A stretch of DNA of 64,000 bases from Klebsiella planticola ATCC 33531 (GTDB lineage Bacteria > Pseudomonadota > Gammaproteobacteria > Enterobacterales > Enterobacteriaceae), in assembly GCF_000735435.1 (NCBI RefSeq), contig NZ_JMPP01000047.1:1-64000 (forward strand), written 5' to 3'. The notes under the pieces were generated by a model. The model did no database searches. It saw only the letters and a program-made list of their open reading frames with translations, and was not told the DNA's origin. Positions 1-64,000 of the stretch are shown here, piece after piece. Made by a program: the position numbers and the translations under genes. The stretch's first letter is position 1, and each line of letters starts with the position of its first letter.

Positions 1-660
1 ATCGACGATATCCGCCAGTCCTTCAATAAACGGCTGCACCAGATCCTGCTCTTTGACATGACCGGATGCCAGTGCCGCGTCGAGGGAGAGGCGCCTGACG
101 CCCTGCAGACCCGAGGCCAGCAGTTCGTTAGCGCGATTCTCGACCACTTTGGTGACGTTGGTATCCGCCGGACCGCCGTTCGGCGGGTTGTACTTGATAC
201 CGCCATCTTCCGGCGGGTTATGCGACGGCGTAATCACGATGCCGTCCGCCAGCGGACCGCCTTTTTTGTTGTGCACCAGGATGGCATTGGAAATGGCCGG
301 CGTCGGGGTAAAACCGTTGTTTTCCTGCACGATAACATCAACGCCGTTGGCTGCCAGCACTTCAAGAACCGAAATAAAGGCCGGTTCGGAGAGCGCGTGG
401 GTATCTTTACCTACGTAGCAGGGACCGGTAATCCCGTTCTTCGCGCGGTCTTCCGCAATCGCCTGAGCGATCGCCAGAATATGCTGCTCATTGAAGTTAT
501 GGCGCCCTGCGCTGCCACGATGGCCAGAGGTGCCAAACTTCACCGCATGCTCCGCGTTGCCCGCTTCCGGCTTCAGTACGTAGTACTGCGCGGTCAGCTG
601 AGCGACGTTAATCAAATCACTCTGTTGCGCAGGCTCCCCTGCGCGTTTACTGTCCGTCAT
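1..660 (-). CDS. pgm: Phosphoglucomutase, N-terminal part (runs off window start)
   Basis: Interconverts glucose-1-phosphate and glucose-6-phosphate, linking glycogen made or broken by the adjacent glg enzymes to glycolysis. The 220 residues present match E. coli Pgm (alpha-D-glucose-phosphate-specific) almost throughout as I recall it, including KFGTSGHRG and the phosphoserine loop [11 protein letters not shown] (Ser about 146). The first five residues (MTDSK) differ from the E. coli start. The ATG at 660 is preceded by AGGAG at good spacing. The gene is last in the glg operon, 105 bp after glgP. In E. coli pgm sits beside seqA, not in the glg operon, so this may be a second copy. The C-terminus lies outside the window. 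Confidence 0.93.
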
Positions 661-765
661 TTTTCTCTCCTGTCATATCCGTCAGGCTTATTAATGTGTT
701 TCTGCTGGGTCGCTCACCGATGGTGCCCCCCTTTCCCCCGGCGCTCCCGGAGGCGTGAATGTGGC

Positions 766-3213
766 CTAGAGCTGCGTTTTGTCGATATACCAGATCTTTT
801 GCGCATACTCCCGCACCGTACGGTCCGATGAGAAATAGCCCATGTTGGTAATGTTGTGCATTGTTTTGGCGGTCCACTCTTCCGGGGTTCGGTAGAGCGC
901 ATCCACCCTGTCCTGACAGTCAACATAGCTGCGGTAATCGGCCAGAACCTGATAGTGGTCGCCAAAGTTAATCAGCGAATCCAGCAGACCGCGATAGCGG
1001 TCCGGCTCCTGTGGGCTGAACACCCCGGTCCCCATCTGGGTCAGCGCCTGGCGCAACTCTTCATCATGGTCGTAGTAATCATGCGGCTGGTAGCCGTTGC
1101 TGCGCAGCGCCTCAACCTGTTCAGCGGTATTACCGAAGATAAAGATATTCTCCTCCCCCACGTGCTCCAGCATTTCAACGTTGGCGCCGTCCAGCGTGCC
1201 AATGGTCAGCGCGCCATTGAGGGCGAATTTCATGTTACTGGTCCCGGAGGCTTCGGTCCCTGCCAGCGAAATCTGCTCAGAAAGATCCGCGGCCGGAATG
1301 ATGGTCTGCGCCAGACTGACGCTGTAGTTGGGAATGAACACCACTTTTAACTTGTCGCCGATCTGCGGATCGCTGTTGATGACTTTGGCTACATCGTTAA
1401 TCAGATGGATTATCTGTTTTGCCGTGTGGTAAGCGGATGCGGCTTTGCCGGCGAAAATCACCACTCGCGGCACCCAGTCGGCCTGCGGGTCAGCCTTGAT
1501 ACGGTTATAGCGGGTGATCACGTGCAGCACATTCATCAGCTGGCGTTTGTATTCGTGAATGCGCTTAATTTGCACATCAAACAGCGCCTTCGGATTAACC
1601 ACCACCCCCAGCTGGCGGGCAATATAATCGGCCAGCCGCTGTTTATTCGCCAGTTTGGCTTCGCTGACGGCCTGGTTAACCAGCGGATAATCCTGATATT
1701 CCCCCAGTTCACTCAGCTGGCTTAAATCTGTGCGCCAGGTCTGGCCAATATAACGGTCCAGAACCCCGGAAAGGGACGGATTAGCGGCCGCCAGCCAGCG
1801 GCGCGGCGTGACACCGTTGGTGACGTTGGTGAAGCGTCGCGGAAAGATTTTGGCGAAATCGGCAAATAGCGACTCCACCATCAGCCGGGAGTGCAGTTCC
1901 GACACGCCGTTAACCTTGTGACTGACCACTACCGCCAGCCAGGCCATCCGCACGCGGCGACCGTTGGACTCATCGATAATCGAGGTCCGGCTCAGCAACG
2001 CCATATCATCGGGATAGTGCTCCTGCATCGTTTTCAGAAAATAGTCATTAATCTCGAAGATAATCTGCAAATGGCGCGGCAGGATTTTCCCCAGCATATC
2101 GACCGGCCAGGTCTCCAGCGCTTCGCTCATCAGGGTATGGTTGGTGTAGGAGAAGACCCGACAGGTCACCTCAAACGCGTCATCCCAGCTGAAGCGGTGT
2201 TCGTCAATCAGCAGACGCATCAGCTCCGGGATCGACAGCACCGGATGGGTGTCATTGAGGTGGATAGCAATTTTATCCGCCAGGTTGTCATAGGTTTGAT
2301 ACAGCTGGTAATGACGGGTGAGGATGTCCTGTACCGTCGCCGAAACAAGGAAATACTCCTGACGCAGGCGCAATTCACGCCCGGAATAGGTCGAGTCGTC
2401 CGGGTAAAGCACGCGGGAAACGTTCTCAGAGTGGTTCTTATCCTCCACGGCGGCGAAATAGTCCCCCTGGTTAAATTTACCGAGATTAATTTCACTGCTG
2501 GCCTGGGCACTCCACAAACGCAGGGTGTTGGTGGCATCGGTATCATAACCCGGGATAATCTGATCGTAGGCCACGGCAATAATTTCTTCGGTTTCCAGCC
2601 AGCGTGAGTTTTTGCCCTCATGTTGAACACGTCCGCCAAAGCGCACGGTATAGCGGGTTTTATGGCGCTCGAATTCCCACGGGTTACCGTACTCCAGCCA
2701 GTAGTCCGGTGACTCCATCTGCTGGCCGTCGATGATGTTTTGCTTGAACATGCCGTAGTCGTAGCGGATACCATAGCCGCGGCCTGGCAGCCCCAGTGTG
2801 GCCAGGGAATCGAGAAAACAGGCCGCCAGACGACCGAGACCGCCGTTGCCCAGCCCCGGATCGTTCTCCTCATCAATCAGCTCTTCCAGATCCAGCCCCA
2901 TCCCTGCCAGAGCCGTTTTCACATCCTCATAGATGCCCAGCGACAGTAAGGCATTAGAGAGGGTACGGCCGATGAGAAACTCCATCGACAGATAATAAAC
3001 CTGCCGGGCCTGCTGCGAGATCCTCGCCCGATGCGCCCGCAGCCAACGTTCTACCAGCCGATCGCGCACGGCGAACAGCGTGGCGTTGAGCCATTCATGC
3101 TTATTGGCAAGTGACGGATCTTTACCAAGAATAAACATGAGCTTATAAGCGATAGCATGCTGTAGCGCTTCTTCATTCAGACTGGGTGAAATATAACTTA
3201 AGCGTGGTTCCAT
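766..3213 (-). CDS. glgP: Glycogen phosphorylase
   Basis: Cytoplasmic PLP enzyme that releases glucose-1-phosphate from the non-reducing ends of glycogen. I chose the ATG at 3213 over a TTG at 3231 that abuts the glgA stop; this gives 815 residues, exactly the E. coli GlgP length. Landmarks are the N-terminal [20 protein letters not shown] block, [26 protein letters not shown] and the PLP-lysine region [14 protein letters not shown]. It starts 18 bp after glgA and is followed by pgm, so its product can pass straight to phosphoglucomutase. No disruption is seen. Confidence 0.95.
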
Positions 3214-3231
3214 TTTTCTTATCCGTAGCAA

Positions 3232-4665
3232 TTAAATAATACGCTGATACAACTGGTGGAAAGACTTAGCGGCAATTTGCCAGCTAAAATCCATGCTCAT
3301 TGCCTGACGTTGCACGTACCGCCACAGCGATGGACGGGACCACAGGACAAAGGCCCGGTGGATGGCATGTAATAGTGATTCAGTCTCGCCGTCGGTAAAC
3401 ACAAATCCGCTCGCGATCCCGTCAGCAAGGTTTTCGAGCGAACAGTCGGCGACGGTATCCGCCAGTCCGCCGGTGCGACGAACCAGCGGCAATGTGCCGT
3501 AGCGAAGGCCATAGAGCTGGGTCAGACCGCAGGGTTCAAAACGGCTGGGCACCAGGATGACGTCGGCGCCGCCAATCATCTGATGCGACAGCGCCTCGTC
3601 GTAACCGATCCGGATACTCACCTGCCCGGGGTATTGCGCCGCAGCGGCAAGAAAACGGGCCTGCAAATCCGGGTCGCCGGATCCCAGTAGCGCCAGCTGC
3701 CCTCCCTGCGCAATGATTCCCGGCAGTGCGCCAAGGAGCAGATCCAGCCCCTTCTGGCTGGTGAGCCGGCTCACGACGGTGAACAACAGCGCCCGGCCGT
3801 CCTCCTTCAGCCCCAGCGTCGTCTGCAGCTGCTGCTTGTTCTTCGCTTTCTCAGCCAGCGAGTTCCGATCGTAAGGCGCAGCCAGCAGCGGATCGCGGCG
3901 CGGATCCCAGATGCTTTCGTCGACGCCGTTAAGGATCCCCGACAGTCGCCCTTCCCGCTGACGTTGCCGCAGCAACTCTTCCAGACCGAACGCGTACTGC
4001 GGTTCGGTAATTTCACGGGCATACGTCGGGCTGACGGTGGTGATATGGTCAGCGAAATAGAGGCCCGCCTTAAGGAAGGAGATCTGTCCTTTAAACTCCA
4101 CCCCATGCATCTGGAAGAATGACCACGGTAAAGCGATCTCCGCCATATGCCGGGCGAGGAACAACCCCTGATAGGCAATGTTGTGCACCGTAAACACTGA
4201 CCTGGCGGGGTTGCCGCGGGCGGCCAGATAAGCCGGCGTGAGGCCCGCATGCCAGTCATGGGCGTGGACGATTTCAGGCCGCCAGAACGGATCCAGACCG
4301 CCAGCAAGCTCGGCCGCGACCCAACTCAACAGCGCGAAACGCAGGACGTTATCGGGATAGTCCTGCATCTGCGGGTCATGATAAGGATTACCCGGCCGGT
4401 CATAGAGATGCGGGGCATCAATCAGATAGATGCCCACGCCGTTAAAGTCGCCAAACAGCAGCGTCATCGGCCCGGCGAAGGTCTCCCTGCGGGCCACCAC
4501 CTGCGGTTCCCCGACTCCGTCGCGGATCGCGGGAAACCCCGGCAGCAGCACGCGGGTATCCACGCCCTCGGCTATTTGCGCCGCCGGGAGAGCACCGGTC
4601 ACATCAGCCAGCCCCCCCGTTTTCAACAGAGGGAACATCTCCGCTCCTACATGTAAAACTCGCAT
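3232..4665 (-). CDS. glgA: Glycogen synthase (ADP-glucose dependent, GT5)
   Basis: Transfers glucose from ADP-glucose to the growing alpha-1,4-glucan. At 477 residues it equals the E. coli length and aligns end to end. It has the N-terminal ADP-glucose loop KTGGLAD (residues 15-21), the HAHDWHAGL motif and the C-terminal [21 protein letters not shown] block with STGGL-like [15 protein letters not shown] lies just upstream of the ATG. It sits between glgC and glgP, as in the classical operon. The 89 bp after glgC hold no gene. Confidence 0.95.
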
Positions 4666-4754
4666 GGATGCTCCTTAATTATTCAGGCATGAAGGCGACG
4701 CGATGCCAATGACGGCAATCACAGCTGCGGCAGCTTTTATTTCCGCCAACGGCT

Positions 4755-6038
4755 TCATAGTTCAAGTCGGTTCAGCATTTCCTGGGTAACGAGGATGATC
4801 CCCTCTTCCGAACGATAAAAACGCTGCGCATCCTCAACGGCATTTTCGCCAATCACCATTCCCTCCGGAATAACACATCCCCTGTCGATCACGCAGCGTC
4901 TTATCCGGCAGGAGCGACCGACCCAGACGCCCGGTAATAAAACCGACGAATCAATATTACAAAACGAGTTAATGCGAACTTTGGAGAATAAAACCGACTG
5001 CACCACCACCGAGCCAGAAATAATACAGCCGCCGGAGACCAGAGAATTCATGGTCATGCCATGACTGCCGGAACGGTCCTGAACAAATTTAGCGCTGGGT
5101 AGCGACTCGACATAAGTCCGGATAGGCCAGTTACGATCATAAACATCCAGTTCAGGTACCACAGAGGCTAAATCCAGATTCGCTTTCCAGTACGCCTCCA
5201 GTGTTCCGACATCGCGCCAGTATGGCTCGGCATTATTATCGGACTGTACGCAGGAGCGCGGGAACGGATGCGCATACGCTTCACCTGCCGTCGTTATTTT
5301 GGGAATAATATCTTTGCCAAAATCATGGCTGGAGCCTTCATCCCGATCGTCTTCTGCCAGCAGCTGGTAGAGATATTCCGCATCAAACACATAAATGCCC
5401 ATACTGGCAAGCGAGCGGGTTTCATCGCCAGGCATGGTGGGTGGATTAGCCGGTTTTTCAACAAATTCAATGATTTTGTCATTCTCATCCACGGCCATGA
5501 CGCCAAACGCGTTTGCCTCTTCAACCGGGACCGGCATGCAGGCCACGGTGCAGCGCGCCCCTTTTTCAACGTGATCAAGCAGCATCCGCGAATAATCTTG
5601 TTTATAGATATGGTCCCCGGCCAGAATAACGACATATTCCGCATCATAGCGGCGGATAATATCCAGATTCTGGGTCACAGCATCCGCCGTCCCCCGATAC
5701 CAGTTCTCCCCATGCACCCGCTGCTGTGCCGGTAATAAATCCACGAACTCATTCATTTCTTCGTTAAAGAATGCCCAACCGCGTTGAATATGCTGCACCA
5801 GTGAATGCGACTGATATTGTGTAATAACCCCAATACGTCTTATTCCTGAGTTAATACAATTTGATAAGGCAAAATCAATAATTCTGAATTTACCGCCAAA
5901 ATGCACCGCAGGTTTTGCGCGAATAGTGGTCAGGTCTTTTAATCGGGTTCCGCGCCCGCCGGCGAGGATCAGGGCCACGGATTTAAGCGGTAACTGGCGC
6001 GACAGCATTACGTTGTCAGTATATTCAATTTTACTCAT
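4755..6038 (-). CDS. glgC: Glucose-1-phosphate adenylyltransferase with altered activator site
   Basis: Makes ADP-glucose from ATP and glucose-1-phosphate, the committed step of bacterial glycogen synthesis. It has 427 residues against 431 in E. coli, with a slightly shorter C-terminus. LAGGRGTRL (residues 25-33), the Tyr114 region [12 protein letters not shown] and FVEKPANPP are intact. E. coli Lys39, an established fructose-1,6-bisphosphate activator contact, is Ile here: the stretch reads [14 protein letters not shown] where E. coli has [14 protein letters not shown], with no gap between residues 11 and 50. Arg40, His46 and Arg52 are kept. I infer weakened or changed FBP activation. AGGA precedes the ATG. 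The gene follows glgB directly, with no glgX between them. Confidence 0.95.
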
Positions 6039-6167
6039 AATTATGTCCTGCTATTTAATAAAAGCCATAAAAGAAAATAATGAAGAAAAAGCCTCACTCT
6101 TCTGCAAATAAATTCAGAAGTGATCACCTCCGGTAATAAATAAACTGCAATAGATCGACTGCGTGTT

Positions 6168-8360
6168 TTATTGACCAGCAGACTCCCGCACCAGCCAGAT
6201 TGTCGCCAGCGGCGGCAGCGTCACCGACAGCGAATGCTCCCGACCGTGGCTGGCGATCGCCTCGCTTGCCACGCCGCCGCCGTTGCCGGTATTGCTCCCG
6301 TGGTAGTGCATCGAGTCGGTGTTCAGCTCTTCACGCCAGCGCCCCGGCTGATTAACCCCGAAGCGATAGCCGTGACGCGGCACCGGCGTGAAGTTGCTGG
6401 CAACGATTATCTCGTTCCCGGCTTTATCGCGACGGACAAAGATAAATACCGACCGTTCGTGATCATCGACAACCAGCCACTCAAAGCCGTACGGGTCAAA
6501 ATCCAGTTCGTGCAGCGCCTTATGATGACGATAGGTATGGTTCAGATCGCGCACCAGACGCTGCACCCCGTGATGCCAGTTGTCGTCCCCTTCCAGCAGA
6601 TGCCAGTCGAGGCTGGCGTCGTGGTTCCACTCCCGTCCCTGGGCGAATTCATTGCCCATAAACAGCAGTTTTTTCCCCGGGAAGGCGAACATCCAGCCGT
6701 AGTAGGCGCGCAGGTTGGCGAACTTCTGCCAGGCATCGCCGGGCATGCGGTCGAGAAGCGATTTTTTACCGTGGACCACTTCATCATGCGACAGCGGCAG
6801 GACGAAGTTTTCGGTGTAGTTGTAGAGTATCCCGAAGGTCATCTTGTCGTGATGATGCCGACGATGGACCGGGTCGAGTTGCATATAGTCGAGGGTGTCG
6901 TGCATCCAGCCGAGGTTCCATTTGAACCAGAAGCCGAGGCCGCCCGTCGACGCAGGGCGCGAAACACCGGCAAAATCGGTGGACTCCTCCGCCATCGTCA
7001 CTGCCCCCGGCGTCTGCTCGCCCAGCACCCGGTTGGTATTGCGCAGGAACTCGATCGCTTCGAGATTTTCCCGGCCGCCGTACTCGTTGGGCACCCACTC
7101 ACCCTGCTTGCGGCTGTAGTCGCGGTAGATCATCGACGCCACCGCATCCACCCGCAGCGCATCGATGCCGAAGCGCTCGATCCAGTACAGCGCGTTCCCT
7201 ACCAGGAAGTTGCTGACTTCACGGCGGCCGTAGTTATAGATCAGCGTGTTCCAGTCCTGGTGATAGCCTTCGCGCGGGTCGCTGTGTTCATACAGCGCGG
7301 TGCCGTCAAACAACGCCAGGGCGAAGTCATCGGCCGGGAAGTGGCCCGGCACCCAGTCGAGGATCACGTTCAGGCCCGCGGCGTGCGCGGCATGGAGGAA
7401 GTAGCGGAAATCTTCCCGGGTACCAAAGCGGCGGGTCGGCGCGTACAGCCCGGTGGGCTGATAGCCCCAGCTGCCGTCAAACGGATGTTCGTTAATCGGC
7501 AGCAGCTCGAGATGGGTGAAGCCCATCCACTTCGCGTAGGGCACCAGCCGATCGGCCAGTTCGCGGTAGCTCAGCCAGAAATGGTTGTCGGTATGACGAC
7601 GCCAGGAGCCGAGGTGGACTTCATAAATCGAAATCGGTGCATCAAACTGGTTGGCCTGCTTACGGGCCGGCGGTTGCTCCACTTTCTCCGGCAGGCCGCA
7701 GATCAGCGAGGCGGTTTCCGGGCGCATCTGCGCTTCAAAAGCATAAGGGTCGGATTTCACCCGCAGGTGCCCGTGGGCGTCAATCAGCTCGAACTTATAC
7801 AGCTGGCCGTTGTGCGCGCCGGGAACAAACAGCTCCCAGATGCCAGACTCTTTGCGCAGGCGCATCGGGTGGCGACGGCCGTCCCAGTAGTTAAACTGAC
7901 CGACCACCGACACCCGACGGGCGTTCGGCGCCCAGACGGAAAAGCGCGTCCCGGTCACCCCGTCCATGGTGTCGGCATGGGCGCCCAGGGTTTCGTAGGG
8001 CCGTAGATGGGTTCCTTCGGCGAGCAGCCAGGCATCAAGCTCCTGCAGCACCGGGCCAAAGCGATAAGGGTCGTCAATCAGGTTTTGCTGGCCGTGCCAG
8101 GTGACCGCCAGTTGGTAACGAAAAGCATTTTTTCGCCGCGGCAGAACGCCGCTAAAGAATCCGCGTGAATCGAGGCATTCGAGCTTGCCAGCTTTACGCC
8201 CGGTTTTCGGCTCAATCACCCATACCTCGGTGGCATCGGGTAATAATGCGCGCACTTCCAGACCAGCAGCGGTTGAGTGCATGCCAAGCACAGAGAATGG
8301 ATCGGAACAATGACCTGCGAGCAGTGCTGAAATCGCACTTTTTTCATTATAATCAGACAT
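6168..8360 (-). CDS. glgB: 1,4-alpha-glucan branching enzyme (GH13)
   Basis: Introduces alpha-1,6 branches into glycogen. The ATG at 8360 is preferred over a GTG at 8369 because the GTG lies inside the likely ribosome site (AGGGTGAC) and the ATG gives an N-terminus in register with E. coli GlgB (AGH at residues 15-17 in both). It has 730 residues. Order: N-terminal CBM48-type domains, then the GH13 barrel with [12 protein letters not shown] (nucleophile Asp about 405), MAEESTDF (acid/base Glu about 458) and [10 protein letters not shown] (Asp about 526), and a C-terminal beta domain. It is first in the operon. The 129 bp to glgC show no remnant of glgX. Confidence 0.95.
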
Positions 8361-8900
8361 GTCAGTCACCCTACTATCATCCTGCGGAAAGAATTAAAAC
8401 GCTTCTTTCTGCTTTATTGATCCGGTAATATTCCGCTGCAATGCTGCGCATCGAAATATCAACACGTTATTCCAGAGCCTTAAGACATGTCGGTCGTCCA
8501 CAAATATAGAGCGATTAACCTCCTGAAAAGTGAATTAAATGGGCCGTACGCTTTTTGTATTATCTGACTCCAGAATAATTACTCCTAATTTTCTTTCTGT
8601 GAGTAAGTACTCATTTCTTTATGAATTGAAAAACTTATTTTTAAGTTATTATCAGAGGGGCAGCACCCTTAATGGCAACACCACTCGAATCTCATACAAA
8701 AAAATGAAAACAGGCCGCCTGAGTAGAATAAAAAACCTTTTAACCGCGCATTCAATAGCATTTATAACTGGTTGATGGGGCGTGCGGATACTCTGGAAAC
8801 GGAAAGAACTCTATGCTAGAATTTTTTCGGATTTTTTTGACGGCCTCTCAGTATACTCAGTACTCAGGCAGTTCGCGGAAAGCCCCTTCCTTTTAAGCAC
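8361..8900. other. AT-rich spacer upstream of glgB; no gene recognised
   Basis: Must contain the promoter of the glg operon, but I cannot assign -35/-10 boxes with confidence. A 78-codon plus-strand reading frame at 8539-8775 resembles no family I know and has no convincing ribosome site, so I do not call it a gene. Composition is clearly more AT-rich than the glg genes, and this is where the conserved operon gives way to accessory DNA. Confidence 0.5.
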
Positions 8901-8929
8901 GGGATGCAAAGCGGAGCCTCCGACAGGAC

Positions 8930-9290
8930 GCCAGTGAAGGCGATTTGGCTCTTCAATTTATTATTTGCTCATCATAAAGGGCACACTTCCAACGCAGTAA
9001 GGCGGTGGCCAGAGCGCGTCTGATTTCCACACGGGTTTATGCCATTCGGGTCGTGTCATTTGATCTTGCGACGGCTAACCCCCTTTCAAGCTGTTAGCTT
9101 GCTGATAGCCGCTTTTGGGGAGGAGTTAATCAGCAGATGCGCGTGATCTCGCTCGCCATCCATTTCAACCAGCTCAACATCAAAATCAGCGCCCACACTG
9201 GCAAAGTATTTGCGTAGCTTTTCGATGGCATCCAGATTAAATATATTCCGTCGATATTGGGTAACAAACCGCGCGGTCGGGAATGTAAAG
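8930..9290 (-). pseudogene. IS200/IS605-family TnpA transposase remnant
   Basis: Reading the minus strand from about 9280 gives FVTQYRRNIFNLDAIEKLRK, then a stretch containing ELVEMDGERDHAHLLI. That is the HUH motif (His-x-His) of Y1 single-strand transposases. It is followed by SPKAAISKL, an in-frame stop and GVSRRK. The reading then shifts frame to RPEWHKPVWKSDALWPPPYC, the usual C-terminal WKxxLWxxxY region, followed by two stops. The N-terminal residues and the catalytic-Tyr helix are missing or decayed, so it is an inactive relic. Edges are approximate, and I could not define the subterminal hairpins. Confidence 0.7.
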
Positions 9291-9503
9291 AATCAGAGAG
9301 CAGTATGGCGTTTTTTTTGCACTGGGATTATGCGCTTTGTTTTTTTATGCATTTGGCCTGTTGGTTTTATTAATAGCTGAAACCGTCAACCGAAAGAAAG
9401 TAAAAAAGGAGCGGACATGGATATAGTCCGCGAATTGATCGCAATTTAAATCTTTATATTGAATGTCGCAGTGGTGATTTTAGTAAAAACGACGACATGT
9501 GAG
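9291..9503. other. Short non-coding stretch with a membrane-peptide-like remnant
   Basis: The plus strand at about 9289-9427 can be read as a hydrophobic peptide (ALGLCALFFYAFGLLVLL, then a basic tail), but it has no start codon. A following short frame, MDIVRELIAI, stops at once. These look like debris of a small membrane protein gene rather than an active gene. Nothing else is recognised. Confidence 0.3.
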
Positions 9504-9740
9504 TCAGGACTGCTGTGGTGGTGCAAATTTTGCAGCAATCATTTGAGATGTGGGTTGCATTCCCCCCAGACTCCACTGCTCAGGCTCATGCTCATCAATC
9601 CGGATCCATACCGAACGCCGAAACTCCGGATCACCTTTCCCCTCAATTTCAACAATGAGGTCAGTCATACGACGTAACAGCTCATTTTTTTGTTCCGAAC
9701 TCATAATTCCTTTAATGGTTTGCACATTTACGAAAGGCAT
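9504..9740 (-). CDS. 4-oxalocrotonate tautomerase family protein
   Basis: Small cytoplasmic tautomerase-superfamily protein of 78 residues. Met is followed directly by Pro (MPFVNVQTIKG), so Pro1 becomes the catalytic N-terminal residue after Met removal, as in 4-oxalocrotonate tautomerases. The body reads LLRRMTDLIVEIEGKGDPEF, and the central Arg-containing VWIRIDE strand fits the family. The substrate is unknown; family members act on enols, halo-acrylates or dienols. GGAG precedes the ATG. It is divergent from an HxlR regulator 61 bp away, which probably controls it. Confidence 0.85.
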   Translation of the reverse strand: MPFVNVQTIKGIMSSEQKNELLRRMTDLIVEIEGKGDPEFRRSVWIRIDEHEPEQWSLGGMQPTSQMIAAKFAPPQQS

Positions 9741-9801
9741 ATTATTCTCCTTAAATATCTGGGTCTAAAAATCATACTTATGGTAGAAGGCAAAAGAACA
9801 C

Positions 9802-10260
9802 ATGTCAAAAGATAATTCATTACCCTACTTGTCACCTGAGCTTTGCGGGCTAGCAGCGGCGGCGGAACTACTTGGAGATCAATGGGTGTTGTTGATCCTA
9901 AGGGAGGTTTTTTACGGGGTTACTCGCTTTGAAGCGATGCGTTCTCATACAAAAATGACGAAGCAGACATTGGCAAACCGATTAAAAAAAATGACTGAGC
10001 TCGATTTACTTTGCAAAATCCCCTATCAAGAAGAAGGCTCACGTGAGCGCTATGAGTATGTACTCACGCCAAAAAGCCGCAGTTTGGCGCCGATCCTTTT
10101 TTCCATAATGGAATGGGGGCATAAAAACCTATTGCACGATGAGCCGCATATTTCTTTAGTTGATAAGGAGAAAGGGGAATTAGTATACAGCGCTTTTATC
10201 TCAGCAACGGGGGCAGTTGTTGATGCTAAAAATATCCAGATAGTTCCTTTTAGACGTTAA
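9802..10260 (+). CDS. HxlR-family transcriptional regulator
   Basis: 152-residue winged-helix regulator. The N-terminal CGLAAAAELLGDQWVLLILREVF and the following RFEAMRSHTKMTKQTLANRLKKM are the HxlR signature: a conserved Cys (about residue 15), the LGDxW helix and the recognition helix. The family often senses electrophiles, quinones or oxidants through that Cys. It is divergently transcribed from the tautomerase gene, with both starts inside a 61-bp gap, so shared control of the tautomerase is the natural reading. A hairpin repeat follows its stop codon. Confidence 0.88.
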   Translation: MSKDNSLPYLSPELCGLAAAAELLGDQWVLLILREVFYGVTRFEAMRSHTKMTKQTLANRLKKMTELDLLCKIPYQEEGSRERYEYVLTPKSRSLAPILFSIMEWGHKNLLHDEPHISLVDKEKGELVYSAFISATGAVVDAKNIQIVPFRR

Positions 10261-10318
10261 TTGCCACTAAGAACCTTTTTTAATGAGTTCTATCGCCAAC
10301 ACGCTAAACCCTCCTGAT

Positions 10319-10342
10319 GTCCGCTCCTGGCACGGAGCGAAC
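10319..10342. repeat. Dispersed hairpin repeat, copy 1
   Basis: GTCCGCTCCTGGCACGGAGC followed by GAAC: the core hairpin of the repeat family found throughout this window, between the convergent HxlR and gst genes. Confidence 0.65.
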
Positions 10343-10386
10343 TTTCCCCTTTGCAGACGTTAAACGGTATTCAGCGGTTACCTACC

Positions 10387-10992
10387 CTACTGAGACGCTT
10401 CAGCCAGTAATGCGGCCTGTACAGCAGGACGGGCGTTAATTATATCCCGATATGCCGATAGCGCTGGCCAGCATTCCAGTTGGATTGAGAACAATTTACA
10501 CCAGCCCAGCACAGTGAAAAGGTAGGCGTCAGCCACGCTAAAGGATGGACCAGTCAGATAGGTTTTTTCATTAAGGGTCGTCTGCAGGAAATCGAACCGT
10601 CGGAATAGCTTGTCACGAAAAATCGCTCTGATCTCTTCGGGCAGCGCAGGGTTGAACAACGGTGCCGAGCCGGCGTGTATTTCACTGGTGATAAAGTTAA
10701 GCCATTCCTGCAGCCGCAACCGCTCCCAGCTGCCCGCACGCGGCGCCAGGCCATGTTGTGGTTTAAGATCGGCGAGATACTGCACAATCGCCGGCCCCTC
10801 AGTGAGTATCTGCCCATCATCCAGCTCAAGTGCAGCAACATAACCTTTAGGGTTAATAGTGCGGAAGTCGCGACCATCAGCGGTGATCTTGCTGCTGTTG
10901 TTGACTTTAACCAGTTCAAACTCAAGTTCCAGTTCGCGCAGCACGATGTGCGGCGATAAGGAACAGGTATCCGGGGCGTAATAGAGTTTCAT
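10387..10992 (-). CDS. Glutathione S-transferase, beta class (GstA-like)
   Basis: Conjugates or reduces substrates with glutathione. It has 201 residues, like E. coli GstA, and the same plan: thioredoxin-fold N-terminus MKLYYAPDTCSLSPHI with the beta-class Cys10, the TEGPAIVQYLAD glutathione-binding segment (residues about 64-75), then the all-helical domain with SVADAYLFTVLGW. GGAGACAAA precedes the ATG. It is divergent from the LysR gene 128 bp away, which is probably its regulator. It could serve detoxification of electrophiles, like several neighbours. Confidence 0.9.
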   Translation of the reverse strand: MKLYYAPDTCSLSPHIVLRELELEFELVKVNNSSKITADGRDFRTINPKGYVAALELDDGQILTEGPAIVQYLADLKPQHGLAPRAGSWERLRLQEWLNFITSEIHAGSAPLFNPALPEEIRAIFRDKLFRRFDFLQTTLNEKTYLTGPSFSVADAYLFTVLGWCKLFSIQLECWPALSAYRDIINARPAVQAALLAEASQ

Positions 10993-11120
10993 TTTGTCTC
11001 CGTTAATGTATAAAGGCGTCGGGCAACGTCCTGGCGATCATCAACTCACTGTATTTGACGCGGATAACACTGTAAAATTAATAGTACAGAAACAAACTAT
11101 TAGCTGAGCTACTGATAATC

Positions 11121-11996
11121 ATGATGAATCTTTTACACTGGCGCCTGGTGGTGGCCGTGGCCGATGCCGGCAACATCTCGCGCGCCGCAGAGGAGATAGG
11201 AATGACTCAGTCCGGTGCCAGCCAGGCCATCGCCCAGCTAGAGGCTTCCCTTGGATTTCCGGTATTTACCCGTGAGCGACGATATATTGGTATGACCGCG
11301 CTGGGTGCTCAGGTTGTTGAACATGCGAGAAACATGCTTTCGCAGCTGAGTGCCATCCGCGAACTGGCTGATAAGGGCCGCAATATAAATCGCGGGCACA
11401 TTCGCCTCGCCAGTTTTCCATCCGTGACGTCTACATTGTTGCCCGGCCTGCTGCGCGACGTTAAGCGCCTGCATCCGGGTATTGAGGTCATCCTCCTGGA
11501 AGGTTCGGACGAGGAAGTCGAGGAGTGGCTTGCCGCAGACACCGTTGAACTTGGGGTGGTCATGAATCCCGGCCCCGGGCGTGCAGAGCTTGTAATAGGA
11601 CAGGATGCATGGGTCGCGGTCATACCCGCCAGTCATCGGCTGGCACAGCATGCCAGGACTGATGGCATAACGCTGGCGGCGCTGGCAGACCAGCCCTTTA
11701 TTCTGGCGACAGGCGGATGTGTCGTTAATGGAAAAAGCCTGATGGAAAAGGCAGGGTTCCCCCTCTCTGATATACGGGTGACAGTACGCGACTGGATTAG
11801 CGCCTGTAAGCTGGTCGGGGAAGAGATGGGCGTCGCCCTTGTACCTGAATCTGCCCTGCCGGAAACGTTGCGCAACCTCTGCGTAGTGCCTGTGACACCC
11901 GCTATACACCGTGAATTTGGGCTGGTTTGTTCGTCATCCGGAACCTCTTCTGATGCAACGCAGGCGCTACTTAATGCACTACGTAAACGAGGATGA
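11121..11996 (+). CDS. LysR-family transcriptional regulator
   Basis: 291 residues: N-terminal winged HTH (residues about 4-62, NISRAAEEIGMTQSGASQAI) and a periplasmic-binding-protein-like effector domain. Two in-frame ATGs are adjacent at 11121 and 11124; I keep the first. It diverges from the gstA-like gene, the usual LysR arrangement, so it probably controls that gene together with itself. The effector is unknown. Confidence 0.9.
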   Translation: MMNLLHWRLVVAVADAGNISRAAEEIGMTQSGASQAIAQLEASLGFPVFTRERRYIGMTALGAQVVEHARNMLSQLSAIRELADKGRNINRGHIRLASFPSVTSTLLPGLLRDVKRLHPGIEVILLEGSDEEVEEWLAADTVELGVVMNPGPGRAELVIGQDAWVAVIPASHRLAQHARTDGITLAALADQPFILATGGCVVNGKSLMEKAGFPLSDIRVTVRDWISACKLVGEEMGVALVPESALPETLRNLCVVPVTPAIHREFGLVCSSSGTSSDATQALLNALRKRG

Positions 11997-12030
11997 ACCA
12001 TCAAGAGTTAATCATTTCGCCTTGCTAAAC

Positions 12031-12050
12031 GACCGCTCCTGGCACTCAGG
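12031..12050. repeat. Dispersed hairpin repeat, degenerate copy 2
   Basis: GACCGCTCCTGGCACTCAGG keeps the left arm and the TGGCAC loop of the repeat, but the right arm is lost. It lies 35 bp after the lysR stop. Confidence 0.4.
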
Positions 12051-12135
12051 TATCTACACAACAGCGACCAGCGAGGCTCAGCCAGTCAGCCTGGTCAGTC
12101 ATATATTTCCGTGCAGTCGTACCTGCCTGTGGCCT

Positions 12136-12360
12136 CTATCTCAGTACAAACTGCATCAAATGAACAAAGATATACACTGTCGCAGCCACCTGGATTGTCA
12201 GGAAACCCCATCTGAGATAGCGCCATTCATAGCGTTCTCTGGCATCAGCGGCTTCAATAGCGGGGTCAGAACGTTTTCTTTTCCTGCTCCTGAATTCATT
12301 GATTACCCATAGAATGAGAATAAAGATAATGATGGTTTTCTGAAGAATGGGATTATCCAC
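12136..12360 (-). CDS. Small inner-membrane protein, function unknown
   Basis: A 74-residue frame starting with GTG and preceded by GGAG at plausible spacing. It shows two hydrophobic segments (residues about 9-20 and 52-70) separated by a charged, Arg-rich loop RSRKRKRSDPAIEAADARER. It fits a two-TM membrane protein rather than a shadow frame, because the opposite strand has no gene here. I recognise no family. It lies in the gap between convergent lysR and snoaL-like genes. Confidence 0.45.
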   Translation of the reverse strand: MDNPILQKTIIIFILILWVINEFRSRKRKRSDPAIEAADARERYEWRYLRWGFLTIQVAATVYIFVHLMQFVLR

Positions 12361-12504
12361 AAAGAGAGACTCCGGCCCGCTCGCTGATACAGGCAGAATA
12401 GATGAGCCACCTTCACGCTGCCACCACTAAATGAAAGGATAAAATTAATTTTCGTCCTGATGTGACCTGCTCCCCGTTGATTAATACATCGTGATATCAG
12501 CAAT

Positions 12505-12528
12505 GTCCGCTCCTGGCACGGAGCCGAC
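12505..12528. repeat. Dispersed hairpin repeat, copy 3 (extended form)
   Basis: GTCCGCTCCTGGCACGGAGC followed by CGAC. Similarity to the copy at 30887 continues about 20 bp beyond the hairpin and again near 12560-12625, so these two copies seem to share a longer, roughly 110-120-bp element. It ends at the 3' end of the SnoaL-like gene. Confidence 0.6.
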
Positions 12529-12615
12529 CATCAGATTCGGCCCCGTTCAGTTCATCAACTTTATCAGTCAGTCTGCCTGGCTCCCGGGCAGCATGGTCCT
12601 TCCTGAGCCGTCATT

Positions 12616-13155
12616 TTATAACACGCCCAGTTGTTTCATCAGAGTCAGGTTATCTTCAAGATGCCAGTTGGCGATGATTTTATTATTTCTGACCTGATAG
12701 ATATCCGTCGCGATAAAATCAACCTGCTGGCCCTTACCTTTCAGTTTGCCGAAGGTTCCCGTGAAATGTCCGCGGAAATGCAGATGTGATACGACTCGAT
12801 CGCCTGCAACAATCATCTGCTCAACCTCGCAACTCAGATCCGGGACAGCGGTACGGAAGGCGCGAGAGGCCAGAAGTGCGCCTTCCGGTCCCTGTTTGCG
12901 GCCCTCAGGCGGCGTCTTATCGACAAAATTATCGGCCAACGCCTCACGGGCCAGGGCTTCATCACCCGTATTCCAGAATGTCGCGTAACGTCTCGCGACG
13001 GTTTCAAGCGCAGCCTCGCGAGCTGATAACAGGTTGTTTTCCGCAATCAATTCATGGGGTTTCACCAGCTCAAGCGGTGCAGAAAACGCAGCGCTGGCCA
13101 CGGATAGCAGCATAAGCGCCGCCAGCCGGGAAAGATAAATCGTCAACTTTTTCAT
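12616..13155 (-). CDS. Exported SnoaL-like (ester cyclase / NTF2-fold) protein
   Basis: 179 residues with a clear Sec signal peptide (MKK, a hydrophobic core to about residue 22, cleavage near AFSA-AP). The mature part has the SnoaL/ester-cyclase pattern: YATFWNTGDEALAREALADN, then DLSCEVEQMIVAGDRVVSHL, HFRGHFTGTFG and DFIATDIYQVRNNKIIANWH. SnoaL proteins catalyse aldol cyclisation in polyketide pathways, but most bacterial homologues have no known substrate. Periplasmic location follows from the signal. It lies downstream of, and in the same direction as, the SDR-OYE pair, with 76 bp between. Confidence 0.8.
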   Translation of the reverse strand: MKKLTIYLSRLAALMLLSVASAAFSAPLELVKPHELIAENNLLSAREAALETVARRYATFWNTGDEALAREALADNFVDKTPPEGRKQGPEGALLASRAFRTAVPDLSCEVEQMIVAGDRVVSHLHFRGHFTGTFGKLKGKGQQVDFIATDIYQVRNNKIIANWHLEDNLTLMKQLGVL

Positions 13156-13231
13156 AAAAAAGTCCTGTGTGTTGCCTCAAAGAAACAGGTGACCCGGGCA
13201 CATTCAACCGCTTGCGGGTAAAACGTGAGGA

Positions 13232-13951
13232 TTAGTGAATCAGCGCGCCGCCTTCGATATCCAGCAGGGTTCCGGTGACAAAGGGATTGTCCATCACGAA
13301 CAGATAGCCTTTTGCGATGTCCTCTGCCCGCCCGAAGGCTTTTGCCGGCAAATTTTCAGCGGCAGACGCAAGCAATTTTTCGCGGGCAGCGGGATCCATG
13401 CCTGCGTAGGCCTCGGTATCCGTCAGCCCCGGACTCACCGCGTTGACCCGCAGCGGAGAAAGCTCCTTCGCCAGCACCTTAACGGCTGACTCCAGGGCCG
13501 CGTTCATGGTGGTCTTGACGATAGCGCCCGCGACAGTGCGGCGGGAAACAAAGCCGCTGGTCAGCGTCAGGGTACCCCGGGCCTTAATATTTTTACTCAG
13601 ATGCCTCGCGACATGGATACTGCCCCAGAATTTGGTATCGAAAGCCAGTCGGGCCTCGTTAAGATTCAGTGAAGCGAGCGCCCCGCCGGGTGCCTGCGAT
13701 CCCGCCGTCACAATAACGTTATCTACCTCTCCGAGCGTCTGGCTAAGCTGAATCACCTCCTCCTCTTTGCTGATATCAAGGACGACAGTATCCACAGATG
13801 CGCTTTTCTGGCTCAGTAACTGTCTGGCCCGCGCCAGCTTTTCACTGTCCCGTCCGGCAAGGATCAGGCTTTCTCCCTGTTCAGCCAGAGCACTAGCCAC
13901 AGCAAAGCCAATGCCGGAAGTCCCGCCAATGATTAATGTTTTTTTCACCAT
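13232..13951 (-). CDS. Atypical SDR-family oxidoreductase lacking the catalytic Tyr
   Basis: Start placed at the ATG at 13951 (MVKKTLIIGG), 4 bp after the OYE stop; a longer frame upstream would lie inside that gene. It has 239 residues. The nucleotide loop GGTSGIGFAVA is present (residues about 8-18), and so is NxAG-like VTAGSQAPGG. At the catalytic site the expected Tyr-x3-Lys reads GAIVK, so Lys is kept but Tyr is Gly. A divergent SDR subfamily with this change exists, so it may still bind NADP or act on an unusual substrate. It is probably co-transcribed with the OYE gene. Confidence 0.85.
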   Translation of the reverse strand: MVKKTLIIGGTSGIGFAVASALAEQGESLILAGRDSEKLARARQLLSQKSASVDTVVLDISKEEEVIQLSQTLGEVDNVIVTAGSQAPGGALASLNLNEARLAFDTKFWGSIHVARHLSKNIKARGTLTLTSGFVSRRTVAGAIVKTTMNAALESAVKVLAKELSPLRVNAVSPGLTDTEAYAGMDPAAREKLLASAAENLPAKAFGRAEDIAKGYLFVMDNPFVTGTLLDIEGGALIH

Positions 13952-13955
13952 CACT

Positions 13956-15065
13956 TTATGCCTCGTCGGTTTTGTAGCACGGATAATCGGTATAGCCTGC
14001 GCTGCTTCCGCCAAAAAGCGTGGCGGGATTGCTTACCGTCGTTAATGGAAGGTTATTCCTGAGCCGGTACGGCAGGTCAGGGTTGGCAATGAACGGGCGG
14101 CCAAAGGCAAACAGGTCGGCCAGCCCCGCCTTCAGTAGTTTGTCCACTTTGTCCTGGGTATAATTTCCGGCGACAATGAGAGTGCCGCTAAAGGTGGCGC
14201 GTAATGCTTCACGAAAATCAGCAGGAACCTGAGGCGCATCGTCCCAGTCAGCCTCTGCCAGATGGATATAAGCGATACCTTTCTTTTCGCACCATGCAGC
14301 CAGCGCGAGGATCGCGTCAATCACCTGCGGGTCGTTCATTCCGCGCTGGGTGATGAACGGGGAAAGGCGTATGCCCGTGCGCGTCGCGCCGATGGCGTCG
14401 CTGATGGCTTCCAGCACCTCCTGCGCAAAACGGATCCGGTTAGCCAGGCTGCCGCCATACTCATCGGTACGTTGGTTCGATGTCCGGCGAAGAAACTGAT
14501 CGATCAGATAACCGTTACCGCCGTGCACCTCAATACCATCAAAACCGGCGCTGATGGCGTTTAACGCGGCCTGCCGGTAATCAGCAATTATCTGCTGAAT
14601 ATCGGCATGCTCAAGTGCCCGCGGCTCCGGACAGTCGACCATATGTCCTTCCCCCTGCTCATCAACAACCCATACCTGAGCATCCGGCGCGAGCGCAGAG
14701 GGCGCGACAGGTTTGCCATCTGCATGGAAACCCGCATATGACATGCGCCCAACATGCCAGAGCTGGGAAAAGATAATGCCTCCTGCGTGGTGAACGGCTT
14801 CTGTGCTCAGCCGCCATCCTGCAACCTGTTCAGCGGAGTGCAGACCGGGTGTCCAGGAGTACCCCTGCCCCTGAGGTGAAATCTGCGTAGCTTCCGTAAT
14901 GATCAAACCCGCGCTGGCGCGCTGCTGGTAGTACGCCGCCATAAGTGCTGAAGGCACGTTTCCCGGCTGTAACGCCCGCGCCCGGGTCATTGGCGCCATC
15001 ACGATCCGGTTTTTCAGGCTGAGAGTCTTCAGCTGGTAGCTATCAAAAAGTGTACGATTTTCCAT
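13956..15065 (-). CDS. Old Yellow Enzyme family alkene reductase
   Basis: FMN-dependent NAD(P)H oxidoreductase that reduces activated C=C bonds, quinones or nitro compounds (NemA/OYE group). It has 369 residues. Order: NRIVMAPMTRARA, TEATQISPQGQGY, SQLWHVGRMSY, IEVHGGNGYLIDQFLRR (active-site His and Asn; HGGN instead of the usual HGAN), DEYGGSLANRIRF and the C-terminal LFAFGRPFIANPDL phosphate-binding region. GGGGGA precedes the ATG. It is first in an OYE-SDR operon and divergent from a LysR gene 100 bp away. Confidence 0.92.
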   Translation of the reverse strand: MENRTLFDSYQLKTLSLKNRIVMAPMTRARALQPGNVPSALMAAYYQQRASAGLIITEATQISPQGQGYSWTPGLHSAEQVAGWRLSTEAVHHAGGIIFSQLWHVGRMSYAGFHADGKPVAPSALAPDAQVWVVDEQGEGHMVDCPEPRALEHADIQQIIADYRQAALNAISAGFDGIEVHGGNGYLIDQFLRRTSNQRTDEYGGSLANRIRFAQEVLEAISDAIGATRTGIRLSPFITQRGMNDPQVIDAILALAAWCEKKGIAYIHLAEADWDDAPQVPADFREALRATFSGTLIVAGNYTQDKVDKLLKAGLADLFAFGRPFIANPDLPYRLRNNLPLTTVSNPATLFGGSSAGYTDYPCYKTDEA

Positions 15066-15165
15066 TTTCTATCCCCCGTAATGAATTGTTGAAAATACTT
15101 TACGTGGTGAGAGATATTTTGATAATGGCATTAAAATATGATTGTCTTTTCAGGATTACTGAATA

Positions 15166-16077
15166 ATGGGAAAGCTTGAAGATATGGCTCTGCTGGTTGC
15201 AGTGGTGGAGGCAGGCGGGCTTTCAGCCGCTGGTCGCCATATGGGACTCTCGCCGGCCACCATGACCGCCAGGCTGAAGGCGATTGAAGAGCGTTATCAG
15301 ACCCGTCTATTCCACCGCTCCACTCGCGCCATTACCATGACTCGTGCCGGTGAGGAGTTCTATCACGCTGCACTGCGCGTACTGGATGAAATGAACCATG
15401 CTGAGTCGCTACTTACGCAAAAAGAAGGGGTGCTCAGCGGTAATATCCGCATTTCGGCCCCCTCCGATTTTGGCCGACAGTATCTCAGCCCGGCCCTGCT
15501 CGATTTTTCCCGGCTGCATCCGGCAGTGAAAAGCTCGGTATACCTGGGCGAAAGCGTCAAAGATCTGGTAGCCAATCGTCTGGACATGAGCATTCGTTTC
15601 GGAAACCTGCCCGACAGCAGCCTGGTCGTCAGAAATATCCGCCCGAATCATAGGGTTCTGGTCGCCTCAGCCCACTATCTCCGGGCGGCAGGCACACCAG
15701 GTTCCATTGATGATTTACACAACCACCGATGCCTGGCGCTGGAACTGCGCGGAAGGGTCATGAACGAATGGCGTTTTGAGCACGACGGTAAACAGAGCAC
15801 ATTGCGCTTTACCCCAGCCATGGTATGCGACGATGGCGCGCTACTCCGCCAGTGGGTGCTGGCGGATGCGGGTATTGCCAGTAAGTCATGGTGGGATGTA
15901 AAGCGTGATGTGGAGCAAGGCAGACTGCAACTGTTGTTTGCTGAAAGTTTTATTGGGTTTAGCCGCCTTGATAAAAAAAATGTCGGGCTGCAATTTGTCT
16001 ACCCGCAGCGACGGCTGCAGCCGCTGCCGGTTACCGCCTTCACCCAGTTCTTTATCGACTGGCTGGAAAATGAGTAG
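15166..16077 (+). CDS. LysR-family transcriptional regulator (CrgA-like)
   Basis: 303 residues. The N-terminal HTH (MALLVAVVEAGGLSAAGRHM, then SPATMTARLKAIEERYQTRL) and the RSTRAITMT wing are typical of the CrgA-like LysR group, followed by an effector-binding domain. Likely regulator of the divergent OYE-SDR operon. Half of a hairpin repeat lies 80 bp after its stop. Confidence 0.9.
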   Translation: MGKLEDMALLVAVVEAGGLSAAGRHMGLSPATMTARLKAIEERYQTRLFHRSTRAITMTRAGEEFYHAALRVLDEMNHAESLLTQKEGVLSGNIRISAPSDFGRQYLSPALLDFSRLHPAVKSSVYLGESVKDLVANRLDMSIRFGNLPDSSLVVRNIRPNHRVLVASAHYLRAAGTPGSIDDLHNHRCLALELRGRVMNEWRFEHDGKQSTLRFTPAMVCDDGALLRQWVLADAGIASKSWWDVKRDVEQGRLQLLFAESFIGFSRLDKKNVGLQFVYPQRRLQPLPVTAFTQFFIDWLENE

Positions 16078-16157
16078 AAATCGACGGCCTGCTCCCCGTA
16101 TTTTAATTCACCGTTACGTTACCTGGCTCGAAGCGCAGAGAAAGCAAGGCCATAAGA

Positions 16158-16179
16158 TCCGCTATGAGCGAGGAGCGGA
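16158..16179. repeat. Dispersed hairpin repeat, second-hairpin half (copy 4)
   Basis: A 22-bp segment, TCCGCT with a ten-base middle and AGCGGA, is identical to 53347-53368 of the full copy near 53.3 kb. It lies between the convergent lysR and brnQ genes. Confidence 0.65.
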
Positions 16180-16233
16180 AGCTGAAGTTCACGTGCTAAC
16201 TGAAGGACAACTTCCGAAGTCGCGGCTGTTCAT

Positions 16234-17403
16234 TTAGGATTTTACGAACAGACTCATTATCCCCACTCCCAGGGCGCTATAGAAAAGCAACTGATACAGA
16301 TTAGTCGGCACTTCTATCCATTTTCGAACGATGCCCAGCGCAACCACGACCAGCGCAGCAGGATAAATGGCGCACAGCACGGGAACCGCCATTTCGGTGA
16401 GAGAGTTCAGTCCCAGCACGGCAAGTGCTGCTGACACCATCAGGGATAGCGTCACCAGCAGCCCATAAGACGCGCCGGTCGTCTGGTTGAAATAGCGCGC
16501 CGTTCCGGTCGTCAGACCAATAGCCGTGACCAGACAGGCCAGGGTAATGATCGCCGCCAACAGCACCTGACCATAAACGCCAAAAACAGTTTCGACATAG
16601 GCGCTCATCACCTGCATACCGTTCATTGCGCCCTGCACCGGACTATGGGACCCCATCGACAGATAGCAGATATAAATCACAGCCAGACCCGCGGCAGCGA
16701 TAAAGGCTGCGGCGGTGGAATGAGTGAAGATACCCCGCGGATGGTTGACCCCCCGCTCCTTGAGCGTATGAGTGATAATGGCGCCGAAGCATAGCGCACT
16801 GATCACATCCAGGGTCTGATAACCGTTGACGAATCCTGTACCGAACGCGCGAGTTTCATACGCGGCTGTTGCTGTTGTGAGTTCGCCAATAGGGTGTAAC
16901 CAGGCACACACGCCGATAAAAATCAGGGCACTTATTTTAATCGGCGAAAGGAAGAAACCGACAATTTCCAGTAGTTTTCCCGGTTTTGCCAGCGTCGCGC
17001 CAGCAAGGCCAAAGAAAGCGGCGGAAAATATCATCTTCTGCATCAGGGAGCTACCCGTGCCGTCGGTGATGACTTCGTAGCTAATCGTCGCGGTGCGCGG
17101 CGTGCCAAAGAACACCCCCAGCGTTAAAAAGCAAATGCCAATAAAAATCAAGCCCGGCCATTTGCCTAAGGGTTTCGTTAATTCCGCAATATCACCGCCA
17201 TTAATGGCAAGGGAAATAATCGCCAGCGCCGGGAATAAAACCGCTGTGATAATAAAGCCAAAGCCTGCATTAAAGGCGTTTGCGCCCGCCTGCATGCCGA
17301 CCAGCGGCGGGAAAATAATATTGCCTGCGCCCAAAAAAAGCGCAAGTGTCATCCCGCCAAGAGCCATTGTCTCTGGCAATGAAAGTCTGGTGTTTGCTGT
17401 CAT
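16234..17403 (-). CDS. Branched-chain amino acid carrier, BrnQ/LIVCS family
   Basis: Sodium- or proton-coupled importer of Leu/Ile/Val-type substrates in the inner membrane. 389 residues are almost entirely hydrophobic (about ten or more TM segments). The N-terminal MALGGMTLALFLGAGNIIFP is the LIVCS signature. It is shorter than the typical 430-440 residues but shows no internal break. It is last in a ridA-dauR-phzF-brnQ run, so the real substrate may be a related or unusual amino acid used by that pathway. Confidence 0.85.
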   Translation of the reverse strand: MTANTRLSLPETMALGGMTLALFLGAGNIIFPPLVGMQAGANAFNAGFGFIITAVLFPALAIISLAINGGDIAELTKPLGKWPGLIFIGICFLTLGVFFGTPRTATISYEVITDGTGSSLMQKMIFSAAFFGLAGATLAKPGKLLEIVGFFLSPIKISALIFIGVCAWLHPIGELTTATAAYETRAFGTGFVNGYQTLDVISALCFGAIITHTLKERGVNHPRGIFTHSTAAAFIAAAGLAVIYICYLSMGSHSPVQGAMNGMQVMSAYVETVFGVYGQVLLAAIITLACLVTAIGLTTGTARYFNQTTGASYGLLVTLSLMVSAALAVLGLNSLTEMAVPVLCAIYPAALVVVALGIVRKWIEVPTNLYQLLFYSALGVGIMSLFVKS

Positions 17404-17486
17404 TATTAACTCTTATTATATAAATATCATACTCTGGAAGGTGTGGTCATTATCTGCCCGGTCACCGTTCCGGTCATACATCGTCA

Positions 17487-18293
17487 TTACAACTGGAATA
17501 TCCCTTCGATGGTCATGCGTGCGAAACCGTGCAGTTCCACGCGCCCGTCATCGCGAACCACACAGCGCAACGCCCCTTTACGCTTCCCGCCTTGTTGAGC
17601 GGTCAGAACATTTTTCCCCGTACGCGCCGCCCAGAACGGGGCGAGGAAGGTGTGTGCCGATCCCGTGACCGGATCTTCGTTCACGCCGACCTGCGGGCCG
17701 AACCAACGGGACACAAAATCAAACTGGTTATCAGCGGCGGTCACGATCACGCCACGGGTGTCGAATACAGCCAGCTTGTTGAAGTCAGGATTAAGCCCGT
17801 CGATGATAGTTTTGTCATCGACCAGTACAATCAGATCGTCCGATTTCCACACCCCTGTAACGCCGCCGGTAATGCCAAGGGCTTCCAGAAGTCCATCAGG
17901 CGTATCAATCTTCGTGGCCGATTTAGCCGGGAAGTCCATGCACAGCTCATCCCCGTTCTTACTCACCGTCAACAGGCCGCTACGGGTGTGGAAGCCGATA
18001 GTCTCTTGTTGGTAACCAAGCTTGTTGAACAGCACCCAGGATGCTGCGAGAGTGGCATGACCGCACAAATCCACTTCAACCGCAGGCGTACACCAGCGCA
18101 GTTGATACCCCTCCTCGACCGGCACAAAAAAAGCGGTTTCAGAAAGATTATTCTCCGTGGCGATGGCTTGCAGAACATCATCAGGCAGCCACTCAGTTAA
18201 CGGGCAAACGCCCGCCGGGTTGCCGCCAAAAGGTTGAGTGGTGAAAGCATCAACCTGATAAAAAGGAATTACTGCGGTGTCAGGCTTTGTCAT
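17487..18293 (-). CDS. PhzF-family isomerase
   Basis: 268 residues of the PhzF/diaminopimelate-epimerase-fold family. The N-terminal YQVDAFTTQPFGGNPAGVCP and NNLSETAFFVP place the catalytic Glu (about residue 52), and the second half has GVNEDPVTGSAHTFLAPFW. PhzF itself isomerises DHHA in phenazine synthesis; most stand-alone homologues are uncharacterised isomerases. The start overlaps the end of the upstream regulator gene by 14 bp, indicating tight coupling. No other phenazine genes are nearby, so phenazine synthesis is not implied. Confidence 0.88.
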   Translation of the reverse strand: MTKPDTAVIPFYQVDAFTTQPFGGNPAGVCPLTEWLPDDVLQAIATENNLSETAFFVPVEEGYQLRWCTPAVEVDLCGHATLAASWVLFNKLGYQQETIGFHTRSGLLTVSKNGDELCMDFPAKSATKIDTPDGLLEALGITGGVTGVWKSDDLIVLVDDKTIIDGLNPDFNKLAVFDTRGVIVTAADNQFDFVSRWFGPQVGVNEDPVTGSAHTFLAPFWAARTGKNVLTAQQGGKRKGALRCVVRDDGRVELHGFARMTIEGIFQL

Positions 18294-18936
18294 TTAATTT
18301 ATCCAGATAGTTGTAAACGGTGTACCGGGTGACACCCAGCGCTTTAGCGACGTGATTAACGCTGCCTTTAATCTTGAAAAAGCCCTGAGCATGTATTTCA
18401 GAAATAACCCGCTTTCTGAAATCGATTTTACTTTCTGAACCCGTAGGTCTGAATTTCGAAATAACCTCATCCAGGGATTTATCCTGAATATCACCCAGCG
18501 GATTTTCTGGTGTTTCAGCCGCGGCGGCCGGATGGAGTAAATAGTCCAGATCGCGTTTGAGTTTTAACACCACGTCCATATCGACGTTAATGCAGAAAGC
18601 GACTAACGGCACGCCGTCATCGCTGTAATAAATCGTCGATGCGCTATTCAACGTGGTGCCAGAGAGTGTGGTGGTGGTATATCCACTGAATACCTGACTG
18701 GGAACACGCTTCGAGGCATCCAGTAAGCCTAAGAATCCCGTGTCATTTTCCGGGCCGGACAACAGCGCATCACCGGCTTTCCTGCCGCTGACGTGTCCAT
18801 TAATGATGTTTATCACGGACGCTTCGGGACGGGTAAGGTCATGCAGCACCGCTTCTGTGTTTAAGGGAAGCGTGGTTCTCAATGCTTCAAGCGAAGCCGT
18901 CAGAATAGTGATTAAACGTTCACGTTCGTCTTTCAT
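18280..18936 (-). CDS. YheO/DauR-like PAS-HTH transcriptional regulator
   Basis: 218 residues. The N-terminal part (about 1-120) matches the YheO-type PAS-like domain, including VLHDLTRPEASVINIINGHV (residues about 30-50), DRxxG-like AGDALLSGPE and a conserved SGYTTTT region. The C-terminal KRVISEIHAQGFFKIKGSVN is followed by the HTH_22 helix AKALGVTRYTVYNYLD. DauR of Pseudomonas, in this family, represses D-arginine use. Here it probably controls its own operon, with ridA upstream and phzF/brnQ downstream, suggesting amino acid or imine metabolism. Confidence 0.82.
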   Translation of the reverse strand: MKDERERLITILTASLEALRTTLPLNTEAVLHDLTRPEASVINIINGHVSGRKAGDALLSGPENDTGFLGLLDASKRVPSQVFSGYTTTTLSGTTLNSASTIYYSDDGVPLVAFCINVDMDVVLKLKRDLDYLLHPAAAAETPENPLGDIQDKSLDEVISKFRPTGSESKIDFRKRVISEIHAQGFFKIKGSVNHVAKALGVTRYTVYNYLDKLNDKA

Positions 18937-18949
18937 TTTGCTCTCCCCA

Positions 18950-19312
18950 TCAGACTACGGCCTGGACTTCTATTTCGACGTCTAAATCAAAAGCAAGGCG
19001 GCTGGTGACAACGCTCCTTGCGGGGAAACCTTCCGGGAAGAACGCGCTGTAAGCGGCATTGAATTCGCTAAAGTGCTCCATGCTGCTTAGCCAAACCTGG
19101 ACTTTCACAATGTTGTTCAGCGTGGTATGCGCTCGCGCCAGAGTTTCCCGGATGGCATGCATGATATGCCGGGTCTGCTGGGCGACAGAGCCATACAACG
19201 GCTCACCTTCGGGGCTCATGGCGACGTGCCCGGAAAGAAAAACAAACCCGTTCACCCTCACGGCGTCTGAAAAGGGAAACGGTTTGGTCGTGGGGTAGCG
19301 TACGATAGACAT
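18950..19312 (-). CDS. RidA-family protein (enamine/imine deaminase-like)
   Basis: 120 residues. RidA proteins hydrolyse reactive 2-aminoacrylate-type imines from PLP or flavin enzymes. Family features are FLSGHVAMSPEGEPLYGSV, the middle TLNNIVKVQVWLSSMEHFSE, and the substrate-carboxylate Arg in FPARSVV. The C-terminal DVEIEVQAVV also fits. It is first in the operon, 13 bp before the DauR-like gene, and supports a role of this operon in amino acid breakdown through imine intermediates. Confidence 0.88.
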   Translation of the reverse strand: MSIVRYPTTKPFPFSDAVRVNGFVFLSGHVAMSPEGEPLYGSVAQQTRHIMHAIRETLARAHTTLNNIVKVQVWLSSMEHFSEFNAAYSAFFPEGFPARSVVTSRLAFDLDVEIEVQAVV

Positions 19313-19503
19313 GTGTCAGATTTGCCCTAAAGAAAGTTGAGTAGCACGGTAGCATGACTTCATTTGCAATTAAACAAAATTATCATTTTAAACATTTGTT
19401 GATTTTATCACGGTCATTTATCTCCCCTCGCTGAGCATCGACAGATATTTTGTTGACGGGACTGGACATGCCCTGAACCCTGTTTGAGTACTCTAAGTCC
19501 GGG

Positions 19504-19572
19504 CATGCCCGCCTCTGGCACGAAGCGGACGAGTTAACTGAGTGGAAGGTGCGCTCTGAGCGAGGGGCAGAT
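19504..19572. repeat. Dispersed hairpin repeat, full-length copy 5
   Basis: Contains both hairpins: GCCCGCCTCTGGCACGAAGC..GGAC, the linker GAGTTAACTGAG, then GTGCGCTCTGAGCGAGGGGC. The order and linker match copies at 53302 and 63156. This one lies in a divergent gap between ridA and the GNAT gene. Confidence 0.7.
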
Positions 19573-19688
19573 CAGACGTTGCCGCAACGGGAGATTTCGC
19601 TCCCGGATGTTAAGTCGCTGGAGTGGGACTGCAGCTTTTGCCGTCAAAATCCTTTATGCTGTGCCAAACTCCTGTACAGGGTATGACC

Positions 19689-20141
19689 ATGATAATAGTA
19701 GAGAAAGCAGACCCGTTAGATGCAGAATCTCATCGGTTAATCGAAATGCTGTCATCAGAACTTGCCGCTATTACCGGTGATAATGGCAAAAGCCATTTTG
19801 CCATTGACGCAATAAATGGCGACAATTCATTATGGGTCCTGGCAAGGAATACTCGTGGCAATGCGATAGGATGTGGCGCTATCAGGCCAGTAACACAACA
19901 TATAGCTGAGCTTAAGAGGATGTTTTCAGACCGAAGCGAGCCTGGTGTTGGCCATGCTTTACTCCGTTTTCTGGAAACATCGGCAAGGGAGATGGGATAC
20001 AGCGAACTCTGGCTAGAAACCCGGCTCATCAATCATAAGGCTGTCCGTTTTTACGAAAAAAATGGATATGTCCGTATTGAAAATTATGGTCCCTACATAG
20101 GCAGGAAAGAGGCCGTTTGTTTCTCAAAGGCATTGCATTAA
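19689..20141 (+). CDS. GNAT-family N-acetyltransferase
   Basis: The start at ATG 19689 (MIIVEKADPL) is preferred because CAGGG lies about 8 bp upstream; ATG 19683 is too close to it. 150 residues. GNAT motif order is seen: GNAIGCGAIRP (beta strands), AELKRMFSD, then the acetyl-CoA loop EPGVGHALLRFLE, and NHKAVRFYEKNGYVRIENYG near the end. The substrate is unknown. It lies 20 bp before the membrane AraC gene in the same direction. Confidence 0.87.
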   Translation: MIIVEKADPLDAESHRLIEMLSSELAAITGDNGKSHFAIDAINGDNSLWVLARNTRGNAIGCGAIRPVTQHIAELKRMFSDRSEPGVGHALLRFLETSAREMGYSELWLETRLINHKAVRFYEKNGYVRIENYGPYIGRKEAVCFSKALH

Positions 20142-20160
20142 TGGCGTCCTATGTCCGCTT

Positions 20161-21270
20161 ATGGTTGAAGGAGACAGATTGCCTTCATGGGTGCAAATAT
20201 TCCTCGTGAATTTTTATGATGGTACTGTGGTTATGTTTTCTGTTCCCTTCCCTGTTATTACTTTGTTTGCACTATTGTTTTTAATAGTCGTTGCGCTATT
20301 TCCTGAAAAAAATCGCCACAGCGGTACCCTGCGTTTTCTTATCGCCTGCACAGTCCTTCTTTCTGTAAGCACGCTGCGCTGGGAATACGAGTCATCCATG
20401 CTCAGGAATATTCAATCCGTCCTGGCAATACTTCTGCCCCCTCTCGCATGGCATAGTTTCATCTCAATGACTGAAACCAGTAAGCAACGTCGCTGGCTAG
20501 TGCTGCTTTTACCCCCGACCATTGCATTTTTGATCAGGATAGTTTGGCCGGTTGCGACTGATTTCATCCTGTTTATCCTGTTTATGGGATACGGATATGG
20601 TCTCTTTCGTATTGCATGGCAGGGGGAGCATCACTTCACGCTGAACCGACTGGCGGAGTCAGCACATACGGTAAAGATGGCTTTTTTCGCCGGCAGCTTT
20701 CTGTGTCTATCTGCGCTGACAGATCTTGCGATTATATTTGACTTCAACATCACCGGTGGAAAACAGGCCCCGGGTATGATTGTCATTTTCCAGATGGCGC
20801 TGCTTCCTCTCATCGCCGCGGCGATTGTCAGCGCGGGAAGGACAACGGTATCAGGAAATGATAACCGGGAAGAAACGCCCCCCGAAAGTGTTGTGAGATC
20901 CTCAGGAGAGTTTGAGGCGATTTATCGCAGACTCGAGAAACAAGTCCGTGAAACACAGATTTATCTTAATCCCGATCTGACGCTGAGTATTCTGGCCAGA
21001 AAAACAGGCATACCCGCGCGACATCTTTCAAGCGCCGTGAATTCTGTGAGTCAGTGCAATGTATCGCAGTGGATCAATGGCTTCAGGATTGAACGGGCAA
21101 AGGAGCTGCTGTTAAACCCCCTGCTGCCCGTGACGGATATAATGTTGGAGTCGGGATTCACCACTAAATCAAATTTTAATCGTGAATTTCTGCGCGTTTG
21201 TGGTGTGTCACCTACTTTGTTCCGGCAGAAGATGCAGTGTAATCAAGCGAAGAATTCAGGAACTCACTGA
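20161..21270 (+). CDS. Membrane-embedded AraC-family regulator (seven TM segments plus HTH)
   Basis: The N-terminal two thirds hold about seven hydrophobic segments (residues roughly 30-45, 58-74, 85-105, 112-128, 136-150, 174-194 and 206-226). The C-terminal 100 residues are an AraC HTH domain: LSILARKTGIPARHLSSAVN, WINGFRIERAKELL and the second helix pair VTDIMLESGFTTKSNFNREF. This is a one-component membrane sensor-regulator architecture. The ATG at 20161 has no good ribosome site; a TTG at 20179 sits 5 bp after AAGGAG and may be the true start. Its 3' end overlaps the convergent hydrolase gene by 59 bp. Confidence 0.82.
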   Translation: MVEGDRLPSWVQIFLVNFYDGTVVMFSVPFPVITLFALLFLIVVALFPEKNRHSGTLRFLIACTVLLSVSTLRWEYESSMLRNIQSVLAILLPPLAWHSFISMTETSKQRRWLVLLLPPTIAFLIRIVWPVATDFILFILFMGYGYGLFRIAWQGEHHFTLNRLAESAHTVKMAFFAGSFLCLSALTDLAIIFDFNITGGKQAPGMIVIFQMALLPLIAAAIVSAGRTTVSGNDNREETPPESVVRSSGEFEAIYRRLEKQVRETQIYLNPDLTLSILARKTGIPARHLSSAVNSVSQCNVSQWINGFRIERAKELLLNPLLPVTDIMLESGFTTKSNFNREFLRVCGVSPTLFRQKMQCNQAKNSGTH

Positions 21271-22273
21271 TCTTACGAACCAGATTTTGATGAATACTCG
21301 ATCTCTTTGCATGGGGGCCATCCTGGCAAACAACTTCATCGCCAGGTGATTCTTCGTTCAGGAGATTTTCAGCACCGGGTTTACAAAGCTGCATGAAACT
21401 GAAATGTGTTGCGCCTTCGACGATCTCATATTGCCTCCAGCCTGGGTTCATTTTGGCAGCCAGATACCCAGACTCCTGTCCTGCAGGTAATTCTGCCAAT
21501 CTGTCCGCCTGTGCGGCTAAAATCAGGACTGGAATGTTAATAGCATTCAGACTCTGAGGGGTAAACCCCGGCGCTAATCCTGAGTCAAGAGAGACGACAG
21601 CCCGGATCCTTGCATCCCTGTTATTTGCGGATATTTTTTCCACGGAAAGCGCGTCATTAATGCCCAGCTTTTCTGTTAACCGGCAGTCGCCGCGTTTGGG
21701 ATGGTTTTGACAATCGTTGATAAACAAGGAAGGGTTAAATCGCGCACCCGCTAGCGACATGACTGTCCATCCGCCCAGAGAATGCCCTAAAGCCGCAATA
21801 CGCTCCTTGTCCGTTGCCCCGAAAAGTGCCGGGGAGTCGATGACGAAATCAATAACCCGGGAAATATCGTGCGGACGTCGCCACAGCTTTTTAGCCTCTG
21901 GAGGATTCTGATCAAATGTAGTCGTGCCTGGATGATCCGGGGCGGCAACAATATATCCCTCTGCGGCCATCGCCGCAGCAATCCAGGACAGATTCCGCCA
22001 GTTGCCATTGTATCCGTGCGAAATAACCAGGAGAGGATGTGCTCCAGGTAATGGTGGCGCATCGGGGTTCACCATAACGCCAACAAAAGCGGGATTACTT
22101 CCTGTATTCACTGCTCTTCCCTCAGAAGAGGCTGGATACCACACCGTCACATTTAGAGTTTCCGACTTTGGGTCTGATAACTTTATCTGACGAAAGCCTG
22201 GAGATGCCTGTACTTGTATGCCGTAAAAGTAAAAGAAGACAGACAATAAACAAAAAACGCGTATGCACATCAT
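21212..22273 (-). CDS. Exported alpha/beta hydrolase (PAF-acetylhydrolase-like)
   Basis: 353 residues with an N-terminal signal peptide (hydrophobic to about residue 20, cleavage near VQA-SP). The oxyanion strand HPLLVISHGYNGN is followed by the nucleophile elbow GHSLGGW (Ser about 165), and a late His lies in EGATHFSFMQ. The layout resembles the predicted dienelactone/PAF-acetylhydrolase-like group. The substrate is unknown; likely periplasmic ester hydrolysis. AGGA lies 5 bp before the ATG. It is convergent with, and overlaps, the membrane AraC gene. Confidence 0.82.
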   Translation of the reverse strand: MMCIRVFCLLSVFFYFYGIQVQASPGFRQIKLSDPKSETLNVTVWYPASSEGRAVNTGSNPAFVGVMVNPDAPPLPGAHPLLVISHGYNGNWRNLSWIAAAMAAEGYIVAAPDHPGTTTFDQNPPEAKKLWRRPHDISRVIDFVIDSPALFGATDKERIAALGHSLGGWTVMSLAGARFNPSLFINDCQNHPKRGDCRLTEKLGINDALSVEKISANNRDARIRAVVSLDSGLAPGFTPQSLNAINIPVLILAAQADRLAELPAGQESGYLAAKMNPGWRQYEIVEGATHFSFMQLCKPGAENLLNEESPGDEVVCQDGPHAKRSSIHQNLVRKISEFLNSSLDYTASSAGTK

Positions 22274-22520
22274 AATATTCCTGTGGAGATGAATTTGTGC
22301 AACTTGTATATATCAGGTTCGGTATCCGGGCGTCCTGGAACACGATTGAGGTCGTGAATTTGTTTTTTTACAGCATTTTACATGTACATCTCTTACATCA
22401 GAGTGTCTGAGTGTCACTCCCTATGCATTAAGCGTAGTTGCTATGTAGTCGCTAAATTGAGATATCCGTCTTGGGGATGCGGACGTTTTCCTGGACGGGT
22501 TATGTTGTCAGCAACAGGTG

Positions 22521-22862
22521 CTAGCGTCTGGTGGGGCGAATCATGACCACTATTCTGTGATCTTTTCCCGGTTTCCCTTTTTCATAGCGCCATTCATTTT
22601 TCATGATACTGATGACTTTATGTTCAAACTCCGGAGTAGTTGTCGATTCAAGGATTTGTGTATTCTGAACTCTTCCGTTTGCATCAACATCAAACTGTAT
22701 CCGCAGGGCACCCGGCAGTAGCTTTCCGTTCTTATCGTGAGTGGTGATAGCTGTAATTGCAGAGGAAGTGCTGCCAGAGGGTGTGCTGTCGCTGGCCTGT
22801 GTACCAAAGCAGACAGCCAGAAGAAATGGCAGGATGAGAGTGAGGAGTCTGATAGATTTCAT
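22521..22862 (-). CDS. Small exported protein with TonB-C-like domain
   Basis: 113 residues: a signal peptide (MKSIRLLTLILPFLLAVCFG, cleavage near TQA-S) followed by a domain resembling the TonB C-terminal fold: LRIQFDVDANGRVQNTQILE, then FEHKVISIMKNEWRYEKGKPGK. There is no Pro-rich spacer, and the only hydrophobic segment is the signal, so it is not a normal TonB. Such free-standing domains are known in Proteobacteria without clear roles. It is isolated: 247 bp from the hydrolase and with no outer-membrane receptor gene in view. Confidence 0.7.
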   Translation of the reverse strand: MKSIRLLTLILPFLLAVCFGTQASDSTPSGSTSSAITAITTHDKNGKLLPGALRIQFDVDANGRVQNTQILESTTTPEFEHKVISIMKNEWRYEKGKPGKDHRIVVMIRPTRR

Positions 22863-23189
22863 AAAGCGTCCATGTCTTAAAATTAACCATATGATAGATA
22901 TCCTTAATGGTTAAGTACACAGCCAAACAACCCAATGAAGATGGAACAAAGAGGCAGCGAGATAGTCAGCGCCTGCATAGCTGTATCGACGCAATTCGCC
23001 TTGCTTTTAAGGGCGGCCTGCAGGATTTGCTGCTGACTCATCAGTCATATTGTTCTTCACCCCATACCGCTATCCGTTTCGCTGCTAACATCAGGCTTAA
23101 AAAAATTGCGAAGAACTCTTTGCATGACTGATACCGCAGCAAATGAGATAGCGCCACACTTACCCTTACTCTTTGAAAATGAAGCCAAT
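22863..23189. other. Gene-free stretch, no feature recognised
   Basis: Short frames occur, but none has a start, ribosome site or family resemblance. It probably holds the promoter of the TonB-C-like gene at its left edge. It leads into the MFS relic. Confidence 0.4.
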
Positions 23190-23470
23190 GGGATTCTTCA
23201 GGATCCGATCGGTGCGGGGATCGTGCTGTATGTTTGTCACATGGGTCTGGCTCTCACCGGCACTGGCTTTTACTCCTTTGCTGGCGCGCTTATCTTCTTT
23301 GGTCCAGGCTGGAACTTCCTGTACCTGCCCTTGTTACAACAACATTCAGTTCTGCTGAAAAAGGTCTGGCTCAGGCTGCGAAACCGATCTGCCAGCGATA
23401 TCGGCTCTGGCAGATCGGTTTGGTCTGCTTCCAGGTCAAGCTGAATGCAAAAGCGATGATGGTGGGTTCA
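23190..23470 (+). pseudogene. MFS transporter remnant
   Basis: One plus frame reads GLALTGTGFYSFAGALIFFG then GWNFLYL, the usual late-middle TM stretch of an MFS permease. The reading continues in another frame as VTTTFSSAEKGLAQAAK, the matching cytoplasmic loop (compare SAEKGxAQAxND in intact permeases), and then IGLVC. The two pieces are joined by a frameshift and both ends are missing. A decayed fragment; edges are approximate. Confidence 0.6.
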
Positions 23471-23525
23471 ATCAGCGGTAAATCACCCACTGTAACGAGT
23501 ATGACCGGGAGCAACACAACGCGCG

Positions 23526-24413
23526 TCAGTCCGCCTTCTCGCTCAGCTTCTCACGCATAAACTCAATAAAAACCTGCGTTTTCGCAGGGAGCAGTCGCGT
23601 TTCAGTCAGAGCATAAACCGTGACCGCTTCAGCCTTCCAGTCAGGCAATACCCGGGTCAGTTTATTATCCGCAACGTCTTCCCCGACAATTTTGTCAGGC
23701 AAAATCGCAATACCTGCTCCCATTGAGGCAAAACGACGCATCATACCAATGCTGTTCATCTGAAAGCGCCCGGAAGTTCTGATGCTAATCCGGCTTTCTT
23801 CGCGATATAAGTGCCAGTGACCGGGCTTATCCTGCCGCATACCAATACATTCATGATCCGTCAGCTCATCAGGGTTACCGGGATTGCCATTCTGAACTAA
23901 ATAGTCGGGGGATGCGTAAAGGCTGCGTGAAAGCGACCCGAGCTTGCGTGCAATGAGGCCGGAATCGGGCAGACTCCCCATGCGAACTGCCAGATCATAG
24001 GGCTCCGACACCAAATCAACATTTCTCGGCGTTAAATCAAAATCGAAGCTGATACCCGGATAGCAGTCCGAGAACGCTTTAATCAGCGGCGCGAGAATCA
24101 CCACCGCAAAATCGGCCGGCAAAGAGACTCGCAGCATACCCTGCGGCTGAGCCAGGAGAGAACCCAGCTGCTCATGCGCCAGACGTGCTTCATCAATGAT
24201 GCGCCGGCTTCGTTCGTAATAAATCTGACCGGCTTCGGTCAGTTCAATCTTGCGCGTCGTCCGGTGTAACAGCCTGAGGCCGATAAACTTTTCAAGCTCA
24301 TTTATTTTACGCGACAGCGTGGAATTTGGCATGCCCAGAGCCTGAGCTGCGCCACGAAAACTGCGCGCTTTGACAACTTCGACAAAGTAGGACATGTGGT
24401 TAAGAAGTTCCAT
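23526..24413 (-). CDS. LysR-family transcriptional regulator (CrgA-like)
   Basis: 295 residues: HTH with SFRGAAQALGMPNSTLSRKI and the wing LLHRTTRKIELTEAG, then an effector domain with FDFDLTPRNVDLVSEPYDLA. It is divergent from the isochorismatase-pirin run, with 159 bp between starts, and probably regulates it. Its 3' end approaches the MFS remnant, whose original partner is lost. Confidence 0.9.
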   Translation of the reverse strand: MELLNHMSYFVEVVKARSFRGAAQALGMPNSTLSRKINELEKFIGLRLLHRTTRKIELTEAGQIYYERSRRIIDEARLAHEQLGSLLAQPQGMLRVSLPADFAVVILAPLIKAFSDCYPGISFDFDLTPRNVDLVSEPYDLAVRMGSLPDSGLIARKLGSLSRSLYASPDYLVQNGNPGNPDELTDHECIGMRQDKPGHWHLYREESRISIRTSGRFQMNSIGMMRRFASMGAGIAILPDKIVGEDVADNKLTRVLPDWKAEAVTVYALTETRLLPAKTQVFIEFMREKLSEKAD

Positions 24414-24572
24414 GTTTATTGTGCCATGAATGGAATATTCAATTCTGATTTTAGCTATTTATCCCAAAAATTAACAGGATATACTTTAAATATTCGCAGG
24501 GGAAAACCTGCATAACCCCTGACAAATACTATATACGTCAGTCAGTTAACCAAAACCCACAGGATTAATTTT

Positions 24573-25154
24573 ATGAGCTTTGAAAAATTCACCTCTGACA
24601 ATGCCGCCATGCTGTTGATTGACCATCAGGTCGGCACCATGGGCTGGGCTAAATCCATGGCGTTTGACGAACTTAAACGCAATGCGCTAATGCTGGCTAA
24701 ATCTGCCGCCATTCTGGATATGCCGGTGGTTCTTACCTCAAGCATGGAAGAATATGCGCAGGGGCCGCTGCTTGCAGAACTGAAAACTATTCTGCCAGAA
24801 GAATTTGAAGCACGAATCAAACGCATGGGCATTGTTAATGCCATGGACGATGAGAACTTTGCCGCCGCGGTTAACGCTACCGGCAGAAAGAAACTGATTA
24901 TTGCAGGCGTAACTAACGATGTCTGTACGGTCTACCCGGCGCTGTCGCTGGTTGCAGCCGGGTTTGACGTACAGGTTGTTGCGGACGCCGGTGCCTCACC
25001 AACCAAAATGGCTGATGACATTGCGCTACGCCGTATGGACAAAAATGGCATTACCCTGACGACAACTAACCAGCTAATTGCTGAGCTGGCAGGAAGCTGG
25101 GCAACACCTCAGGGGGAGAAATTAGTCCAGGTATTAATGGAATCCTTTCAGTAA
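24573..25154 (+). CDS. Isochorismatase-family cysteine hydrolase (YcaC-like)
   Basis: 193 residues. The family triad is visible: Asp17 in MLLIDHQV, Lys83 in RIKRMG and Cys118 in AGVTNDVCTVYPALS. E. coli YcaC has the same spacing. The substrate is unknown; relatives cleave amides or carbamates or act in nicotinamide and isochorismate metabolism. It is followed by the pirin gene and then an OYE gene in the same direction, and the divergent LysR is the probable regulator. Confidence 0.88.
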   Translation: MSFEKFTSDNAAMLLIDHQVGTMGWAKSMAFDELKRNALMLAKSAAILDMPVVLTSSMEEYAQGPLLAELKTILPEEFEARIKRMGIVNAMDDENFAAAVNATGRKKLIIAGVTNDVCTVYPALSLVAAGFDVQVVADAGASPTKMADDIALRRMDKNGITLTTTNQLIAELAGSWATPQGEKLVQVLMESFQ

Positions 25155-25234
25155 TGAATAAGCCAGCAGCCTCGTGCGGCAGCGCTTTACGCCTTCCGTG
25201 CGGGTCTGACTTCCCGGATAAGAGAATCACAACA

Positions 25235-25987
25235 ATGCTTAAAATTGAAAACAGCAGAAAACAATCGCATGGCTCTGGCGGGTTCGGTATCGATATCCTC
25301 TGGCCGGGAATGGTACAGAATTCAGATGACAGTGGTATTGGGGCAATTGGCCGTATTGACCAGGCAAACGTAAAAGCGGGAACGGTCATTCCCATGCATC
25401 CTCATAAGGATGATGAAATTCTCACTTACATGCGTAAAGGCAGAATGCTGCATCTGGACACGGTCGGTAATGAGGAAGAGATTACAGATACCCGACTGAT
25501 GCTCATGAACGCCGGACATACCTTCCAGCATGAGGAACGCATTCTGGGTGAAAAAGGTGAATCAATGCAGTGTCTGCAGATTTTCATTCGCCCCTCAGAA
25601 ACCAACCTGACACCTCAGGTTCAGTTTCATGATTTCGGCACGCCTTACAGTGACAATAACTGGCGGCTGATTGCCGGCCCTGAAAACGCACCGTTAACTT
25701 TTCGTTCTCAGACGTGGGTACAGGACGCGCGGCTTGCTGAAGGCAGCGAGCTGACGCTGCCGGCGGTTCCGGTCAGTAGCGCGGTGCGCCTGTTATATGT
25801 CTTTGAGGGCGCAGCCCGGGTTGGTGAAATCGCCCTAAATACTGGTGAGAGCATGATTATCGAAGACGGCGACGTTCACACCGTCATCGCGTTGGATACC
25901 ACTAATCTGGTGCTCTTCACCACTGATCCCGCGGCAAAAGTATTCCGTGGCGGTATGTTCAGTGGCAATATACGCCCGCACCGGTAA
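25235..25987 (+). CDS. Pirin-family cupin protein
   Basis: Start moved to ATG 25235 (MLKIENSRKQ), preceded by GGATAAGAG; the frame upstream to 25154 has no family resemblance. 250 residues in two cupin halves. The N-terminal half has the metal-binding motif PMHPHKDDEILTYMRKGRM and a later HTFQHEER. Bacterial pirins include quercetin dioxygenases and redox-linked regulators; the substrate is unknown here. It lies between an isochorismatase-like gene and an OYE gene. Confidence 0.88.
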   Translation: MLKIENSRKQSHGSGGFGIDILWPGMVQNSDDSGIGAIGRIDQANVKAGTVIPMHPHKDDEILTYMRKGRMLHLDTVGNEEEITDTRLMLMNAGHTFQHEERILGEKGESMQCLQIFIRPSETNLTPQVQFHDFGTPYSDNNWRLIAGPENAPLTFRSQTWVQDARLAEGSELTLPAVPVSSAVRLLYVFEGAARVGEIALNTGESMIIEDGDVHTVIALDTTNLVLFTTDPAAKVFRGGMFSGNIRPHR

Positions 25988-26265
25988 AGGTATTTATAAA
26001 ATTTCACAGCAGCTCAGTCATTCTTTTCAATTGACAAGCAGAATACAGCACTTTGAATTTTTCACTCACCGACGTTGAGTGATGTTTATCACCCGGAATC
26101 CGGATATTACTTTTTAATTTTAATTCAATATTAAAAACATCATGTATTACTGAAATTTTTATGTATCCAGTCAGCATACTGAACACCTGCATTAATTTTT
26201 TGTTCTTTATTAATACCGCGCTGTTTTACCGACCTGACTTTTTATCAGACTACAGGAAAAGAAAA

Positions 26266-27321
26266 ATGGATAAAATATTTACCCCGTTCAAACTCGGGCA
26301 GTTAACGCTGAATAACCGTCTGGTGATGGCCCCCATGACCCGTAGCCGTGCTGAATATGACGGTACGCCGGCTGACATTGCAGTTGAATACTACGCACAG
26401 CGCGCCGGGGTGGGCCTTATCGTTGCAGAAGGGACGCAGCCCAGCGATGACGGACAGGGTTACTTAATGACGCCCGGTATTTACACCGACGCACACGTGG
26501 CGGGCTGGAAACAAATCGCGTCAGCCGTTCACAATAAGGGCGGTCATCTGTTCATCCAGCTTATGCATACCGGCCGCATGAACCATCCTGACAATACGCC
26601 GCACCATCGTCAGGGCGTGGCGCCTTCCGCTATTGCCCCCGGCGTACAGATGTTTACTGCAACCGGCATGCAGGATATTCCGGTGCCACGCGAACTGACA
26701 ACGGAAGAAATCCGCAGCACGGTTGCTGATTTCCGTTATGCGGCACGGCGTGCTGTTGAGGCTGGTGCCGACGGCGTGGAAATCCACGGCGCTAATGCCT
26801 ATCTGATACACCAGTTTTTAGCACCAAGCGCCAACCAGCGCATCGATGAATATGGCGGCTCCATTGAGAACCGTGCCCGTTTTGCGCTGGAGGTGGCGGC
26901 AGCCATTGCAGAAGAGATTGGTGCAGACAAAACCGCGATCCGTCTTTCCCCGGGCAGCCAGATTTGGGGTATTAATGAAGGTGAGGAAGGCCCGGCGCTT
27001 TATCGTTACCTGGTTGCTGAATTGAATAAGCTCGGACTGAGCTACCTGCACATTATGCACATGGGCAATGAGGAACTGCTGAGTGAACTGCGGGCGTTAT
27101 GGACGCAACCGCTGATCCTGAATCGCCCCGGGAAAAGCAGAGAAAACATCGGTGATGATATCCAGTCCGGTCTTGCCGAACTGGAATCTTACGGCCAGAT
27201 GATTCTGGCTAACCCGGACTTTCCAGAGCGGGTGAAAACAGAGGCGTCGTTGAACAGCGCAGATCCGACGACCTACTATGGCGGTGGTGTCAAAGGATAT
27301 ACTGATTATGCCAAAATGTAG
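26266..27321 (+). CDS. Old Yellow Enzyme family alkene reductase
   Basis: Start placed at ATG 26266 (MDKIFTPFKL), with AGGA upstream; the longer frame from 26161 is AT-rich leader. 351 residues. FMN enzyme of the NemA/OYE group: NRLVMAPMTRSRA, EGTQPSDDGQGY, IQLMHTGRMNH, IHGANAYLIHQFLA (His and Asn of the active site), DEYGGSIENRARF and MILANPDFPERV. It is the second of three OYEs in the window. A separate promoter is possible because 278 bp of AT-rich DNA precede it. Confidence 0.92.
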   Translation: MDKIFTPFKLGQLTLNNRLVMAPMTRSRAEYDGTPADIAVEYYAQRAGVGLIVAEGTQPSDDGQGYLMTPGIYTDAHVAGWKQIASAVHNKGGHLFIQLMHTGRMNHPDNTPHHRQGVAPSAIAPGVQMFTATGMQDIPVPRELTTEEIRSTVADFRYAARRAVEAGADGVEIHGANAYLIHQFLAPSANQRIDEYGGSIENRARFALEVAAAIAEEIGADKTAIRLSPGSQIWGINEGEEGPALYRYLVAELNKLGLSYLHIMHMGNEELLSELRALWTQPLILNRPGKSRENIGDDIQSGLAELESYGQMILANPDFPERVKTEASLNSADPTTYYGGGVKGYTDYAKM

Positions 27322-27432
27322 TCAATTTATTATGCCCTGAAAGGGCGTAGCAAGCCCCTTAAAAAGAAGTCTCTGCCAGTCGTGGGAGATTGAAAGCCAA
27401 ACACAATAAGACAGAACCAAAACCAGATGATG

Positions 27433-27456
27433 ACCACGCCCACAGGGCGTGGTTTT
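27433..27456 (+). terminator. Hairpin with T tail after the OYE gene
   Basis: Perfect 9-bp stem ACCACGCCC / GGGCGTGGT with loop ACA, followed by TTT. It lies about 110 bp after the OYE stop; it could serve the OYE transcript on the plus strand. Confidence 0.6.
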
Positions 27457-27650
27457 CAGTTGGCAATAAAAAAGGATATGTCTTTAGGCATATTTTTTAC
27501 TATCACCGTCCAACGATATCGCGCTTGTCTTGCGGGGTGATGGTATTACTGACTCTTCATTAGCCCCACTACTTAAACTGTTTCCAGTTACCCACACTTA
27601 TACTCACTCAATGAGTCACTCGAATATTGACGAGTCCGGCCGTTGAACTC

Positions 27651-27707
27651 ACGGCACAAAGCGGACAGCTGTAGGACTTACTGTCTGCTTTGTGCGAGGG
27701 GCCGACC
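27651..27707. repeat. Dispersed hairpin repeat, diverged copy 6
   Basis: Keeps CGGCACAAAGCGGAC (loop plus right arm), a linker, and GTCTGCTTTGTGCGAGGGGC (second hairpin). It lies in the 426-bp convergent gap between the OYE and LysE genes; apart from the terminator and this repeat the gap holds no gene. Confidence 0.55.
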
Positions 27708-27747
27708 TTAATGTTGCACATCCATGGCTAGTTTGTAATCGTTTGAA

Positions 27748-28365
27748 TTACTTTAACAGAAGCCGTATTCCCAGAAAGGCCATGACTCCCCCGCTTAATT
27801 TATCGATGAACTTACGGTATTTAATGTAAGTCTGACGCGGCCCGTCCGTTGATAATACGCATGCTACGACTGCATACCAGAGTACATCAATAGCGAAAGC
27901 CATTAAGGGCAGGATAATATACATGGCAGGCTGAATGTTTTTACTAAGCGCGGCGGAAAAAATACTGGCAAATACCAGAGCGGTATGCGGATTACTAATT
28001 TGCGTGAATACGCCAGTGAGAAAAGCTTTTGAGGCGCTGACTTCCTCTGTCACGGCAGAATCGATAAACTTGTTTGCAGGACGCCGAAAGATTTTTAACG
28101 CAAGCCATAACAGATATAAACCACCGGCAATCTTCAGGCCTGTGTAAAGCGATGGAACCAATGTCAGCAGGGTGTGAAGGCCCGCCAACGCGATGGCGGC
28201 AAAAATAAGCGCACCAAAACCCATTCCGGCCGCCACAGATAACGCCGTCCGTCTTGAACTGGACATGGCCGTGCGGGCAACAAGAAGAAAGCTGACTCCC
28301 GGGCTCATAGCGCCAAAAAGGATAGCAACGCCAATCGCAGAAAGCGCAATCAAATCATTTGTCAT
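27748..28365 (-). CDS. LysE/RhtB-family exporter
   Basis: 205 residues, six TM segments. The N-terminal AILFGAMSPGVSFLLVARTAM and the central GGLYLLWLALKIFR are the RhtB/LysE signature. Exports amino acids or related small metabolites across the inner membrane. GGGAGAAGATGA precedes the ATG. It is downstream of, and in the same direction as, a LysR gene 285 bp away; a repeat copy lies between. Confidence 0.88.
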   Translation of the reverse strand: MTNDLIALSAIGVAILFGAMSPGVSFLLVARTAMSSSRRTALSVAAGMGFGALIFAAIALAGLHTLLTLVPSLYTGLKIAGGLYLLWLALKIFRRPANKFIDSAVTEEVSASKAFLTGVFTQISNPHTALVFASIFSAALSKNIQPAMYIILPLMAFAIDVLWYAVVACVLSTDGPRQTYIKYRKFIDKLSGGVMAFLGIRLLLK

Positions 28366-28455
28366 TCATCTTCTCCCTCATACTAAACGTCAGCCAGTGT
28401 CGAACCACACATCTCATGAATCGCTCCCAATTGTCACCATAGCACAACGTCAGCA

Positions 28456-28481
28456 ACTTCCGCCTCTGGCAAAGAGCGGAC
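28456..28481. repeat. Dispersed hairpin repeat, copy 7
   Basis: CTTCCGCCTCTGGCAAAGAGCGGAC-type core. About 90 bp to its right, near 28570, is GCCGTTGAGCTCACAGCGAA, which resembles sequence just left of the 27651 copy, so the element may once have been longer. Confidence 0.55.
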
Positions 28482-28650
28482 TGGACATGGCGTTTAGTTC
28501 TGGCGTGTAGTCAATGTGGGTTTTCGTTTCATGGCAACGTCCCCTCTTCTTGAACAATAGCGTGGCATCGAGCCGTTGAGCTCACAGCGAAATACAGGCG
28601 CTGGAAATTCATTTTACCAACGGGACCCACTGTCGCGACTCAATGCCGCC

Positions 28651-29568
28651 TTATGTTGCTAAGGAGATATTGCTCAATTTCTGATGCATGAAGTCAATGA
28701 GCGCTCTTGTTTTAGCGGGCAAGTAACGCCGATCGGAATAAAGGGCGAACAATTGCAATGGGGCTGGCGATTGTTCAAACTCAATCTCGATTAACCGTCC
28801 ATCGCTAATGTAGGGTTGGCAGGCTTGTTTCGATAGGATTGCAAAACCCACGCCTGCTACCGCAGCGCGTCCTGCCATCTCTCCGCTGTTTACCCGATAA
28901 TGCCCTTTAACCTTAATTGTCTCGAATCCCCCCTTCATATTGACAAACTGCCAGGGGGCACCTTTCAGCGCACTTACCGTTGTAATGCAGGGTAATTCTT
29001 CAAATTGCCGAATATGAGAAGGGGTGCCATAGCGCTGAATGACGCAAGGGGCTGCAACAATGGTGCAAGGGATAGTCACCAGATGCCGGGCTATGTAGTC
29101 ACTGTCATCCATCTGACCACGAGTAATAATGATAGCTAAATCCAGATCATCTCTCAGGGATTCGAGGCCTGACAAATTTGTAACACAGCTGATCTCCAGG
29201 TCCGGGTACTGACAGGCGAAATCGGCAATAACAGAACCCAACAATGCAGGACCTATTTCATTGGGAATACAGATGCGTAGTGGCCCCTTGAGCTGCATTT
29301 GCCGCAACGTTAGCTCGGTCTCAGTTTGCTCAAGCGCCTCCAGTAATGGCTTCGCGCGGATATAGAGCAGGTGCCCCGCCTGGGTGAGTTTCATATGTCG
29401 GGTGCTACGCTCAATAAGCTGAAGATTCAGTTTTTCTTCTAACTGAGAAATACAGCGACTCACGTTTGATGTCGGCATTGCAAGGACTCTTGCTGCCCCA
29501 ACGAAACTTTCTCTTTCAACCACCGCGATGAACACTTTCAGTGTATTAAAATCAAGCGCTGAACGCAT
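28651..29568 (-). CDS. LysR-family transcriptional regulator
   Basis: 305 residues from ATG 29568; a TTG codon directly upstream is unlikely to be the start. HTH SFVGAARVLAMPTSNVSRCI and wing ERSTRHMKLTQAG, then an effector domain. It diverges from the MFS gene, with 103 bp between starts, and is probably its regulator. Confidence 0.9.
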   Translation of the reverse strand: MRSALDFNTLKVFIAVVERESFVGAARVLAMPTSNVSRCISQLEEKLNLQLIERSTRHMKLTQAGHLLYIRAKPLLEALEQTETELTLRQMQLKGPLRICIPNEIGPALLGSVIADFACQYPDLEISCVTNLSGLESLRDDLDLAIIITRGQMDDSDYIARHLVTIPCTIVAAPCVIQRYGTPSHIRQFEELPCITTVSALKGAPWQFVNMKGGFETIKVKGHYRVNSGEMAGRAAVAGVGFAILSKQACQPYISDGRLIEIEFEQSPAPLQLFALYSDRRYLPAKTRALIDFMHQKLSNISLAT

Positions 29569-29671
29569 CAACTATCCCATATTTGATAATAATAAGTGCC
29601 ATTTTTACCATCTAATGAACATCATTGATAGTGGTTAAACTCGGATATCTTTCAGCCACAGGTTGCTTACT

Positions 29672-30880
29672 ATGCCACTGGTCACACAGACGTTTAATCA
29701 TAAAACCCTCATGCGGATAGCCATTGTAATGGCTTTTGTCCAGTTCACTAATGCATTGGAATATATGGCGTTAACGCCCGTTTTTGCTTTTATGGCCGAG
29801 GGGTTTTCGGTTCCTGTATCATTTTCTGGCTATGTCTCTGGTATGTATACGCTGGGTGCGGTGCTTTCTGGGATCGTTGCTTTTTATTGCATCGATCTGT
29901 TTAATAAAAAACAATTCTTGTTCACGAATATGGTGCTATTGGGAGCACTAACATTTTTGTCCACCCTCACTACTCATTTTGACATTCTTCTGGCACTGCG
30001 ATTTTGCGCAGGAGCGGTTGGTGGTACGACAATGGGTGTGGGTATGAGTATTTTAATAAATTATGCCCCGGCAAACTTACGTGGAAAAATGCTGGCAACG
30101 GTAATTGCGTCATTTTCGCTGGTCAGTATCGTCGGCATGCCAGCGATATTATTTTTATGCACGCACTATGGTTGGCATACTGCGCCAGGGTTAATCAGTT
30201 CGCTTTGTCTGTTATCTTTACCGTTGATAATATTTATTATCCCTAAGGATACGGCCCCATCAGGCGTGAAGAGGAATCTATCTATTGATGCTCAAACCTT
30301 ACTTTTCGCCTCTTGTACTGCCCTTGTACAATTCAGTCCAATGCTGATCATTCCCATTTTGGCGCCCTTAATGACGCAGTATATGGGCGCACAACAAAAC
30401 CTATTACCTTTATTGTTCTTAAGTGGCGGGATAGCCGGTTATCTGTTTACAAAAATAACAGGCATGCTGACATCGCGTTTATCTGCTCTGATGCTGGCAA
30501 CAATTTCAACTCTGTTCCTGGTGGCAAGTTTGCTGATTCCGGCGATGGGTTATCATAATGTATTTCTATTTATAACCTTATTTCTTGGCGCTTCATACAG
30601 TCGGCTGGTTTGCGCGTCGTCGGTTGCTGTCCAGTATCCTGAGGATGAACAACGAGCCAGCTTTACTTCACTACAGACAGCCATGATGTACCTGATAACA
30701 ACTCTCGCATTCTTTCTGTCTTCCTTATTACTACCGGACCAGGGAATAACAACGCAAAATCTAAACAGACTGCTGGTTGTCAGTGCATTAGCCGCCTCTG
30801 TATTTCCCGTAATGGTCATAATACTTCAAAAGAAACTGGCTAAACGCACTGTCCCGTCTGATCACTTCATCATTGATTAG
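29672..30880 (+). CDS. MFS transporter (AraJ/sugar-efflux-like, 12 TM)
   Basis: Start at ATG 29672, with AGG about 8 bp upstream; a TTG at 29663 is less likely. 402 residues, twelve TM segments. MFS marks: MTLALxx-type first loop replaced by SGYVSGMYTLGAVLSGIVAF, and RFCAGAVGGTTMGVGMSIL with YAPANLRGKM between TM4 and TM5. Likely drug or metabolite exporter. The gene is visibly more AT-rich than its neighbours, suggesting a separate origin. The divergent LysR is the likely regulator. Confidence 0.87.
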   Translation: MPLVTQTFNHKTLMRIAIVMAFVQFTNALEYMALTPVFAFMAEGFSVPVSFSGYVSGMYTLGAVLSGIVAFYCIDLFNKKQFLFTNMVLLGALTFLSTLTTHFDILLALRFCAGAVGGTTMGVGMSILINYAPANLRGKMLATVIASFSLVSIVGMPAILFLCTHYGWHTAPGLISSLCLLSLPLIIFIIPKDTAPSGVKRNLSIDAQTLLFASCTALVQFSPMLIIPILAPLMTQYMGAQQNLLPLLFLSGGIAGYLFTKITGMLTSRLSALMLATISTLFLVASLLIPAMGYHNVFLFITLFLGASYSRLVCASSVAVQYPEDEQRASFTSLQTAMMYLITTLAFFLSSLLLPDQGITTQNLNRLLVVSALAASVFPVMVIILQKKLAKRTVPSDHFIID

Positions 30881-30886
30881 CATAAC

Positions 30887-30910
30887 GTCCGCTCCTGCCG
30901 CGGAGCGGAC
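30887..30910. repeat. Dispersed hairpin repeat, copy 8 (extended form)
   Basis: GTCCGCTCCTGCCGCGGAGC followed by GGAC, starting 7 bp after the MFS stop. Flanking sequence to about 31000 resembles that of the copy at 12505. The rest of the 445-bp gap to the HxlR gene holds no gene I recognise. Confidence 0.65.
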
Positions 30911-31325
30911 CGTCAGACTCTGCTCCGTTCGGTTTCAGGCTGTCTGCCCCCCTTCCCCATAGACGACATCCCGGCTTCCCCTGCCTTTTATGACACGGTC
31001 ATTAACTAACACGCTAATAAATAATAAAAATACGACAGAATGAAGGGACCAGGCACAATGCGATTGTTTATTGGCATAACGTATGGCGCTCCGGCAATCA
31101 ACCCCCTTAGCGCCCGCTCAAATCGCTTCCGTCACGCTCTTACCCACCCCGTCCCCTGCACCACCGTTTTGCGCTAAGCCGTGTCACCCCATATTGGTCT
31201 ATCGCCTGTGTACCTTAACGCCTGCGCCATGAATCTGCTGAGAGATCGTTTTTTAAGTAACTTGCATTTTGATAGTTACTATGTCAATTTGCTCCTGAAA
31301 GCCACCTATCTATCCGGGCCAGTCC

Positions 31326-31883
31326 ATGAAAAATGAACCGCTTTGCCACGCTCCCTGCCCCATCGCCCGTAGCCTTGGCCGCATCGGTGACAGCTGGAGC
31401 ATAATGATCCTGCGCGACGCCTTCGCTGGCTTTACCCGCTTTGACGAGTTCCAGAAAAGCAGCAACGTCGCGCCGAATATTCTTTCACGCCGCCTGAAGG
31501 CGCTGGTAGACGACGGCCTGCTGGAGAAGGTTTGCTACAGCAGCACACCGCCGCGCTACGAATACCACCTCACGCAAAGCGGCCGCGACTTTCGCATGGT
31601 ACTGCTGGCGCTGGCGGAATGGGGTAACCGCCACTTCTCACCCGAAGGCCGTCAGATGCAATTGGTGGAAAGTGAAACCCAGCGGCGCGTGGAACCGATC
31701 CTGGTCGATAAAGCGACCGGCGAAGAGATTATTCCGGGTAAATACACCATGGTGCCGGGACCCGCCGCTTCGCCGATGATGAAATACCGTCACGACTATC
31801 TGTTGCGCAAACGCGAAGGCGATAGCGGGCAAAAATTCCAACCCGAACCCTACCGGGATGCCAGCAATGAACCCGGCCAGTAA
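31326..31883 (+). CDS. HxlR-family transcriptional regulator
   Basis: 185 residues. PCPIARSLGRIGDSWSIMIL is the HxlR motif with the conserved Cys (residue 11), followed by RFDEFQKSSNVAPNILSRRL and wing LLEKVCYSS. The C-terminal 70 residues are an extension. It is the first gene of an operon: its last 26 bp overlap the HlyD gene, so pump and regulator are co-expressed, which would allow autoregulation by the pump's substrate. Confidence 0.9.
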   Translation: MKNEPLCHAPCPIARSLGRIGDSWSIMILRDAFAGFTRFDEFQKSSNVAPNILSRRLKALVDDGLLEKVCYSSTPPRYEYHLTQSGRDFRMVLLALAEWGNRHFSPEGRQMQLVESETQRRVEPILVDKATGEEIIPGKYTMVPGPAASPMMKYRHDYLLRKREGDSGQKFQPEPYRDASNEPGQ

Positions 31884-32910
31884 GAAAAGCGCCTTCGTCC
31901 TGGCGGCACTCGGCGTCGCCGCACTGGCGGCAGCGAGTTACGGCGCTTACTGGTGGCATACCGGGCGCTTTATCCAGACCACCGATGATGCCTATGTTGG
32001 CGGTGATATTAGCGCCATCTCCAGCAAAATCTCTGGCTATATCCAGCAGCTGGCGGTGCAGGACAATATGGCGGTGAAAAAAGGCGATCTGCTGATTCGC
32101 ATCGACGACCGCGATTACCGCGCCGCACGGGCAAAAGCCGTCGGAGAAGTGGCGGCGCAGCAGGCCGCGCTGGCCGATATCATTGCCACCCGCCAGCTAC
32201 AGCAGGCGACGATTGCCGCTTCTGCGGCCTCGTTACAGGCCGCCGCCGCGGCGGCCGAAAAATTGGCTAACGACAACCGGCGCTATAACGCCCTGGCCGC
32301 GTCGAGCGCGATTTCCGCACAAATCCGCGATAACGCCTCCGCCGATTACCGCCGGGCGCGCGCTGAGCAGGATAAAGCAAAAGCGGATAAAACCGCCGCC
32401 GAACGCCAGCTGGCGGTGCTGGATGCCCGCCAGCAACAAACCCTGGCCGCCCTGACCCAGGCCCAGGCTAACCTCGAGATGGCCACGCTGAACCTCAGCT
32501 ATACCGAAATTCGCGCGCCGTTCGATGGCGTGATTGGCAACCGCCGCGCGTGGTCCGGTTCGTTCGTCAGCAGCGGCACGCAGCTGCTTTCGCTGGTTCC
32601 CGCGCACGGCCTGTGGATTGACGCCAACTTCAAGGAAAACCAGTTGGCGCATATGCGTGCCGGCCAACCGGTAACCATCGTGGCCGATGTGCTGCCGAAC
32701 CGCACCTTTAAGGGCCATGTCACCAGCCTGGCACCGGCGACCGGCTCACGCTTCAGCATTCTTCCTGCGGAGAACGCGACGGGGAATTTTACTAAAATCG
32801 TTCAGCGCGTACCGGTTCGCATTGCGCTGGAAGGAGAAGGGGCAAAACTTGACGTACTGCGCCCAGGGCTATCGGTAGTCGTCACCGTGAACGAAAAGAG
32901 CCGCCGATGA
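31858..32910 (+). CDS. EmrA/HlyD-type membrane-fusion protein
   Basis: 350 residues. One N-terminal TM (residues about 10-30), then TTDDAYVGGDISAISSKISG (biotinyl-lipoyl-like half), a long Ala/Gln/Lys-rich coiled coil (residues about 85-200) and the returning half with LSYTEIRAPFDGVIG. It is the periplasmic adaptor for the EmrB-like pump encoded next, with a 4-bp ATGA overlap. ATGs at 31858 and 31867 are both possible starts. Confidence 0.9.
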   Translation: MPAMNPASKKSAFVLAALGVAALAAASYGAYWWHTGRFIQTTDDAYVGGDISAISSKISGYIQQLAVQDNMAVKKGDLLIRIDDRDYRAARAKAVGEVAAQQAALADIIATRQLQQATIAASAASLQAAAAAAEKLANDNRRYNALAASSAISAQIRDNASADYRRARAEQDKAKADKTAAERQLAVLDARQQQTLAALTQAQANLEMATLNLSYTEIRAPFDGVIGNRRAWSGSFVSSGTQLLSLVPAHGLWIDANFKENQLAHMRAGQPVTIVADVLPNRTFKGHVTSLAPATGSRFSILPAENATGNFTKIVQRVPVRIALEGEGAKLDVLRPGLSVVVTVNEKSRR

Positions 32911-34469
32911 GCACCGCTCAGGCGCTGTCCGTCCCGCAGGGTCTGTCGATGCCGATGACGCAGAAGATCTTCGCTTTCGCCAGCATGTGCGTGGGCATGT
33001 TTATCGCGCTGATCGATATCCAGATCGTGTCCGCCTCGCTGCGGGATATCGGCGGCGGCCTCTCGGCGGGCGACGATGAAACCGTCTGGGTACAAACCAG
33101 CTACCTGATCGCCGAGATCATTATTATCCCGCTTTCCGGCTGGCTGGCGCGGGTCATGTCGACGCGCTGGCTGTTTGCCGCTTCCGCGGCGGGCTTCACG
33201 CTGATGAGTCTGCTGTGCGGCTGGGCGTGGAACATTCAGAGTATGATCGCCTTCCGCGCTCTGCAGGGGCTGGCGGGCGGATCGATGATCCCGCTGGTTT
33301 TCACCACCGCCTTCGCCTTTTTCCAGGGTAAACAGCGGGTCATCGCCGCCGCGACGATCGGCGGCCTGGCCTCCCTGGCCCCCACGCTTGGCCCGACGGT
33401 GGGCGGCTGGATCACCGAAAACTTCAACTGGCACTGGCTGTTCTTTATCAACGTTATTCCGGGGATTTACATCGCGGTTGCCGTACCGCTGCTGGTGAAA
33501 GTCGATAGCGCTGACCCCTCGCTGCTGCGCGGTGCCGACTACCTCAGTATTCTGCTGCTGGCGTTATCGCTCGGCTGCCTGGAATATACCCTCGAAGAAG
33601 GCCCGCGCTGGGGCTGGTTTGACGACGCCACCCTGACGACGACCGCCTGGGTCGCCCTGCTGTGCGGCGTGGCGTTTATTATCCGCACCCTGCGCCATCC
33701 GCAGCCGGTCATGGATCTCCGGGCCCTGCAGGACCGAACCTTCAGCCTCGGCTGTTATTTCTCGTTTATGGCCGGCGTCGGCATCTTCGCCACCATCTAT
33801 TTAACCCCCCTGTACCTCGGTAGCGTGCGCGGTTTCAGCGCCCTGGAAATTGGCCTGGCGGTATTTTCCACCGGCCTGTTCCAGGTGATGTCGATCCCGT
33901 TTTATTCGTGGCTCGCCAACCGCGTCGACCTGCGCTGGCTGCTGATGGCCGGGCTGATCGGCTTTGCGGTGTCGATGTACAGCTTTGTGCCGATAACCCA
34001 CGACTGGGGTGCCGACCAGCTGCTGCTGCCACAGGCTTTTCGCGGACTGGCGCAGCAGTTTGCCGTCGCGCCTACCGTGACCCTGACGCTGGGCAGCTTG
34101 CCTCCCGCGCGCCTTAAGCTGGCCTCCGGGCTGTTTAATTTAATGCGCAATCTCGGCGGCGCCATCGGCATCGCCCTGTGCGGAACGGTGCTTAACGACA
34201 GGACCAATTTGCATTACAGCCGCCTGGCGGATCATCTGAATAACGCCAACCTGGCAATGAGCGATTTTGTTCAGCGCAGCGCGGCAAACCTTGTCGCTCA
34301 GGGGATCTCCCCGGATGCCGCTCATACGGCGGCGCTGAAAAATCTTTCCGCACTGACGCTGCGGGAGGCACGAACACAGGCATTTTCCGATGCTTTTTAC
34401 CTCATCATGATCGGTTTTTTGATTGCCGCGCTGCTGGTTCCCTTAATGAAAAAGCCGCTGGCACACTGA
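32907..34469 (+). CDS. EmrB-like DHA2-family multidrug efflux permease
   Basis: 520 residues, about fourteen TM segments, inner membrane. The N-terminal IALIDIQIVSASLRDIGGGL and GPTVGGWITENFNWHWLFFI (motif C region) are typical of the EmrB/QacA group. Works as a proton antiporter with the HlyD partner and an outer-membrane channel encoded elsewhere. E. coli EmrB is known to give resistance to thiolactomycin, which is relevant because the next gene is a FabF-like synthase, the target class of that drug. Confidence 0.92.
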   Translation: MSTAQALSVPQGLSMPMTQKIFAFASMCVGMFIALIDIQIVSASLRDIGGGLSAGDDETVWVQTSYLIAEIIIIPLSGWLARVMSTRWLFAASAAGFTLMSLLCGWAWNIQSMIAFRALQGLAGGSMIPLVFTTAFAFFQGKQRVIAAATIGGLASLAPTLGPTVGGWITENFNWHWLFFINVIPGIYIAVAVPLLVKVDSADPSLLRGADYLSILLLALSLGCLEYTLEEGPRWGWFDDATLTTTAWVALLCGVAFIIRTLRHPQPVMDLRALQDRTFSLGCYFSFMAGVGIFATIYLTPLYLGSVRGFSALEIGLAVFSTGLFQVMSIPFYSWLANRVDLRWLLMAGLIGFAVSMYSFVPITHDWGADQLLLPQAFRGLAQQFAVAPTVTLTLGSLPPARLKLASGLFNLMRNLGGAIGIALCGTVLNDRTNLHYSRLADHLNNANLAMSDFVQRSAANLVAQGISPDAAHTAALKNLSALTLREARTQAFSDAFYLIMIGFLIAALLVPLMKKPLAH

Positions 34470-34488
34470 TATTACAGGAGAGTTGATT

Positions 34489-35763
34489 ATGGGCGTTTCA
34501 GCTAAACGCATTGTCGTGACCGGGATGGGGATTGTCAGCCCTCTGGGCTGCGGCGTACAGCACGTCTGGCAGTCGCTGCTGGCAGGTAAGTCTGGTATTA
34601 CCAGGCTTAGCGAGCAGATGGTCGAAGACATTCCCTGCAAAGTGGCCGGGCAGGTTCCGTCCATCGAACGCGATCCGCTGCACGGCTTCGATCCGCAGGC
34701 GACCATCCCGGCCAAGGAACGCAAAAAAATGGATCGTTTTATCGAGTTTGCGCTGGTTGCCGCGCGTGAGGCGCTAACGCAGGCCGGGTGGTCGCCGGCA
34801 TCAGCGGCAGAACAAGATCGCACCGCAACGGTAATCGCCACCGGGATCGGCGGGTTCAGCGAGATCGCCCATGCGGTACATACAACGGACCAACGCGGGC
34901 CGCGTCGCCTGTCTCCGTTCACTATCCCCTCTTTTCTTGCCAACCTGGCCGCCGGACATGTGTCTATCGCCCACGGTTTCCGTGGCCCCATCGGCGCGCC
35001 GGTCACCGCCTGCGCGGCAGGCGCGCAGGCCATTGGCGATGCTGCACGGATGATCCGCAGTGGCGAGGCGGATATCGCCCTCTGCGGCGGCGCAGAAGCG
35101 GCAATTCATCGCGTTAGCCTTGCCGGGTTTGCCGCAGCAAGAGCGCTCTCCAGCGCATCCAATGACCAGCCGGAAGCGGCTTCCCGCCCCTTTGACCGCG
35201 ACCGCGATGGTTTTGTGATGGGAGAAGGCGCCGGGCTTATCGTGATTGAGTCGCTGGAACACGCGCTGGCGCGCGGTGCCACCCCGCTGGCAGAGCTGGT
35301 CGGCTACGGCACCAGCGCCGATGCTTATCACCTGACCGCTGGCCCGGAAGACGGTAACGGCGCGCGTCGGGCCATGGAAATGGCCATTCGTCAGGCGGGG
35401 GTGACAGCAGAAGAGATTGACCATATCAACGCCCACGCCACCTCGACTCAGGTCGGAGACAAAGGCGAACTGGCGGCGATAAAAAGCCTGTTCGCCACGC
35501 ATCCCGTCGCCATTACGTCAACGAAATCAGCAACCGGCCATCTGTTAGGCGCGGCCGGCGGGATTGAGGCCATCTTCACCATTCAGGCGCTGCGTGACCA
35601 GGTGGTACCGCCGACGCTGAACCTGCATCACCCCGATGAAGACGCGGAAGGCCTGAACCTGGTGGCGCGGGTGGCCCGCCCGCAGAAGATGCGTTATGCG
35701 CTGTCGAACGGTTTTGGCTTTGGCGGCGTCAACGCCAGCCTGCTGCTGAAACGTTGGGAATAA
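34489..35763 (+). CDS. FabF-like beta-ketoacyl-ACP synthase II
   Basis: Start at ATG 34489, 8 bp after AGGAG; a TTG at 34483 is too close. 424 residues. The Cys-His-His triad is complete: Cys175 in VTACAAGAQ, His316 in NAHATSTQVGD and His351 in KSATGHLLGAAGG. Compared with E. coli FabF as I recall it, active-site loops differ: HATSTQ for HGTSTP, and FGFGGVNASL for FGFGGTNGSL. It is not in a fatty-acid gene cluster; it is 19 bp after the EmrB-like gene in the same operon. I infer a second, possibly inhibitor-tolerant, copy of a drug target. No acyl-carrier or ketoreductase genes are adjacent. Confidence 0.9.
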   Translation: MGVSAKRIVVTGMGIVSPLGCGVQHVWQSLLAGKSGITRLSEQMVEDIPCKVAGQVPSIERDPLHGFDPQATIPAKERKKMDRFIEFALVAAREALTQAGWSPASAAEQDRTATVIATGIGGFSEIAHAVHTTDQRGPRRLSPFTIPSFLANLAAGHVSIAHGFRGPIGAPVTACAAGAQAIGDAARMIRSGEADIALCGGAEAAIHRVSLAGFAAARALSSASNDQPEAASRPFDRDRDGFVMGEGAGLIVIESLEHALARGATPLAELVGYGTSADAYHLTAGPEDGNGARRAMEMAIRQAGVTAEEIDHINAHATSTQVGDKGELAAIKSLFATHPVAITSTKSATGHLLGAAGGIEAIFTIQALRDQVVPPTLNLHHPDEDAEGLNLVARVARPQKMRYALSNGFGFGGVNASLLLKRWE

Positions 35764-36242
35764 TGGTTCCGCTCCCCTTCTGGCAATCGCCGGCGGGGGA
35801 GTTCCATCAAGGCAAAACGCGCATTGATACTCACGGTCTATTTCGGCTTGTTGATGCGTAAGTTTTCCCCGCGTCTTTCTCGAGGGCGTTACCGCCGCGT
35901 AGCATCGGCATCGACTGGCGGCGGGCCGTCGCCGGTTTTGGCGGGTAGCGGCGGGTACGGCTATGGCAGGAAGCACGTCGCCATAGCCGCCGTGGCGCCC
36001 CCTTCCACGCCGATGTCGGCGGGCGCCACCACACTTCATGCCCTGCTGCAGATGATGACCGTCGCCCTCGGATCCCCAGATGGGCCAGCGCGGTTTTAAC
36101 CTTTAGTGTGAATCTCAACGCAGGGAACACAGTCCGTTTGCGCAGCCTGTTGGTAAATAATATCGTGGGTGCCGACGCAACCAATTGTTCATCTGCCTTG
36201 CTGCCGATTAAAGCATCCATCACTCAGTTGAGGAGCCAGACC
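35764..36242. other. GC-rich gap, no gene recognised
   Basis: Open frames here on both strands are Arg/Gly-rich and resemble GC-driven shadow frames. A CTCCCC..GGGGAG pairing just after the fabF-like stop (35771-35800) may act as a terminator but lacks a T run. The right part must hold the promoter of the AraC gene. Confidence 0.4.
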
Positions 36243-37193
36243 ATGCCTGATAATCATCCGGACTCACAGCATATACGCTGGCAACAGGAAATGGCGTCAC
36301 GACGTGGTGAGATCAGGGAGAAAATCAGAGCCTATACCGGACGGCGTGAACAGATTCTTTGCCCCTTTCCCGGCGTGAGCGTTGTGGAATTACACCGCCC
36401 GATGCCCCCCTACGCTTGTCTCTACCAGCCCAGCGTGTCGCTGATTCTTCAGGGGGAGAAGCGCGTCAGTCTGGGCGAAAAAACCTATGCCTATAATGAA
36501 TCCCACTTTCTTCTGACCGCCGTCAATTTGCCGACCGTCGCCGAAGTGATGCAAGCCAGCGCTGAACAACCGTTTATCTCGCTGCTGCTCCAGCTGGACT
36601 TATCTCTCGCCCGGGAAGTGATGATCGACATGAAACAGTACGGCAATGACGCGGAATACAGAGATGAGGGAATGTCGCTCGGGCCGGCAGACGGCCCGCT
36701 GCTTGATGCGCTGCTACGCTATCTGAACGTCAACGAACATCCTCAGGATAAAGGCTACATGGGTAACCTCATTCAGCGCGAAATACTGTATCGCATTCTC
36801 ACCAGCCCGGCGGGCAGGACCTTAAGAGAAACCGTATTGACCGGCTCCAGCGGGCAACGGATATCCGTGGCCATGGACTGGCTACGCGATAACTATGCGC
36901 AGCCGTTAAAGGTCGAAGCGCTGGCGCGGATTGCCGGTATGGGCGTCTCCACGCTGCACCACCATTTTCGCCGCATGACGAACATGAGCCCACTGCAGTA
37001 CCAGAAGCAGCTACGGCTTCTTGCAGCCAGACGGTTGTTATTGTCGCAAGATGCGGATGCCTCGACGGCGGCGATAAGCGTAGGGTATGAAAGCGTCAGC
37101 CAGTTCCACCGTGAGTACAAGCGTCAGTTTGGTATCACGCCGATCGGCGATAAAGCCCTGTCGCTGGCGGCCGGGACAGGGCGCCCCTACTGA
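36243..37193 (+). CDS. AraC-family regulator with AraC_N domain
   Basis: Start at ATG 36243 (MPDNHPDSQH), 7 bp after AGGAG; the frame upstream is not conserved-looking. 316 residues. The N-terminal part (SVVELHRPMPPYACLYQPSV, SLILQGEKRVSLGEKTYAYN) is the AraC_N cupin-like domain. The C-terminal HTH pair includes VEALARIAGMGVSTLHHHFR and AISVGYESVSQFHREYKRQF. E. coli YqhC, of this type, controls aldehyde reductases. Here the convergent neighbour is an alcohol dehydrogenase, so an aldehyde-response role is plausible. Confidence 0.88.
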   Translation: MPDNHPDSQHIRWQQEMASRRGEIREKIRAYTGRREQILCPFPGVSVVELHRPMPPYACLYQPSVSLILQGEKRVSLGEKTYAYNESHFLLTAVNLPTVAEVMQASAEQPFISLLLQLDLSLAREVMIDMKQYGNDAEYRDEGMSLGPADGPLLDALLRYLNVNEHPQDKGYMGNLIQREILYRILTSPAGRTLRETVLTGSSGQRISVAMDWLRDNYAQPLKVEALARIAGMGVSTLHHHFRRMTNMSPLQYQKQLRLLAARRLLLSQDADASTAAISVGYESVSQFHREYKRQFGITPIGDKALSLAAGTGRPY

Positions 37194-37241
37194 AGATCAG
37201 CGTACAGGCTGACACCGGTTCGCCGATGTCAGCCGTCCTCA

Positions 37242-38297
37242 TCAGGCCGACAGCGAGGCCATATCAATCACGAAACGGTACTTCACCTCTCCCCGCTCCA
37301 TGCGTTCAAATGCCTGGTTAATCTGCTGTATCGGGATGATCTCGCACTCCGGGTAAACCCCTTTCTGCGCGCAGAAATTCAGCATCTCCTGGGTTTGCGC
37401 AATGCCGCCGGAAGGTGAGCCGGTAATGCGGCGGCGCCCCAGGATTAGCGGTAAGGTGCTGAAACCCTCCATATTCCCCAGATTGCCAACAATCACCAGC
37501 GCCCCTTCGATATCCAGCAATTGCACGTACGCAGAGAGATCGTGCCGGGTGGGGATCGTGTCAATAATCACGTCGAACGAGGAGCCTGCCCGCTGCATAT
37601 CCTCTGCTGATGTCGACAGTAAAACATGTTTCGCCCCCAGCTCATGCGCCTCCTGAGCTTTTGCCGCGCTACGGGTAATCACGGTGACCGTAGCGCCCAG
37701 CGCCTCTGCCAGACGTACGGCAAGATGTCCCAGGCCACCGATGCCAATCACCCCGACGCGTGAGCCCGGCCCCACATTCCAGGTGCGCAGCGGGGAGTAA
37801 ACGGTAATACCGGCGCACAGGAGCGGCGCGGCGCGGGAAGGATCGAGCGCTTCCGGCAGATTTAAGACAAACTCTTCTCGTACCACGATATGTTTCGCAT
37901 AGCCGCCATAGGTTATCTCACCTGAAATGCGATCGCGGCCGTTGTAGGTCACCGTCGGAAATTCTCGGCACATTTGCTCTTCGTGTCGACGGCACTGATC
38001 GCACTCCTGGCAGCTGTCGACTATCGTCCCGACGGCCACCATTTGCCCGACCTGATAGCGGCTCACTTCACTGCCAACCTCAGTCACCCGGCCAATAATT
38101 TCGTGCCCGGGAACGCAGGGGTAAACGGTCGCCCCCCACTCTTTCCAGTCATCCCGGGTTTGATGCAGATCGCTGTGGCACACCCCGGACCACAGGATCT
38201 CAATCGCCACATCATTCCTGCGCAAGGCGCGTCGTTCAAAGCTGAAGGGAACCAGCGGAGTGGTGGCATTAAGTGCGGCATAACCCATCGTTTTCAT
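37242..38297 (-). CDS. Zinc-dependent alcohol dehydrogenase (YahK / cinnamyl-alcohol type)
   Basis: 351 residues, medium-chain dehydrogenase. Catalytic zinc ligands are Cys40 (GVCHSD), His65/Glu66 (PGHE) and Cys161 (LLCAG); structural zinc ligands are Cys96, Cys99, Cys102 and Cys110. The Rossmann loop is GIGGLGHLAVRLA. The family reduces aldehydes with NADPH, and E. coli YahK is a broad aldehyde reductase. It is convergent with the AraC_N regulator gene. Cytoplasmic, with no signal peptide. Confidence 0.92.
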   Translation of the reverse strand: MKTMGYAALNATTPLVPFSFERRALRRNDVAIEILWSGVCHSDLHQTRDDWKEWGATVYPCVPGHEIIGRVTEVGSEVSRYQVGQMVAVGTIVDSCQECDQCRRHEEQMCREFPTVTYNGRDRISGEITYGGYAKHIVVREEFVLNLPEALDPSRAAPLLCAGITVYSPLRTWNVGPGSRVGVIGIGGLGHLAVRLAEALGATVTVITRSAAKAQEAHELGAKHVLLSTSAEDMQRAGSSFDVIIDTIPTRHDLSAYVQLLDIEGALVIVGNLGNMEGFSTLPLILGRRRITGSPSGGIAQTQEMLNFCAQKGVYPECEIIPIQQINQAFERMERGEVKYRFVIDMASLSA

Positions 38298-38877
38298 AGC
38301 TGCTCCTGTTGTGCATTAACCTTGCTGAACTGTAGCGGCCAGATGCACAACCCGGTGAGCCCGATCCTGCCTGATGACTGCCTATTACTCTTGAGCCGTG
38401 AATATCCGTTCGCGGGAAGATATCGCCGGGCTTATCTCCTGCGACGATATGCAGGGACCTGGCTGAATAGCGCCGTTGGCGGGCGCGTATGGCGCTTCAC
38501 GCGCAATGTGGCCGGGAACATCGCAGGGAATAAGAGCGGGAGGAAAGGCGTTGGCCAAGTGGCTTTTTTTAACCCCACTCAATGGTAACGGGCGCTGTGA
38601 ACTCATTTGATCCTCCGCCTGAAAGGCATATGAAGTGAATGATTCACTCGCTCGAGAACCAGCCTGTCACCTCAGGCTCATCGTTTTCATTCCCTGCTCC
38701 GGATCAGGTCTATGAATTCCATTCATAGCGCCTATTTAATCAGCGTAATTATCTTTAACCGCATCTTCGTTAATCTGGGGATATCGGCTGAAGACACAAT
38801 ATGAAATACAGCAGGAAAGTAGCTACCGCTGATGAGAGTACCCCAGCCTGCGCGGCTGGGGCGTCATCGGAGGCTAA
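38298..38877. other. Gap without recognisable gene
   Basis: 580 bp between two minus-strand genes. The left part must contain the ADH promoter. An in-frame extension on the plus strand from the ADH shadow frame (to 38588) resembles nothing known. The right end holds the hairpin at 38841-38861. Confidence 0.4.
38841..38861 (-). terminator. Strong hairpin after exported hydrolase gene
   Basis: Perfect 8-bp stem CCCCAGCC / GGCTGGGG with a 5-base loop, 17 bp past the stop of the minus-strand hydrolase gene. No T run follows, so it may be a processing or pause hairpin rather than a classical intrinsic terminator. Confidence 0.45.
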
Positions 38878-39927
38878 CTAAATATGCTTATCGAAGAAGA
38901 CGTCTAATTTTTGCATTGCCTGGTCAACGTATTTAGGCACCCAATACGTTTCAATATGGGTAGCGCCATCGATCAGGAACAGTTCTTTATCCTTCGTACC
39001 GCTGGCTTTCGCAAACGCATCTTCAGTCATATAGAGCGTATCGGCTTTTGTACCGGCAATCATCAGCAGCGGTTTATTGATGAGATTGATATGGTCCGTT
39101 ACGTCAAAGCTCATCAAATCCAGAAGGCTGCTGGTGGTGTATTTAAACGTGGAGTTCGGGTGTGCGTGGGTTTTCCAGTAGTACTCGTAGCCCTGGCGAT
39201 ACAAGGCAAAAGGTAATTTAGCAATCTGTTCATCAGTCAGGTTGGCATCGCCGGAGTAAAGCACTTCGCCTCCGGCTGCTTCCTGAGCGCGAGCGTCAGA
39301 AGCCTGCTGAAGCCGCTGCTGGATAGTCTCCAGCTGTGAATCCTGCATACCGTTGCGGCGCACAAGACCTGAATTAAACATGCTGATAGTTGCAATCGAT
39401 TTGAACCGTTTGTCCGTCTCGGCGGCAACCAGTGAATACCCGCCGCCACCGCAAATGCCAAGCAGGCCAAGGCGGGAAGTATCAACCCCGGGATACTGGC
39501 TGATGTAATCCGCCATACCGTGGATATCCTCGATACGATTTGCCGGTTTATCCACGCTGCGAGGCATCCCACCGCTGGCGCCCTGATACGCGGCGTCGGC
39601 GGTAATCGTGATGTAGCCCTGCTCAGCGAGACGCTGGGCATACAACCCGGCGACCTGTTCTTTTACACCGCCATTAGGATGCGCGACTACCACGGCAGGG
39701 TATTTTTTGGCGGGATCGTAGTTAGCTGGCGTATAGACGTTGGCAGCAATCTGGATGCCGTGCAGATCGTATTTCACCGGATGAATATTGACCTTGCCTT
39801 TGACGTTCTCAGTAATGGCACCGTCATAGGCCAGTGTGAATGGATTTTTCTTGTAATCAGCCGCATTGACTGAGGTCACTCCGGCCATTGCCGTGAGTAG
39901 CATGGCACTGATAAGCGTGAATTTCAT
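38878..39927 (-). CDS. Exported alpha/beta hydrolase with Cys nucleophile (dienelactone-hydrolase-like)
   Basis: 349 residues with a Sec signal peptide (residues 1-22, VNA-AD). The nucleophile elbow is GICGGGGYS, giving Cys159 instead of Ser as in dienelactone hydrolases; VVVAHPNGGVKEQVAG carries the oxyanion region and DGATHIETYW a late His. Likely periplasmic; substrate unknown. It diverges from the Tat-type aldo/keto reductase gene, and the 249-bp gap carries the proposed response-regulator boxes, so it probably belongs to the same regulon. Confidence 0.85.
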   Translation of the reverse strand: MKFTLISAMLLTAMAGVTSVNAADYKKNPFTLAYDGAITENVKGKVNIHPVKYDLHGIQIAANVYTPANYDPAKKYPAVVVAHPNGGVKEQVAGLYAQRLAEQGYITITADAAYQGASGGMPRSVDKPANRIEDIHGMADYISQYPGVDTSRLGLLGICGGGGYSLVAAETDKRFKSIATISMFNSGLVRRNGMQDSQLETIQQRLQQASDARAQEAAGGEVLYSGDANLTDEQIAKLPFALYRQGYEYYWKTHAHPNSTFKYTTSSLLDLMSFDVTDHINLINKPLLMIAGTKADTLYMTEDAFAKASGTKDKELFLIDGATHIETYWVPKYVDQAMQKLDVFFDKHI

Positions 39928-40068
39928 GGTCTCTCCCGATGAGTGTCGGCCTGGTTATACAGGCTCGCGAAATTAAATATGCAGCCTCAGGTTAGGGAGA
40001 ACAGGCTGTCAGCTGCGTGACCGAGAAATAACATTTTTGTCAGGAAGCGGCCGGGATGGGGAAGTGTT

Positions 40069-40096
40069 CCTGACAGCGCTGTCAGGTAAGCGTCAG
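40069..40096 (+). promoter_or_regulatory. Proposed response-regulator box A, with palindrome
   Basis: An 18-bp perfect palindrome, CCTGACAGCGCTGTCAGG (40069-40086), overlaps TGTCAG-N5-CGTCAG (40080-40096). Further TGTCAG half-sites occur at 40006 and 40038. The box ends 80 bp before the aldo/keto reductase ATG, in the gap shared with the exported hydrolase. The 11-bp half-site period is that expected for OmpR-type regulators. Confidence 0.65.
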
Positions 40097-40176
40097 CTTT
40101 ATGTTGGCTAGCAAGGAGCAGAATGATCTCGCTTAAAGGAGATTCATGTTCAATTTTCTGAGAAACGGAGCGATCA

Positions 40177-41343
40177 ATGAAAAGCCAGAATGCCCCAACA
40201 ATGCCAGAGCGGCGCAAGCTATTAGTCGCCGGGGCGGGTATTGCCGCCGCCTCGCTGATACCCCACGTATCGGCGGCGAGCCAATCCTCTCAGGTCGATA
40301 CATCCAGACAAACCAGCCAACGCAATGCTGCTCCGGGTAAGCGTAAACTCGGGAAGCTGGAAGTTTCTGCCGTCGGTCTGGGCGTGCAGAACATGAGTCG
40401 CAAATACGACACGTCCGTTCCCTGGCGTCCCGAGATGATCAATGTTATCCACCGGGCATTTGATGAAGGTGTGACGTTCTTCGATGCCGCCGAAGCCTAC
40501 GGCCCGTTTGAAGTCGAAAAAATTCTCGGAGAAGGCGTCGCCCCGTTCAGGGACAAAATCGTTATCGCCACCAAGTTTGGCTGGAACATTGACCAGCAGA
40601 CGGGTAAGCGTCTGCCGGGCCTTAACAGCAGGCCGGAGCATATCAGGCAGGTCGTCGACAATATGCTCAAACGCCTGCGTACCGATCGCATCGACTTACT
40701 GTATCAACACCGTGTTGATCCGCAGATCCCGATCGAAGATGTCGCCGGTGTGGTGAAAGATTTAATGGTTCAAGGAAAAGTCCTGCACTGGGGTCTGTCT
40801 GAAATGGGTATCAACACGTTGAGACGCGCCCACGCAGCATTACCCGTGACCGCCGTACAAAGTGAATACTCCATGCTCTGGCGCGGCCCTGAGAAACAGG
40901 TGCTTCCGGTGTGTGAAGAGCTGGGCATTGGGTTCGTGCCATGGAGTCCACTCGGCGTGCAATTTTTAACCGGCTGGATTGATGAGAATACCCGGTTCGC
41001 TACCGGTGATTTCCGCGCGACAGAAACGCGCTTCTCGCCTGATAACCTGCCACACAACTTACCGCTGGTTGAACTACTGAAATCCTGGGCAATAAGAAAA
41101 AATGCCGCGCCGGGACAGATTGCGCTGGCATGGCTCCTGGCCCGTAAACCCTGGATAGTTCCCATCCCTGGCACCACCAATAAAGACCATCTGCGGCAAA
41201 ACACAGCGGCTAGCGGCGTGTCGCTGACCGCCACGGAGATGACCGAGCTCACTCGCTCACTGGATACCATCACTATCCAGGGTCAACGTCTGCCGGATGC
41301 CGTGCAGGTTTATTCAGATGTTGAAGCACCGTTGCAAAGTTAA
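40177..41343 (+). CDS. Aldo/keto reductase with Tat-type signal peptide
   Basis: 388 residues. The N-terminus PERRKLLVAGAGIAAASLIP ending near VSA-AS is a twin-arginine signal, so the enzyme should be exported folded, possibly with NADP(H) bound. The AKR barrel then shows GLGVQNMSRKY, FFDAAEAYGPFEVEKILGEG (Asp and catalytic Tyr), IATKFGW (Lys), DLLYQHRVD (His) and VPIPGTTNKDHLRQN (cofactor binding). GGAG lies 6 bp before the ATG. Its stop is 14 bp before the response regulator, so enzyme and regulator share an operon. The lack of free NADPH in the periplasm is the puzzle; Zymomonas GFOR, exported by Tat with tightly bound NADP, is a precedent. Confidence 0.88.
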   Translation: MKSQNAPTMPERRKLLVAGAGIAAASLIPHVSAASQSSQVDTSRQTSQRNAAPGKRKLGKLEVSAVGLGVQNMSRKYDTSVPWRPEMINVIHRAFDEGVTFFDAAEAYGPFEVEKILGEGVAPFRDKIVIATKFGWNIDQQTGKRLPGLNSRPEHIRQVVDNMLKRLRTDRIDLLYQHRVDPQIPIEDVAGVVKDLMVQGKVLHWGLSEMGINTLRRAHAALPVTAVQSEYSMLWRGPEKQVLPVCEELGIGFVPWSPLGVQFLTGWIDENTRFATGDFRATETRFSPDNLPHNLPLVELLKSWAIRKNAAPGQIALAWLLARKPWIVPIPGTTNKDHLRQNTAASGVSLTATEMTELTRSLDTITIQGQRLPDAVQVYSDVEAPLQS

Positions 41344-41357
41344 GAGGAAATCCCGTT

Positions 41358-42038
41358 ATGCGCCTGTTGTTAGTCGAAGATGAAGAAAAAACGTCAACCT
41401 ATCTCAACCGTGCGCTGGGTGAGTCCGGATTTACGGTCGATATCTCCGCCGATGGCGCGGAAGGCCTTCATTACGCGCTGGAGTTCGATTATGACGCCAT
41501 CATTCTTGATGTGATGCTGCCGGGGATGGATGGCTACCGGGTACTCGAGGGGGTGCGAGCCGTCAAACAGACGCCGGTGCTGATGCTCTCGGCACGGGGA
41601 TCGGTCGATGAACGGGTCAAAGGGCTTCGCCTTGGCGCTGATGATTATCTCCCGAAACCCTTTTCGCTTATTGAACTGGTGGCGCGTATTCAGGCCCTGG
41701 TGCGGCGCCGGGCTGTGGATGGCGCAGACATCACCCAGTTGCACATTCACGATCTACATCTCGACTTACTGGCTCGCCGGGTATTTCGCGCCGGAACGCG
41801 ACTGGAACTGACCGCGAAAGAGTTTTCCCTGTTGAGCCTTCTCTCCCGCCATCAGGGAGAAATTCTGTCAAAGATGATGATTGCTGAGCAGATATGGGAC
41901 ATGAATTTTGACAGCGATGCCAACGTGGTTGAAGTCGCCATTAAACGTCTGCGCGCCAAAGTGGATGCCCCGTTCGACATTAAGCTGCTTCATACCGTCC
42001 GTGGCATGGGGTACGTCCTTGAAGTCCGCGCTGAATAA
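41358..42038 (+). CDS. OmpR-family response regulator (CusR-like)
   Basis: 226 residues. Receiver domain: acidic pair EDEE at 7-10, phosphoacceptor Asp51 (AIILDVMLPGMDGY) and Lys100 (DDYLPKPF). The C-terminal winged HTH carries LTAKEFSLLSLLSRHQGEIL and NVVEVAIKRLRAK. GAGGAA precedes the ATG. It is followed immediately by its kinase gene. Its likely binding sites are the TGTCAG-N5-CGTCAG boxes at 40080, 43502 and 44965, making the AKR-RR-HK operon autoregulated. Confidence 0.93.
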   Translation: MRLLLVEDEEKTSTYLNRALGESGFTVDISADGAEGLHYALEFDYDAIILDVMLPGMDGYRVLEGVRAVKQTPVLMLSARGSVDERVKGLRLGADDYLPKPFSLIELVARIQALVRRRAVDGADITQLHIHDLHLDLLARRVFRAGTRLELTAKEFSLLSLLSRHQGEILSKMMIAEQIWDMNFDSDANVVEVAIKRLRAKVDAPFDIKLLHTVRGMGYVLEVRAE

Positions 42039-42053
42039 ATGAAGGGGATAAGC

Positions 42054-43523
42054 ATGCTTAAGCGCTCCATCTCAGTCCACCTGGCGCTGATGTTTGCCCT
42101 GTCCGCGCTGCTGATTGTTTCCGTTATCGGTATCCTGCTAAGAAGTTCCCTGCATGACTCTCTGCAAAAGCAGATGCACAATGAGCTGTTGTTCCGGGAA
42201 TCATTAATGAGTCCATGGATCACCGCCCGCACCTCGGCTGACGGCTGGTCGACGCTGGCCAGTAAATTTACTCTGTTAACCAATTCTGAAGGTGAGCGCG
42301 TTCGCTACTGGATAGTGAGCGATGACCCGCGCTTTAGTATAGGGGGAACGCCGCCGCTGGGAGTGCAGTGGTCCGTTTTACAAGAGGGGTTTAATCGCGT
42401 GCCCGGCGCATCGGAAGGCGCATGTTCACTGTTCCTGTTAGTCAAAACCATCCCCGCCAACGGTGAAAGGCCGGAGCTGCGCTACGTGGTTGCCATCGAC
42501 TCCACGCCGTATATGGGAACACTCAATGCGTTCACACGTACGCTGCTGATTATTGCCGCCCTGGGCGTACTGATTGTCGCGTTGCTGGGATACGTCGTTT
42601 CAAGGATTGGTCTGCGCCCGGTGGGGATGCTCAGTAAACAGGCACAACATCTCGCGCCGGTGGACCATGGCCAACGCCTGAATACCCGCGCATTGCCCGA
42701 AGAGCTACAGCAGTTAGCCTCATCTTTTAACGGCGTATTAGCGCGTCAGGAAGTCGCCTGGCGACAGCTTGAAAGCTTTAACGCCGATGTCGCCCATGAA
42801 CTCCGCACACCGCTGACGAACCTGATTGGTCAGACGCAACTGGGGCTCTCACGCCGACGCTCGCCTGATGAGCTGGAAGAGTTACTGGGTTCAAATCTCG
42901 AGGAGCTGGAGCGAATGACGTCTATCGTGAACGACATGCTGTTCCTGTCCCATGCCCATGCGGGTGAACATGCTTCCCAGCTTACGCAGGTGTCCCTGCG
43001 AGAAGAAACCCTGAAAACCGCGGAGTATGTTGAGCCCTCTTTTGCAGAAAAACAGCTTTCTCTGGATGTTGAGGGCGATGTCACCGCGCACATCGACCGG
43101 CGGCTGTTCCACCGCTCGCTGGCCAATTTACTGGAAAACAGCGCAAGACACTCACCCTCCACTAGCACGGTTACGGTGCGCCTAAGCGAAAAAAACAATC
43201 AAGCCTGTGTGGCAGTTTCTAACCCTGGCGATGCGATAGCACCAGAGCACTTACATCGGCTTTTTGAACGGTTTTATCGTGTCGACACCTCCCGGGCCAG
43301 GAGTGATACCCATCATGGGCTGGGCCTGTCGATCGTGCGTGCCGTTGCCATTATGCACCGGGGAGATGTCTTTGCCCGCAGTGAAGGTGGCATCAATACC
43401 TTTGGGCTGACGTTTGCTAAACAGCCTGACGCTATCCGAACAGAGGGACTGATTTCAGAGACAAAATCGGGACGCCAACGCGCTAAACCTGCTGACGAAA
43501 TTGTCAGAGAGCCGTCAGTCTGA
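42054..43523 (+). CDS. Sensor histidine kinase (heavy-metal-sensor type)
   Basis: Start at ATG 42054, after AAGGGG; another ATG at 42039 touches the response-regulator stop. 489 residues: TM1 (about 8-30), a periplasmic sensor region (about 31-158), TM2 (about 162-183), HAMP, the phosphoacceptor His about 248 in NADVAHELRTPL, and the HATPase domain with NLLENSARHS, DTHHGLGLSIV and GGINTFGL. The architecture is like CusS/IrlS kinases. The signal is unknown; because its regulon is periplasmic redox proteins, an envelope oxidant, electrophile or metal is likely. Confidence 0.9.
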   Translation: MLKRSISVHLALMFALSALLIVSVIGILLRSSLHDSLQKQMHNELLFRESLMSPWITARTSADGWSTLASKFTLLTNSEGERVRYWIVSDDPRFSIGGTPPLGVQWSVLQEGFNRVPGASEGACSLFLLVKTIPANGERPELRYVVAIDSTPYMGTLNAFTRTLLIIAALGVLIVALLGYVVSRIGLRPVGMLSKQAQHLAPVDHGQRLNTRALPEELQQLASSFNGVLARQEVAWRQLESFNADVAHELRTPLTNLIGQTQLGLSRRRSPDELEELLGSNLEELERMTSIVNDMLFLSHAHAGEHASQLTQVSLREETLKTAEYVEPSFAEKQLSLDVEGDVTAHIDRRLFHRSLANLLENSARHSPSTSTVTVRLSEKNNQACVAVSNPGDAIAPEHLHRLFERFYRVDTSRARSDTHHGLGLSIVRAVAIMHRGDVFARSEGGINTFGLTFAKQPDAIRTEGLISETKSGRQRAKPADEIVREPSV

Positions 43524-43529
43524 TGTCAG
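43502..43529 (+). promoter_or_regulatory. Proposed response-regulator box B (three half-sites)
   Basis: TGTCAG at 43502, CGTCAG at 43513 and TGTCAG at 43524: exactly 11 bp apart. The array overlaps the last codons of the kinase gene and ends 58 bp before the flavodoxin GTG start. It matches boxes A and C. Confidence 0.68.
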
Positions 43530-43587
43530 GCTACTTGCGCCAGAATCACCGCTCAGACTCACCACTGCTGATTGAAGGAAGGAAACA

Positions 43588-44244
43588 GTGAGAATAAACA
43601 AGTTATTTAGCGGGTTTCTGGCGATAATTGTCACGGGGCTTCTGGGACAGCCCGCGTTCGCAGCAGAGAATTCATCCGCTCAGTCCCGCACGCTGATTAT
43701 CTACTTTTCACAACCCGAGGAAATGAAACCTGATGCGGCGGATGGTTTTTCCGGGGCCAGCGTATTACAAAAAAATACCCCAGAGACCGGCAGCACGCAG
43801 TTTATTGCGCAGCTGGTTCAGAAACAGACTCACGGCGACCTGTTTCACCTTGAAACAACCAGCGCCTACCCTCGCCAACATGATGCGCTTTTACGCGTTG
43901 CCGAAAAGGAGCAGCAAACTCAAGCCAGGCCCGCGCTAAAAACGCCGCTCCCCGCTCTCAGCGATTACGACACCATTTACGTCGGCTATCCCATCTGGTG
44001 GTATACCATGCCAATGGTGATATATAGCCTTTTTGAGCAAAATGATTTTGCCGGTAAAACGGTCATCCCCTTTACCACCCATGGTGGCAGCCGGTTAGCC
44101 GACTCCCTACGAGAAATTGCCCGCATGCAGCCGCAGGCCAAATTAGTCACTCGCGCGCTCTCGATCTCGCGCAACGATATTTCAGATCCTGACGTACCCG
44201 CGCAAGTTGAGCAATGGGTAAAACAAGTCCAGCCGCAGCGTTAA
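43588..44244 (+). CDS. Exported flavodoxin-family protein (Sec signal)
   Basis: 218 residues starting with GTG, after GGAAGGAAACA. The signal peptide covers residues 1-25 (AFA-AE). The mature domain follows the Flavodoxin_4 pattern: TLIIYFSQPEEM at the FMN loop, an insert, GSTQFIAQLVQK, YDTIYVGYPIWWYTMPMVIY (residues about 129-148) and TVIPFTTHGGSRLADSLREI. Flavodoxins are normally cytoplasmic electron carriers, so export is unusual. The next gene, 9 bp away, encodes a cytochrome-like membrane protein that could supply electrons. Confidence 0.87.
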   Translation: MRINKLFSGFLAIIVTGLLGQPAFAAENSSAQSRTLIIYFSQPEEMKPDAADGFSGASVLQKNTPETGSTQFIAQLVQKQTHGDLFHLETTSAYPRQHDALLRVAEKEQQTQARPALKTPLPALSDYDTIYVGYPIWWYTMPMVIYSLFEQNDFAGKTVIPFTTHGGSRLADSLREIARMQPQAKLVTRALSISRNDISDPDVPAQVEQWVKQVQPQR

Positions 44245-44253
44245 GCCATCGAC

Positions 44254-44943
44254 ATGAAGAAAATTTATATTTTTCAGGTGATGCAGGATACGCTAATGAC
44301 GTTACTTCTGCTGGTGCTGATGGGGTTTCATCTTCAGGATGAAATCGTGCATGAATGGGCGGGGATTATTTTTTCACTGCTCATCATGTTGCATTTATAT
44401 CTTAACAGACATCGCTTGTGGTCATTGTCGGCGAAAATGCCTTTAACCATGCGGATAATTAACAGAGTCATTAATGCTGTGACATTCGCTGTTATCCTGA
44501 CCGCTATTGTCTCTGGCATGATGCTGTCCCGACATATCCTTCTGGACCTGCCGTTCCACAACCCGGCAAGCTGGGTCAGAAAAGTACACATGACGTCGGT
44601 CCACTGGGGAATGCTCATTCTGGCGCTGCATATCGGGTTGCACTGGAAAATGCTGGCAACCTTTTTCTGTCGGATCCTGAACATCGCCAACGACTCACGC
44701 TTTGCAAATGTCATTATGCCGGGGATTTTTTCGCTCATCGCACTACTGGGTTTATACTGGCTTCTGAATCTGAACTATCTCGACTATTTGTTGATGAAGG
44801 TTGATTTCTCCTTTTTCGATTACGACGAATCCCCCCTTCTGTTTTATTTACGCTATCTGGCTATTATTATTTTATTTTCATTAATGACACGCTTTTTGCT
44901 TTGGTGCCTTATTTTTAGACAGTACAAAGCGCTGTCACCATAA
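44254..44943 (+). CDS. DUF4405 / cytochrome b-like membrane protein
   Basis: 229 residues with about six TM segments. His residues at paired positions fit heme binding in this cytochrome b-like family: HEWAGIIFSLLIMLHLYLNR in the first half, and HMTSVHWGMLILALHIGLHW in the second. Inner membrane. It lies 9 bp after the exported flavodoxin gene, in the same operon; I infer that it passes electrons from the quinone pool or cytoplasm to periplasmic flavodoxin. The family is poorly characterised and heme has not been shown here. Confidence 0.75.
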   Translation: MKKIYIFQVMQDTLMTLLLLVLMGFHLQDEIVHEWAGIIFSLLIMLHLYLNRHRLWSLSAKMPLTMRIINRVINAVTFAVILTAIVSGMMLSRHILLDLPFHNPASWVRKVHMTSVHWGMLILALHIGLHWKMLATFFCRILNIANDSRFANVIMPGIFSLIALLGLYWLLNLNYLDYLLMKVDFSFFDYDESPLLFYLRYLAIIILFSLMTRFLLWCLIFRQYKALSP

Positions 44944-44964
44944 TTGGGGTTAAACTGACAGAAT

Positions 44965-44981
44965 TGTCAGGGGGTCGTCAG
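44965..44981 (+). promoter_or_regulatory. Proposed response-regulator box C
   Basis: TGTCAGGGGGTCGTCAG, the same TGTCAG-N5-CGTCAG arrangement as boxes A and B. CTGACA occurs just to the left, and CTGACGACATGTCAC to the right. The box ends 70 bp before the exported cupin ATG. Confidence 0.68.
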
Positions 44982-45051
44982 CCTGACGACATGTCACCCT
45001 TATTACAATCATTGCAGGCCATCCCCCTCATTGTAGATAAGGACGCTTTGC

Positions 45052-45531
45052 ATGATCGGACATTTACGTTACCTCGGGCTGTTACTGCCCCTCTTCACCT
45101 TTTCATCCTCGGCAGCGGAGCAAAATCCCGCTGTCCAAATCGCCCCCGCCGGAAGCCAGAATGCGGTGTATGGGCCAGCGGAGAATTTTACCGGTCGCGT
45201 CAGGGTTGATCCTCTTTTCAAACCTGATAACGAAATTAGCGTTTCCGGGGCTTATGTCACCTTTGAACCGGGAGCCCGCTCCGCCTGGCATACGCATCCG
45301 GCAGGTCAGCGGCTGATCGTGACCTCGGGTGTTGGGCTCACCCAACAAGCAGGTCAGCCGGTGCAGGTCATCCGCACGGGTGACGTTGTCTCTTGCCCGG
45401 CGGGCGTTAAACACTGGCACGGGGCTGCCCCTGGCAGTGCAATGACGCATCTGGCGATTACCGGGATTGTGGATGGCAAAAGCGTTAACTGGATGGAGAA
45501 AGTGACAGATGAACAATACCACGCCCATTAA
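45052..45531 (+). CDS. Exported cupin-domain protein
   Basis: 159 residues with a Sec signal (hydrophobic residues about 7-20, SSSA-AE). Single cupin: GARSAWHTHPAGQRLIVTSG supplies motif 1 (His, His, Gln/Glu) and GDVVSCPAGVKHWHGAAPGS motif 2 with two more His. Metal-binding; function unknown. AAGGA precedes the ATG. Its last 23 bp overlap the CMD-like gene. Cytoplasmic cupins of this sort often sit with CMD-like and flavodoxin genes; here the whole set is exported. Confidence 0.85.
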   Translation: MIGHLRYLGLLLPLFTFSSSAAEQNPAVQIAPAGSQNAVYGPAENFTGRVRVDPLFKPDNEISVSGAYVTFEPGARSAWHTHPAGQRLIVTSGVGLTQQAGQPVQVIRTGDVVSCPAGVKHWHGAAPGSAMTHLAITGIVDGKSVNWMEKVTDEQYHAH

Positions 45532-46270
45532 GACATTAACGGCAGCGCTACTGCTGACCTTTGGTTTTGGTCTCACGGCACATGCTGCGCCCGTCAATAA
45601 AGGAGCCTCAGAAATGAACCAGCCATCAACCGTTTCAGATACGCTGTCAGCTCGCCAGCAGGCCATCCCGTTGATCGCGGCATCGATGGCCAGTAGTCAG
45701 ATGGACAAGCTGAATGCGGCACTGAATCAGGGGCTTGACGCCGGGCTCACGATAAACGAAGCCAAAGAGATTCTCGCCCAGCTCTATGCCTACACCGGCT
45801 TCCCTCGTAGCCTGAATGCACTTAGCGAACTGATGAAGGTCGTCGAAGCACGCAAACAACGTGGCATCGAAGACGTTGAGGGTAAAGAGCCTGTCGCCCC
45901 CGTCCCCACCGGGGAGGAACTTCGCCGGGTCGGGACCGCGAACCAGACCAAAATCTCAGGCGCGCCCGTCCAGGGGCCGCTGTTTGATTTTGCGCCGGTC
46001 ATTAATCAGTTTCTGCAAACGCATCTGTTCGGCGACATTTTCGCCCGCGATAACCTCGACTGGCAGAGCCGCGAGCTGGCAACAGTTGGCGCATTAGCGG
46101 CCACGCCGGGCGTTGAAGCCCAGCTGCTATCGCATACGCGAGCCAGCATGCGGGTCGGCCTGACCGCCGCGCAGCTGCGCCAGCTGGCACAGGTTCTGCG
46201 TGAGCATGGCGAAAGTGATGCGGCTACGCGAGCGGAAAAGGCGCTGCAACAGGCGCTCGCAAACCATTAG
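45509..46270 (+). CDS. Exported carboxymuconolactone-decarboxylase-family protein
   Basis: 253 residues with a signal peptide (residues 1-26, AHA-AP). Two CMD-type helical repeats follow: GLTINEAKEILAQLYAYTGF with RSLNALSEL, and LDWQSRELATVGALAATPGV. The typical AhpD-like Cys pair is not seen, so it is probably not a thiol peroxidase partner. Oddly, an internal ATG at 45614 (MNQPSTVSDT) is preceded at 8 bp by a perfect AAAGGAG, better than the site of the first ATG. The gene may therefore give exported and cytoplasmic forms, or may have gained its signal peptide recently. Confidence 0.85.
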   Translation: MNNTTPIKTLTAALLLTFGFGLTAHAAPVNKGASEMNQPSTVSDTLSARQQAIPLIAASMASSQMDKLNAALNQGLDAGLTINEAKEILAQLYAYTGFPRSLNALSELMKVVEARKQRGIEDVEGKEPVAPVPTGEELRRVGTANQTKISGAPVQGPLFDFAPVINQFLQTHLFGDIFARDNLDWQSRELATVGALAATPGVEAQLLSHTRASMRVGLTAAQLRQLAQVLREHGESDAATRAEKALQQALANH

Positions 46271-46279
46271 GAGTTGGCT

Positions 46280-46864
46280 ATGGAGCATGATCCCCACCGC
46301 AGAATGTTAATCACCGCACTTGCCGGGCTGACGCTGGCGAACGTCTCCCTGGCATCGGCAGCCACCGGAAACGCGAACGTGCAGGGTAAAAGCCGTGTTC
46401 TGGTGGCGTACTTTTCCCGCAGCGGAAATACACGGGTGATTGCCGGCGTCATTCACCGCCACCTGAATACCGATCTGTTTGAAATTGAACCGGCTACGCC
46501 TTATCCGGAAGACTATTTCCAGACCGTGGAACAGGCGAAAAATGAGCGTGAGCGAGGCGTAAAACCCGCCTTAAAAAATCGCGTCGCAGATATCTCACGC
46601 TACGAGACCGTGTATTTAGGTTTTCCCATCTGGGGGACCAGCGTGCCGCCTGTAGTGCAGGCATTTCTCAGCAGCCATAACCTTGCGGGCAAATTACTGA
46701 TCCCCTTCATTACTCACGGCGGCTACGGTAAAGGAGACAGCGACGACATCCTTACCAGCCTGGCCCCAACAGCCCGTCGGGAAAAACCGCTGGTCATTGA
46801 ATGCGACCAGGAGCGAAGAACCACAGAAACGGTCAACAGCTGGTTAGAAACCCTACGCGGCTAA
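46280..46864 (+). CDS. Exported flavodoxin-family protein (Tat-type signal)
   Basis: Start at ATG 46280, 6 bp after TAGGAG; a TTG at 46274 is less likely. 194 residues. The N-terminus HRRMLITALAGLTLANVSLA followed by SAA is a twin-arginine-type signal. The flavodoxin core has VLVAYFSRSGNTRVIAG (FMN phosphate loop), YETVYLGFPIWGTSVPPVVQ and LLIPFITHGGYGKGDSDDI. Tat export fits a protein that must fold around FMN in the cytoplasm. It is third in the cupin-CMD-flavodoxin operon. Confidence 0.87.
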   Translation: MEHDPHRRMLITALAGLTLANVSLASAATGNANVQGKSRVLVAYFSRSGNTRVIAGVIHRHLNTDLFEIEPATPYPEDYFQTVEQAKNERERGVKPALKNRVADISRYETVYLGFPIWGTSVPPVVQAFLSSHNLAGKLLIPFITHGGYGKGDSDDILTSLAPTARREKPLVIECDQERRTTETVNSWLETLRG

Positions 46865-46865
46865 T

Positions 46866-46888
46866 CGTCCGCATTTATGAGTCGGACA
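46866..46888 (+). terminator. Possible hairpin after the Tat flavodoxin gene
   Basis: GTCCG / CGGAC pair (46867-46871 with 46883-46887) right after the stop codon. It may be a degenerate member of the dispersed repeat; there is no T run. Confidence 0.3.
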
Positions 46889-46971
46889 AATAGGGGCAAT
46901 CAAGGCTGCTAAATAATTCACTCCGGCCATTCAGATATGATTGAACGGCAAACATAACCGAGGATGTCATT

Positions 46972-48036
46972 TTGAAGACAATAGTAAAAACGCTGGCCAT
47001 CTGCGTGATGGCGAGTGGCCTGGTGGCTCAGTCGGTATACGCCGGGCCGCTGGTCATTCAGGAACAGGGAAGCTTTTCTGCTGGTGGCACTATCATCACC
47101 GCTCCAGGAACATTTGACGCGAAAAAGCCGCTGGATTCAGCTGGCCAAACCTATCATGGCGATCATGCCTCCGTGTTCTACCAAATTCCGGAGAATCCGC
47201 ATAAATACCCTATTGTCATGCTGCACGGCGCAGGTCAGTTCTCCCGCACCTGGGAAAGCACCCCGGATGGTCGTGAAGGGTTCCAGAACATATTCCTGCG
47301 TCGTGGATTCTCAACTTATCTTGTCGATCAGCCGCGTCGGGGCAGCGCCGGGCGCACGACTGTAGAAGGTACGGTTACGCCAAAACCGGATGAACAGATG
47401 TGGTTTAATCAGTTCCGCGTTGGCGTGTGGCCAGAGTATTTTAAAGGCGTTCAGTTCTCTCACGACAAAGAAGCCCTGAATCAGTATTTCCGTCAGATGA
47501 CCCCGAATACCGGGCCGTTTGATATCAACGTTATCTCTGATGCAATGTCCGCCGTCGTGGATAAATCCGGCCCGGCTATCCTCTTCACCCACTCTCAGGG
47601 TGGCGGGCCGGGCTGGTACACGGCGATGAAAAACGACAAGGTCAAAGCTATTGTCGCCTTCGAGCCTGGCAGCAGCTTTGTCTTCCCGGAAAAAGAACTC
47701 CCTGTCCCTATGCCAAGTGCGTTCGACACGCTGAAGGGTGACCCTGTGCCGATGCAACAGTTTATGGCGCTGACTAAAATCCCGATTCTGATTATTTACG
47801 GCGATAACATCCCGGATAAACCTGTCGCCATGCCCGCGCAGGACAGCTGGCGCGTACGCCTGGCGATGGCTCGTGAGTGGCGTGACGTGGTGAACAAGCA
47901 TGGCGGGGATGTCACTGTGACGCATCTGCCTGAGACAGGTATCAAAGGTAATACCCACTTCCCGTTCTCTGACCTCAACAATGTGCAGATTGCTGATTTA
48001 GTGAGTCAGTTCCTGAAGGAAAAAGATCTGCAATAA
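46972..48036 (+). CDS. Exported alpha/beta hydrolase
   Basis: 354 residues from a TTG start, 7 bp after GAGGAT. Sec signal at residues 1-24 (VYA-GP). Oxyanion strand YPIVMLHGAGQFSRTWES, nucleophile Ser208 in FTHSQGGGPGW, acid in IYGDNIPDKP and a late His in GNTHFPFSD. Related proteins are annotated as esterase-like; substrate unknown. It follows the exported flavodoxin gene by 107 bp, with no response-regulator box of its own seen, so it may be read through from box C. Confidence 0.85.
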   Translation: MKTIVKTLAICVMASGLVAQSVYAGPLVIQEQGSFSAGGTIITAPGTFDAKKPLDSAGQTYHGDHASVFYQIPENPHKYPIVMLHGAGQFSRTWESTPDGREGFQNIFLRRGFSTYLVDQPRRGSAGRTTVEGTVTPKPDEQMWFNQFRVGVWPEYFKGVQFSHDKEALNQYFRQMTPNTGPFDINVISDAMSAVVDKSGPAILFTHSQGGGPGWYTAMKNDKVKAIVAFEPGSSFVFPEKELPVPMPSAFDTLKGDPVPMQQFMALTKIPILIIYGDNIPDKPVAMPAQDSWRVRLAMAREWRDVVNKHGGDVTVTHLPETGIKGNTHFPFSDLNNVQIADLVSQFLKEKDLQ

Positions 48037-48045
48037 CAAGAGGGG

Positions 48046-48077
48046 GTATTGAGCCTTTATTATTGAGGGCTCAATAC
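48046..48077 (+). terminator. Long hairpin after the exported hydrolase gene
   Basis: Perfect 10-bp stem GTATTGAGCC / GGCTCAATAC with a 12-base AT-rich loop, 10 bp after the stop. It marks the right end of the exported redox cluster. No T run. Confidence 0.5.
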
Positions 48078-48225
48078 ACACATCAGAATTAAAAAATGGA
48101 CAACTTTTGGTGGAAAGGTGTTGAACGTGACGGCCGACCTTGAGCAAAGAGCGGGCTTTCAGATTGTCATTGAACAGCAAATGAGAAGTGGGATGGTGAC
48201 TCAGCTGCCCGGCGTTGCCAGCATC

Positions 48226-49053
48226 TCATACGCTCAGTTCAGCAATAGCCAACTCAGCAATTTCAACCTGGACTGAAATACGATCATTGCATTCGAGCGA
48301 CCATGCCGCTGAGAGCCCGCACCATGCAATTATCCACTGCAGAAGTCGCTCTCTATTGATTCCCGACATCTCTGTGACGATCTCAAGTCGCTGTTTAAAA
48401 ATACCCGGTACTCTTGCAACATAATGCTCAGGATTACCAAGATCCGGATTGGTGAAAATATTAGCAAAGTCGAATCCTCGTTCGCCTTGTAGCCCTTTGG
48501 GATCAATGGCCAGCCAACCAGATGATGCGAAATCAAGCACGTTATCGTGATGCAAGTCACCATGTAATACAACGACGTCTTGCGCAGAGGAGAGCAGTTC
48601 CTGGGAGATCTCTGCGCACTGCGCCAGAATACCTCCATGCGCAAGGGCTGCGGGTTTTAGCGAAGAAAACCAGCGATGGAGAGGTGTAAGGTTTGGCAAG
48701 GGTTTATCTGACTTGCGGTGAAGCCTGTTCGCAGTTGCACACAAAATATGACAGGCTTCATTGTCTTGACCATTTCTGGACATCGTTGACAGTGCTGCCG
48801 TTCCCGTAGCGCGAGCGAGTAGAATAGCTTCTTTTTCATAAGCAAGAACCTGCGCTGCACCGTTACCTTCCCACCATGCCATCAGTGAGTTCCCGGTTTG
48901 CTCATCCGCATCATCAGTCACTTTCAGCATAGCCTTAATACCCTGCGTTGCTGTTTTTACCGGGAGCAAGGTTGATGTATGCGTTATAAATTTCTCGCCA
49001 TCCGGAATGAGTAACCAACGATTTAACCAAAAACTTAACGTGTCTGTATCCAT
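48226..49053 (-). CDS. APH(6)-like aminoglycoside/hydroxyurea phosphotransferase family protein
   Basis: 275 residues of the APH_6/hur kinase family, which contains streptomycin 6-phosphotransferases. The catalytic loop is VVLHGDLHHDNVL (Asp166, Asn171), followed by LAIDPKGLQGERGFDFANIF (Asp184, metal ligand). The N-terminal lobe has AMLKVTDD with the ATP-contact Lys. Whether it acts on streptomycin cannot be told from sequence; many chromosomal members have other or no known substrates. It is a single gene flanked by non-coding DNA. Confidence 0.82.
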   Translation of the reverse strand: MDTDTLSFWLNRWLLIPDGEKFITHTSTLLPVKTATQGIKAMLKVTDDADEQTGNSLMAWWEGNGAAQVLAYEKEAILLARATGTAALSTMSRNGQDNEACHILCATANRLHRKSDKPLPNLTPLHRWFSSLKPAALAHGGILAQCAEISQELLSSAQDVVVLHGDLHHDNVLDFASSGWLAIDPKGLQGERGFDFANIFTNPDLGNPEHYVARVPGIFKQRLEIVTEMSGINRERLLQWIIAWCGLSAAWSLECNDRISVQVEIAELAIAELSV

Positions 49054-49163
49054 CGATATTCCTTTAAAATCCTTATTGCCGCCGGGCGTGCTGAGGCATA
49101 CATCCGAACTATATTAACCTATGGATCCCGATATTCCCTGAAGTTGTACTGTGGATTGAGAAC

Positions 49164-49189
49164 GTCCATTTCTGGCACAAAGCAGGGAC
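49164..49189. repeat. Dispersed hairpin repeat, degenerate copy 9
   Basis: GTCCATTTCTGGCACAAAGC followed by AGGGAC: loop and partial arms of the repeat, between the APH-like and HlyD genes. No gene is seen in the 242-bp gap. Confidence 0.5.
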
Positions 49190-49295
49190 CTGGCAAGCTG
49201 CTGTATCAGAGCGGTTGCTCACGCTCTATTTATCGCGGCTGGAGTCACGCAAACCGCTCTTCCGCAATGCCCGCCGTCAGGACGGTTAAAAACTT

Positions 49296-50159
49296 TTAAG
49301 GCATAATGGAAACGCTGGCGGATAATCCTGCCACCAGTTCAATTCCCTCCGGTATCTTATCTAACTGGATACGTACAGGTACTCGCTGCGCGAGTCGCAC
49401 CCAGCTGAAGGTGGGATTGACATCCGGCAGCCCAAGCCCGCCCGTCTCGTCATTGCTATCATCGATTCCCCGGCCGATACTCTCCACATGCCCCGTGATG
49501 GGCGGCTCGAACCCCATCAGCGAAATTTGTGCGGCGTTCCCGATACGAATATGACGCAGTTTGGTCTCTTCAAAATAACCTACCACCCAGAAACTGTGCG
49601 CATCGACAACGGCGACCTTTGTCTCTCCCACCGTGGCGTAGTCGCCTGGGCGAAGTCGAAGATGCGTGACGTAGCCGGCAACCGGTGCGCGCACGGTAGC
49701 ATGAGATAAATTAAGCTGCGCCAGTTCCAGCGCAGCCAGCGCCCCCTGATAATTGGCCGCCGCGACGCGTGCTGCACTGCCTGTTTGCTGGATGTCCTCG
49801 CCGGAGATGACCCCTTTAATGAGCGCTCGTCGCCTGGCCGCATCCTGGCGCATCAGCATCTCATGACGTTTTGCTTCAACGTCGGCCTGCGCGCTGAGCA
49901 CGGCCAGCTTCAGCCAGCGCGGGTCGATAGCATAAAGCACGTCGCCCTGGTTAACCCACTGATTATCCCGGACAGCCACGCGGCTCACCGGCCCGGAAAC
50001 ATCCGGCGCAATCTGCACCACATCTGCCCTAACCCGTCCATCGCGAGTCCAGGGCGTCTGCGCATACTGTTTCCAGAAAATAAACGCCACGCAAGTCGCC
50101 ACCGCCACTGCGATTAACGTCAGCGCGTAACGACCGAGCAAAGAGAGTAAAGGTTTCAT
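49296..50159 (-). CDS. AaeA/HlyD-type membrane-fusion protein
   Basis: 287 residues. N-terminal TM (about 10-28), the PWTRDGRVRADVVQIAPDVS motif typical of AaeA-type adaptors, a short coiled coil and LSHATVRAPVAGYVTHLRLR. Periplasmic partner of the FUSC protein. The start overlaps the DUF1656 stop by 4 bp. It is last in a three-gene operon. Confidence 0.9.
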   Translation of the reverse strand: MKPLLSLLGRYALTLIAVAVATCVAFIFWKQYAQTPWTRDGRVRADVVQIAPDVSGPVSRVAVRDNQWVNQGDVLYAIDPRWLKLAVLSAQADVEAKRHEMLMRQDAARRRALIKGVISGEDIQQTGSAARVAAANYQGALAALELAQLNLSHATVRAPVAGYVTHLRLRPGDYATVGETKVAVVDAHSFWVVGYFEETKLRHIRIGNAAQISLMGFEPPITGHVESIGRGIDDSNDETGGLGLPDVNPTFSWVRLAQRVPVRIQLDKIPEGIELVAGLSASVSIMP

Positions 50160-50371
50160 GCGAATAACCCCAGTGTGGTCAGGCCCTGCAAAAGCAGGAA
50201 AAAGGTCACGATATAGGTTGAGACATCAAGCAACGGGCGTAAGGGCAAACGCCGGTAAAGTCTGCTGAACGAAAAAAGCGGCACGAGTAACAGCGTACAG
50301 ACCAGAGCGATAAGCGCGGTCAGCAGCAGCCCGGGGATAAAAACACCGCCGATATTGATGTCATTTATCAT
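50156..50371 (-). CDS. DUF1656 (AaeX-like) small membrane protein
   Basis: 71 residues from ATG 50371 (MINDINIGGVFIPGLLLTAL); the longer upstream frame lies inside the FUSC gene. Two TM segments with an Arg-rich loop (SRLYRRLPLRP). AaeX of E. coli accompanies AaeA/AaeB without a defined role. It overlaps FUSC by 11 bp and the HlyD gene by 4 bp. Confidence 0.88.
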   Translation of the reverse strand: MINDINIGGVFIPGLLLTALIALVCTLLLVPLFSFSRLYRRLPLRPLLDVSTYIVTFFLLLQGLTTLGLFA

Positions 50372-52400
50372 GGGTAGGTTCCTTGTTCTGCGTCCGTAGC
50401 GCGCAGTGCAGATCAACCAGCCGGTCGACAAACTGGCATGACTGTTCATTTGTCGCGGGCAAGCAGAGAGCTGCCATTACGGCAAGACGCTCGCGTAAGA
50501 CGGCGGTTTCCGTTGTACCGGTCAGATGATAAAGCACATCGTTGATCTCGCTGCCTGCGGGCGTATCGCAACGGCGCAAGCGCATCACACAGAGACCAAT
50601 GCGCAGAAAGTGTACCAGGCTCTCAAGCGCCCGTGCGGATGACGGCCCGCTGCGCGGCAAGCGTGGCAGCAACAGCGCGGCCCGGTCGATCATCAGATTG
50701 GTCCAGTGCGTTTCATCGCCTTTAAACACGCCGTTCACGCTGCGGCGAATATCGCGTTGGCAAAGTTTTAGCAGACGGTTTATCGCCGCGTCCGCCTGCA
50801 CGGTTTGCAGCAGACTCATGCCGATAACCGCAAAGCCGGTCGCGAAAAACAGAGCGATAGCGGTGTTGGCCGCGTCGGCGAAGTCGCCGCTGTAGCGTGC
50901 GCCCAGCTCGCATAGCACAGGCAGCGTCAGGGTAATCCCCATCGCCATAAAAGTCGTGGGCGGCCGCGCCTGCAGTGACCCGGCAAGCAGATAGACCGGG
51001 GCAAGCGCCGCCACCAGCACCGGGAAATCGCTGAGCGGGGGAAGCAGCGCGAAGCTGTAGATAAGGCTTATCAATACGCCCCAGACGGAACCGATAATGT
51101 ATTTGACAATATGCGGGGCCGGCGTATCGAAACTGCCAAACAGCGTGCAGCAAACCCCAAGAATCGAGACCGCCGTGCCGCCATCGGGCCAGGCGGAGTA
51201 AATCCATAGCAGACAGCCGCCCAGAATGATGACAAAAGCGCCCAGCGCCGTTCGGGCGGCACTGAGGGCATCGCGATGGAAAACATACCCTTTCGCCGCA
51301 TGATCTTCTGCCTGAATGGGGGCGGATTTGGCGTGATGGATGGCATCCGAAAGACGCTCACACTGTTGCAGGAGGGTCATCAACTCAACGATATAGCGTA
51401 AGAAATTCACCCGCAGCGCCTCCTCAAACGTCAGTGCCTGCGCAGCGTGCCGCTGTGCTAACTGCGCGCTGCGTTGTTGAAGCGCATCCGCTGTTTTTTT
51501 GCGTTTCCCGGTATTGTCACAGGTCAGCCAGGCCTGAACATCATCCAGCAGCGTCTGTATATCGGCGGGCATCTCCGCGATCGCCTGTAAACGATCGCAT
51601 AATTCGCCGTTGACAATAACTAACCGCGCCAGCCTGTCATGGAGCGCTTTCCTGGCCTGGCGGACCGGAACCGAAAGCGCAAAATCATACGGGATGTGGT
51701 GGCTGACGCCCTGCAGGAACTGTAGCGCCAGCGCCAGATGCAGCGGTTCTGACTGCGCGTTGGACTTGCCCGCCAGAGTGTCGGCAATCCGCTGACGCGT
51801 GGCCTGCAGCGTCTGCGCTAATTTGCTGTTAAACAGCCCTGATATCCGGGTAGGCAAAATATACCGGTGAATCAGCGCGGCGCAGACGATGCCGATGGTG
51901 ATCTCCTGTAGCCGAATGATGGCGATGTTAAACACCGTGCCGGGGTCAGAGACGGCAGGAAAACCAATCAGGCTTGCGGTATAACCGGCCAGTACAAAGG
52001 CATAGGCGCGGGGCGTGCGTTCAAGCAGGGATAAATAGAGGCAGAAGCTGATCCAGCCTGCCAGAATCACGCTGCATAAAATCGGCGTATTCACAAACGT
52101 GGGCACAATCAACACCGTGGCCCCCGCGCCGGCCACGGTCCCTGCCAGGCGATATAGACTCCTGCTCAAAGACGCGCCCACCGAGGTTTGCGAAACGATA
52201 TAGACGGTGATGATGGCCCATGAGGGCCGTTCAAGGCCAATCGCCAGAGCAATGTAATACGCGAGCATCGCGGCGACAAAACTCCTGACGGAATAGAGCA
52301 GCGCATGGGCGTCGCTCAGCAGCGCGGGTGAGGCTATGCGGTCTGACCAACGGCTTATCGCGTGCAAAGCACGACTATGATGGGGAGTGAATTTGCTCAT
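50361..52400 (-). CDS. AaeB-like FUSC-family efflux permease
   Basis: 679 residues. N-terminal TM bundle (ALLYSVRSFVAAMLAYYIAL, then RPSWAIITVYIVSQTSVGAS) and a second one after residue about 370 (LGAFVIILGGCLLWIYSAWP), separated by a cytoplasmic helical region: the FUSC two-bundle plan. AaeB exports aromatic carboxylic acids, and this protein probably exports organic acids or phenolics. Gene order here is B-X-A, whereas E. coli has X-A-B with a LysR. It is divergent from an AraC gene 77 bp away. Confidence 0.9.
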   Translation of the reverse strand: MSKFTPHHSRALHAISRWSDRIASPALLSDAHALLYSVRSFVAAMLAYYIALAIGLERPSWAIITVYIVSQTSVGASLSRSLYRLAGTVAGAGATVLIVPTFVNTPILCSVILAGWISFCLYLSLLERTPRAYAFVLAGYTASLIGFPAVSDPGTVFNIAIIRLQEITIGIVCAALIHRYILPTRISGLFNSKLAQTLQATRQRIADTLAGKSNAQSEPLHLALALQFLQGVSHHIPYDFALSVPVRQARKALHDRLARLVIVNGELCDRLQAIAEMPADIQTLLDDVQAWLTCDNTGKRKKTADALQQRSAQLAQRHAAQALTFEEALRVNFLRYIVELMTLLQQCERLSDAIHHAKSAPIQAEDHAAKGYVFHRDALSAARTALGAFVIILGGCLLWIYSAWPDGGTAVSILGVCCTLFGSFDTPAPHIVKYIIGSVWGVLISLIYSFALLPPLSDFPVLVAALAPVYLLAGSLQARPPTTFMAMGITLTLPVLCELGARYSGDFADAANTAIALFFATGFAVIGMSLLQTVQADAAINRLLKLCQRDIRRSVNGVFKGDETHWTNLMIDRAALLLPRLPRSGPSSARALESLVHFLRIGLCVMRLRRCDTPAGSEINDVLYHLTGTTETAVLRERLAVMAALCLPATNEQSCQFVDRLVDLHCALRTQNKEPTHDK

Positions 52401-52477
52401 GCCGGGAATTATTCCCGCTTTGCGCTTGTCCTTAAATACTCTATTCTGTCAAAAAATACCTAAATGTTGCCAATGAG

Positions 52478-53272
52478 ATGCCATCCAGACTTGCCCATAC
52501 CCTGTTTGATCCCGATAGCACGCCGAGCCCGGCCGTCGCGCGGCATATTGATTTCGTTGATTATGCAGCAGAAGTGCCGGTTCATACGCACCGCAAGGGG
52601 CAACTGATTGTTGCCCTGTATGGGGCAGTGATTTGTCGCGCGGAAAACGATATCTGGATAGTGCCGCCAGATTGCGCGGTGTGGATCCCCGGCGGGATCC
52701 CCCATAGCGCCAAAGCGACCTGGAATGCGCATCTCAACTATTTGTTTATTGAACCCGGCGCCGCCGCGCTGCCGGAAAAATGTTGCACGCTGGCAATTTC
52801 TCCGCTGATTAAACAGTTAGTTGACCGCTTAACGAATGAGGGGGTTGATTACGTAGCGGAGAGCCATGCTGGCAGGCTGATCAGAGTGACGCTCGATGAA
52901 CTGGCCACCATGCCGCAGCAGCAATTGAGTCTGCCGGTTTCGGCACACCCTAAGATCCGCGCCATGGCTGATGCGCTGGTCAGCCACCCGGAGGATCGCA
53001 GCACGTTTAAAGCCTGGGCGAAACGGCTGGCGCTCAGCGAGCGTTCATTAGCACGCCTGATGCTGCGCGAAACCGGGCTGACCTTCGGGCGCTGGCGTCA
53101 GCAACTGCATTTGATTATTGCCCTCCGGGAGCTGGCAAGTGGGGTATCGGTGCAAAATGTCGCGGCTAATCTGGGGTATGAGTCGGTAAATGCGTTTATC
53201 ACCATGTTCAGAAAAACGATGGGTAGCACGCCCGCGCACTATTTTGCCGGTCGAAGAACGGCAGCTCCCTGA
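52478..53272 (+). CDS. AraC-family regulator with N-terminal cupin
   Basis: 264 residues. The cupin sensor half has VPVHTHRKGQLIVALYGAVI and VPPDCAVWIPGGIPHSAKAT; the C-terminal HTH pair includes WAKRLALSERSLARLMLRET and VAANLGYESVNAFITMFRKT. This layout is common for regulators of adjacent exporters. It is divergent from the FUSC pump operon, which it presumably controls. A full-length hairpin repeat starts 30 bp after its stop. Confidence 0.9.
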   Translation: MPSRLAHTLFDPDSTPSPAVARHIDFVDYAAEVPVHTHRKGQLIVALYGAVICRAENDIWIVPPDCAVWIPGGIPHSAKATWNAHLNYLFIEPGAAALPEKCCTLAISPLIKQLVDRLTNEGVDYVAESHAGRLIRVTLDELATMPQQQLSLPVSAHPKIRAMADALVSHPEDRSTFKAWAKRLALSERSLARLMLRETGLTFGRWRQQLHLIIALRELASGVSVQNVAANLGYESVNAFITMFRKTMGSTPAHYFAGRRTAAP

Positions 53273-53301
53273 GTGACGCGCAGGCTGGATACGGCGGTGC
53301 C

Positions 53302-53369
53302 ATGTCCGCATCTGGCACGGAGCGGACGAGCTGGCTGGGCTGGAGGTCCGCTATGAGCGAGGAGCGGAT
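53302..53369. repeat. Dispersed hairpin repeat, full-length copy 10 (best copy)
   Basis: First hairpin GTCCGCATCTGGCACGGAGC..GGAC, linker GAGCTGGCTGGGCTGGA, second hairpin GGTCCGCTATGAGCGAGGAG..CGGA. It lies between convergent araC and MDR genes. Confidence 0.75.
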
Positions 53370-53468
53370 ATGCCGCCCCTCTTCCATGAGGCAGCGGATT
53401 TAGTTCCTGAGGCAACAGACTTCAGCAATTGTCTATTTATCGTGGGCAGACGCAAACAGCAGTTGTTG

Positions 53469-54488
53469 TTATTCTTGTATCTTAACGACAACTTTGCCCT
53501 TCGCATGTCCCCCAGCAAGATAGTCAAGAGCATCCTTTGTCGCTGCAAAGGGAAAAACCTTGTCGATCACAGGGATGATGTGTTCCGCTTCTGTGAGTTT
53601 GCTTATTTGAGTTAATTGAGCGCCATCAGGTCGAACGAAGAGAAATGAATAGGTCAGGCCCCGTTTTTTCGTAAGACGTATAATCTTACGGCTCATCAGC
53701 CCGAACACAAAACGCAGTAAGAAGTTCAATCCCCGGGCCTGTGCGAACGCGGCATCTAACGGCCCGATGAGAGAAATAATCTTTCCGCCAGGTTTAAGAA
53801 TTTGAGTGGACTTTTCAATCACATCCCCCCTGAGGGTACCCAGAACAATATCGTAGCCACTCAGCACGTTATCGAACGCCTGCTTTTTATAATCAATCAC
53901 CTCATCGGCCCCAAGACGGCTTACCCAGTCAACATTCTCTGTACTCGTTGTCGTTCCCACGTTTGCGCCCAGGTGCTTCGCCAGCTGGATGGCAAAGCTG
54001 CCAATGCCTCCGGAACCAGCGGGTATAAAAACGTTCTGACCAGGCCTGAGCCCGGCACGTTCTGTCAGCGCCTGCCAGGACGTGAGGCTCACCATCGGTA
54101 ACGAAGCCGCTTCTACGAAACTCAGATTTGCGGGTTTCAGGGCCGCAGCGTTTTCAGGGACTCGTGCAAATTCGGCAAGGGAGCCTGTTCCCGTATCGAA
54201 AATACTGGCAAAAATTTCGTCACCCGGGATAAAACGGGTTACACGAGCCCCCACTGCAACGACGACCCCGGCCAAATCACTGCCCAGCGTCGCAGGGAGT
54301 TTAAAATGCAATACCGGCTTAAACATTCCGGTTGGGATCATGTTGTCAATCGGATTAAGGCCAACCGCATGTACCTTCACCAGGATTTCATCAGCGCCGG
54401 GGGAAGGAAAATCCACGACATCGAATCCCAGCTCAGGGGATTTACCATAACGTTTAAACGTAAAGGCTTCCATCGTTCTGCTTTTCAT
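53469..54488 (-). CDS. NADP-dependent MDR oxidoreductase (quinone-reductase type)
   Basis: Start at ATG 54488 (MKSRTMEAFT), overlapping the upstream 4TM gene by 4 bp. 339 residues. Zinc-free medium-chain reductase: VGLNPIDNMIPTG, the cofactor loop IPAGSGGIGSFAIQLAKHLG and LGSDLAGVVVAVG; no catalytic Cys/His zinc set. It probably reduces quinones or enones. It is last gene of the OYE-SDR-SDR-4TM-MDR operon. Cytoplasmic. Confidence 0.88.
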   Translation of the reverse strand: MKSRTMEAFTFKRYGKSPELGFDVVDFPSPGADEILVKVHAVGLNPIDNMIPTGMFKPVLHFKLPATLGSDLAGVVVAVGARVTRFIPGDEIFASIFDTGTGSLAEFARVPENAAALKPANLSFVEAASLPMVSLTSWQALTERAGLRPGQNVFIPAGSGGIGSFAIQLAKHLGANVGTTTSTENVDWVSRLGADEVIDYKKQAFDNVLSGYDIVLGTLRGDVIEKSTQILKPGGKIISLIGPLDAAFAQARGLNFLLRFVFGLMSRKIIRLTKKRGLTYSFLFVRPDGAQLTQISKLTEAEHIIPVIDKVFPFAATKDALDYLAGGHAKGKVVVKIQE

Positions 54489-54895
54489 TTGTTCTTTATC
54501 CTTTGGTATTTGCCAGTAACATTTTTCGCAGGGGCCCTGTTGCTGAGTAAAAAGGCGGCGCCCAGCAACAGCTCGATTAACACGGCAAAAAGGATCTGCC
54601 CGCTGACATGCCCTTCGCGCCATTCAGCGATGCCCAGCACGGCTGAAATAATCGCTATCGTGCTGATACCCGCGGCCAGAGCATAACGGGTCGGGGAAGG
54701 CCCGGCATTTCTGGCCAGGAAACACATAACGCTTATTCCTGCAAAGAATGCGGCCGCGCGGCGACAAATAACGTCGGTACCCGGTGTTGGCTCAATGCCC
54801 CATTGCGTTAAAAGCTGCTCCGGGAAAAACATCCATACCGTGGCCAGGATGAAAAACAACACTGCAGTCAGAACAGCCAGTTGAGAAAATTTCAT
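54485..54895 (-). CDS. Small four-TM membrane protein, function unknown
   Basis: 136 residues with four hydrophobic segments (about 6-24, 46-62, 70-87 and 100-117); it resembles the DUF4345 group in length and layout. It starts 2 bp after an SDR stop and overlaps the MDR start, so it is clearly in the operon. Its role beside soluble oxidoreductases is not known. Confidence 0.75.
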   Translation of the reverse strand: MKFSQLAVLTAVLFFILATVWMFFPEQLLTQWGIEPTPGTDVICRRAAAFFAGISVMCFLARNAGPSPTRYALAAGISTIAIISAVLGIAEWREGHVSGQILFAVLIELLLGAAFLLSNRAPAKNVTGKYQRIKNK

Positions 54896-54897
54896 TT

Positions 54898-55716
54898 TTA
54901 CTCCTTTGCATCCAGCTGAAGACTTTTACGCACGACCTTATCCAGGAATGAAGCAGGCGCGAACCTGAGGAGAAAATTCAATTTACCGGCCAGCGTTCCC
55001 GCCGTGTAGCGCACTTTTGGATGTAAAGCCTGAGCGGCTTTAACCACCACCTCACCTACTATCTCAGGGCTTTCCGCTTCGGCCATTGCCTTGCTAAGCA
55101 CTTTCGCCAGCTTAGCCCGGATCAGGTCATACTCTTCAAGCCTGGCGTCCGGCTCTATAGTATTGGCTTCAAACTGTGTTTTCATGTAAGCAGGTTCGAT
55201 GACAGAAACCCGGATACCCTGCGTGCGTAATTCATGATCCAGTGCCCCCGTATACCCCTCGACCGCATACTTACTGGCAGCATAAAGTGCCACATACGGA
55301 AACGGAACGACCCCAAGTATCGAGCCGATGTTAATAATGCGCCCACTGCCCTGGCGGCGCATGTGAGGGATCACCGCCCGGGTCAACCTGACGATGCCCA
55401 AAAAGTTGGTGTCGAACATATGCCTGGCCTGTTCGACAGAACTTTCTTCCGCCGCCGCCGGAGCGATCCCAAAGCCTGCATTATTCACCAGAAGATCTAT
55501 CCGCCCCTCCAGACGCAGCAACTCCTCAATGGCGGCCCCGACAGAAGCGTCGTCCGTCACATCAAGCGCCAGTAACGGAAACGGATGCTTTCCCGCCAGG
55601 GCGCCACGCCGGCTTGTGCCATATACCGTATACCCCGCCGCTAAAAGTTTAATTGCCGACGCTTCGCCAATACCTGAGGACGCGCCGGTAACCAACGCTA
55701 CTCGTTTTTTTGTCAT
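54898..55716 (-). CDS. SDR-family oxidoreductase
   Basis: Start placed at ATG 55716 (MTKKRVALVTGASSGIG); ATGs at 55734 and 55755 are possible but extend past the usual N-terminus. 272 residues. Classical SDR: TGASSGIG, NNAG (LLVNNAGFG), active site Ser in INIGSILG and YAASK. The C-terminal extension (LNFLLRFAPASFLDKVVRKS) is hydrophobic or amphipathic. Second SDR of the operon; substrate unknown. Confidence 0.87.
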   Translation of the reverse strand: MTKKRVALVTGASSGIGEASAIKLLAAGYTVYGTSRRGALAGKHPFPLLALDVTDDASVGAAIEELLRLEGRIDLLVNNAGFGIAPAAAEESSVEQARHMFDTNFLGIVRLTRAVIPHMRRQGSGRIINIGSILGVVPFPYVALYAASKYAVEGYTGALDHELRTQGIRVSVIEPAYMKTQFEANTIEPDARLEEYDLIRAKLAKVLSKAMAEAESPEIVGEVVVKAAQALHPKVRYTAGTLAGKLNFLLRFAPASFLDKVVRKSLQLDAKE

Positions 55717-55848
55717 GCTGAATAAGGCCTTCATGATTTGTTTGAGGTTTCTCATCGCTGCTGAGAGGAAACGCTATAAGGGATTTATATCGGGTTTACT
55801 TCTCTGCAGAACAGCCGGAAGACCGTTCTGCAGAGTGCACCTCATCGA

Positions 55849-56631
55849 CTAAAGTGCTTTATATCGTGCGGCAGCTTCATCTTGCTTGATGTCAGAAAGC
55901 AGAGCCTGACGCGAAGCATCGAGGGTGTCCCAGCGTGAAGCATTATGTAACGGCGGGATGGTGACGAGCTCACGGCGATCAAAGCCAACCAGTGCGGCAT
56001 CCACCAACTCGCCCACTTCCATGAATTTTGCCGAGTTACTGATATCGATACCCGCACGGTCCCAAATTTCTGTGTAAGTGCCGGCAGGGAGCACCGCCTG
56101 GATATAAATGCCCTTAGACGACAGCTCTACATTCATTCCCTGGGACAGGAAAAGCACAAAGGCTTTGGTTGCGCCGTAAACCGTCATGGCAAATTCCGGG
56201 GCCAGGCCTACGACGGAACTGATATTAACGATCGAGCCTTCACCCGCCTGCACAAACCGTGGCGCCACGGCACTGGCCAGTCTGGTCAGGGCAGTGACGT
56301 TAAGCGCGATAAGGCTTTCTATCGATTCAGGCGTCTGCTCTGTAAAACTGCCAGACTGCGCGATACCCGCGTTATTGATAAGAATGCCAATCTGCGTGTC
56401 TTCACGCAGGCGGGCTTCGACCTGGGCTAAATCACTCGCTTGCGTGAGGTCGGCAGGCAAAACATCGACAGAAATGCCATTTTCCTGTCGCAGACGATCG
56501 GCCAGTATTTCTAACTTCGCTTTGTCACGTGCAACCAGAACAAGGTCGTGACCCCGGCGGGCAAACCGTTCAGCGTAGACAGCACCAATACCCGTGGAGG
56601 CACCTGTAATGAGAACTGAAACTTTAGTCAT
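55849..56631 (-). CDS. SDR-family oxidoreductase
   Basis: 260 residues. TGASTGIGAVYAERFARRG (cofactor), INNAGIAQSG, NISSVVGLAPEF (Ser) and YGATK (Tyr/Lys). Similar to DltE/YqjQ-like SDRs of unknown substrate. It lies 72 bp after the OYE gene and 132 bp before the next SDR start, in the same direction, inside the TetR-linked operon. Confidence 0.88.
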   Translation of the reverse strand: MTKVSVLITGASTGIGAVYAERFARRGHDLVLVARDKAKLEILADRLRQENGISVDVLPADLTQASDLAQVEARLREDTQIGILINNAGIAQSGSFTEQTPESIESLIALNVTALTRLASAVAPRFVQAGEGSIVNISSVVGLAPEFAMTVYGATKAFVLFLSQGMNVELSSKGIYIQAVLPAGTYTEIWDRAGIDISNSAKFMEVGELVDAALVGFDRRELVTIPPLHNASRWDTLDASRQALLSDIKQDEAAARYKAL

Positions 56632-56703
56632 GTTGATCTTCTTTAATAATGTGTAAACAGAATTCGCACTGCGCGATGTATGTAGAACCGTGACACCACA
56701 GAT

Positions 56704-57789
56704 CTACTTGCTGGTCTCGGCAAGCGACGGATAATCGGTGTAGCCTTGCGCGCCACCGCCATAAAGTGTTTCAGGATTGAGTGGGGCCAGAGGCGCGCCC
56801 GTCTTCAGTCTTTCGACCAGATCCGGATTGGAGATGAACGGGCGACCAAACGCGAACAGATCGGCTTTGCCTTGCGCAAGTTGAGTGGACGCCAGTGCCA
56901 GGTCATAGCCATTGTTGCCGATCCAGGTGTTTTTAAAGCGCCGGCGTAGTGCGTCGTAATCGAACGGTGATACATCTCGCGGGCCGCCCGTAGCACCTTC
57001 AACCACATGGAGGTACACAATACCTAATGCATCGAGTTGTTCAGCGAGGTAGTCATATTGTGGCTGCGGATCACTGCACGAAATCGCATTAGCAGGTGAA
57101 ACCGGTGAAATGCGTACGCCAGTGCGTTCTGCGCCGATCTCATCCTTTACGGCCGCCGTGACTTCCAGCAGCAGGCGCGCACGATTTTCGACAGAGCCGC
57201 CGTATTCATCATTACGCTGGTTTGCGCCATCTTTCAGGAATTGTTCCAGCAGATAACCATTTGCACCGTGGATCTCAACGCCGTCAAACCCGGCGGCAAT
57301 GGCATTGGCGGCAGCTTTTCTGAAATCGTCGATAATCCCCGGTATTTCCTGCAGCTCGAGCGCACGTGGTTCAGAGACGTCCGTAAAACCGTTGTTCACA
57401 AAGGTCTTGCTCCCGGCACGGATGGCGGACGGGGCGACCGGCGCCGCGCCACCCGGCTGTAAATCGACATGCGAAATTCGTCCTACATGCCATAACTGTA
57501 CAAATATGCGTCCACCTTTGGCATGCACCGCATCAGTCACTTTGCGCCAGCCATCGATTTGAGCCTGTGTATAGATACCCGGCGTATCCTGATAGCCCTG
57601 CGCCTGTGCGGAGATCTGCGTGGCTTCAGTAATCAACAAGCCTGCTGTTGCGCGCTGGGCATAGTAGGTCGCCGCCAGTTCGTTGGGAACCAAACCGGCT
57701 CCGGCCCGGTTACGCGTCAACGGTGCCATCACGATATGATTGGCAAGTGTTATTGGCCCGAGATCATAAGGTTGAAATAATGTCGTCAT
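56704..57789 (-). CDS. Old Yellow Enzyme family alkene reductase (NemA-like)
   Basis: Start at ATG 57789 (MTTLFQPYDLGPITL). 361 residues, close in plan to E. coli NemA: HIVMAPLTRNRAG, TEATQISAQAQGYQDTPG, VQLWHVGRISH, IHGANGYLLEQFLKDGANQR, DEYGGSVENRARL and ADLFAFGRPFISNPDL. It reduces N-ethylmaleimide-type enones, nitro compounds or quinones. First gene of the operon, divergent from a TetR gene; in E. coli nemA is likewise next to the TetR-family nemR. Confidence 0.93.
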   Translation of the reverse strand: MTTLFQPYDLGPITLANHIVMAPLTRNRAGAGLVPNELAATYYAQRATAGLLITEATQISAQAQGYQDTPGIYTQAQIDGWRKVTDAVHAKGGRIFVQLWHVGRISHVDLQPGGAAPVAPSAIRAGSKTFVNNGFTDVSEPRALELQEIPGIIDDFRKAAANAIAAGFDGVEIHGANGYLLEQFLKDGANQRNDEYGGSVENRARLLLEVTAAVKDEIGAERTGVRISPVSPANAISCSDPQPQYDYLAEQLDALGIVYLHVVEGATGGPRDVSPFDYDALRRRFKNTWIGNNGYDLALASTQLAQGKADLFAFGRPFISNPDLVERLKTGAPLAPLNPETLYGGGAQGYTDYPSLAETSK

Positions 57790-57830
57790 GTTTATTCTCT
57801 TGCTAAGTGGTGAGTCAAAGGTCAATTTAA

Positions 57831-57882
57831 TGATGATGATCATAATCTATAAAGTCAACTGGTTTGATTATGATCATCATCA
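57831..57882. promoter_or_regulatory. Perfect inverted repeat, probable TetR operator
   Basis: Two 17-bp arms, TGATGATGATCATAATC and GATTATGATCATCATCA, are exact reverse complements separated by 18 bp. Each arm contains the palindrome ATGATCAT, with centres 34 bp apart. The element lies between the divergent OYE and TetR starts (42 bp and 41 bp away), so binding would cover both promoters. Confidence 0.8.
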
Positions 57883-57922
57883 ATGTATACTTAGACCCTA
57901 TTTTTGAGTGAGGTAGCAAAGC

Positions 57923-58471
57923 ATGAAAGTGTCAAAAGAGCAGGTTCGGGAAAACCGGACACGCATTGTTGAAACGGCTTCAAAACTTTTTCGTGAACGC
58001 GGTTTTGACGGCGTGGGCGTTGCGGAACTGATGTCAGCGGCAGGGTTAACCCACGGCGGTTTCTATAAGCACTTTGGCTCTAAGGCTGATCTGATGGCGG
58101 AGGCAATGCACTGCGGTTTTACGCGTTCTGCAGAAAGCACGGCAGGTGTGGACCGGGAAAAATTTATTGAATACTACCTCTCCCGACCCCATCGCGATGA
58201 TATGGGAAAGGGCTGCGTGATGTCGGCACTTGGTGCTGATACAGCCCGGCAGTCTGAATCAATCAGGGAGACGTTTGCGGCCGGAATTGAACGTCAGTTG
58301 GCGGTTTTAGAAAATGAACATGAAACGCGCGCAGACCTGATAGATACCATCGCGCATCTTGTCGGCGCTCTGGTACTGTCTCGTGCATGCCCGGATAATT
58401 CCGCTCTGGCTGATGAAATTCTGGATGTGTGCCGCACACGTCTTATCAGCCATGACGCCCGTAAGGATTGA
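57923..58471 (+). CDS. TetR-family transcriptional regulator
   Basis: 182 residues. HTH: TRIVETASKLFRERGFDGVG, then VAELMSAAGLTHGGFYKHFG (residues about 14-56), with an all-helical ligand domain. Cys residues in GKGCVMSALG and RACPDN could sense electrophiles, as NemR does, but this is inference. It is divergent from the OYE operon across the 17-bp inverted repeat, hence probably its repressor and its own. Confidence 0.92.
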   Translation: MKVSKEQVRENRTRIVETASKLFRERGFDGVGVAELMSAAGLTHGGFYKHFGSKADLMAEAMHCGFTRSAESTAGVDREKFIEYYLSRPHRDDMGKGCVMSALGADTARQSESIRETFAAGIERQLAVLENEHETRADLIDTIAHLVGALVLSRACPDNSALADEILDVCRTRLISHDARKD

Positions 58472-58522
58472 ACTTGCTGTTACGGAAAATTATCCTGTGG
58501 TGTGAATTTAAATAAATCGCCA

Positions 58523-58548
58523 ACGTCTACTCCTGGCACAGAGCAGCC
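58523..58548. repeat. Dispersed hairpin repeat, degenerate copy 11
   Basis: ACGTCTACTCCTGGCACAGA followed by GCAGCC, 51 bp past the TetR stop in the convergent gap with an SDR gene. The rest of the 299-bp gap has no gene. Confidence 0.5.
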
Positions 58549-58770
58549 GTTCTGACCGAACGTGGTCATAAGAACGAAGTTATGCGCAAATTTTGTTGGC
58601 GATGGTGAAGTGATTTGCGAACGGTCGCTATGCTTTGCGAAATAATAAAACCCATCAAGAATGGCTGGTGCCGTATTGTGCGCTGTCACACTGTGACGTT
58701 AAAACTGCGTGACGCCAGCCGTCCATTGAAAATCCGCCGCCTCGGGGGATTTGACGGTGTGATATCAGCT

Positions 58771-59520
58771 TTAAATCTGCGCCATACCGCCGTCAACAAA
58801 CAGTTCTATAGCATTGATAAAACTGGCGGCATCAGACGCCAGAAACGCAACGACTTTGCCGACTTCCGCTGGCTCACCAATCCGGCCTAACGGAACCTGC
58901 GCCGCCAGTGCATCAAACAGGCCCTGACGCTGTTCCTCGGCAACCAGCCCCCCTAATCCAGGCGTTTTGACCGGACCCGGACTCACGACATTCACCCGAA
59001 TACCACGCCCCTGCAAGTCCAGCGCCCATGAGCGAGCAAAGTTTCGCACTGCGGCTTTGCTGGCGCTATACACGCTAAAGTTAGCCGTCCCTTTTACCGA
59101 AACGGTGGAAGCGGTGAGGATAATGGATGAACCGGCACCAAGCAGTGGCAGTGCTTTCTGGACGGTGAATAATACTCCGCGAACATTCGTCCCGAAAATC
59201 CGGTCAAAATGTTCTTCGGTTATGGCGCCCAGTGCCAGCATATCTCCGCCACCGGCGTTAGCAAACAAAATGTCCAGACGCCCCGACTCTTCTGCAATCT
59301 GTGCGTAAACCTTATCCAGGTCCTCAAGACGGGAGACATCGGCCCGAATCCCCTTAGCCGACGTGCCGATCAACGCGATGGCCGCATCAAGTTCCTGCTG
59401 ACGACGTCCGGTGATGTAGACTTTTGCCCCCTGCGCCGCCAGTTCCTGAGCACTGGCAAGACCGATTCCTGTGCTGCCGCCCGTGACCAGGGCAATTTTG
59501 TCTGAAAGTGGTTTACTCAT
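58771..59520 (-). CDS. SDR-family oxidoreductase
   Basis: 249 residues. TGGSTGIGLASAQELAAQGA, NAG as FANAGGGDM, Ser in LTASTVSVKG, YSASK, and the C-terminal DGGMAQI. Glucose/ribitol-dehydrogenase-like group; substrate unknown. It is divergent from a LysR gene 132 bp away, the probable regulator. Confidence 0.9.
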   Translation of the reverse strand: MSKPLSDKIALVTGGSTGIGLASAQELAAQGAKVYITGRRQQELDAAIALIGTSAKGIRADVSRLEDLDKVYAQIAEESGRLDILFANAGGGDMLALGAITEEHFDRIFGTNVRGVLFTVQKALPLLGAGSSIILTASTVSVKGTANFSVYSASKAAVRNFARSWALDLQGRGIRVNVVSPGPVKTPGLGGLVAEEQRQGLFDALAAQVPLGRIGEPAEVGKVVAFLASDAASFINAIELFVDGGMAQI

Positions 59521-59652
59521 TATTCATATCCTCGGCGTTGTTTCGAATTGGCCGTCATTCAGCCTGTGAACACACTCTAGCCGCAGAGAAATTATTGATA
59601 AATTAGCAAAGATGGAAAACACTCTTTCTACAGGTGAATAATCACATACCTC

Positions 59653-60579
59653 ATGGAGAAACAGAATGTGGATCAGTTAATGGCTATGCGTGCGTTTACT
59701 CGGGTGGTGGAAACCGGCAACTTTACGCGGGCAGCGGATTCACTGAACCTGCCGAATGCCACATTAAGTAAGCTGGTTAAATCACTGGAGGCCCACCTCG
59801 GCGTGCGTCTTTTACATCGTACGACCCGGCGCGTCGTCGCAACGCCAGAGGGTCAGGACTATTATGAAAAAGCCTCGCGGGTACTCATTGATATTGAGGA
59901 GATAGACACTTCGTTTAGCACCTCGCAGATCAAACCTAAAGGGTATCTGCGTATTGATGTCGGCGGTTCTACCGCACGTGAAGTCCTGATCCCGGCGTTA
60001 CCGGATTTTTTGCAGCGCTATCCGGAAATCAAAATCGATTTAGGCGTGTCCGACAGGCCGGTGGATCTTATTAGCGGAAATGTGGACTGTGTAATCCGTG
60101 GTGGCTCTCTCGATGACTCATCGTTGATCGCCCGTCATATTGGTGATGCCGCGATGGTGACCTGCGCTACGTCGGGATACCTGAAAGCCGCTGGCGTACC
60201 TGCGCATCCGGATGAATTAAGAAATGGACATAAGCTGGTAAGCTATTTGTCTCCGCTGACGGGCAGAGCCTTTCCTTTTCGCTTTATTGTAGAAGGTGAA
60301 ATGCGGGAGATGAAGACGCAGCATTACATCGGGGTTAACGAAAGTAATGCGCATTTGGCTGCGGCCGTGGCCGGGATGGGAATTATCCAGACCTTTTGCT
60401 ATGCGGCGAAAGATGAACTGAACAACGGCACACTTGTTGAGATCCTACAGGCATGGCGTCCCGCGAGTTATCCTTTTTATGTCGTCTATCCGCAGAACAG
60501 GTACATGACGCACCGGTTACGAGTGTTTATTGACTGGCTAACCGAGGTATTCCCAGCGGCACTGCGCGGTTACCGATAA
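59653..60579 (+). CDS. LysR-family transcriptional regulator (CrgA-like)
   Basis: 308 residues: MRAFTRVVETGNFTRAADSL and LPNATLSKLVKSLEAHLGVR form the HTH, then wing LLHRTTRRVVATPEG and an effector domain. Divergent from the SDR gene at 58771. Its 3' end is convergent with the broken gst gene. Confidence 0.9.
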   Translation: MEKQNVDQLMAMRAFTRVVETGNFTRAADSLNLPNATLSKLVKSLEAHLGVRLLHRTTRRVVATPEGQDYYEKASRVLIDIEEIDTSFSTSQIKPKGYLRIDVGGSTAREVLIPALPDFLQRYPEIKIDLGVSDRPVDLISGNVDCVIRGGSLDDSSLIARHIGDAAMVTCATSGYLKAAGVPAHPDELRNGHKLVSYLSPLTGRAFPFRFIVEGEMREMKTQHYIGVNESNAHLAAAVAGMGIIQTFCYAAKDELNNGTLVEILQAWRPASYPFYVVYPQNRYMTHRLRVFIDWLTEVFPAALRGYR

Positions 60580-60629
60580 ACATACCTCTGACGATCCAGA
60601 GGGGCGCAAAAAATACACCAATTGCTCTT

Positions 60630-61233
60630 CTATTGATACAGCGGCTTGTACACTTTCCCTTTTCGCAAGTGCAGCTTTCCACGCTGAAGCCCCTCAAAAA
60701 TCGCCTCAGAGACTGATGCATTGATGATGGAGAAGTAACGGAAAACAGGAGCCTGGACCGCATCAACCATACTGAATTCGGCACCAGAGAAATAAGGTCC
60801 GAGGCTCAATTCAGATTCAATACGTTCAAGCTGCTCACGTAACACCGCGCGTTTGCTGTCTGCAATGGCCTGATCCGTCGCATTTAAAAATTGCCACGCA
60901 TTTCCAGGCATTGATGTAGAGAACTCGATCCATGCGCGCTGTCTGGCTCTTACTAATGCATCGTCAGCATACATCGAATCACCGTCCTGTGTTTCATTAA
61001 GGTACTCGCAGATCACCATGCTCTCGAAAATAAGAGCACCGTCACCATTTTCCTGACGCACTTTAAGTAGCGGCACCTTGCCAGTGGGTAACAGAGCAAG
61101 AAACCAGTCAGGTTTTGCCGATAAGCCTATTGACGCGTTCAAATAGCACATTTTTCTCGAGAAGAACGATCGCTGAACGCTGCACAAAGGGACACAGTGG
61201 GTGGCTAATAAGTGTCAGGTCACAGGTAGACAT
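60630..61233 (-). pseudogene. Glutathione S-transferase gene, frameshifted
   Basis: Translation from ATG 61233 gives MSTCDLTLISHPLCPFVQRS and then LLEKNVLFERVN, a normal GST N-terminus with an active-site Cys (LCPF). That frame runs into a stop. The rest of the protein (LSAKPDWFLALLPTGKVPLL, FESMVICEYLNE, and the helical domain to 60630) continues in another frame. The shift lies near 61123-61130, where about two bases seem to be missing. It is either a pseudogene or a sequencing error. It is downstream of, and in the same direction as, the SDR at 61313. Confidence 0.82.
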
Positions 61234-61312
61234 CTCAGACTCCAGATAAAAAGATAGCCCGCCGCTGTAAAAGGTGACGGGCTTGATGAATTGGAAATTT
61301 CATTCTGGTGGC

Positions 61313-62059
61313 TTAGATTGAAACGCCGCCGTCGATGATGATTTCTGAACCCACAGTCCAGGCAGACGCATCAGATGCAAAATAAAGAACCGCTTGTGCG
61401 ACTTCCTGAGGCTTTCCAAAACGGCCGGCAGGGATGGTTGCAACGATATTTTTCATCACTTGATCATGATATTCCTCTGGGATCCCCGCCTTATCGTAAA
61501 GCGGAGTATTAACAGGGCCAGGGCTCACTGCGTTGATACGGATCCCACGAGAAAGTAACTCGTTGGAAAGCGTTTTCGACATGTTCAGTAATGCTGCTTT
61601 GGTGGAGCCATAAACTGATGAGTTCACTGGTCCCGTGTGAGCATTAATAGAGGTATTAAATACCACTGATGCAGAGCTCGTGAACACTGGCAGCAGCGCC
61701 TGCATCAGGAAGTAAGGACCTTTAACATTGATAGCATAAATGAGGTCGAACTGCTCTTCTGTCCATACCTCAATTGGCATATACAGTGATATACCCGCAT
61801 TCAGGAAAGCAATATCCAGTTGTCCAAAGTGTTCCTGAACTGTCTGAGCCAGAGCTTTCTGTGCGTTAACATCAGCGGAATCAGCGCTCACGACTAACAC
61901 ATCATTACCCAGTTCTACTTTAGCCTTTGCGATAGAATCAGGGTTAACACCAGTAACAATTACGCGTGCACCTTCTGCAACAAACAGCTTCGCTGTTTCA
62001 AGACCAATACCACTTGTTCCACCCGTAATCAGTGCGCGTTTACCTTGTAATCTGGACAT
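61313..62059 (-). CDS. SDR-family oxidoreductase
   Basis: Start at ATG 62059 (MSRLQGKRALITGGTSGIG), 8 bp after AGGAG. 248 residues. NAG as LNAGISLY, Ser in NTSINAHTG, YGSTK and DGGVSI at the end: classical SDR. It is divergent from a LysR gene 137 bp away. The gst pseudogene follows it 79 bp downstream, so the original unit was SDR-gst. Confidence 0.9.
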   Translation of the reverse strand: MSRLQGKRALITGGTSGIGLETAKLFVAEGARVIVTGVNPDSIAKAKVELGNDVLVVSADSADVNAQKALAQTVQEHFGQLDIAFLNAGISLYMPIEVWTEEQFDLIYAINVKGPYFLMQALLPVFTSSASVVFNTSINAHTGPVNSSVYGSTKAALLNMSKTLSNELLSRGIRINAVSPGPVNTPLYDKAGIPEEYHDQVMKNIVATIPAGRFGKPQEVAQAVLYFASDASAWTVGSEIIIDGGVSI

Positions 62060-62196
62060 CTGAAAATCTCCTGTTGGCTTTAACAACCGATCGGCGAATG
62101 ACCGATTTGATAGCCACTATATGCTCATGCTTTTAGAGTGATAAGATTGTATTTTTAAATATGTTTCATGCATTAAATGCATAAGTGGGCCATAGA

Positions 62197-63099
62197 ATGG
62201 ATAGATTACTTTTGATGACATGCTTTGTCCGTACAGCTGAAACAGGCAGCTTTTCCGCAGCCGGCAGGGATTTAGGCTTAGGGCAACCGAACGTAAGTCG
62301 TCATGTTGCAACCCTCGAAGAGCATTTGCAGACCAGATTACTTCACAGATCAACCCGCAAGCTTTCCCTGACTCCTGAAGGAGAACGTTATTATCTGGAA
62401 GCAAGGCGTATTCTGGAAGCCGTCGAAGAGTCAGAGTCTTCTTTCAGAGGAAATGTTACACCCACAGGGCTATTACGTGTTGCCTGCCCCACAGCACTGG
62501 CTCATACATTCTTAGTCCCGCACATCTCAGATTTTTTAGAACGCTACCCTGAGCTAACACTCGATCTACAGATTAATGACCGCTATATCAATCTTGTTGA
62601 TGAAGGAGCTGAGCTGGCAATCCGCATTGGACACCTGGAGGACAGTGCTATGCGTGTCCGCAGACTTGGCATGTTTGAGCGAGTCTGTGTTGCCAGTAAC
62701 AAGTACTTAGCAAAACATGGAACTCCTCATACCCCCGAAGATTTAAAAAAACATGATTGTTTGATCTATACCTTGCTAACAACAGGAGCTACCTGGAGAT
62801 TTCAGGATATCAATGTTCCTGTTTCTGGTCGGCTCAGGGTCAATTCACCGCAAGCAGTACAGAAATTTGTCAATGCAGGGATTGGGATCGCACAGGGCCC
62901 GGAATGGCTGTTCAAGGAGGGACTGGAAAATGGCAACTTACAATTATTACTGACTGATTACACTGCATCGCCCGTTCCCATTCAGGCCGTTTATGTTGCT
63001 AGTCGACTTTTACCAAAACGGGCGATTGTGTTCATGGATTTTGTTGCTGAGATTTTTGAAAAAAATCCCGACTTCAAAGTTCAGAATTCAATGAAATGA
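62197..63099 (+). CDS. LysR-family transcriptional regulator (CrgA-like)
   Basis: Start at ATG 62197 (MDRLLLMTCF); a GTG at 62185 is less likely. 300 residues: SFSAAGRDLGLGQPNVSRHV HTH, LLHRSTRKLSLTPEG wing, effector domain. Divergent from the SDR gene at 61313, its likely target. More AT-rich than the glg genes. A repeat copy whose second hairpin looks like a terminator follows. Confidence 0.9.
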   Translation: MDRLLLMTCFVRTAETGSFSAAGRDLGLGQPNVSRHVATLEEHLQTRLLHRSTRKLSLTPEGERYYLEARRILEAVEESESSFRGNVTPTGLLRVACPTALAHTFLVPHISDFLERYPELTLDLQINDRYINLVDEGAELAIRIGHLEDSAMRVRRLGMFERVCVASNKYLAKHGTPHTPEDLKKHDCLIYTLLTTGATWRFQDINVPVSGRLRVNSPQAVQKFVNAGIGIAQGPEWLFKEGLENGNLQLLLTDYTASPVPIQAVYVASRLLPKRAIVFMDFVAEIFEKNPDFKVQNSMK

Positions 63100-63155
63100 A
63101 CCTGAGATAACGAACTGACATGTTCCCCAATAATTAATGCAGTGTAGCGCTAGCA

Positions 63156-63226
63156 ATGTCTGCTTTTGGCACACAGCGGACGAGCTAACTGAGATAAAGG
63201 TCCGCTTCGAGCAAGAAACGGACCTT
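63156..63226 (+). repeat. Dispersed hairpin repeat, full-length copy 12, with terminator-like second hairpin
   Basis: First hairpin GTCTGCTTTTGGCACACAGC..GGAC, linker GAGCTAACTGAG, then AAGGTCCG / CGGACCTT (63197-63204 with 63219-63226), an 8-bp stem after the LysR stop. This copy suggests that the repeat can act as a transcription terminator. Confidence 0.7.
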
Positions 63227-63353
63227 TGTCATCCTGGCGTAAAATTCGCCACGTGGTCAGATGATAGCAATACCTCTTTCTGAGGGTTGTCATGAAAAGT
63301 TTTGCACGTTCGGTTTTCTACAGGCCCGGCAGACTGCCGGTCCAATAGAGGGA

Positions 63354-64000
63354 TTATTTCAGTTCCAGTGCTCTTATCACCCCGGCAATATCCGCAATAT
63401 CCCCCGCCGACAGTGGCTGAAGAGGTCGAGGCAAACAATCCGTGTCAGTCAGCCCAAGCACGCCTGCGGCGGCGGCAATAACCCGGATACTTCCTCTATG
63501 TTTACGGAAAAGCGCCCACAAAGGCTCAAGGCGGGTTGTCAGGGCCGTGACGCGCTCATGCTCGTTCGCCGCCGCGGCTTCAGTGATTTGTTTCGCCGTC
63601 TCCGGGAACAAACCGCCGCTCACGGAGTACCAGACTTCGCAGCCGGCGTTTAATCCCAGCCCGGCATAAGCATCTCCACTGATACCGATGGTTACGCCAG
63701 GGCGCAAATGTTGACGCAACGCCCCTACCCGCTCAGCCGCTGCTGCCGGGCTATCAGGGACGCCCGGGATCTTAAGCGAACGCACACCCTCCAGTGATGA
63801 GAGAAGGCCATGCAGTTCATCCGTAAAGGTAAAATGCGTGGTGCCCGGATTATCATAGATGCATACCGGTACAGACACATGCCGGGTAACGGTCTCAAAG
63901 AGTGCGAAGACTTCTTCGTCACGGAGCGACTGGTAGCTAACCGCCGGGAGCAGCAAGGCATCTGCGCCTGCCGCTTGCGCATCGTCTGACAGATGCAGGA
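63354..64000 (-). CDS. DapA-family (dihydrodipicolinate synthase-like) aldolase, C-terminal part
   Basis: Class I aldolase/lyase of the DapA/NAL/KDG family; the N-terminus lies beyond the window end, and the 215 codons present stay open to the edge. The Tyr region is VCIYDNPGTTHF and the Schiff-base Lys is in RSLKIPG, at the usual spacing. SGDAYAGLGLNAGCEVWYSV is the expected glycine-rich C-terminal strand region. The specific substrate cannot be told; its neighbours outside the window would decide. The gap to the LysR gene contains the repeat copy and a CCGGCA..TGCCGG hairpin near 63330. Confidence 0.85.
   Translation of the reverse strand, partial: LHLSDDAQAAGADALLLPAVSYQSLRDEEVFALFETVTRHVSVPVCIYDNPGTTHFTFTDELHGLLSSLEGVRSLKIPGVPDSPAAAAERVGALRQHLRPGVTIGISGDAYAGLGLNAGCEVWYSVSGGLFPETAKQITEAAAANEHERVTALTTRLEPLWALFRKHRGSIRVIAAAAGVLGLTDTDCLPRPLQPLSAGDIADIAGVIRALELK

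Follow-up and report, generated by a model that had tools for sequence, protein, structure and literature searches.

Organization of the gene cluster

We analyzed a 64,000-nucleotide stretch of Klebsiella planticola ATCC 33531 (contig NZ_JMPP01000047.1, positions 1 to 64,000; the window), and the open reading frames and families that a sequence-only reading had named there were present as claimed. On the forward strand, the cluster comprised an aldo/keto reductase (AKR; PF00248, 40177..41343), a CusR/HprR-type response regulator (41358..42038), a CusS/HprS-type sensor kinase (42039..43523), flavodoxin 1 (43588..44244), a DUF4405 membrane protein (PF14358, 44254..44943), a cupin (45052..45531), a CMD-family protein (PF02627, 45509..46270) whose reading frame overlapped that of the cupin, flavodoxin 2 (46280..46864) and the alpha/beta hydrolase Hyd1 (PF12697, 46972..48036). 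Both flavodoxins belonged to Flavodoxin_4, and flavodoxin 1 also scored above the NF005389 cut-off. The set reached beyond the range described earlier, to genes past the window end and to a further alpha/beta hydrolase, Hyd0 (Pfam S15/DLH; 38878..39927, reverse strand), which was conserved adjoining the cluster.

Export signals

The sequence-only reading had proposed that the soluble enzymes are exported wholesale, with DUF4405 embedded in the membrane. The N-termini were evaluated with a home-made rule that asked for a positive n-region, a hydrophobic core of nine residues, an A-x-A-type site and no transmembrane segment further on. All seven soluble enzymes of the window passed, and the signals recurred across related loci in 110 of 112 distinct full-length orthologue sequences (Hyd0, 18/18; AKR, 9/9; flavodoxin 1, 13/13; cupin, 18/20; CMD, 22/22; flavodoxin 2, 15/15; Hyd1, 15/15), which agreed with the proposal. 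As expected of membrane proteins, no DUF4405 (0/13) or kinase (0/16) orthologue passed. In the controls, 3 of 43 coding sequences in bases 1-50,000 of E. coli K-12 passed, namely yaaX and yaaI, with signal-like N-termini, and carB, a false call; the rule also accepted three of five exported K-12 proteins (zinT and cusC were missed) and none of three cytosolic ones. The AraC gene at 36108 passed from its first listed start, which is probably false.

A twin arginine, together with a mild hydrophobic core and an A-x-A site, was found in every full-length AKR (9/9, leaving out the broken or partial AKRs of loci L023, L027 and L039) and flavodoxin 2 (15/15), beginning ERRKLLVAG and HRRMLITAL in the window, whereas no flavodoxin 1 carried the twin arginine (0/13). 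These results indicated that AKR and flavodoxin 2 have the sequence features of Tat substrates, so that Tat transport is predicted for both, and that flavodoxin 1 looks Sec-exported.

Operator and two-component system

The element CTGACAnnnnTGTCAG-N5-CGTCAG preceded AKR, flavodoxin 1 and the cupin, and these were its three best matches in the 5.67-Mb genome. The same three promoters were the best three of 19 places matched by the extended element. The first predicted operator (40070..40101), across which AKR and Hyd0 diverge, had one mismatch to the extended element; the second (43492..43523), within the 3' end of the kinase gene and ahead of the flavodoxin 1-DUF4405 genes, and the third (44955..44986), ahead of the cupin, CMD and flavodoxin 2 genes, had none. 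The exact sequence CTGACAGNNNTGTCAG occurred at only two places in the genome, the 40070 and 44955 operators. A site lay before flavodoxin 1 in 13/13 loci and before the cupin in 20/20. Across 25 loci (excluding L030, L032 and L033, with L008-L019 left out as sub-stretches), 56 of 63 sites with at most one mismatch lay upstream of a cluster gene at a distance of no more than 320 bases, and a control pattern gave no site in the same scan. A third half-site, again with at most one mismatch, accompanied all 51 distinct operator sites in 24 of those loci (L004 left out). A weaker copy stood 22 kb past the cluster, before a BhsA-like gene that adjoins cytosolic AKRs, a LysR gene and an SDR gene of the same island. 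On this shared operator, the cluster is predicted to form one regulon.

In the profile search, the response regulator (TIGR01387, 296.5 against a cut-off of 279.2) and the kinase (TIGR01386, 401.4 against 292.55) exceeded their thresholds. The regulator was 53% identical to CusR and 50% to HprR, so CusR was the nearer of the two K-12 regulators compared. These results, and a BhsA-like gene, which would suit copper defence too, are consistent with a metal defence, in which the sensor would detect copper or silver and the exported redox proteins would shift the redox state of the metal. According to excerpts of PMC9302797, related two-component systems function in copper and HOCl responses, and msrP is copper-induced via CusSR. 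However, the scores stayed below the cut-offs of the CusRS families (NF007346, 269.5 vs 420; NF007345, 254.2 vs 423), as they did for the HprR family (NF008567, 263.3 vs 353), and the alignment revealed that the kinase lacks the His/Met metal loop of CusS (stretch MMMPGHGHGHMEH). Moreover, neither the scan of ten cluster proteins nor the gene annotation surrounding five related copies showed a metal pump, CusF-like protein or copper oxidase, and we regard a metal defence as distinctly unlikely.

Flavodoxin 1 and its DUF4405 partner

The sequence-only reading had seen no obvious electron supply for flavodoxins and NADPH-dependent AKRs in the periplasm. We found an ApbE-type motif, DGFSGAS (D52 to S58; 43741..43761, forward strand), in 13/13 intact flavodoxin 1 orthologues, a count that omits Raoultella ornithinolytica (L023 = L041), in which the N-terminal part is out of frame with the rest. 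Such a motif arose in 25 of 20,000 shuffles. The alignment placed it in the beta1-alpha1 insertion, between beta1 and the phosphate loop, and the best PDB matches of the flavodoxin 1 model were 4j8p, 4ici and 3klb. In excerpts of PMC11334425, flavinylated Flavodoxin_4 proteins have [S/T]GA[S/T] in the equivalent position. Flavodoxin 1 is thus probably given a covalent flavin by ApbE, as judged from the motif. The two flavodoxins were not equivalent: only flavodoxin 1 had the motif (0/15 in flavodoxin 2) and a constant DUF4405 partner.

The DUF4405 gene adjoined flavodoxin 1 in 14/14 loci, the Raoultella ornithinolytica gene included. H33, H47, H112 and H126 of DUF4405 were invariant in 13/13 aligned rows, which included a sequence from Ruminococcaceae, and the model showed six long helices plus short ones; the protein is predicted to be a cytochrome with two haems b (H33/H47 and H112/H126). 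Flavodoxin_4-DUF4405 pairs, and haem b binding by one DUF4405 protein, were published in 2024 (PMC11334425, excerpts). Both the constant pairing and these precedents support the earlier proposal that DUF4405 donates electrons to the flavodoxin. At 29 other gammaproteobacterial DUF4405 loci, no such flavodoxin lay within about 1.5 kb, so most DUF4405 proteins have no partner of this type. In the published work, apbE within the same gene cluster was the discovery criterion for flavinylated Flavodoxin_4 (PMC11334425, excerpts). Unlike in those clusters, apbE was absent from all 16 loci searched, of which 14 had flavodoxin 1 and two were clostridial; the gene was present outside the cluster in this genome and elsewhere in 10 of 11 searched records with flavodoxin 1, the eleventh being a plasmid alone. 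Because flavodoxin 1 combines the motif, a Sec-type appearance and a constant DUF4405 partner, a path from quinol through the DUF4405 haems to covalent FMN is the likely answer to the electron-supply puzzle for this protein.

The same answer could not be extended to AKR as a member of the DUF4405-flavodoxin chain. Among 18 loci with the response regulator and cupin, AKR and flavodoxin 1 occurred together in four, AKR only in seven, flavodoxin 1 only in five and neither in two (Fisher p = 0.33; such p-values are descriptive only, because the loci are relatives of one another and were picked for similarity in CMD, flavodoxin 1 or DNA). AKR and flavodoxin 2 assorted independently of the flavodoxin 1-DUF4405 pair; therefore, a single chain feeding AKR was not supported. 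AKR, flavodoxin 2 and Hyd1 were each missing from several clusters, so the set is modular. This independent assortment of AKR and both flavodoxins, and the pair standing without cupin, CMD or two-component genes in the Yersinia massiliensis (L037) and Klebsiella spallanzanii (L040) loci examined, would suit the absence of any single system, with independent stress genes under one promoter type and some exported for unrelated reasons. The extended operator common to all, the two lone pairs included, and the export-type N-termini of all seven soluble enzymes argue against this explanation, to which we assign a small probability.

Cupin, CMD and cytosolic relatives

The cupin exceeded the (R)-mandelonitrile lyase family cut-off (NF049940, 177.2 vs 140), and the metal-ligand motifs WHTHPAGQ and HWHGA were invariant in 20/20 orthologues; its lyase activity is putative. 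CMD accompanied the cupin in all 18 loci with the response regulator and cupin. CMD did not match an AhpD-type peroxidase: the CxxC active site was absent from 22/22 orthologues, and the protein of the window has no cysteine. Of the orthologues, 17 had no cysteine, four had one in the signal region and one (L030) had one in the mature part.

The cupin family, the two hydrolases and the decarboxylase-type CMD relatives could also fit the catabolism or detoxification of one particular plant or phenolic compound, such as a cyanohydrin, lactone or ester; the hydrolases would open it, cupin and CMD cleave it and AKR reduce the aldehyde. Plasmids of Achromobacter, Pseudomonas and Cupriavidus carry related LysR-cupin-CMD-AKR sets, which point the same way. 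However, the hydroxynitrile lyase name comes from in vitro enzyme assays, the ten proteins scanned included none for ring cleavage, uptake or a central pathway, and an envelope-stress-type two-component regulator with redox carriers would suit stress better. We therefore consider such a route rather unlikely.

Both flavodoxins and NADPH-dependent AKRs are classically cytosolic, and the earlier observation that the same families occur as cytosolic genes held. Over 319 aa, the exported AKR shared 55% identity with cytosolic AKRc, both that of a related island and that of this genome, and in relatives CMD and cupin were fused into single cytosolic proteins of 356-357 aa. Related copies had MFS, nitroreductase, AKR, SDR, LysR and BhsA-like neighbours; AKRs, SDR, LysR and BhsA-like genes were present in this genome. 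These neighbours, like the copper and HOCl responses of related two-component systems, favour an electrophile/oxidant theme, against which it counts that neither the window nor the following 16 kb contained an MFS or nitroreductase relative.

Proposed mechanism

Collectively, we consider it reasonably probable that the cluster is a mobile, sensor-controlled regulon that mirrors, in the periplasm, a LysR-type electrophile/oxidant defence of the cytosol. Upon a putative inducing stress, the CusRS/HprRS-like system would bind tandem TGTCAG/CGTCAG half-sites at the three promoters and switch on the exported hydrolases, cupin, CMD, AKR and both flavodoxins together. Flavodoxin 1 would pass through Sec as an apoprotein and then be flavinylated at Ser58 by ApbE, and the di-haem DUF4405 would carry electrons from the quinol pool to its FMN, from which a putative acceptor would be reduced. 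Flavodoxin 2 and AKR would be transported folded by Tat, presumably with bound FMN and NADP(H). Cupin and CMD may process a toxic compound or its breakdown product as one unit, and the hydrolases and reductases may finish the processing.

A bolder version, which we hold only tentatively and find doubtful, is that a complete cytosolic pathway (AKR, flavodoxin, cupin, CMD and hydrolase) was copied to the periplasm as a sensor-controlled twin. Flavin would then arrive outside by two routes, Sec plus ApbE for flavodoxin 1 and Tat as a preloaded holoprotein for flavodoxin 2, and the Tat-exported AKR would keep permanently bound NADP(H), recharged in place without exchange.

Should this reading be right, a mobile electron line would run in the periplasm of Enterobacterales from quinol through DUF4405 to a covalent-flavin flavodoxin. 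With its expressible, operator-defined regulon, it would make what DUF4405-flavodoxin pairs reduce directly testable in E. coli. The two flavodoxins, within one regulon and with apparently different export routes and flavin attachment, offer a natural comparison.

Comparison with known systems

The sequence-only reading knew of no described system with this composition. This stood for the whole set, for which no counterpart was found in the literature searched, and failed for the flavodoxin-DUF4405 half. Like the ApbE-flavinylated Flavodoxin_4 proteins with DUF4405 (PMC11334425, excerpts), flavodoxin 1 has [S/T]GA[S/T] in the beta1-alpha1 insertion and an adjoining DUF4405 gene with four conserved histidines. 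It differs from them in that apbE lies elsewhere in the genome, the host belongs to Enterobacterales, the regulator is CusRS/HprRS-like, and the pair is joined to a second flavodoxin of Tat type and to exported cupin, CMD and AKR proteins. E. coli MsrPQ with HprRS/CusRS (PMC9302797, excerpts) shares the two-component class and a membrane haem protein that feeds a periplasmic redox protein, but the present cluster has a flavodoxin in place of the molybdoenzyme and the operator CTGACAnnnnTGTCAG instead of CATTACAAAATTGTAATG. No MsrP- or MsrQ-type family was found among the ten proteins scanned.

LysR-type clusters of Ruminococcaceae (L044) and an Achromobacter plasmid (L093) also combine AKR, flavodoxin, CMD and cupin families; the former adds DUF4405 and a lipoprotein-type exported flavodoxin, and in the latter the flavodoxin is of Tat type and the cupin bears a signal. 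They differ in LysR rather than two-component regulation, in AKRs without a signal and, in L044, in a fused CMD-cupin without a signal. The cupin matched PDB 4bif (E 1.6e-46) over about 130 alignable residues, with His-x-His...Gln and His-Trp-His conserved; 4bif and 4uxa represent GtHNL, the cupin hydroxynitrile lyase of Granulicella. Here a signal peptide stands in front, a CMD gene is tied to the cupin, and the activity is putative. Compared with GFOR, to which AKR had been likened, AKR belongs to another fold family (PF00248), and NADP(H) retention through Tat is putative.

Predicted export of the cluster enzymes

The DNA studied here is the initial 64 kb of contig C47 in a 5.67 Mb genome. 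ORF and family searches recovered the protein families of the sequence-only reading: an AKR (40177-41343), a CusR/HprR-type response regulator with a CusS/HprS-type sensor kinase (41358-43523), flavodoxin 1 (fld1, 43588-44244), DUF4405 (44254-44943), cupin (45052-45531), a CMD protein (45509-46270), flavodoxin 2 (fld2, 46280-46864) and an alpha/beta hydrolase (46972-48036). An additional exported hydrolase was found left of the cluster (38878-39927, minus strand). To predict export, a simple home-made N-terminal rule was used. All seven soluble cluster enzymes in the window looked exported, as did 110 of 112 distinct full-length orthologues (both failures were cupins), which bore out the export signals claimed earlier. 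DUF4405 (0/13) and the kinase (0/16) did not pass. In the control, 3 of 43 CDS from bases 1-50,000 of E. coli K-12 passed. Of five exported K-12 proteins the rule missed two, and an AraC gene of the window at 36108 passed, probably falsely. Among full-length orthologues, twin Arg was observed in AKR (9/9) and fld2 (15/15) but not in fld1 (0/13).

Over 319 aligned residues the exported AKR shared 177 (55%) with AKRc, a cytosolic enzyme encoded in a related island, and its N-terminus was longer than that of AKRc by about 52 residues. The sequence around the usual AKR catalytic tetrad, Asp, Tyr, Lys and His, was unchanged in 9 of 9 AKRs.

A predicted shared operator

The cluster is real and well conserved and, as judged by its predicted operator, coordinated. 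The genome has two exact copies of CTGACAGNNNTGTCAG, one before AKR (40070) and one before cupin (44955). Across 25 loci (509,483 bases), 56 of 63 sites with at most one mismatch lay no more than 320 bases upstream of one of the cluster genes, and the control with half-sites read backwards gave no sites. By promoter, the site was present in 19/20 loci for AKR/response regulator/hydrolase, 13/13 for fld1, 20/20 for cupin and 4/6 for the BhsA-like gene. A third half-site, CGTCAG (at most one mismatch), followed about 11 bases further on in all 51 distinct sites (24 loci); OmpR-family regulators typically use such 11-base direct repeats. In the own genome, TGTCAGNNNNNCGTCAGNCTNA (at most two mismatches) matched 19 places, versus 4 for the backwards-read pattern. 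The top three were the promoters of fld1 and cupin (no mismatches) and AKR (one), and the BhsA-like gene at C47:70253 was among the 16 with two. Because the pattern was derived from these same promoters, in mutually related loci, the scan indicated specificity rather than independent discovery.

Modules and the proposed electron path

Among 26 loci, fld1 was accompanied by DUF4405 in 14 of 14, and one locus held a DUF4405 remnant without fld1. CMD was present in all 18 loci having the response regulator and cupin. In these loci, AKR and fld1 occurred together in 4, AKR only in 7, fld1 only in 5 and neither in 2 (p = 0.33); the corresponding counts for fld2 and fld1 were 6, 5, 3 and 4 (p = 1), the loci being related and the p-values descriptive. 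These counts argued against a single chain in which electrons must pass from DUF4405 by way of flavodoxin to AKR. The DUF4405-fld1 step of the earlier electron-supply model was supported. Membership of AKR in that chain was not.

By analogy with the pairs described in PMC11334425, the best-supported chain would run from quinol through the DUF4405 haems to FMN on fld1, in the periplasm. The electron acceptor of fld1 need not be fld2 or AKR. In a Ruminococcus lipoprotein-type flavodoxin (L043 7770-8525), NDAVTSASK stands at the place of the ApbE-type flavinylation motif of fld1 (DGFSGAS) and may be a diverged site of flavin attachment. Elsewhere in the own genome (C38:4500-9000), a second apbE gene spread over two reading frames sits near a protein with its own flavinylation-type motif, DAISGAT.

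The surrounding island and its relatives

The island exceeds the window. Several related copies have cytosolic AKRb, AKRc, LysR, SDR and BhsA-like genes beyond the cluster, with MFS and nitroreductase genes on the opposite side. The former set was found in the own genome at C47:66477-70623, about 18 kb past the 46972 hydrolase; no MFS or nitroreductase relatives were detected in the window or in C47:62001-80000. Since the cytosolic genes follow the cluster in related copies and in the own genome, a cytosolic arm with LysR and an exported arm under the two-component system travel together. The interval between that hydrolase and AKRb carries varying cargo: ATP-binding and SIR2 proteins (L005 10308-13198), a SMEK-domain protein (L006 11297-12379) or, in the own genome, about 18 kb of other genes (C47:48037-66476). 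The interval is a candidate insertion hot spot, perhaps one for defence genes. Farther downstream, another copy (L003) has an ATP-dependent nuclease and a UvrD-type helicase. The copy on K. pneumoniae plasmid NZ_CP141562.1 lacks the exported AKR and has a formylglycine-generating-enzyme-family gene (11319-12206) between fld2 and the counterpart of the 46972 hydrolase.

Similar gene sets were found in relatives. A Ruminococcaceae locus has, consecutively, LysR, flavodoxin, AKR, lipoprotein-type flavodoxin, fused CMD-cupin, DUF4405 and flavin reductase. An Achromobacter plasmid carries hydrolases, CMD, two LysR, AKR, a flavodoxin of Tat type sharing 60% identity with fld2, AKR and a cupin whose start resembles a signal. 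Two relatives had CMD-cupin fusions of 356-357 aa with no visible signal, one of them Pfam-checked (L031 6653-7723; L032 9793-10866); the former adjoins a LysR gene and lies about 4.5 kb from the exported split CMD/cupin pair. A conjugative E. hormaechei IncHI2A plasmid (L092 5989-8154) has CMD and cupin without visible signals plus an alcohol dehydrogenase gene, near an aminoglycoside phosphotransferase gene.

Distribution

Of 5426 E. coli genomes, 90 had pieces of 43588-47580, 9 had fld2 and 2 had fld1-DUF4405. DNA resembling part of 43588-48036 occurred in 149 plasmid records, two of them matching across at least 80%. DUF4405 was matched in 118 of 369 class genomes; among the best 30 DUF4405 loci, none of the 29 from other genomes had a flavodoxin of the fld1 kind within about 1.5 kb. 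NF005389 exceeded its cut-off in 1 of 369, the own genome. Both results argued against generality. The chromosomal copy of E. coli PSUO2 (L004 5093-9536) is a remnant, with a cupin annotated as frameshifted, a truncated kinase and no flavodoxin; the same 51% two-piece match appeared in 12 of 20 E. coli rows among the matches listed. A Raoultella ornithinolytica copy (L023/L041) has broken or fragmentary fld1 and AKR but retains its operators.

Comparison with known systems

According to PMC9302797, copper and HOCl are signals for related two-component systems, and by analogy the cluster would be stress-responsive. Its kinase was 32% identical to CusS, without the CusS metal loop, and 31% identical to HprS, and was about equally distant from both. 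Because the cupin resembles hydroxynitrile lyase and the CMD protein resembles decarboxylases and has no peroxidase motif, a fair guess is that the stress would be an electrophile or oxidant by-product, such as an aldehyde, cyanohydrin or lactone. The literature searched gave no description of an exported counterpart to a cytosolic detoxification set, complete with Tat-type flavodoxin and Tat-type AKR. The earlier claim that no such system had been described held, within that literature, for the whole set but not for fld1-DUF4405: this half of the cluster places a module published in 2024 (PMC11334425) in a new setting.
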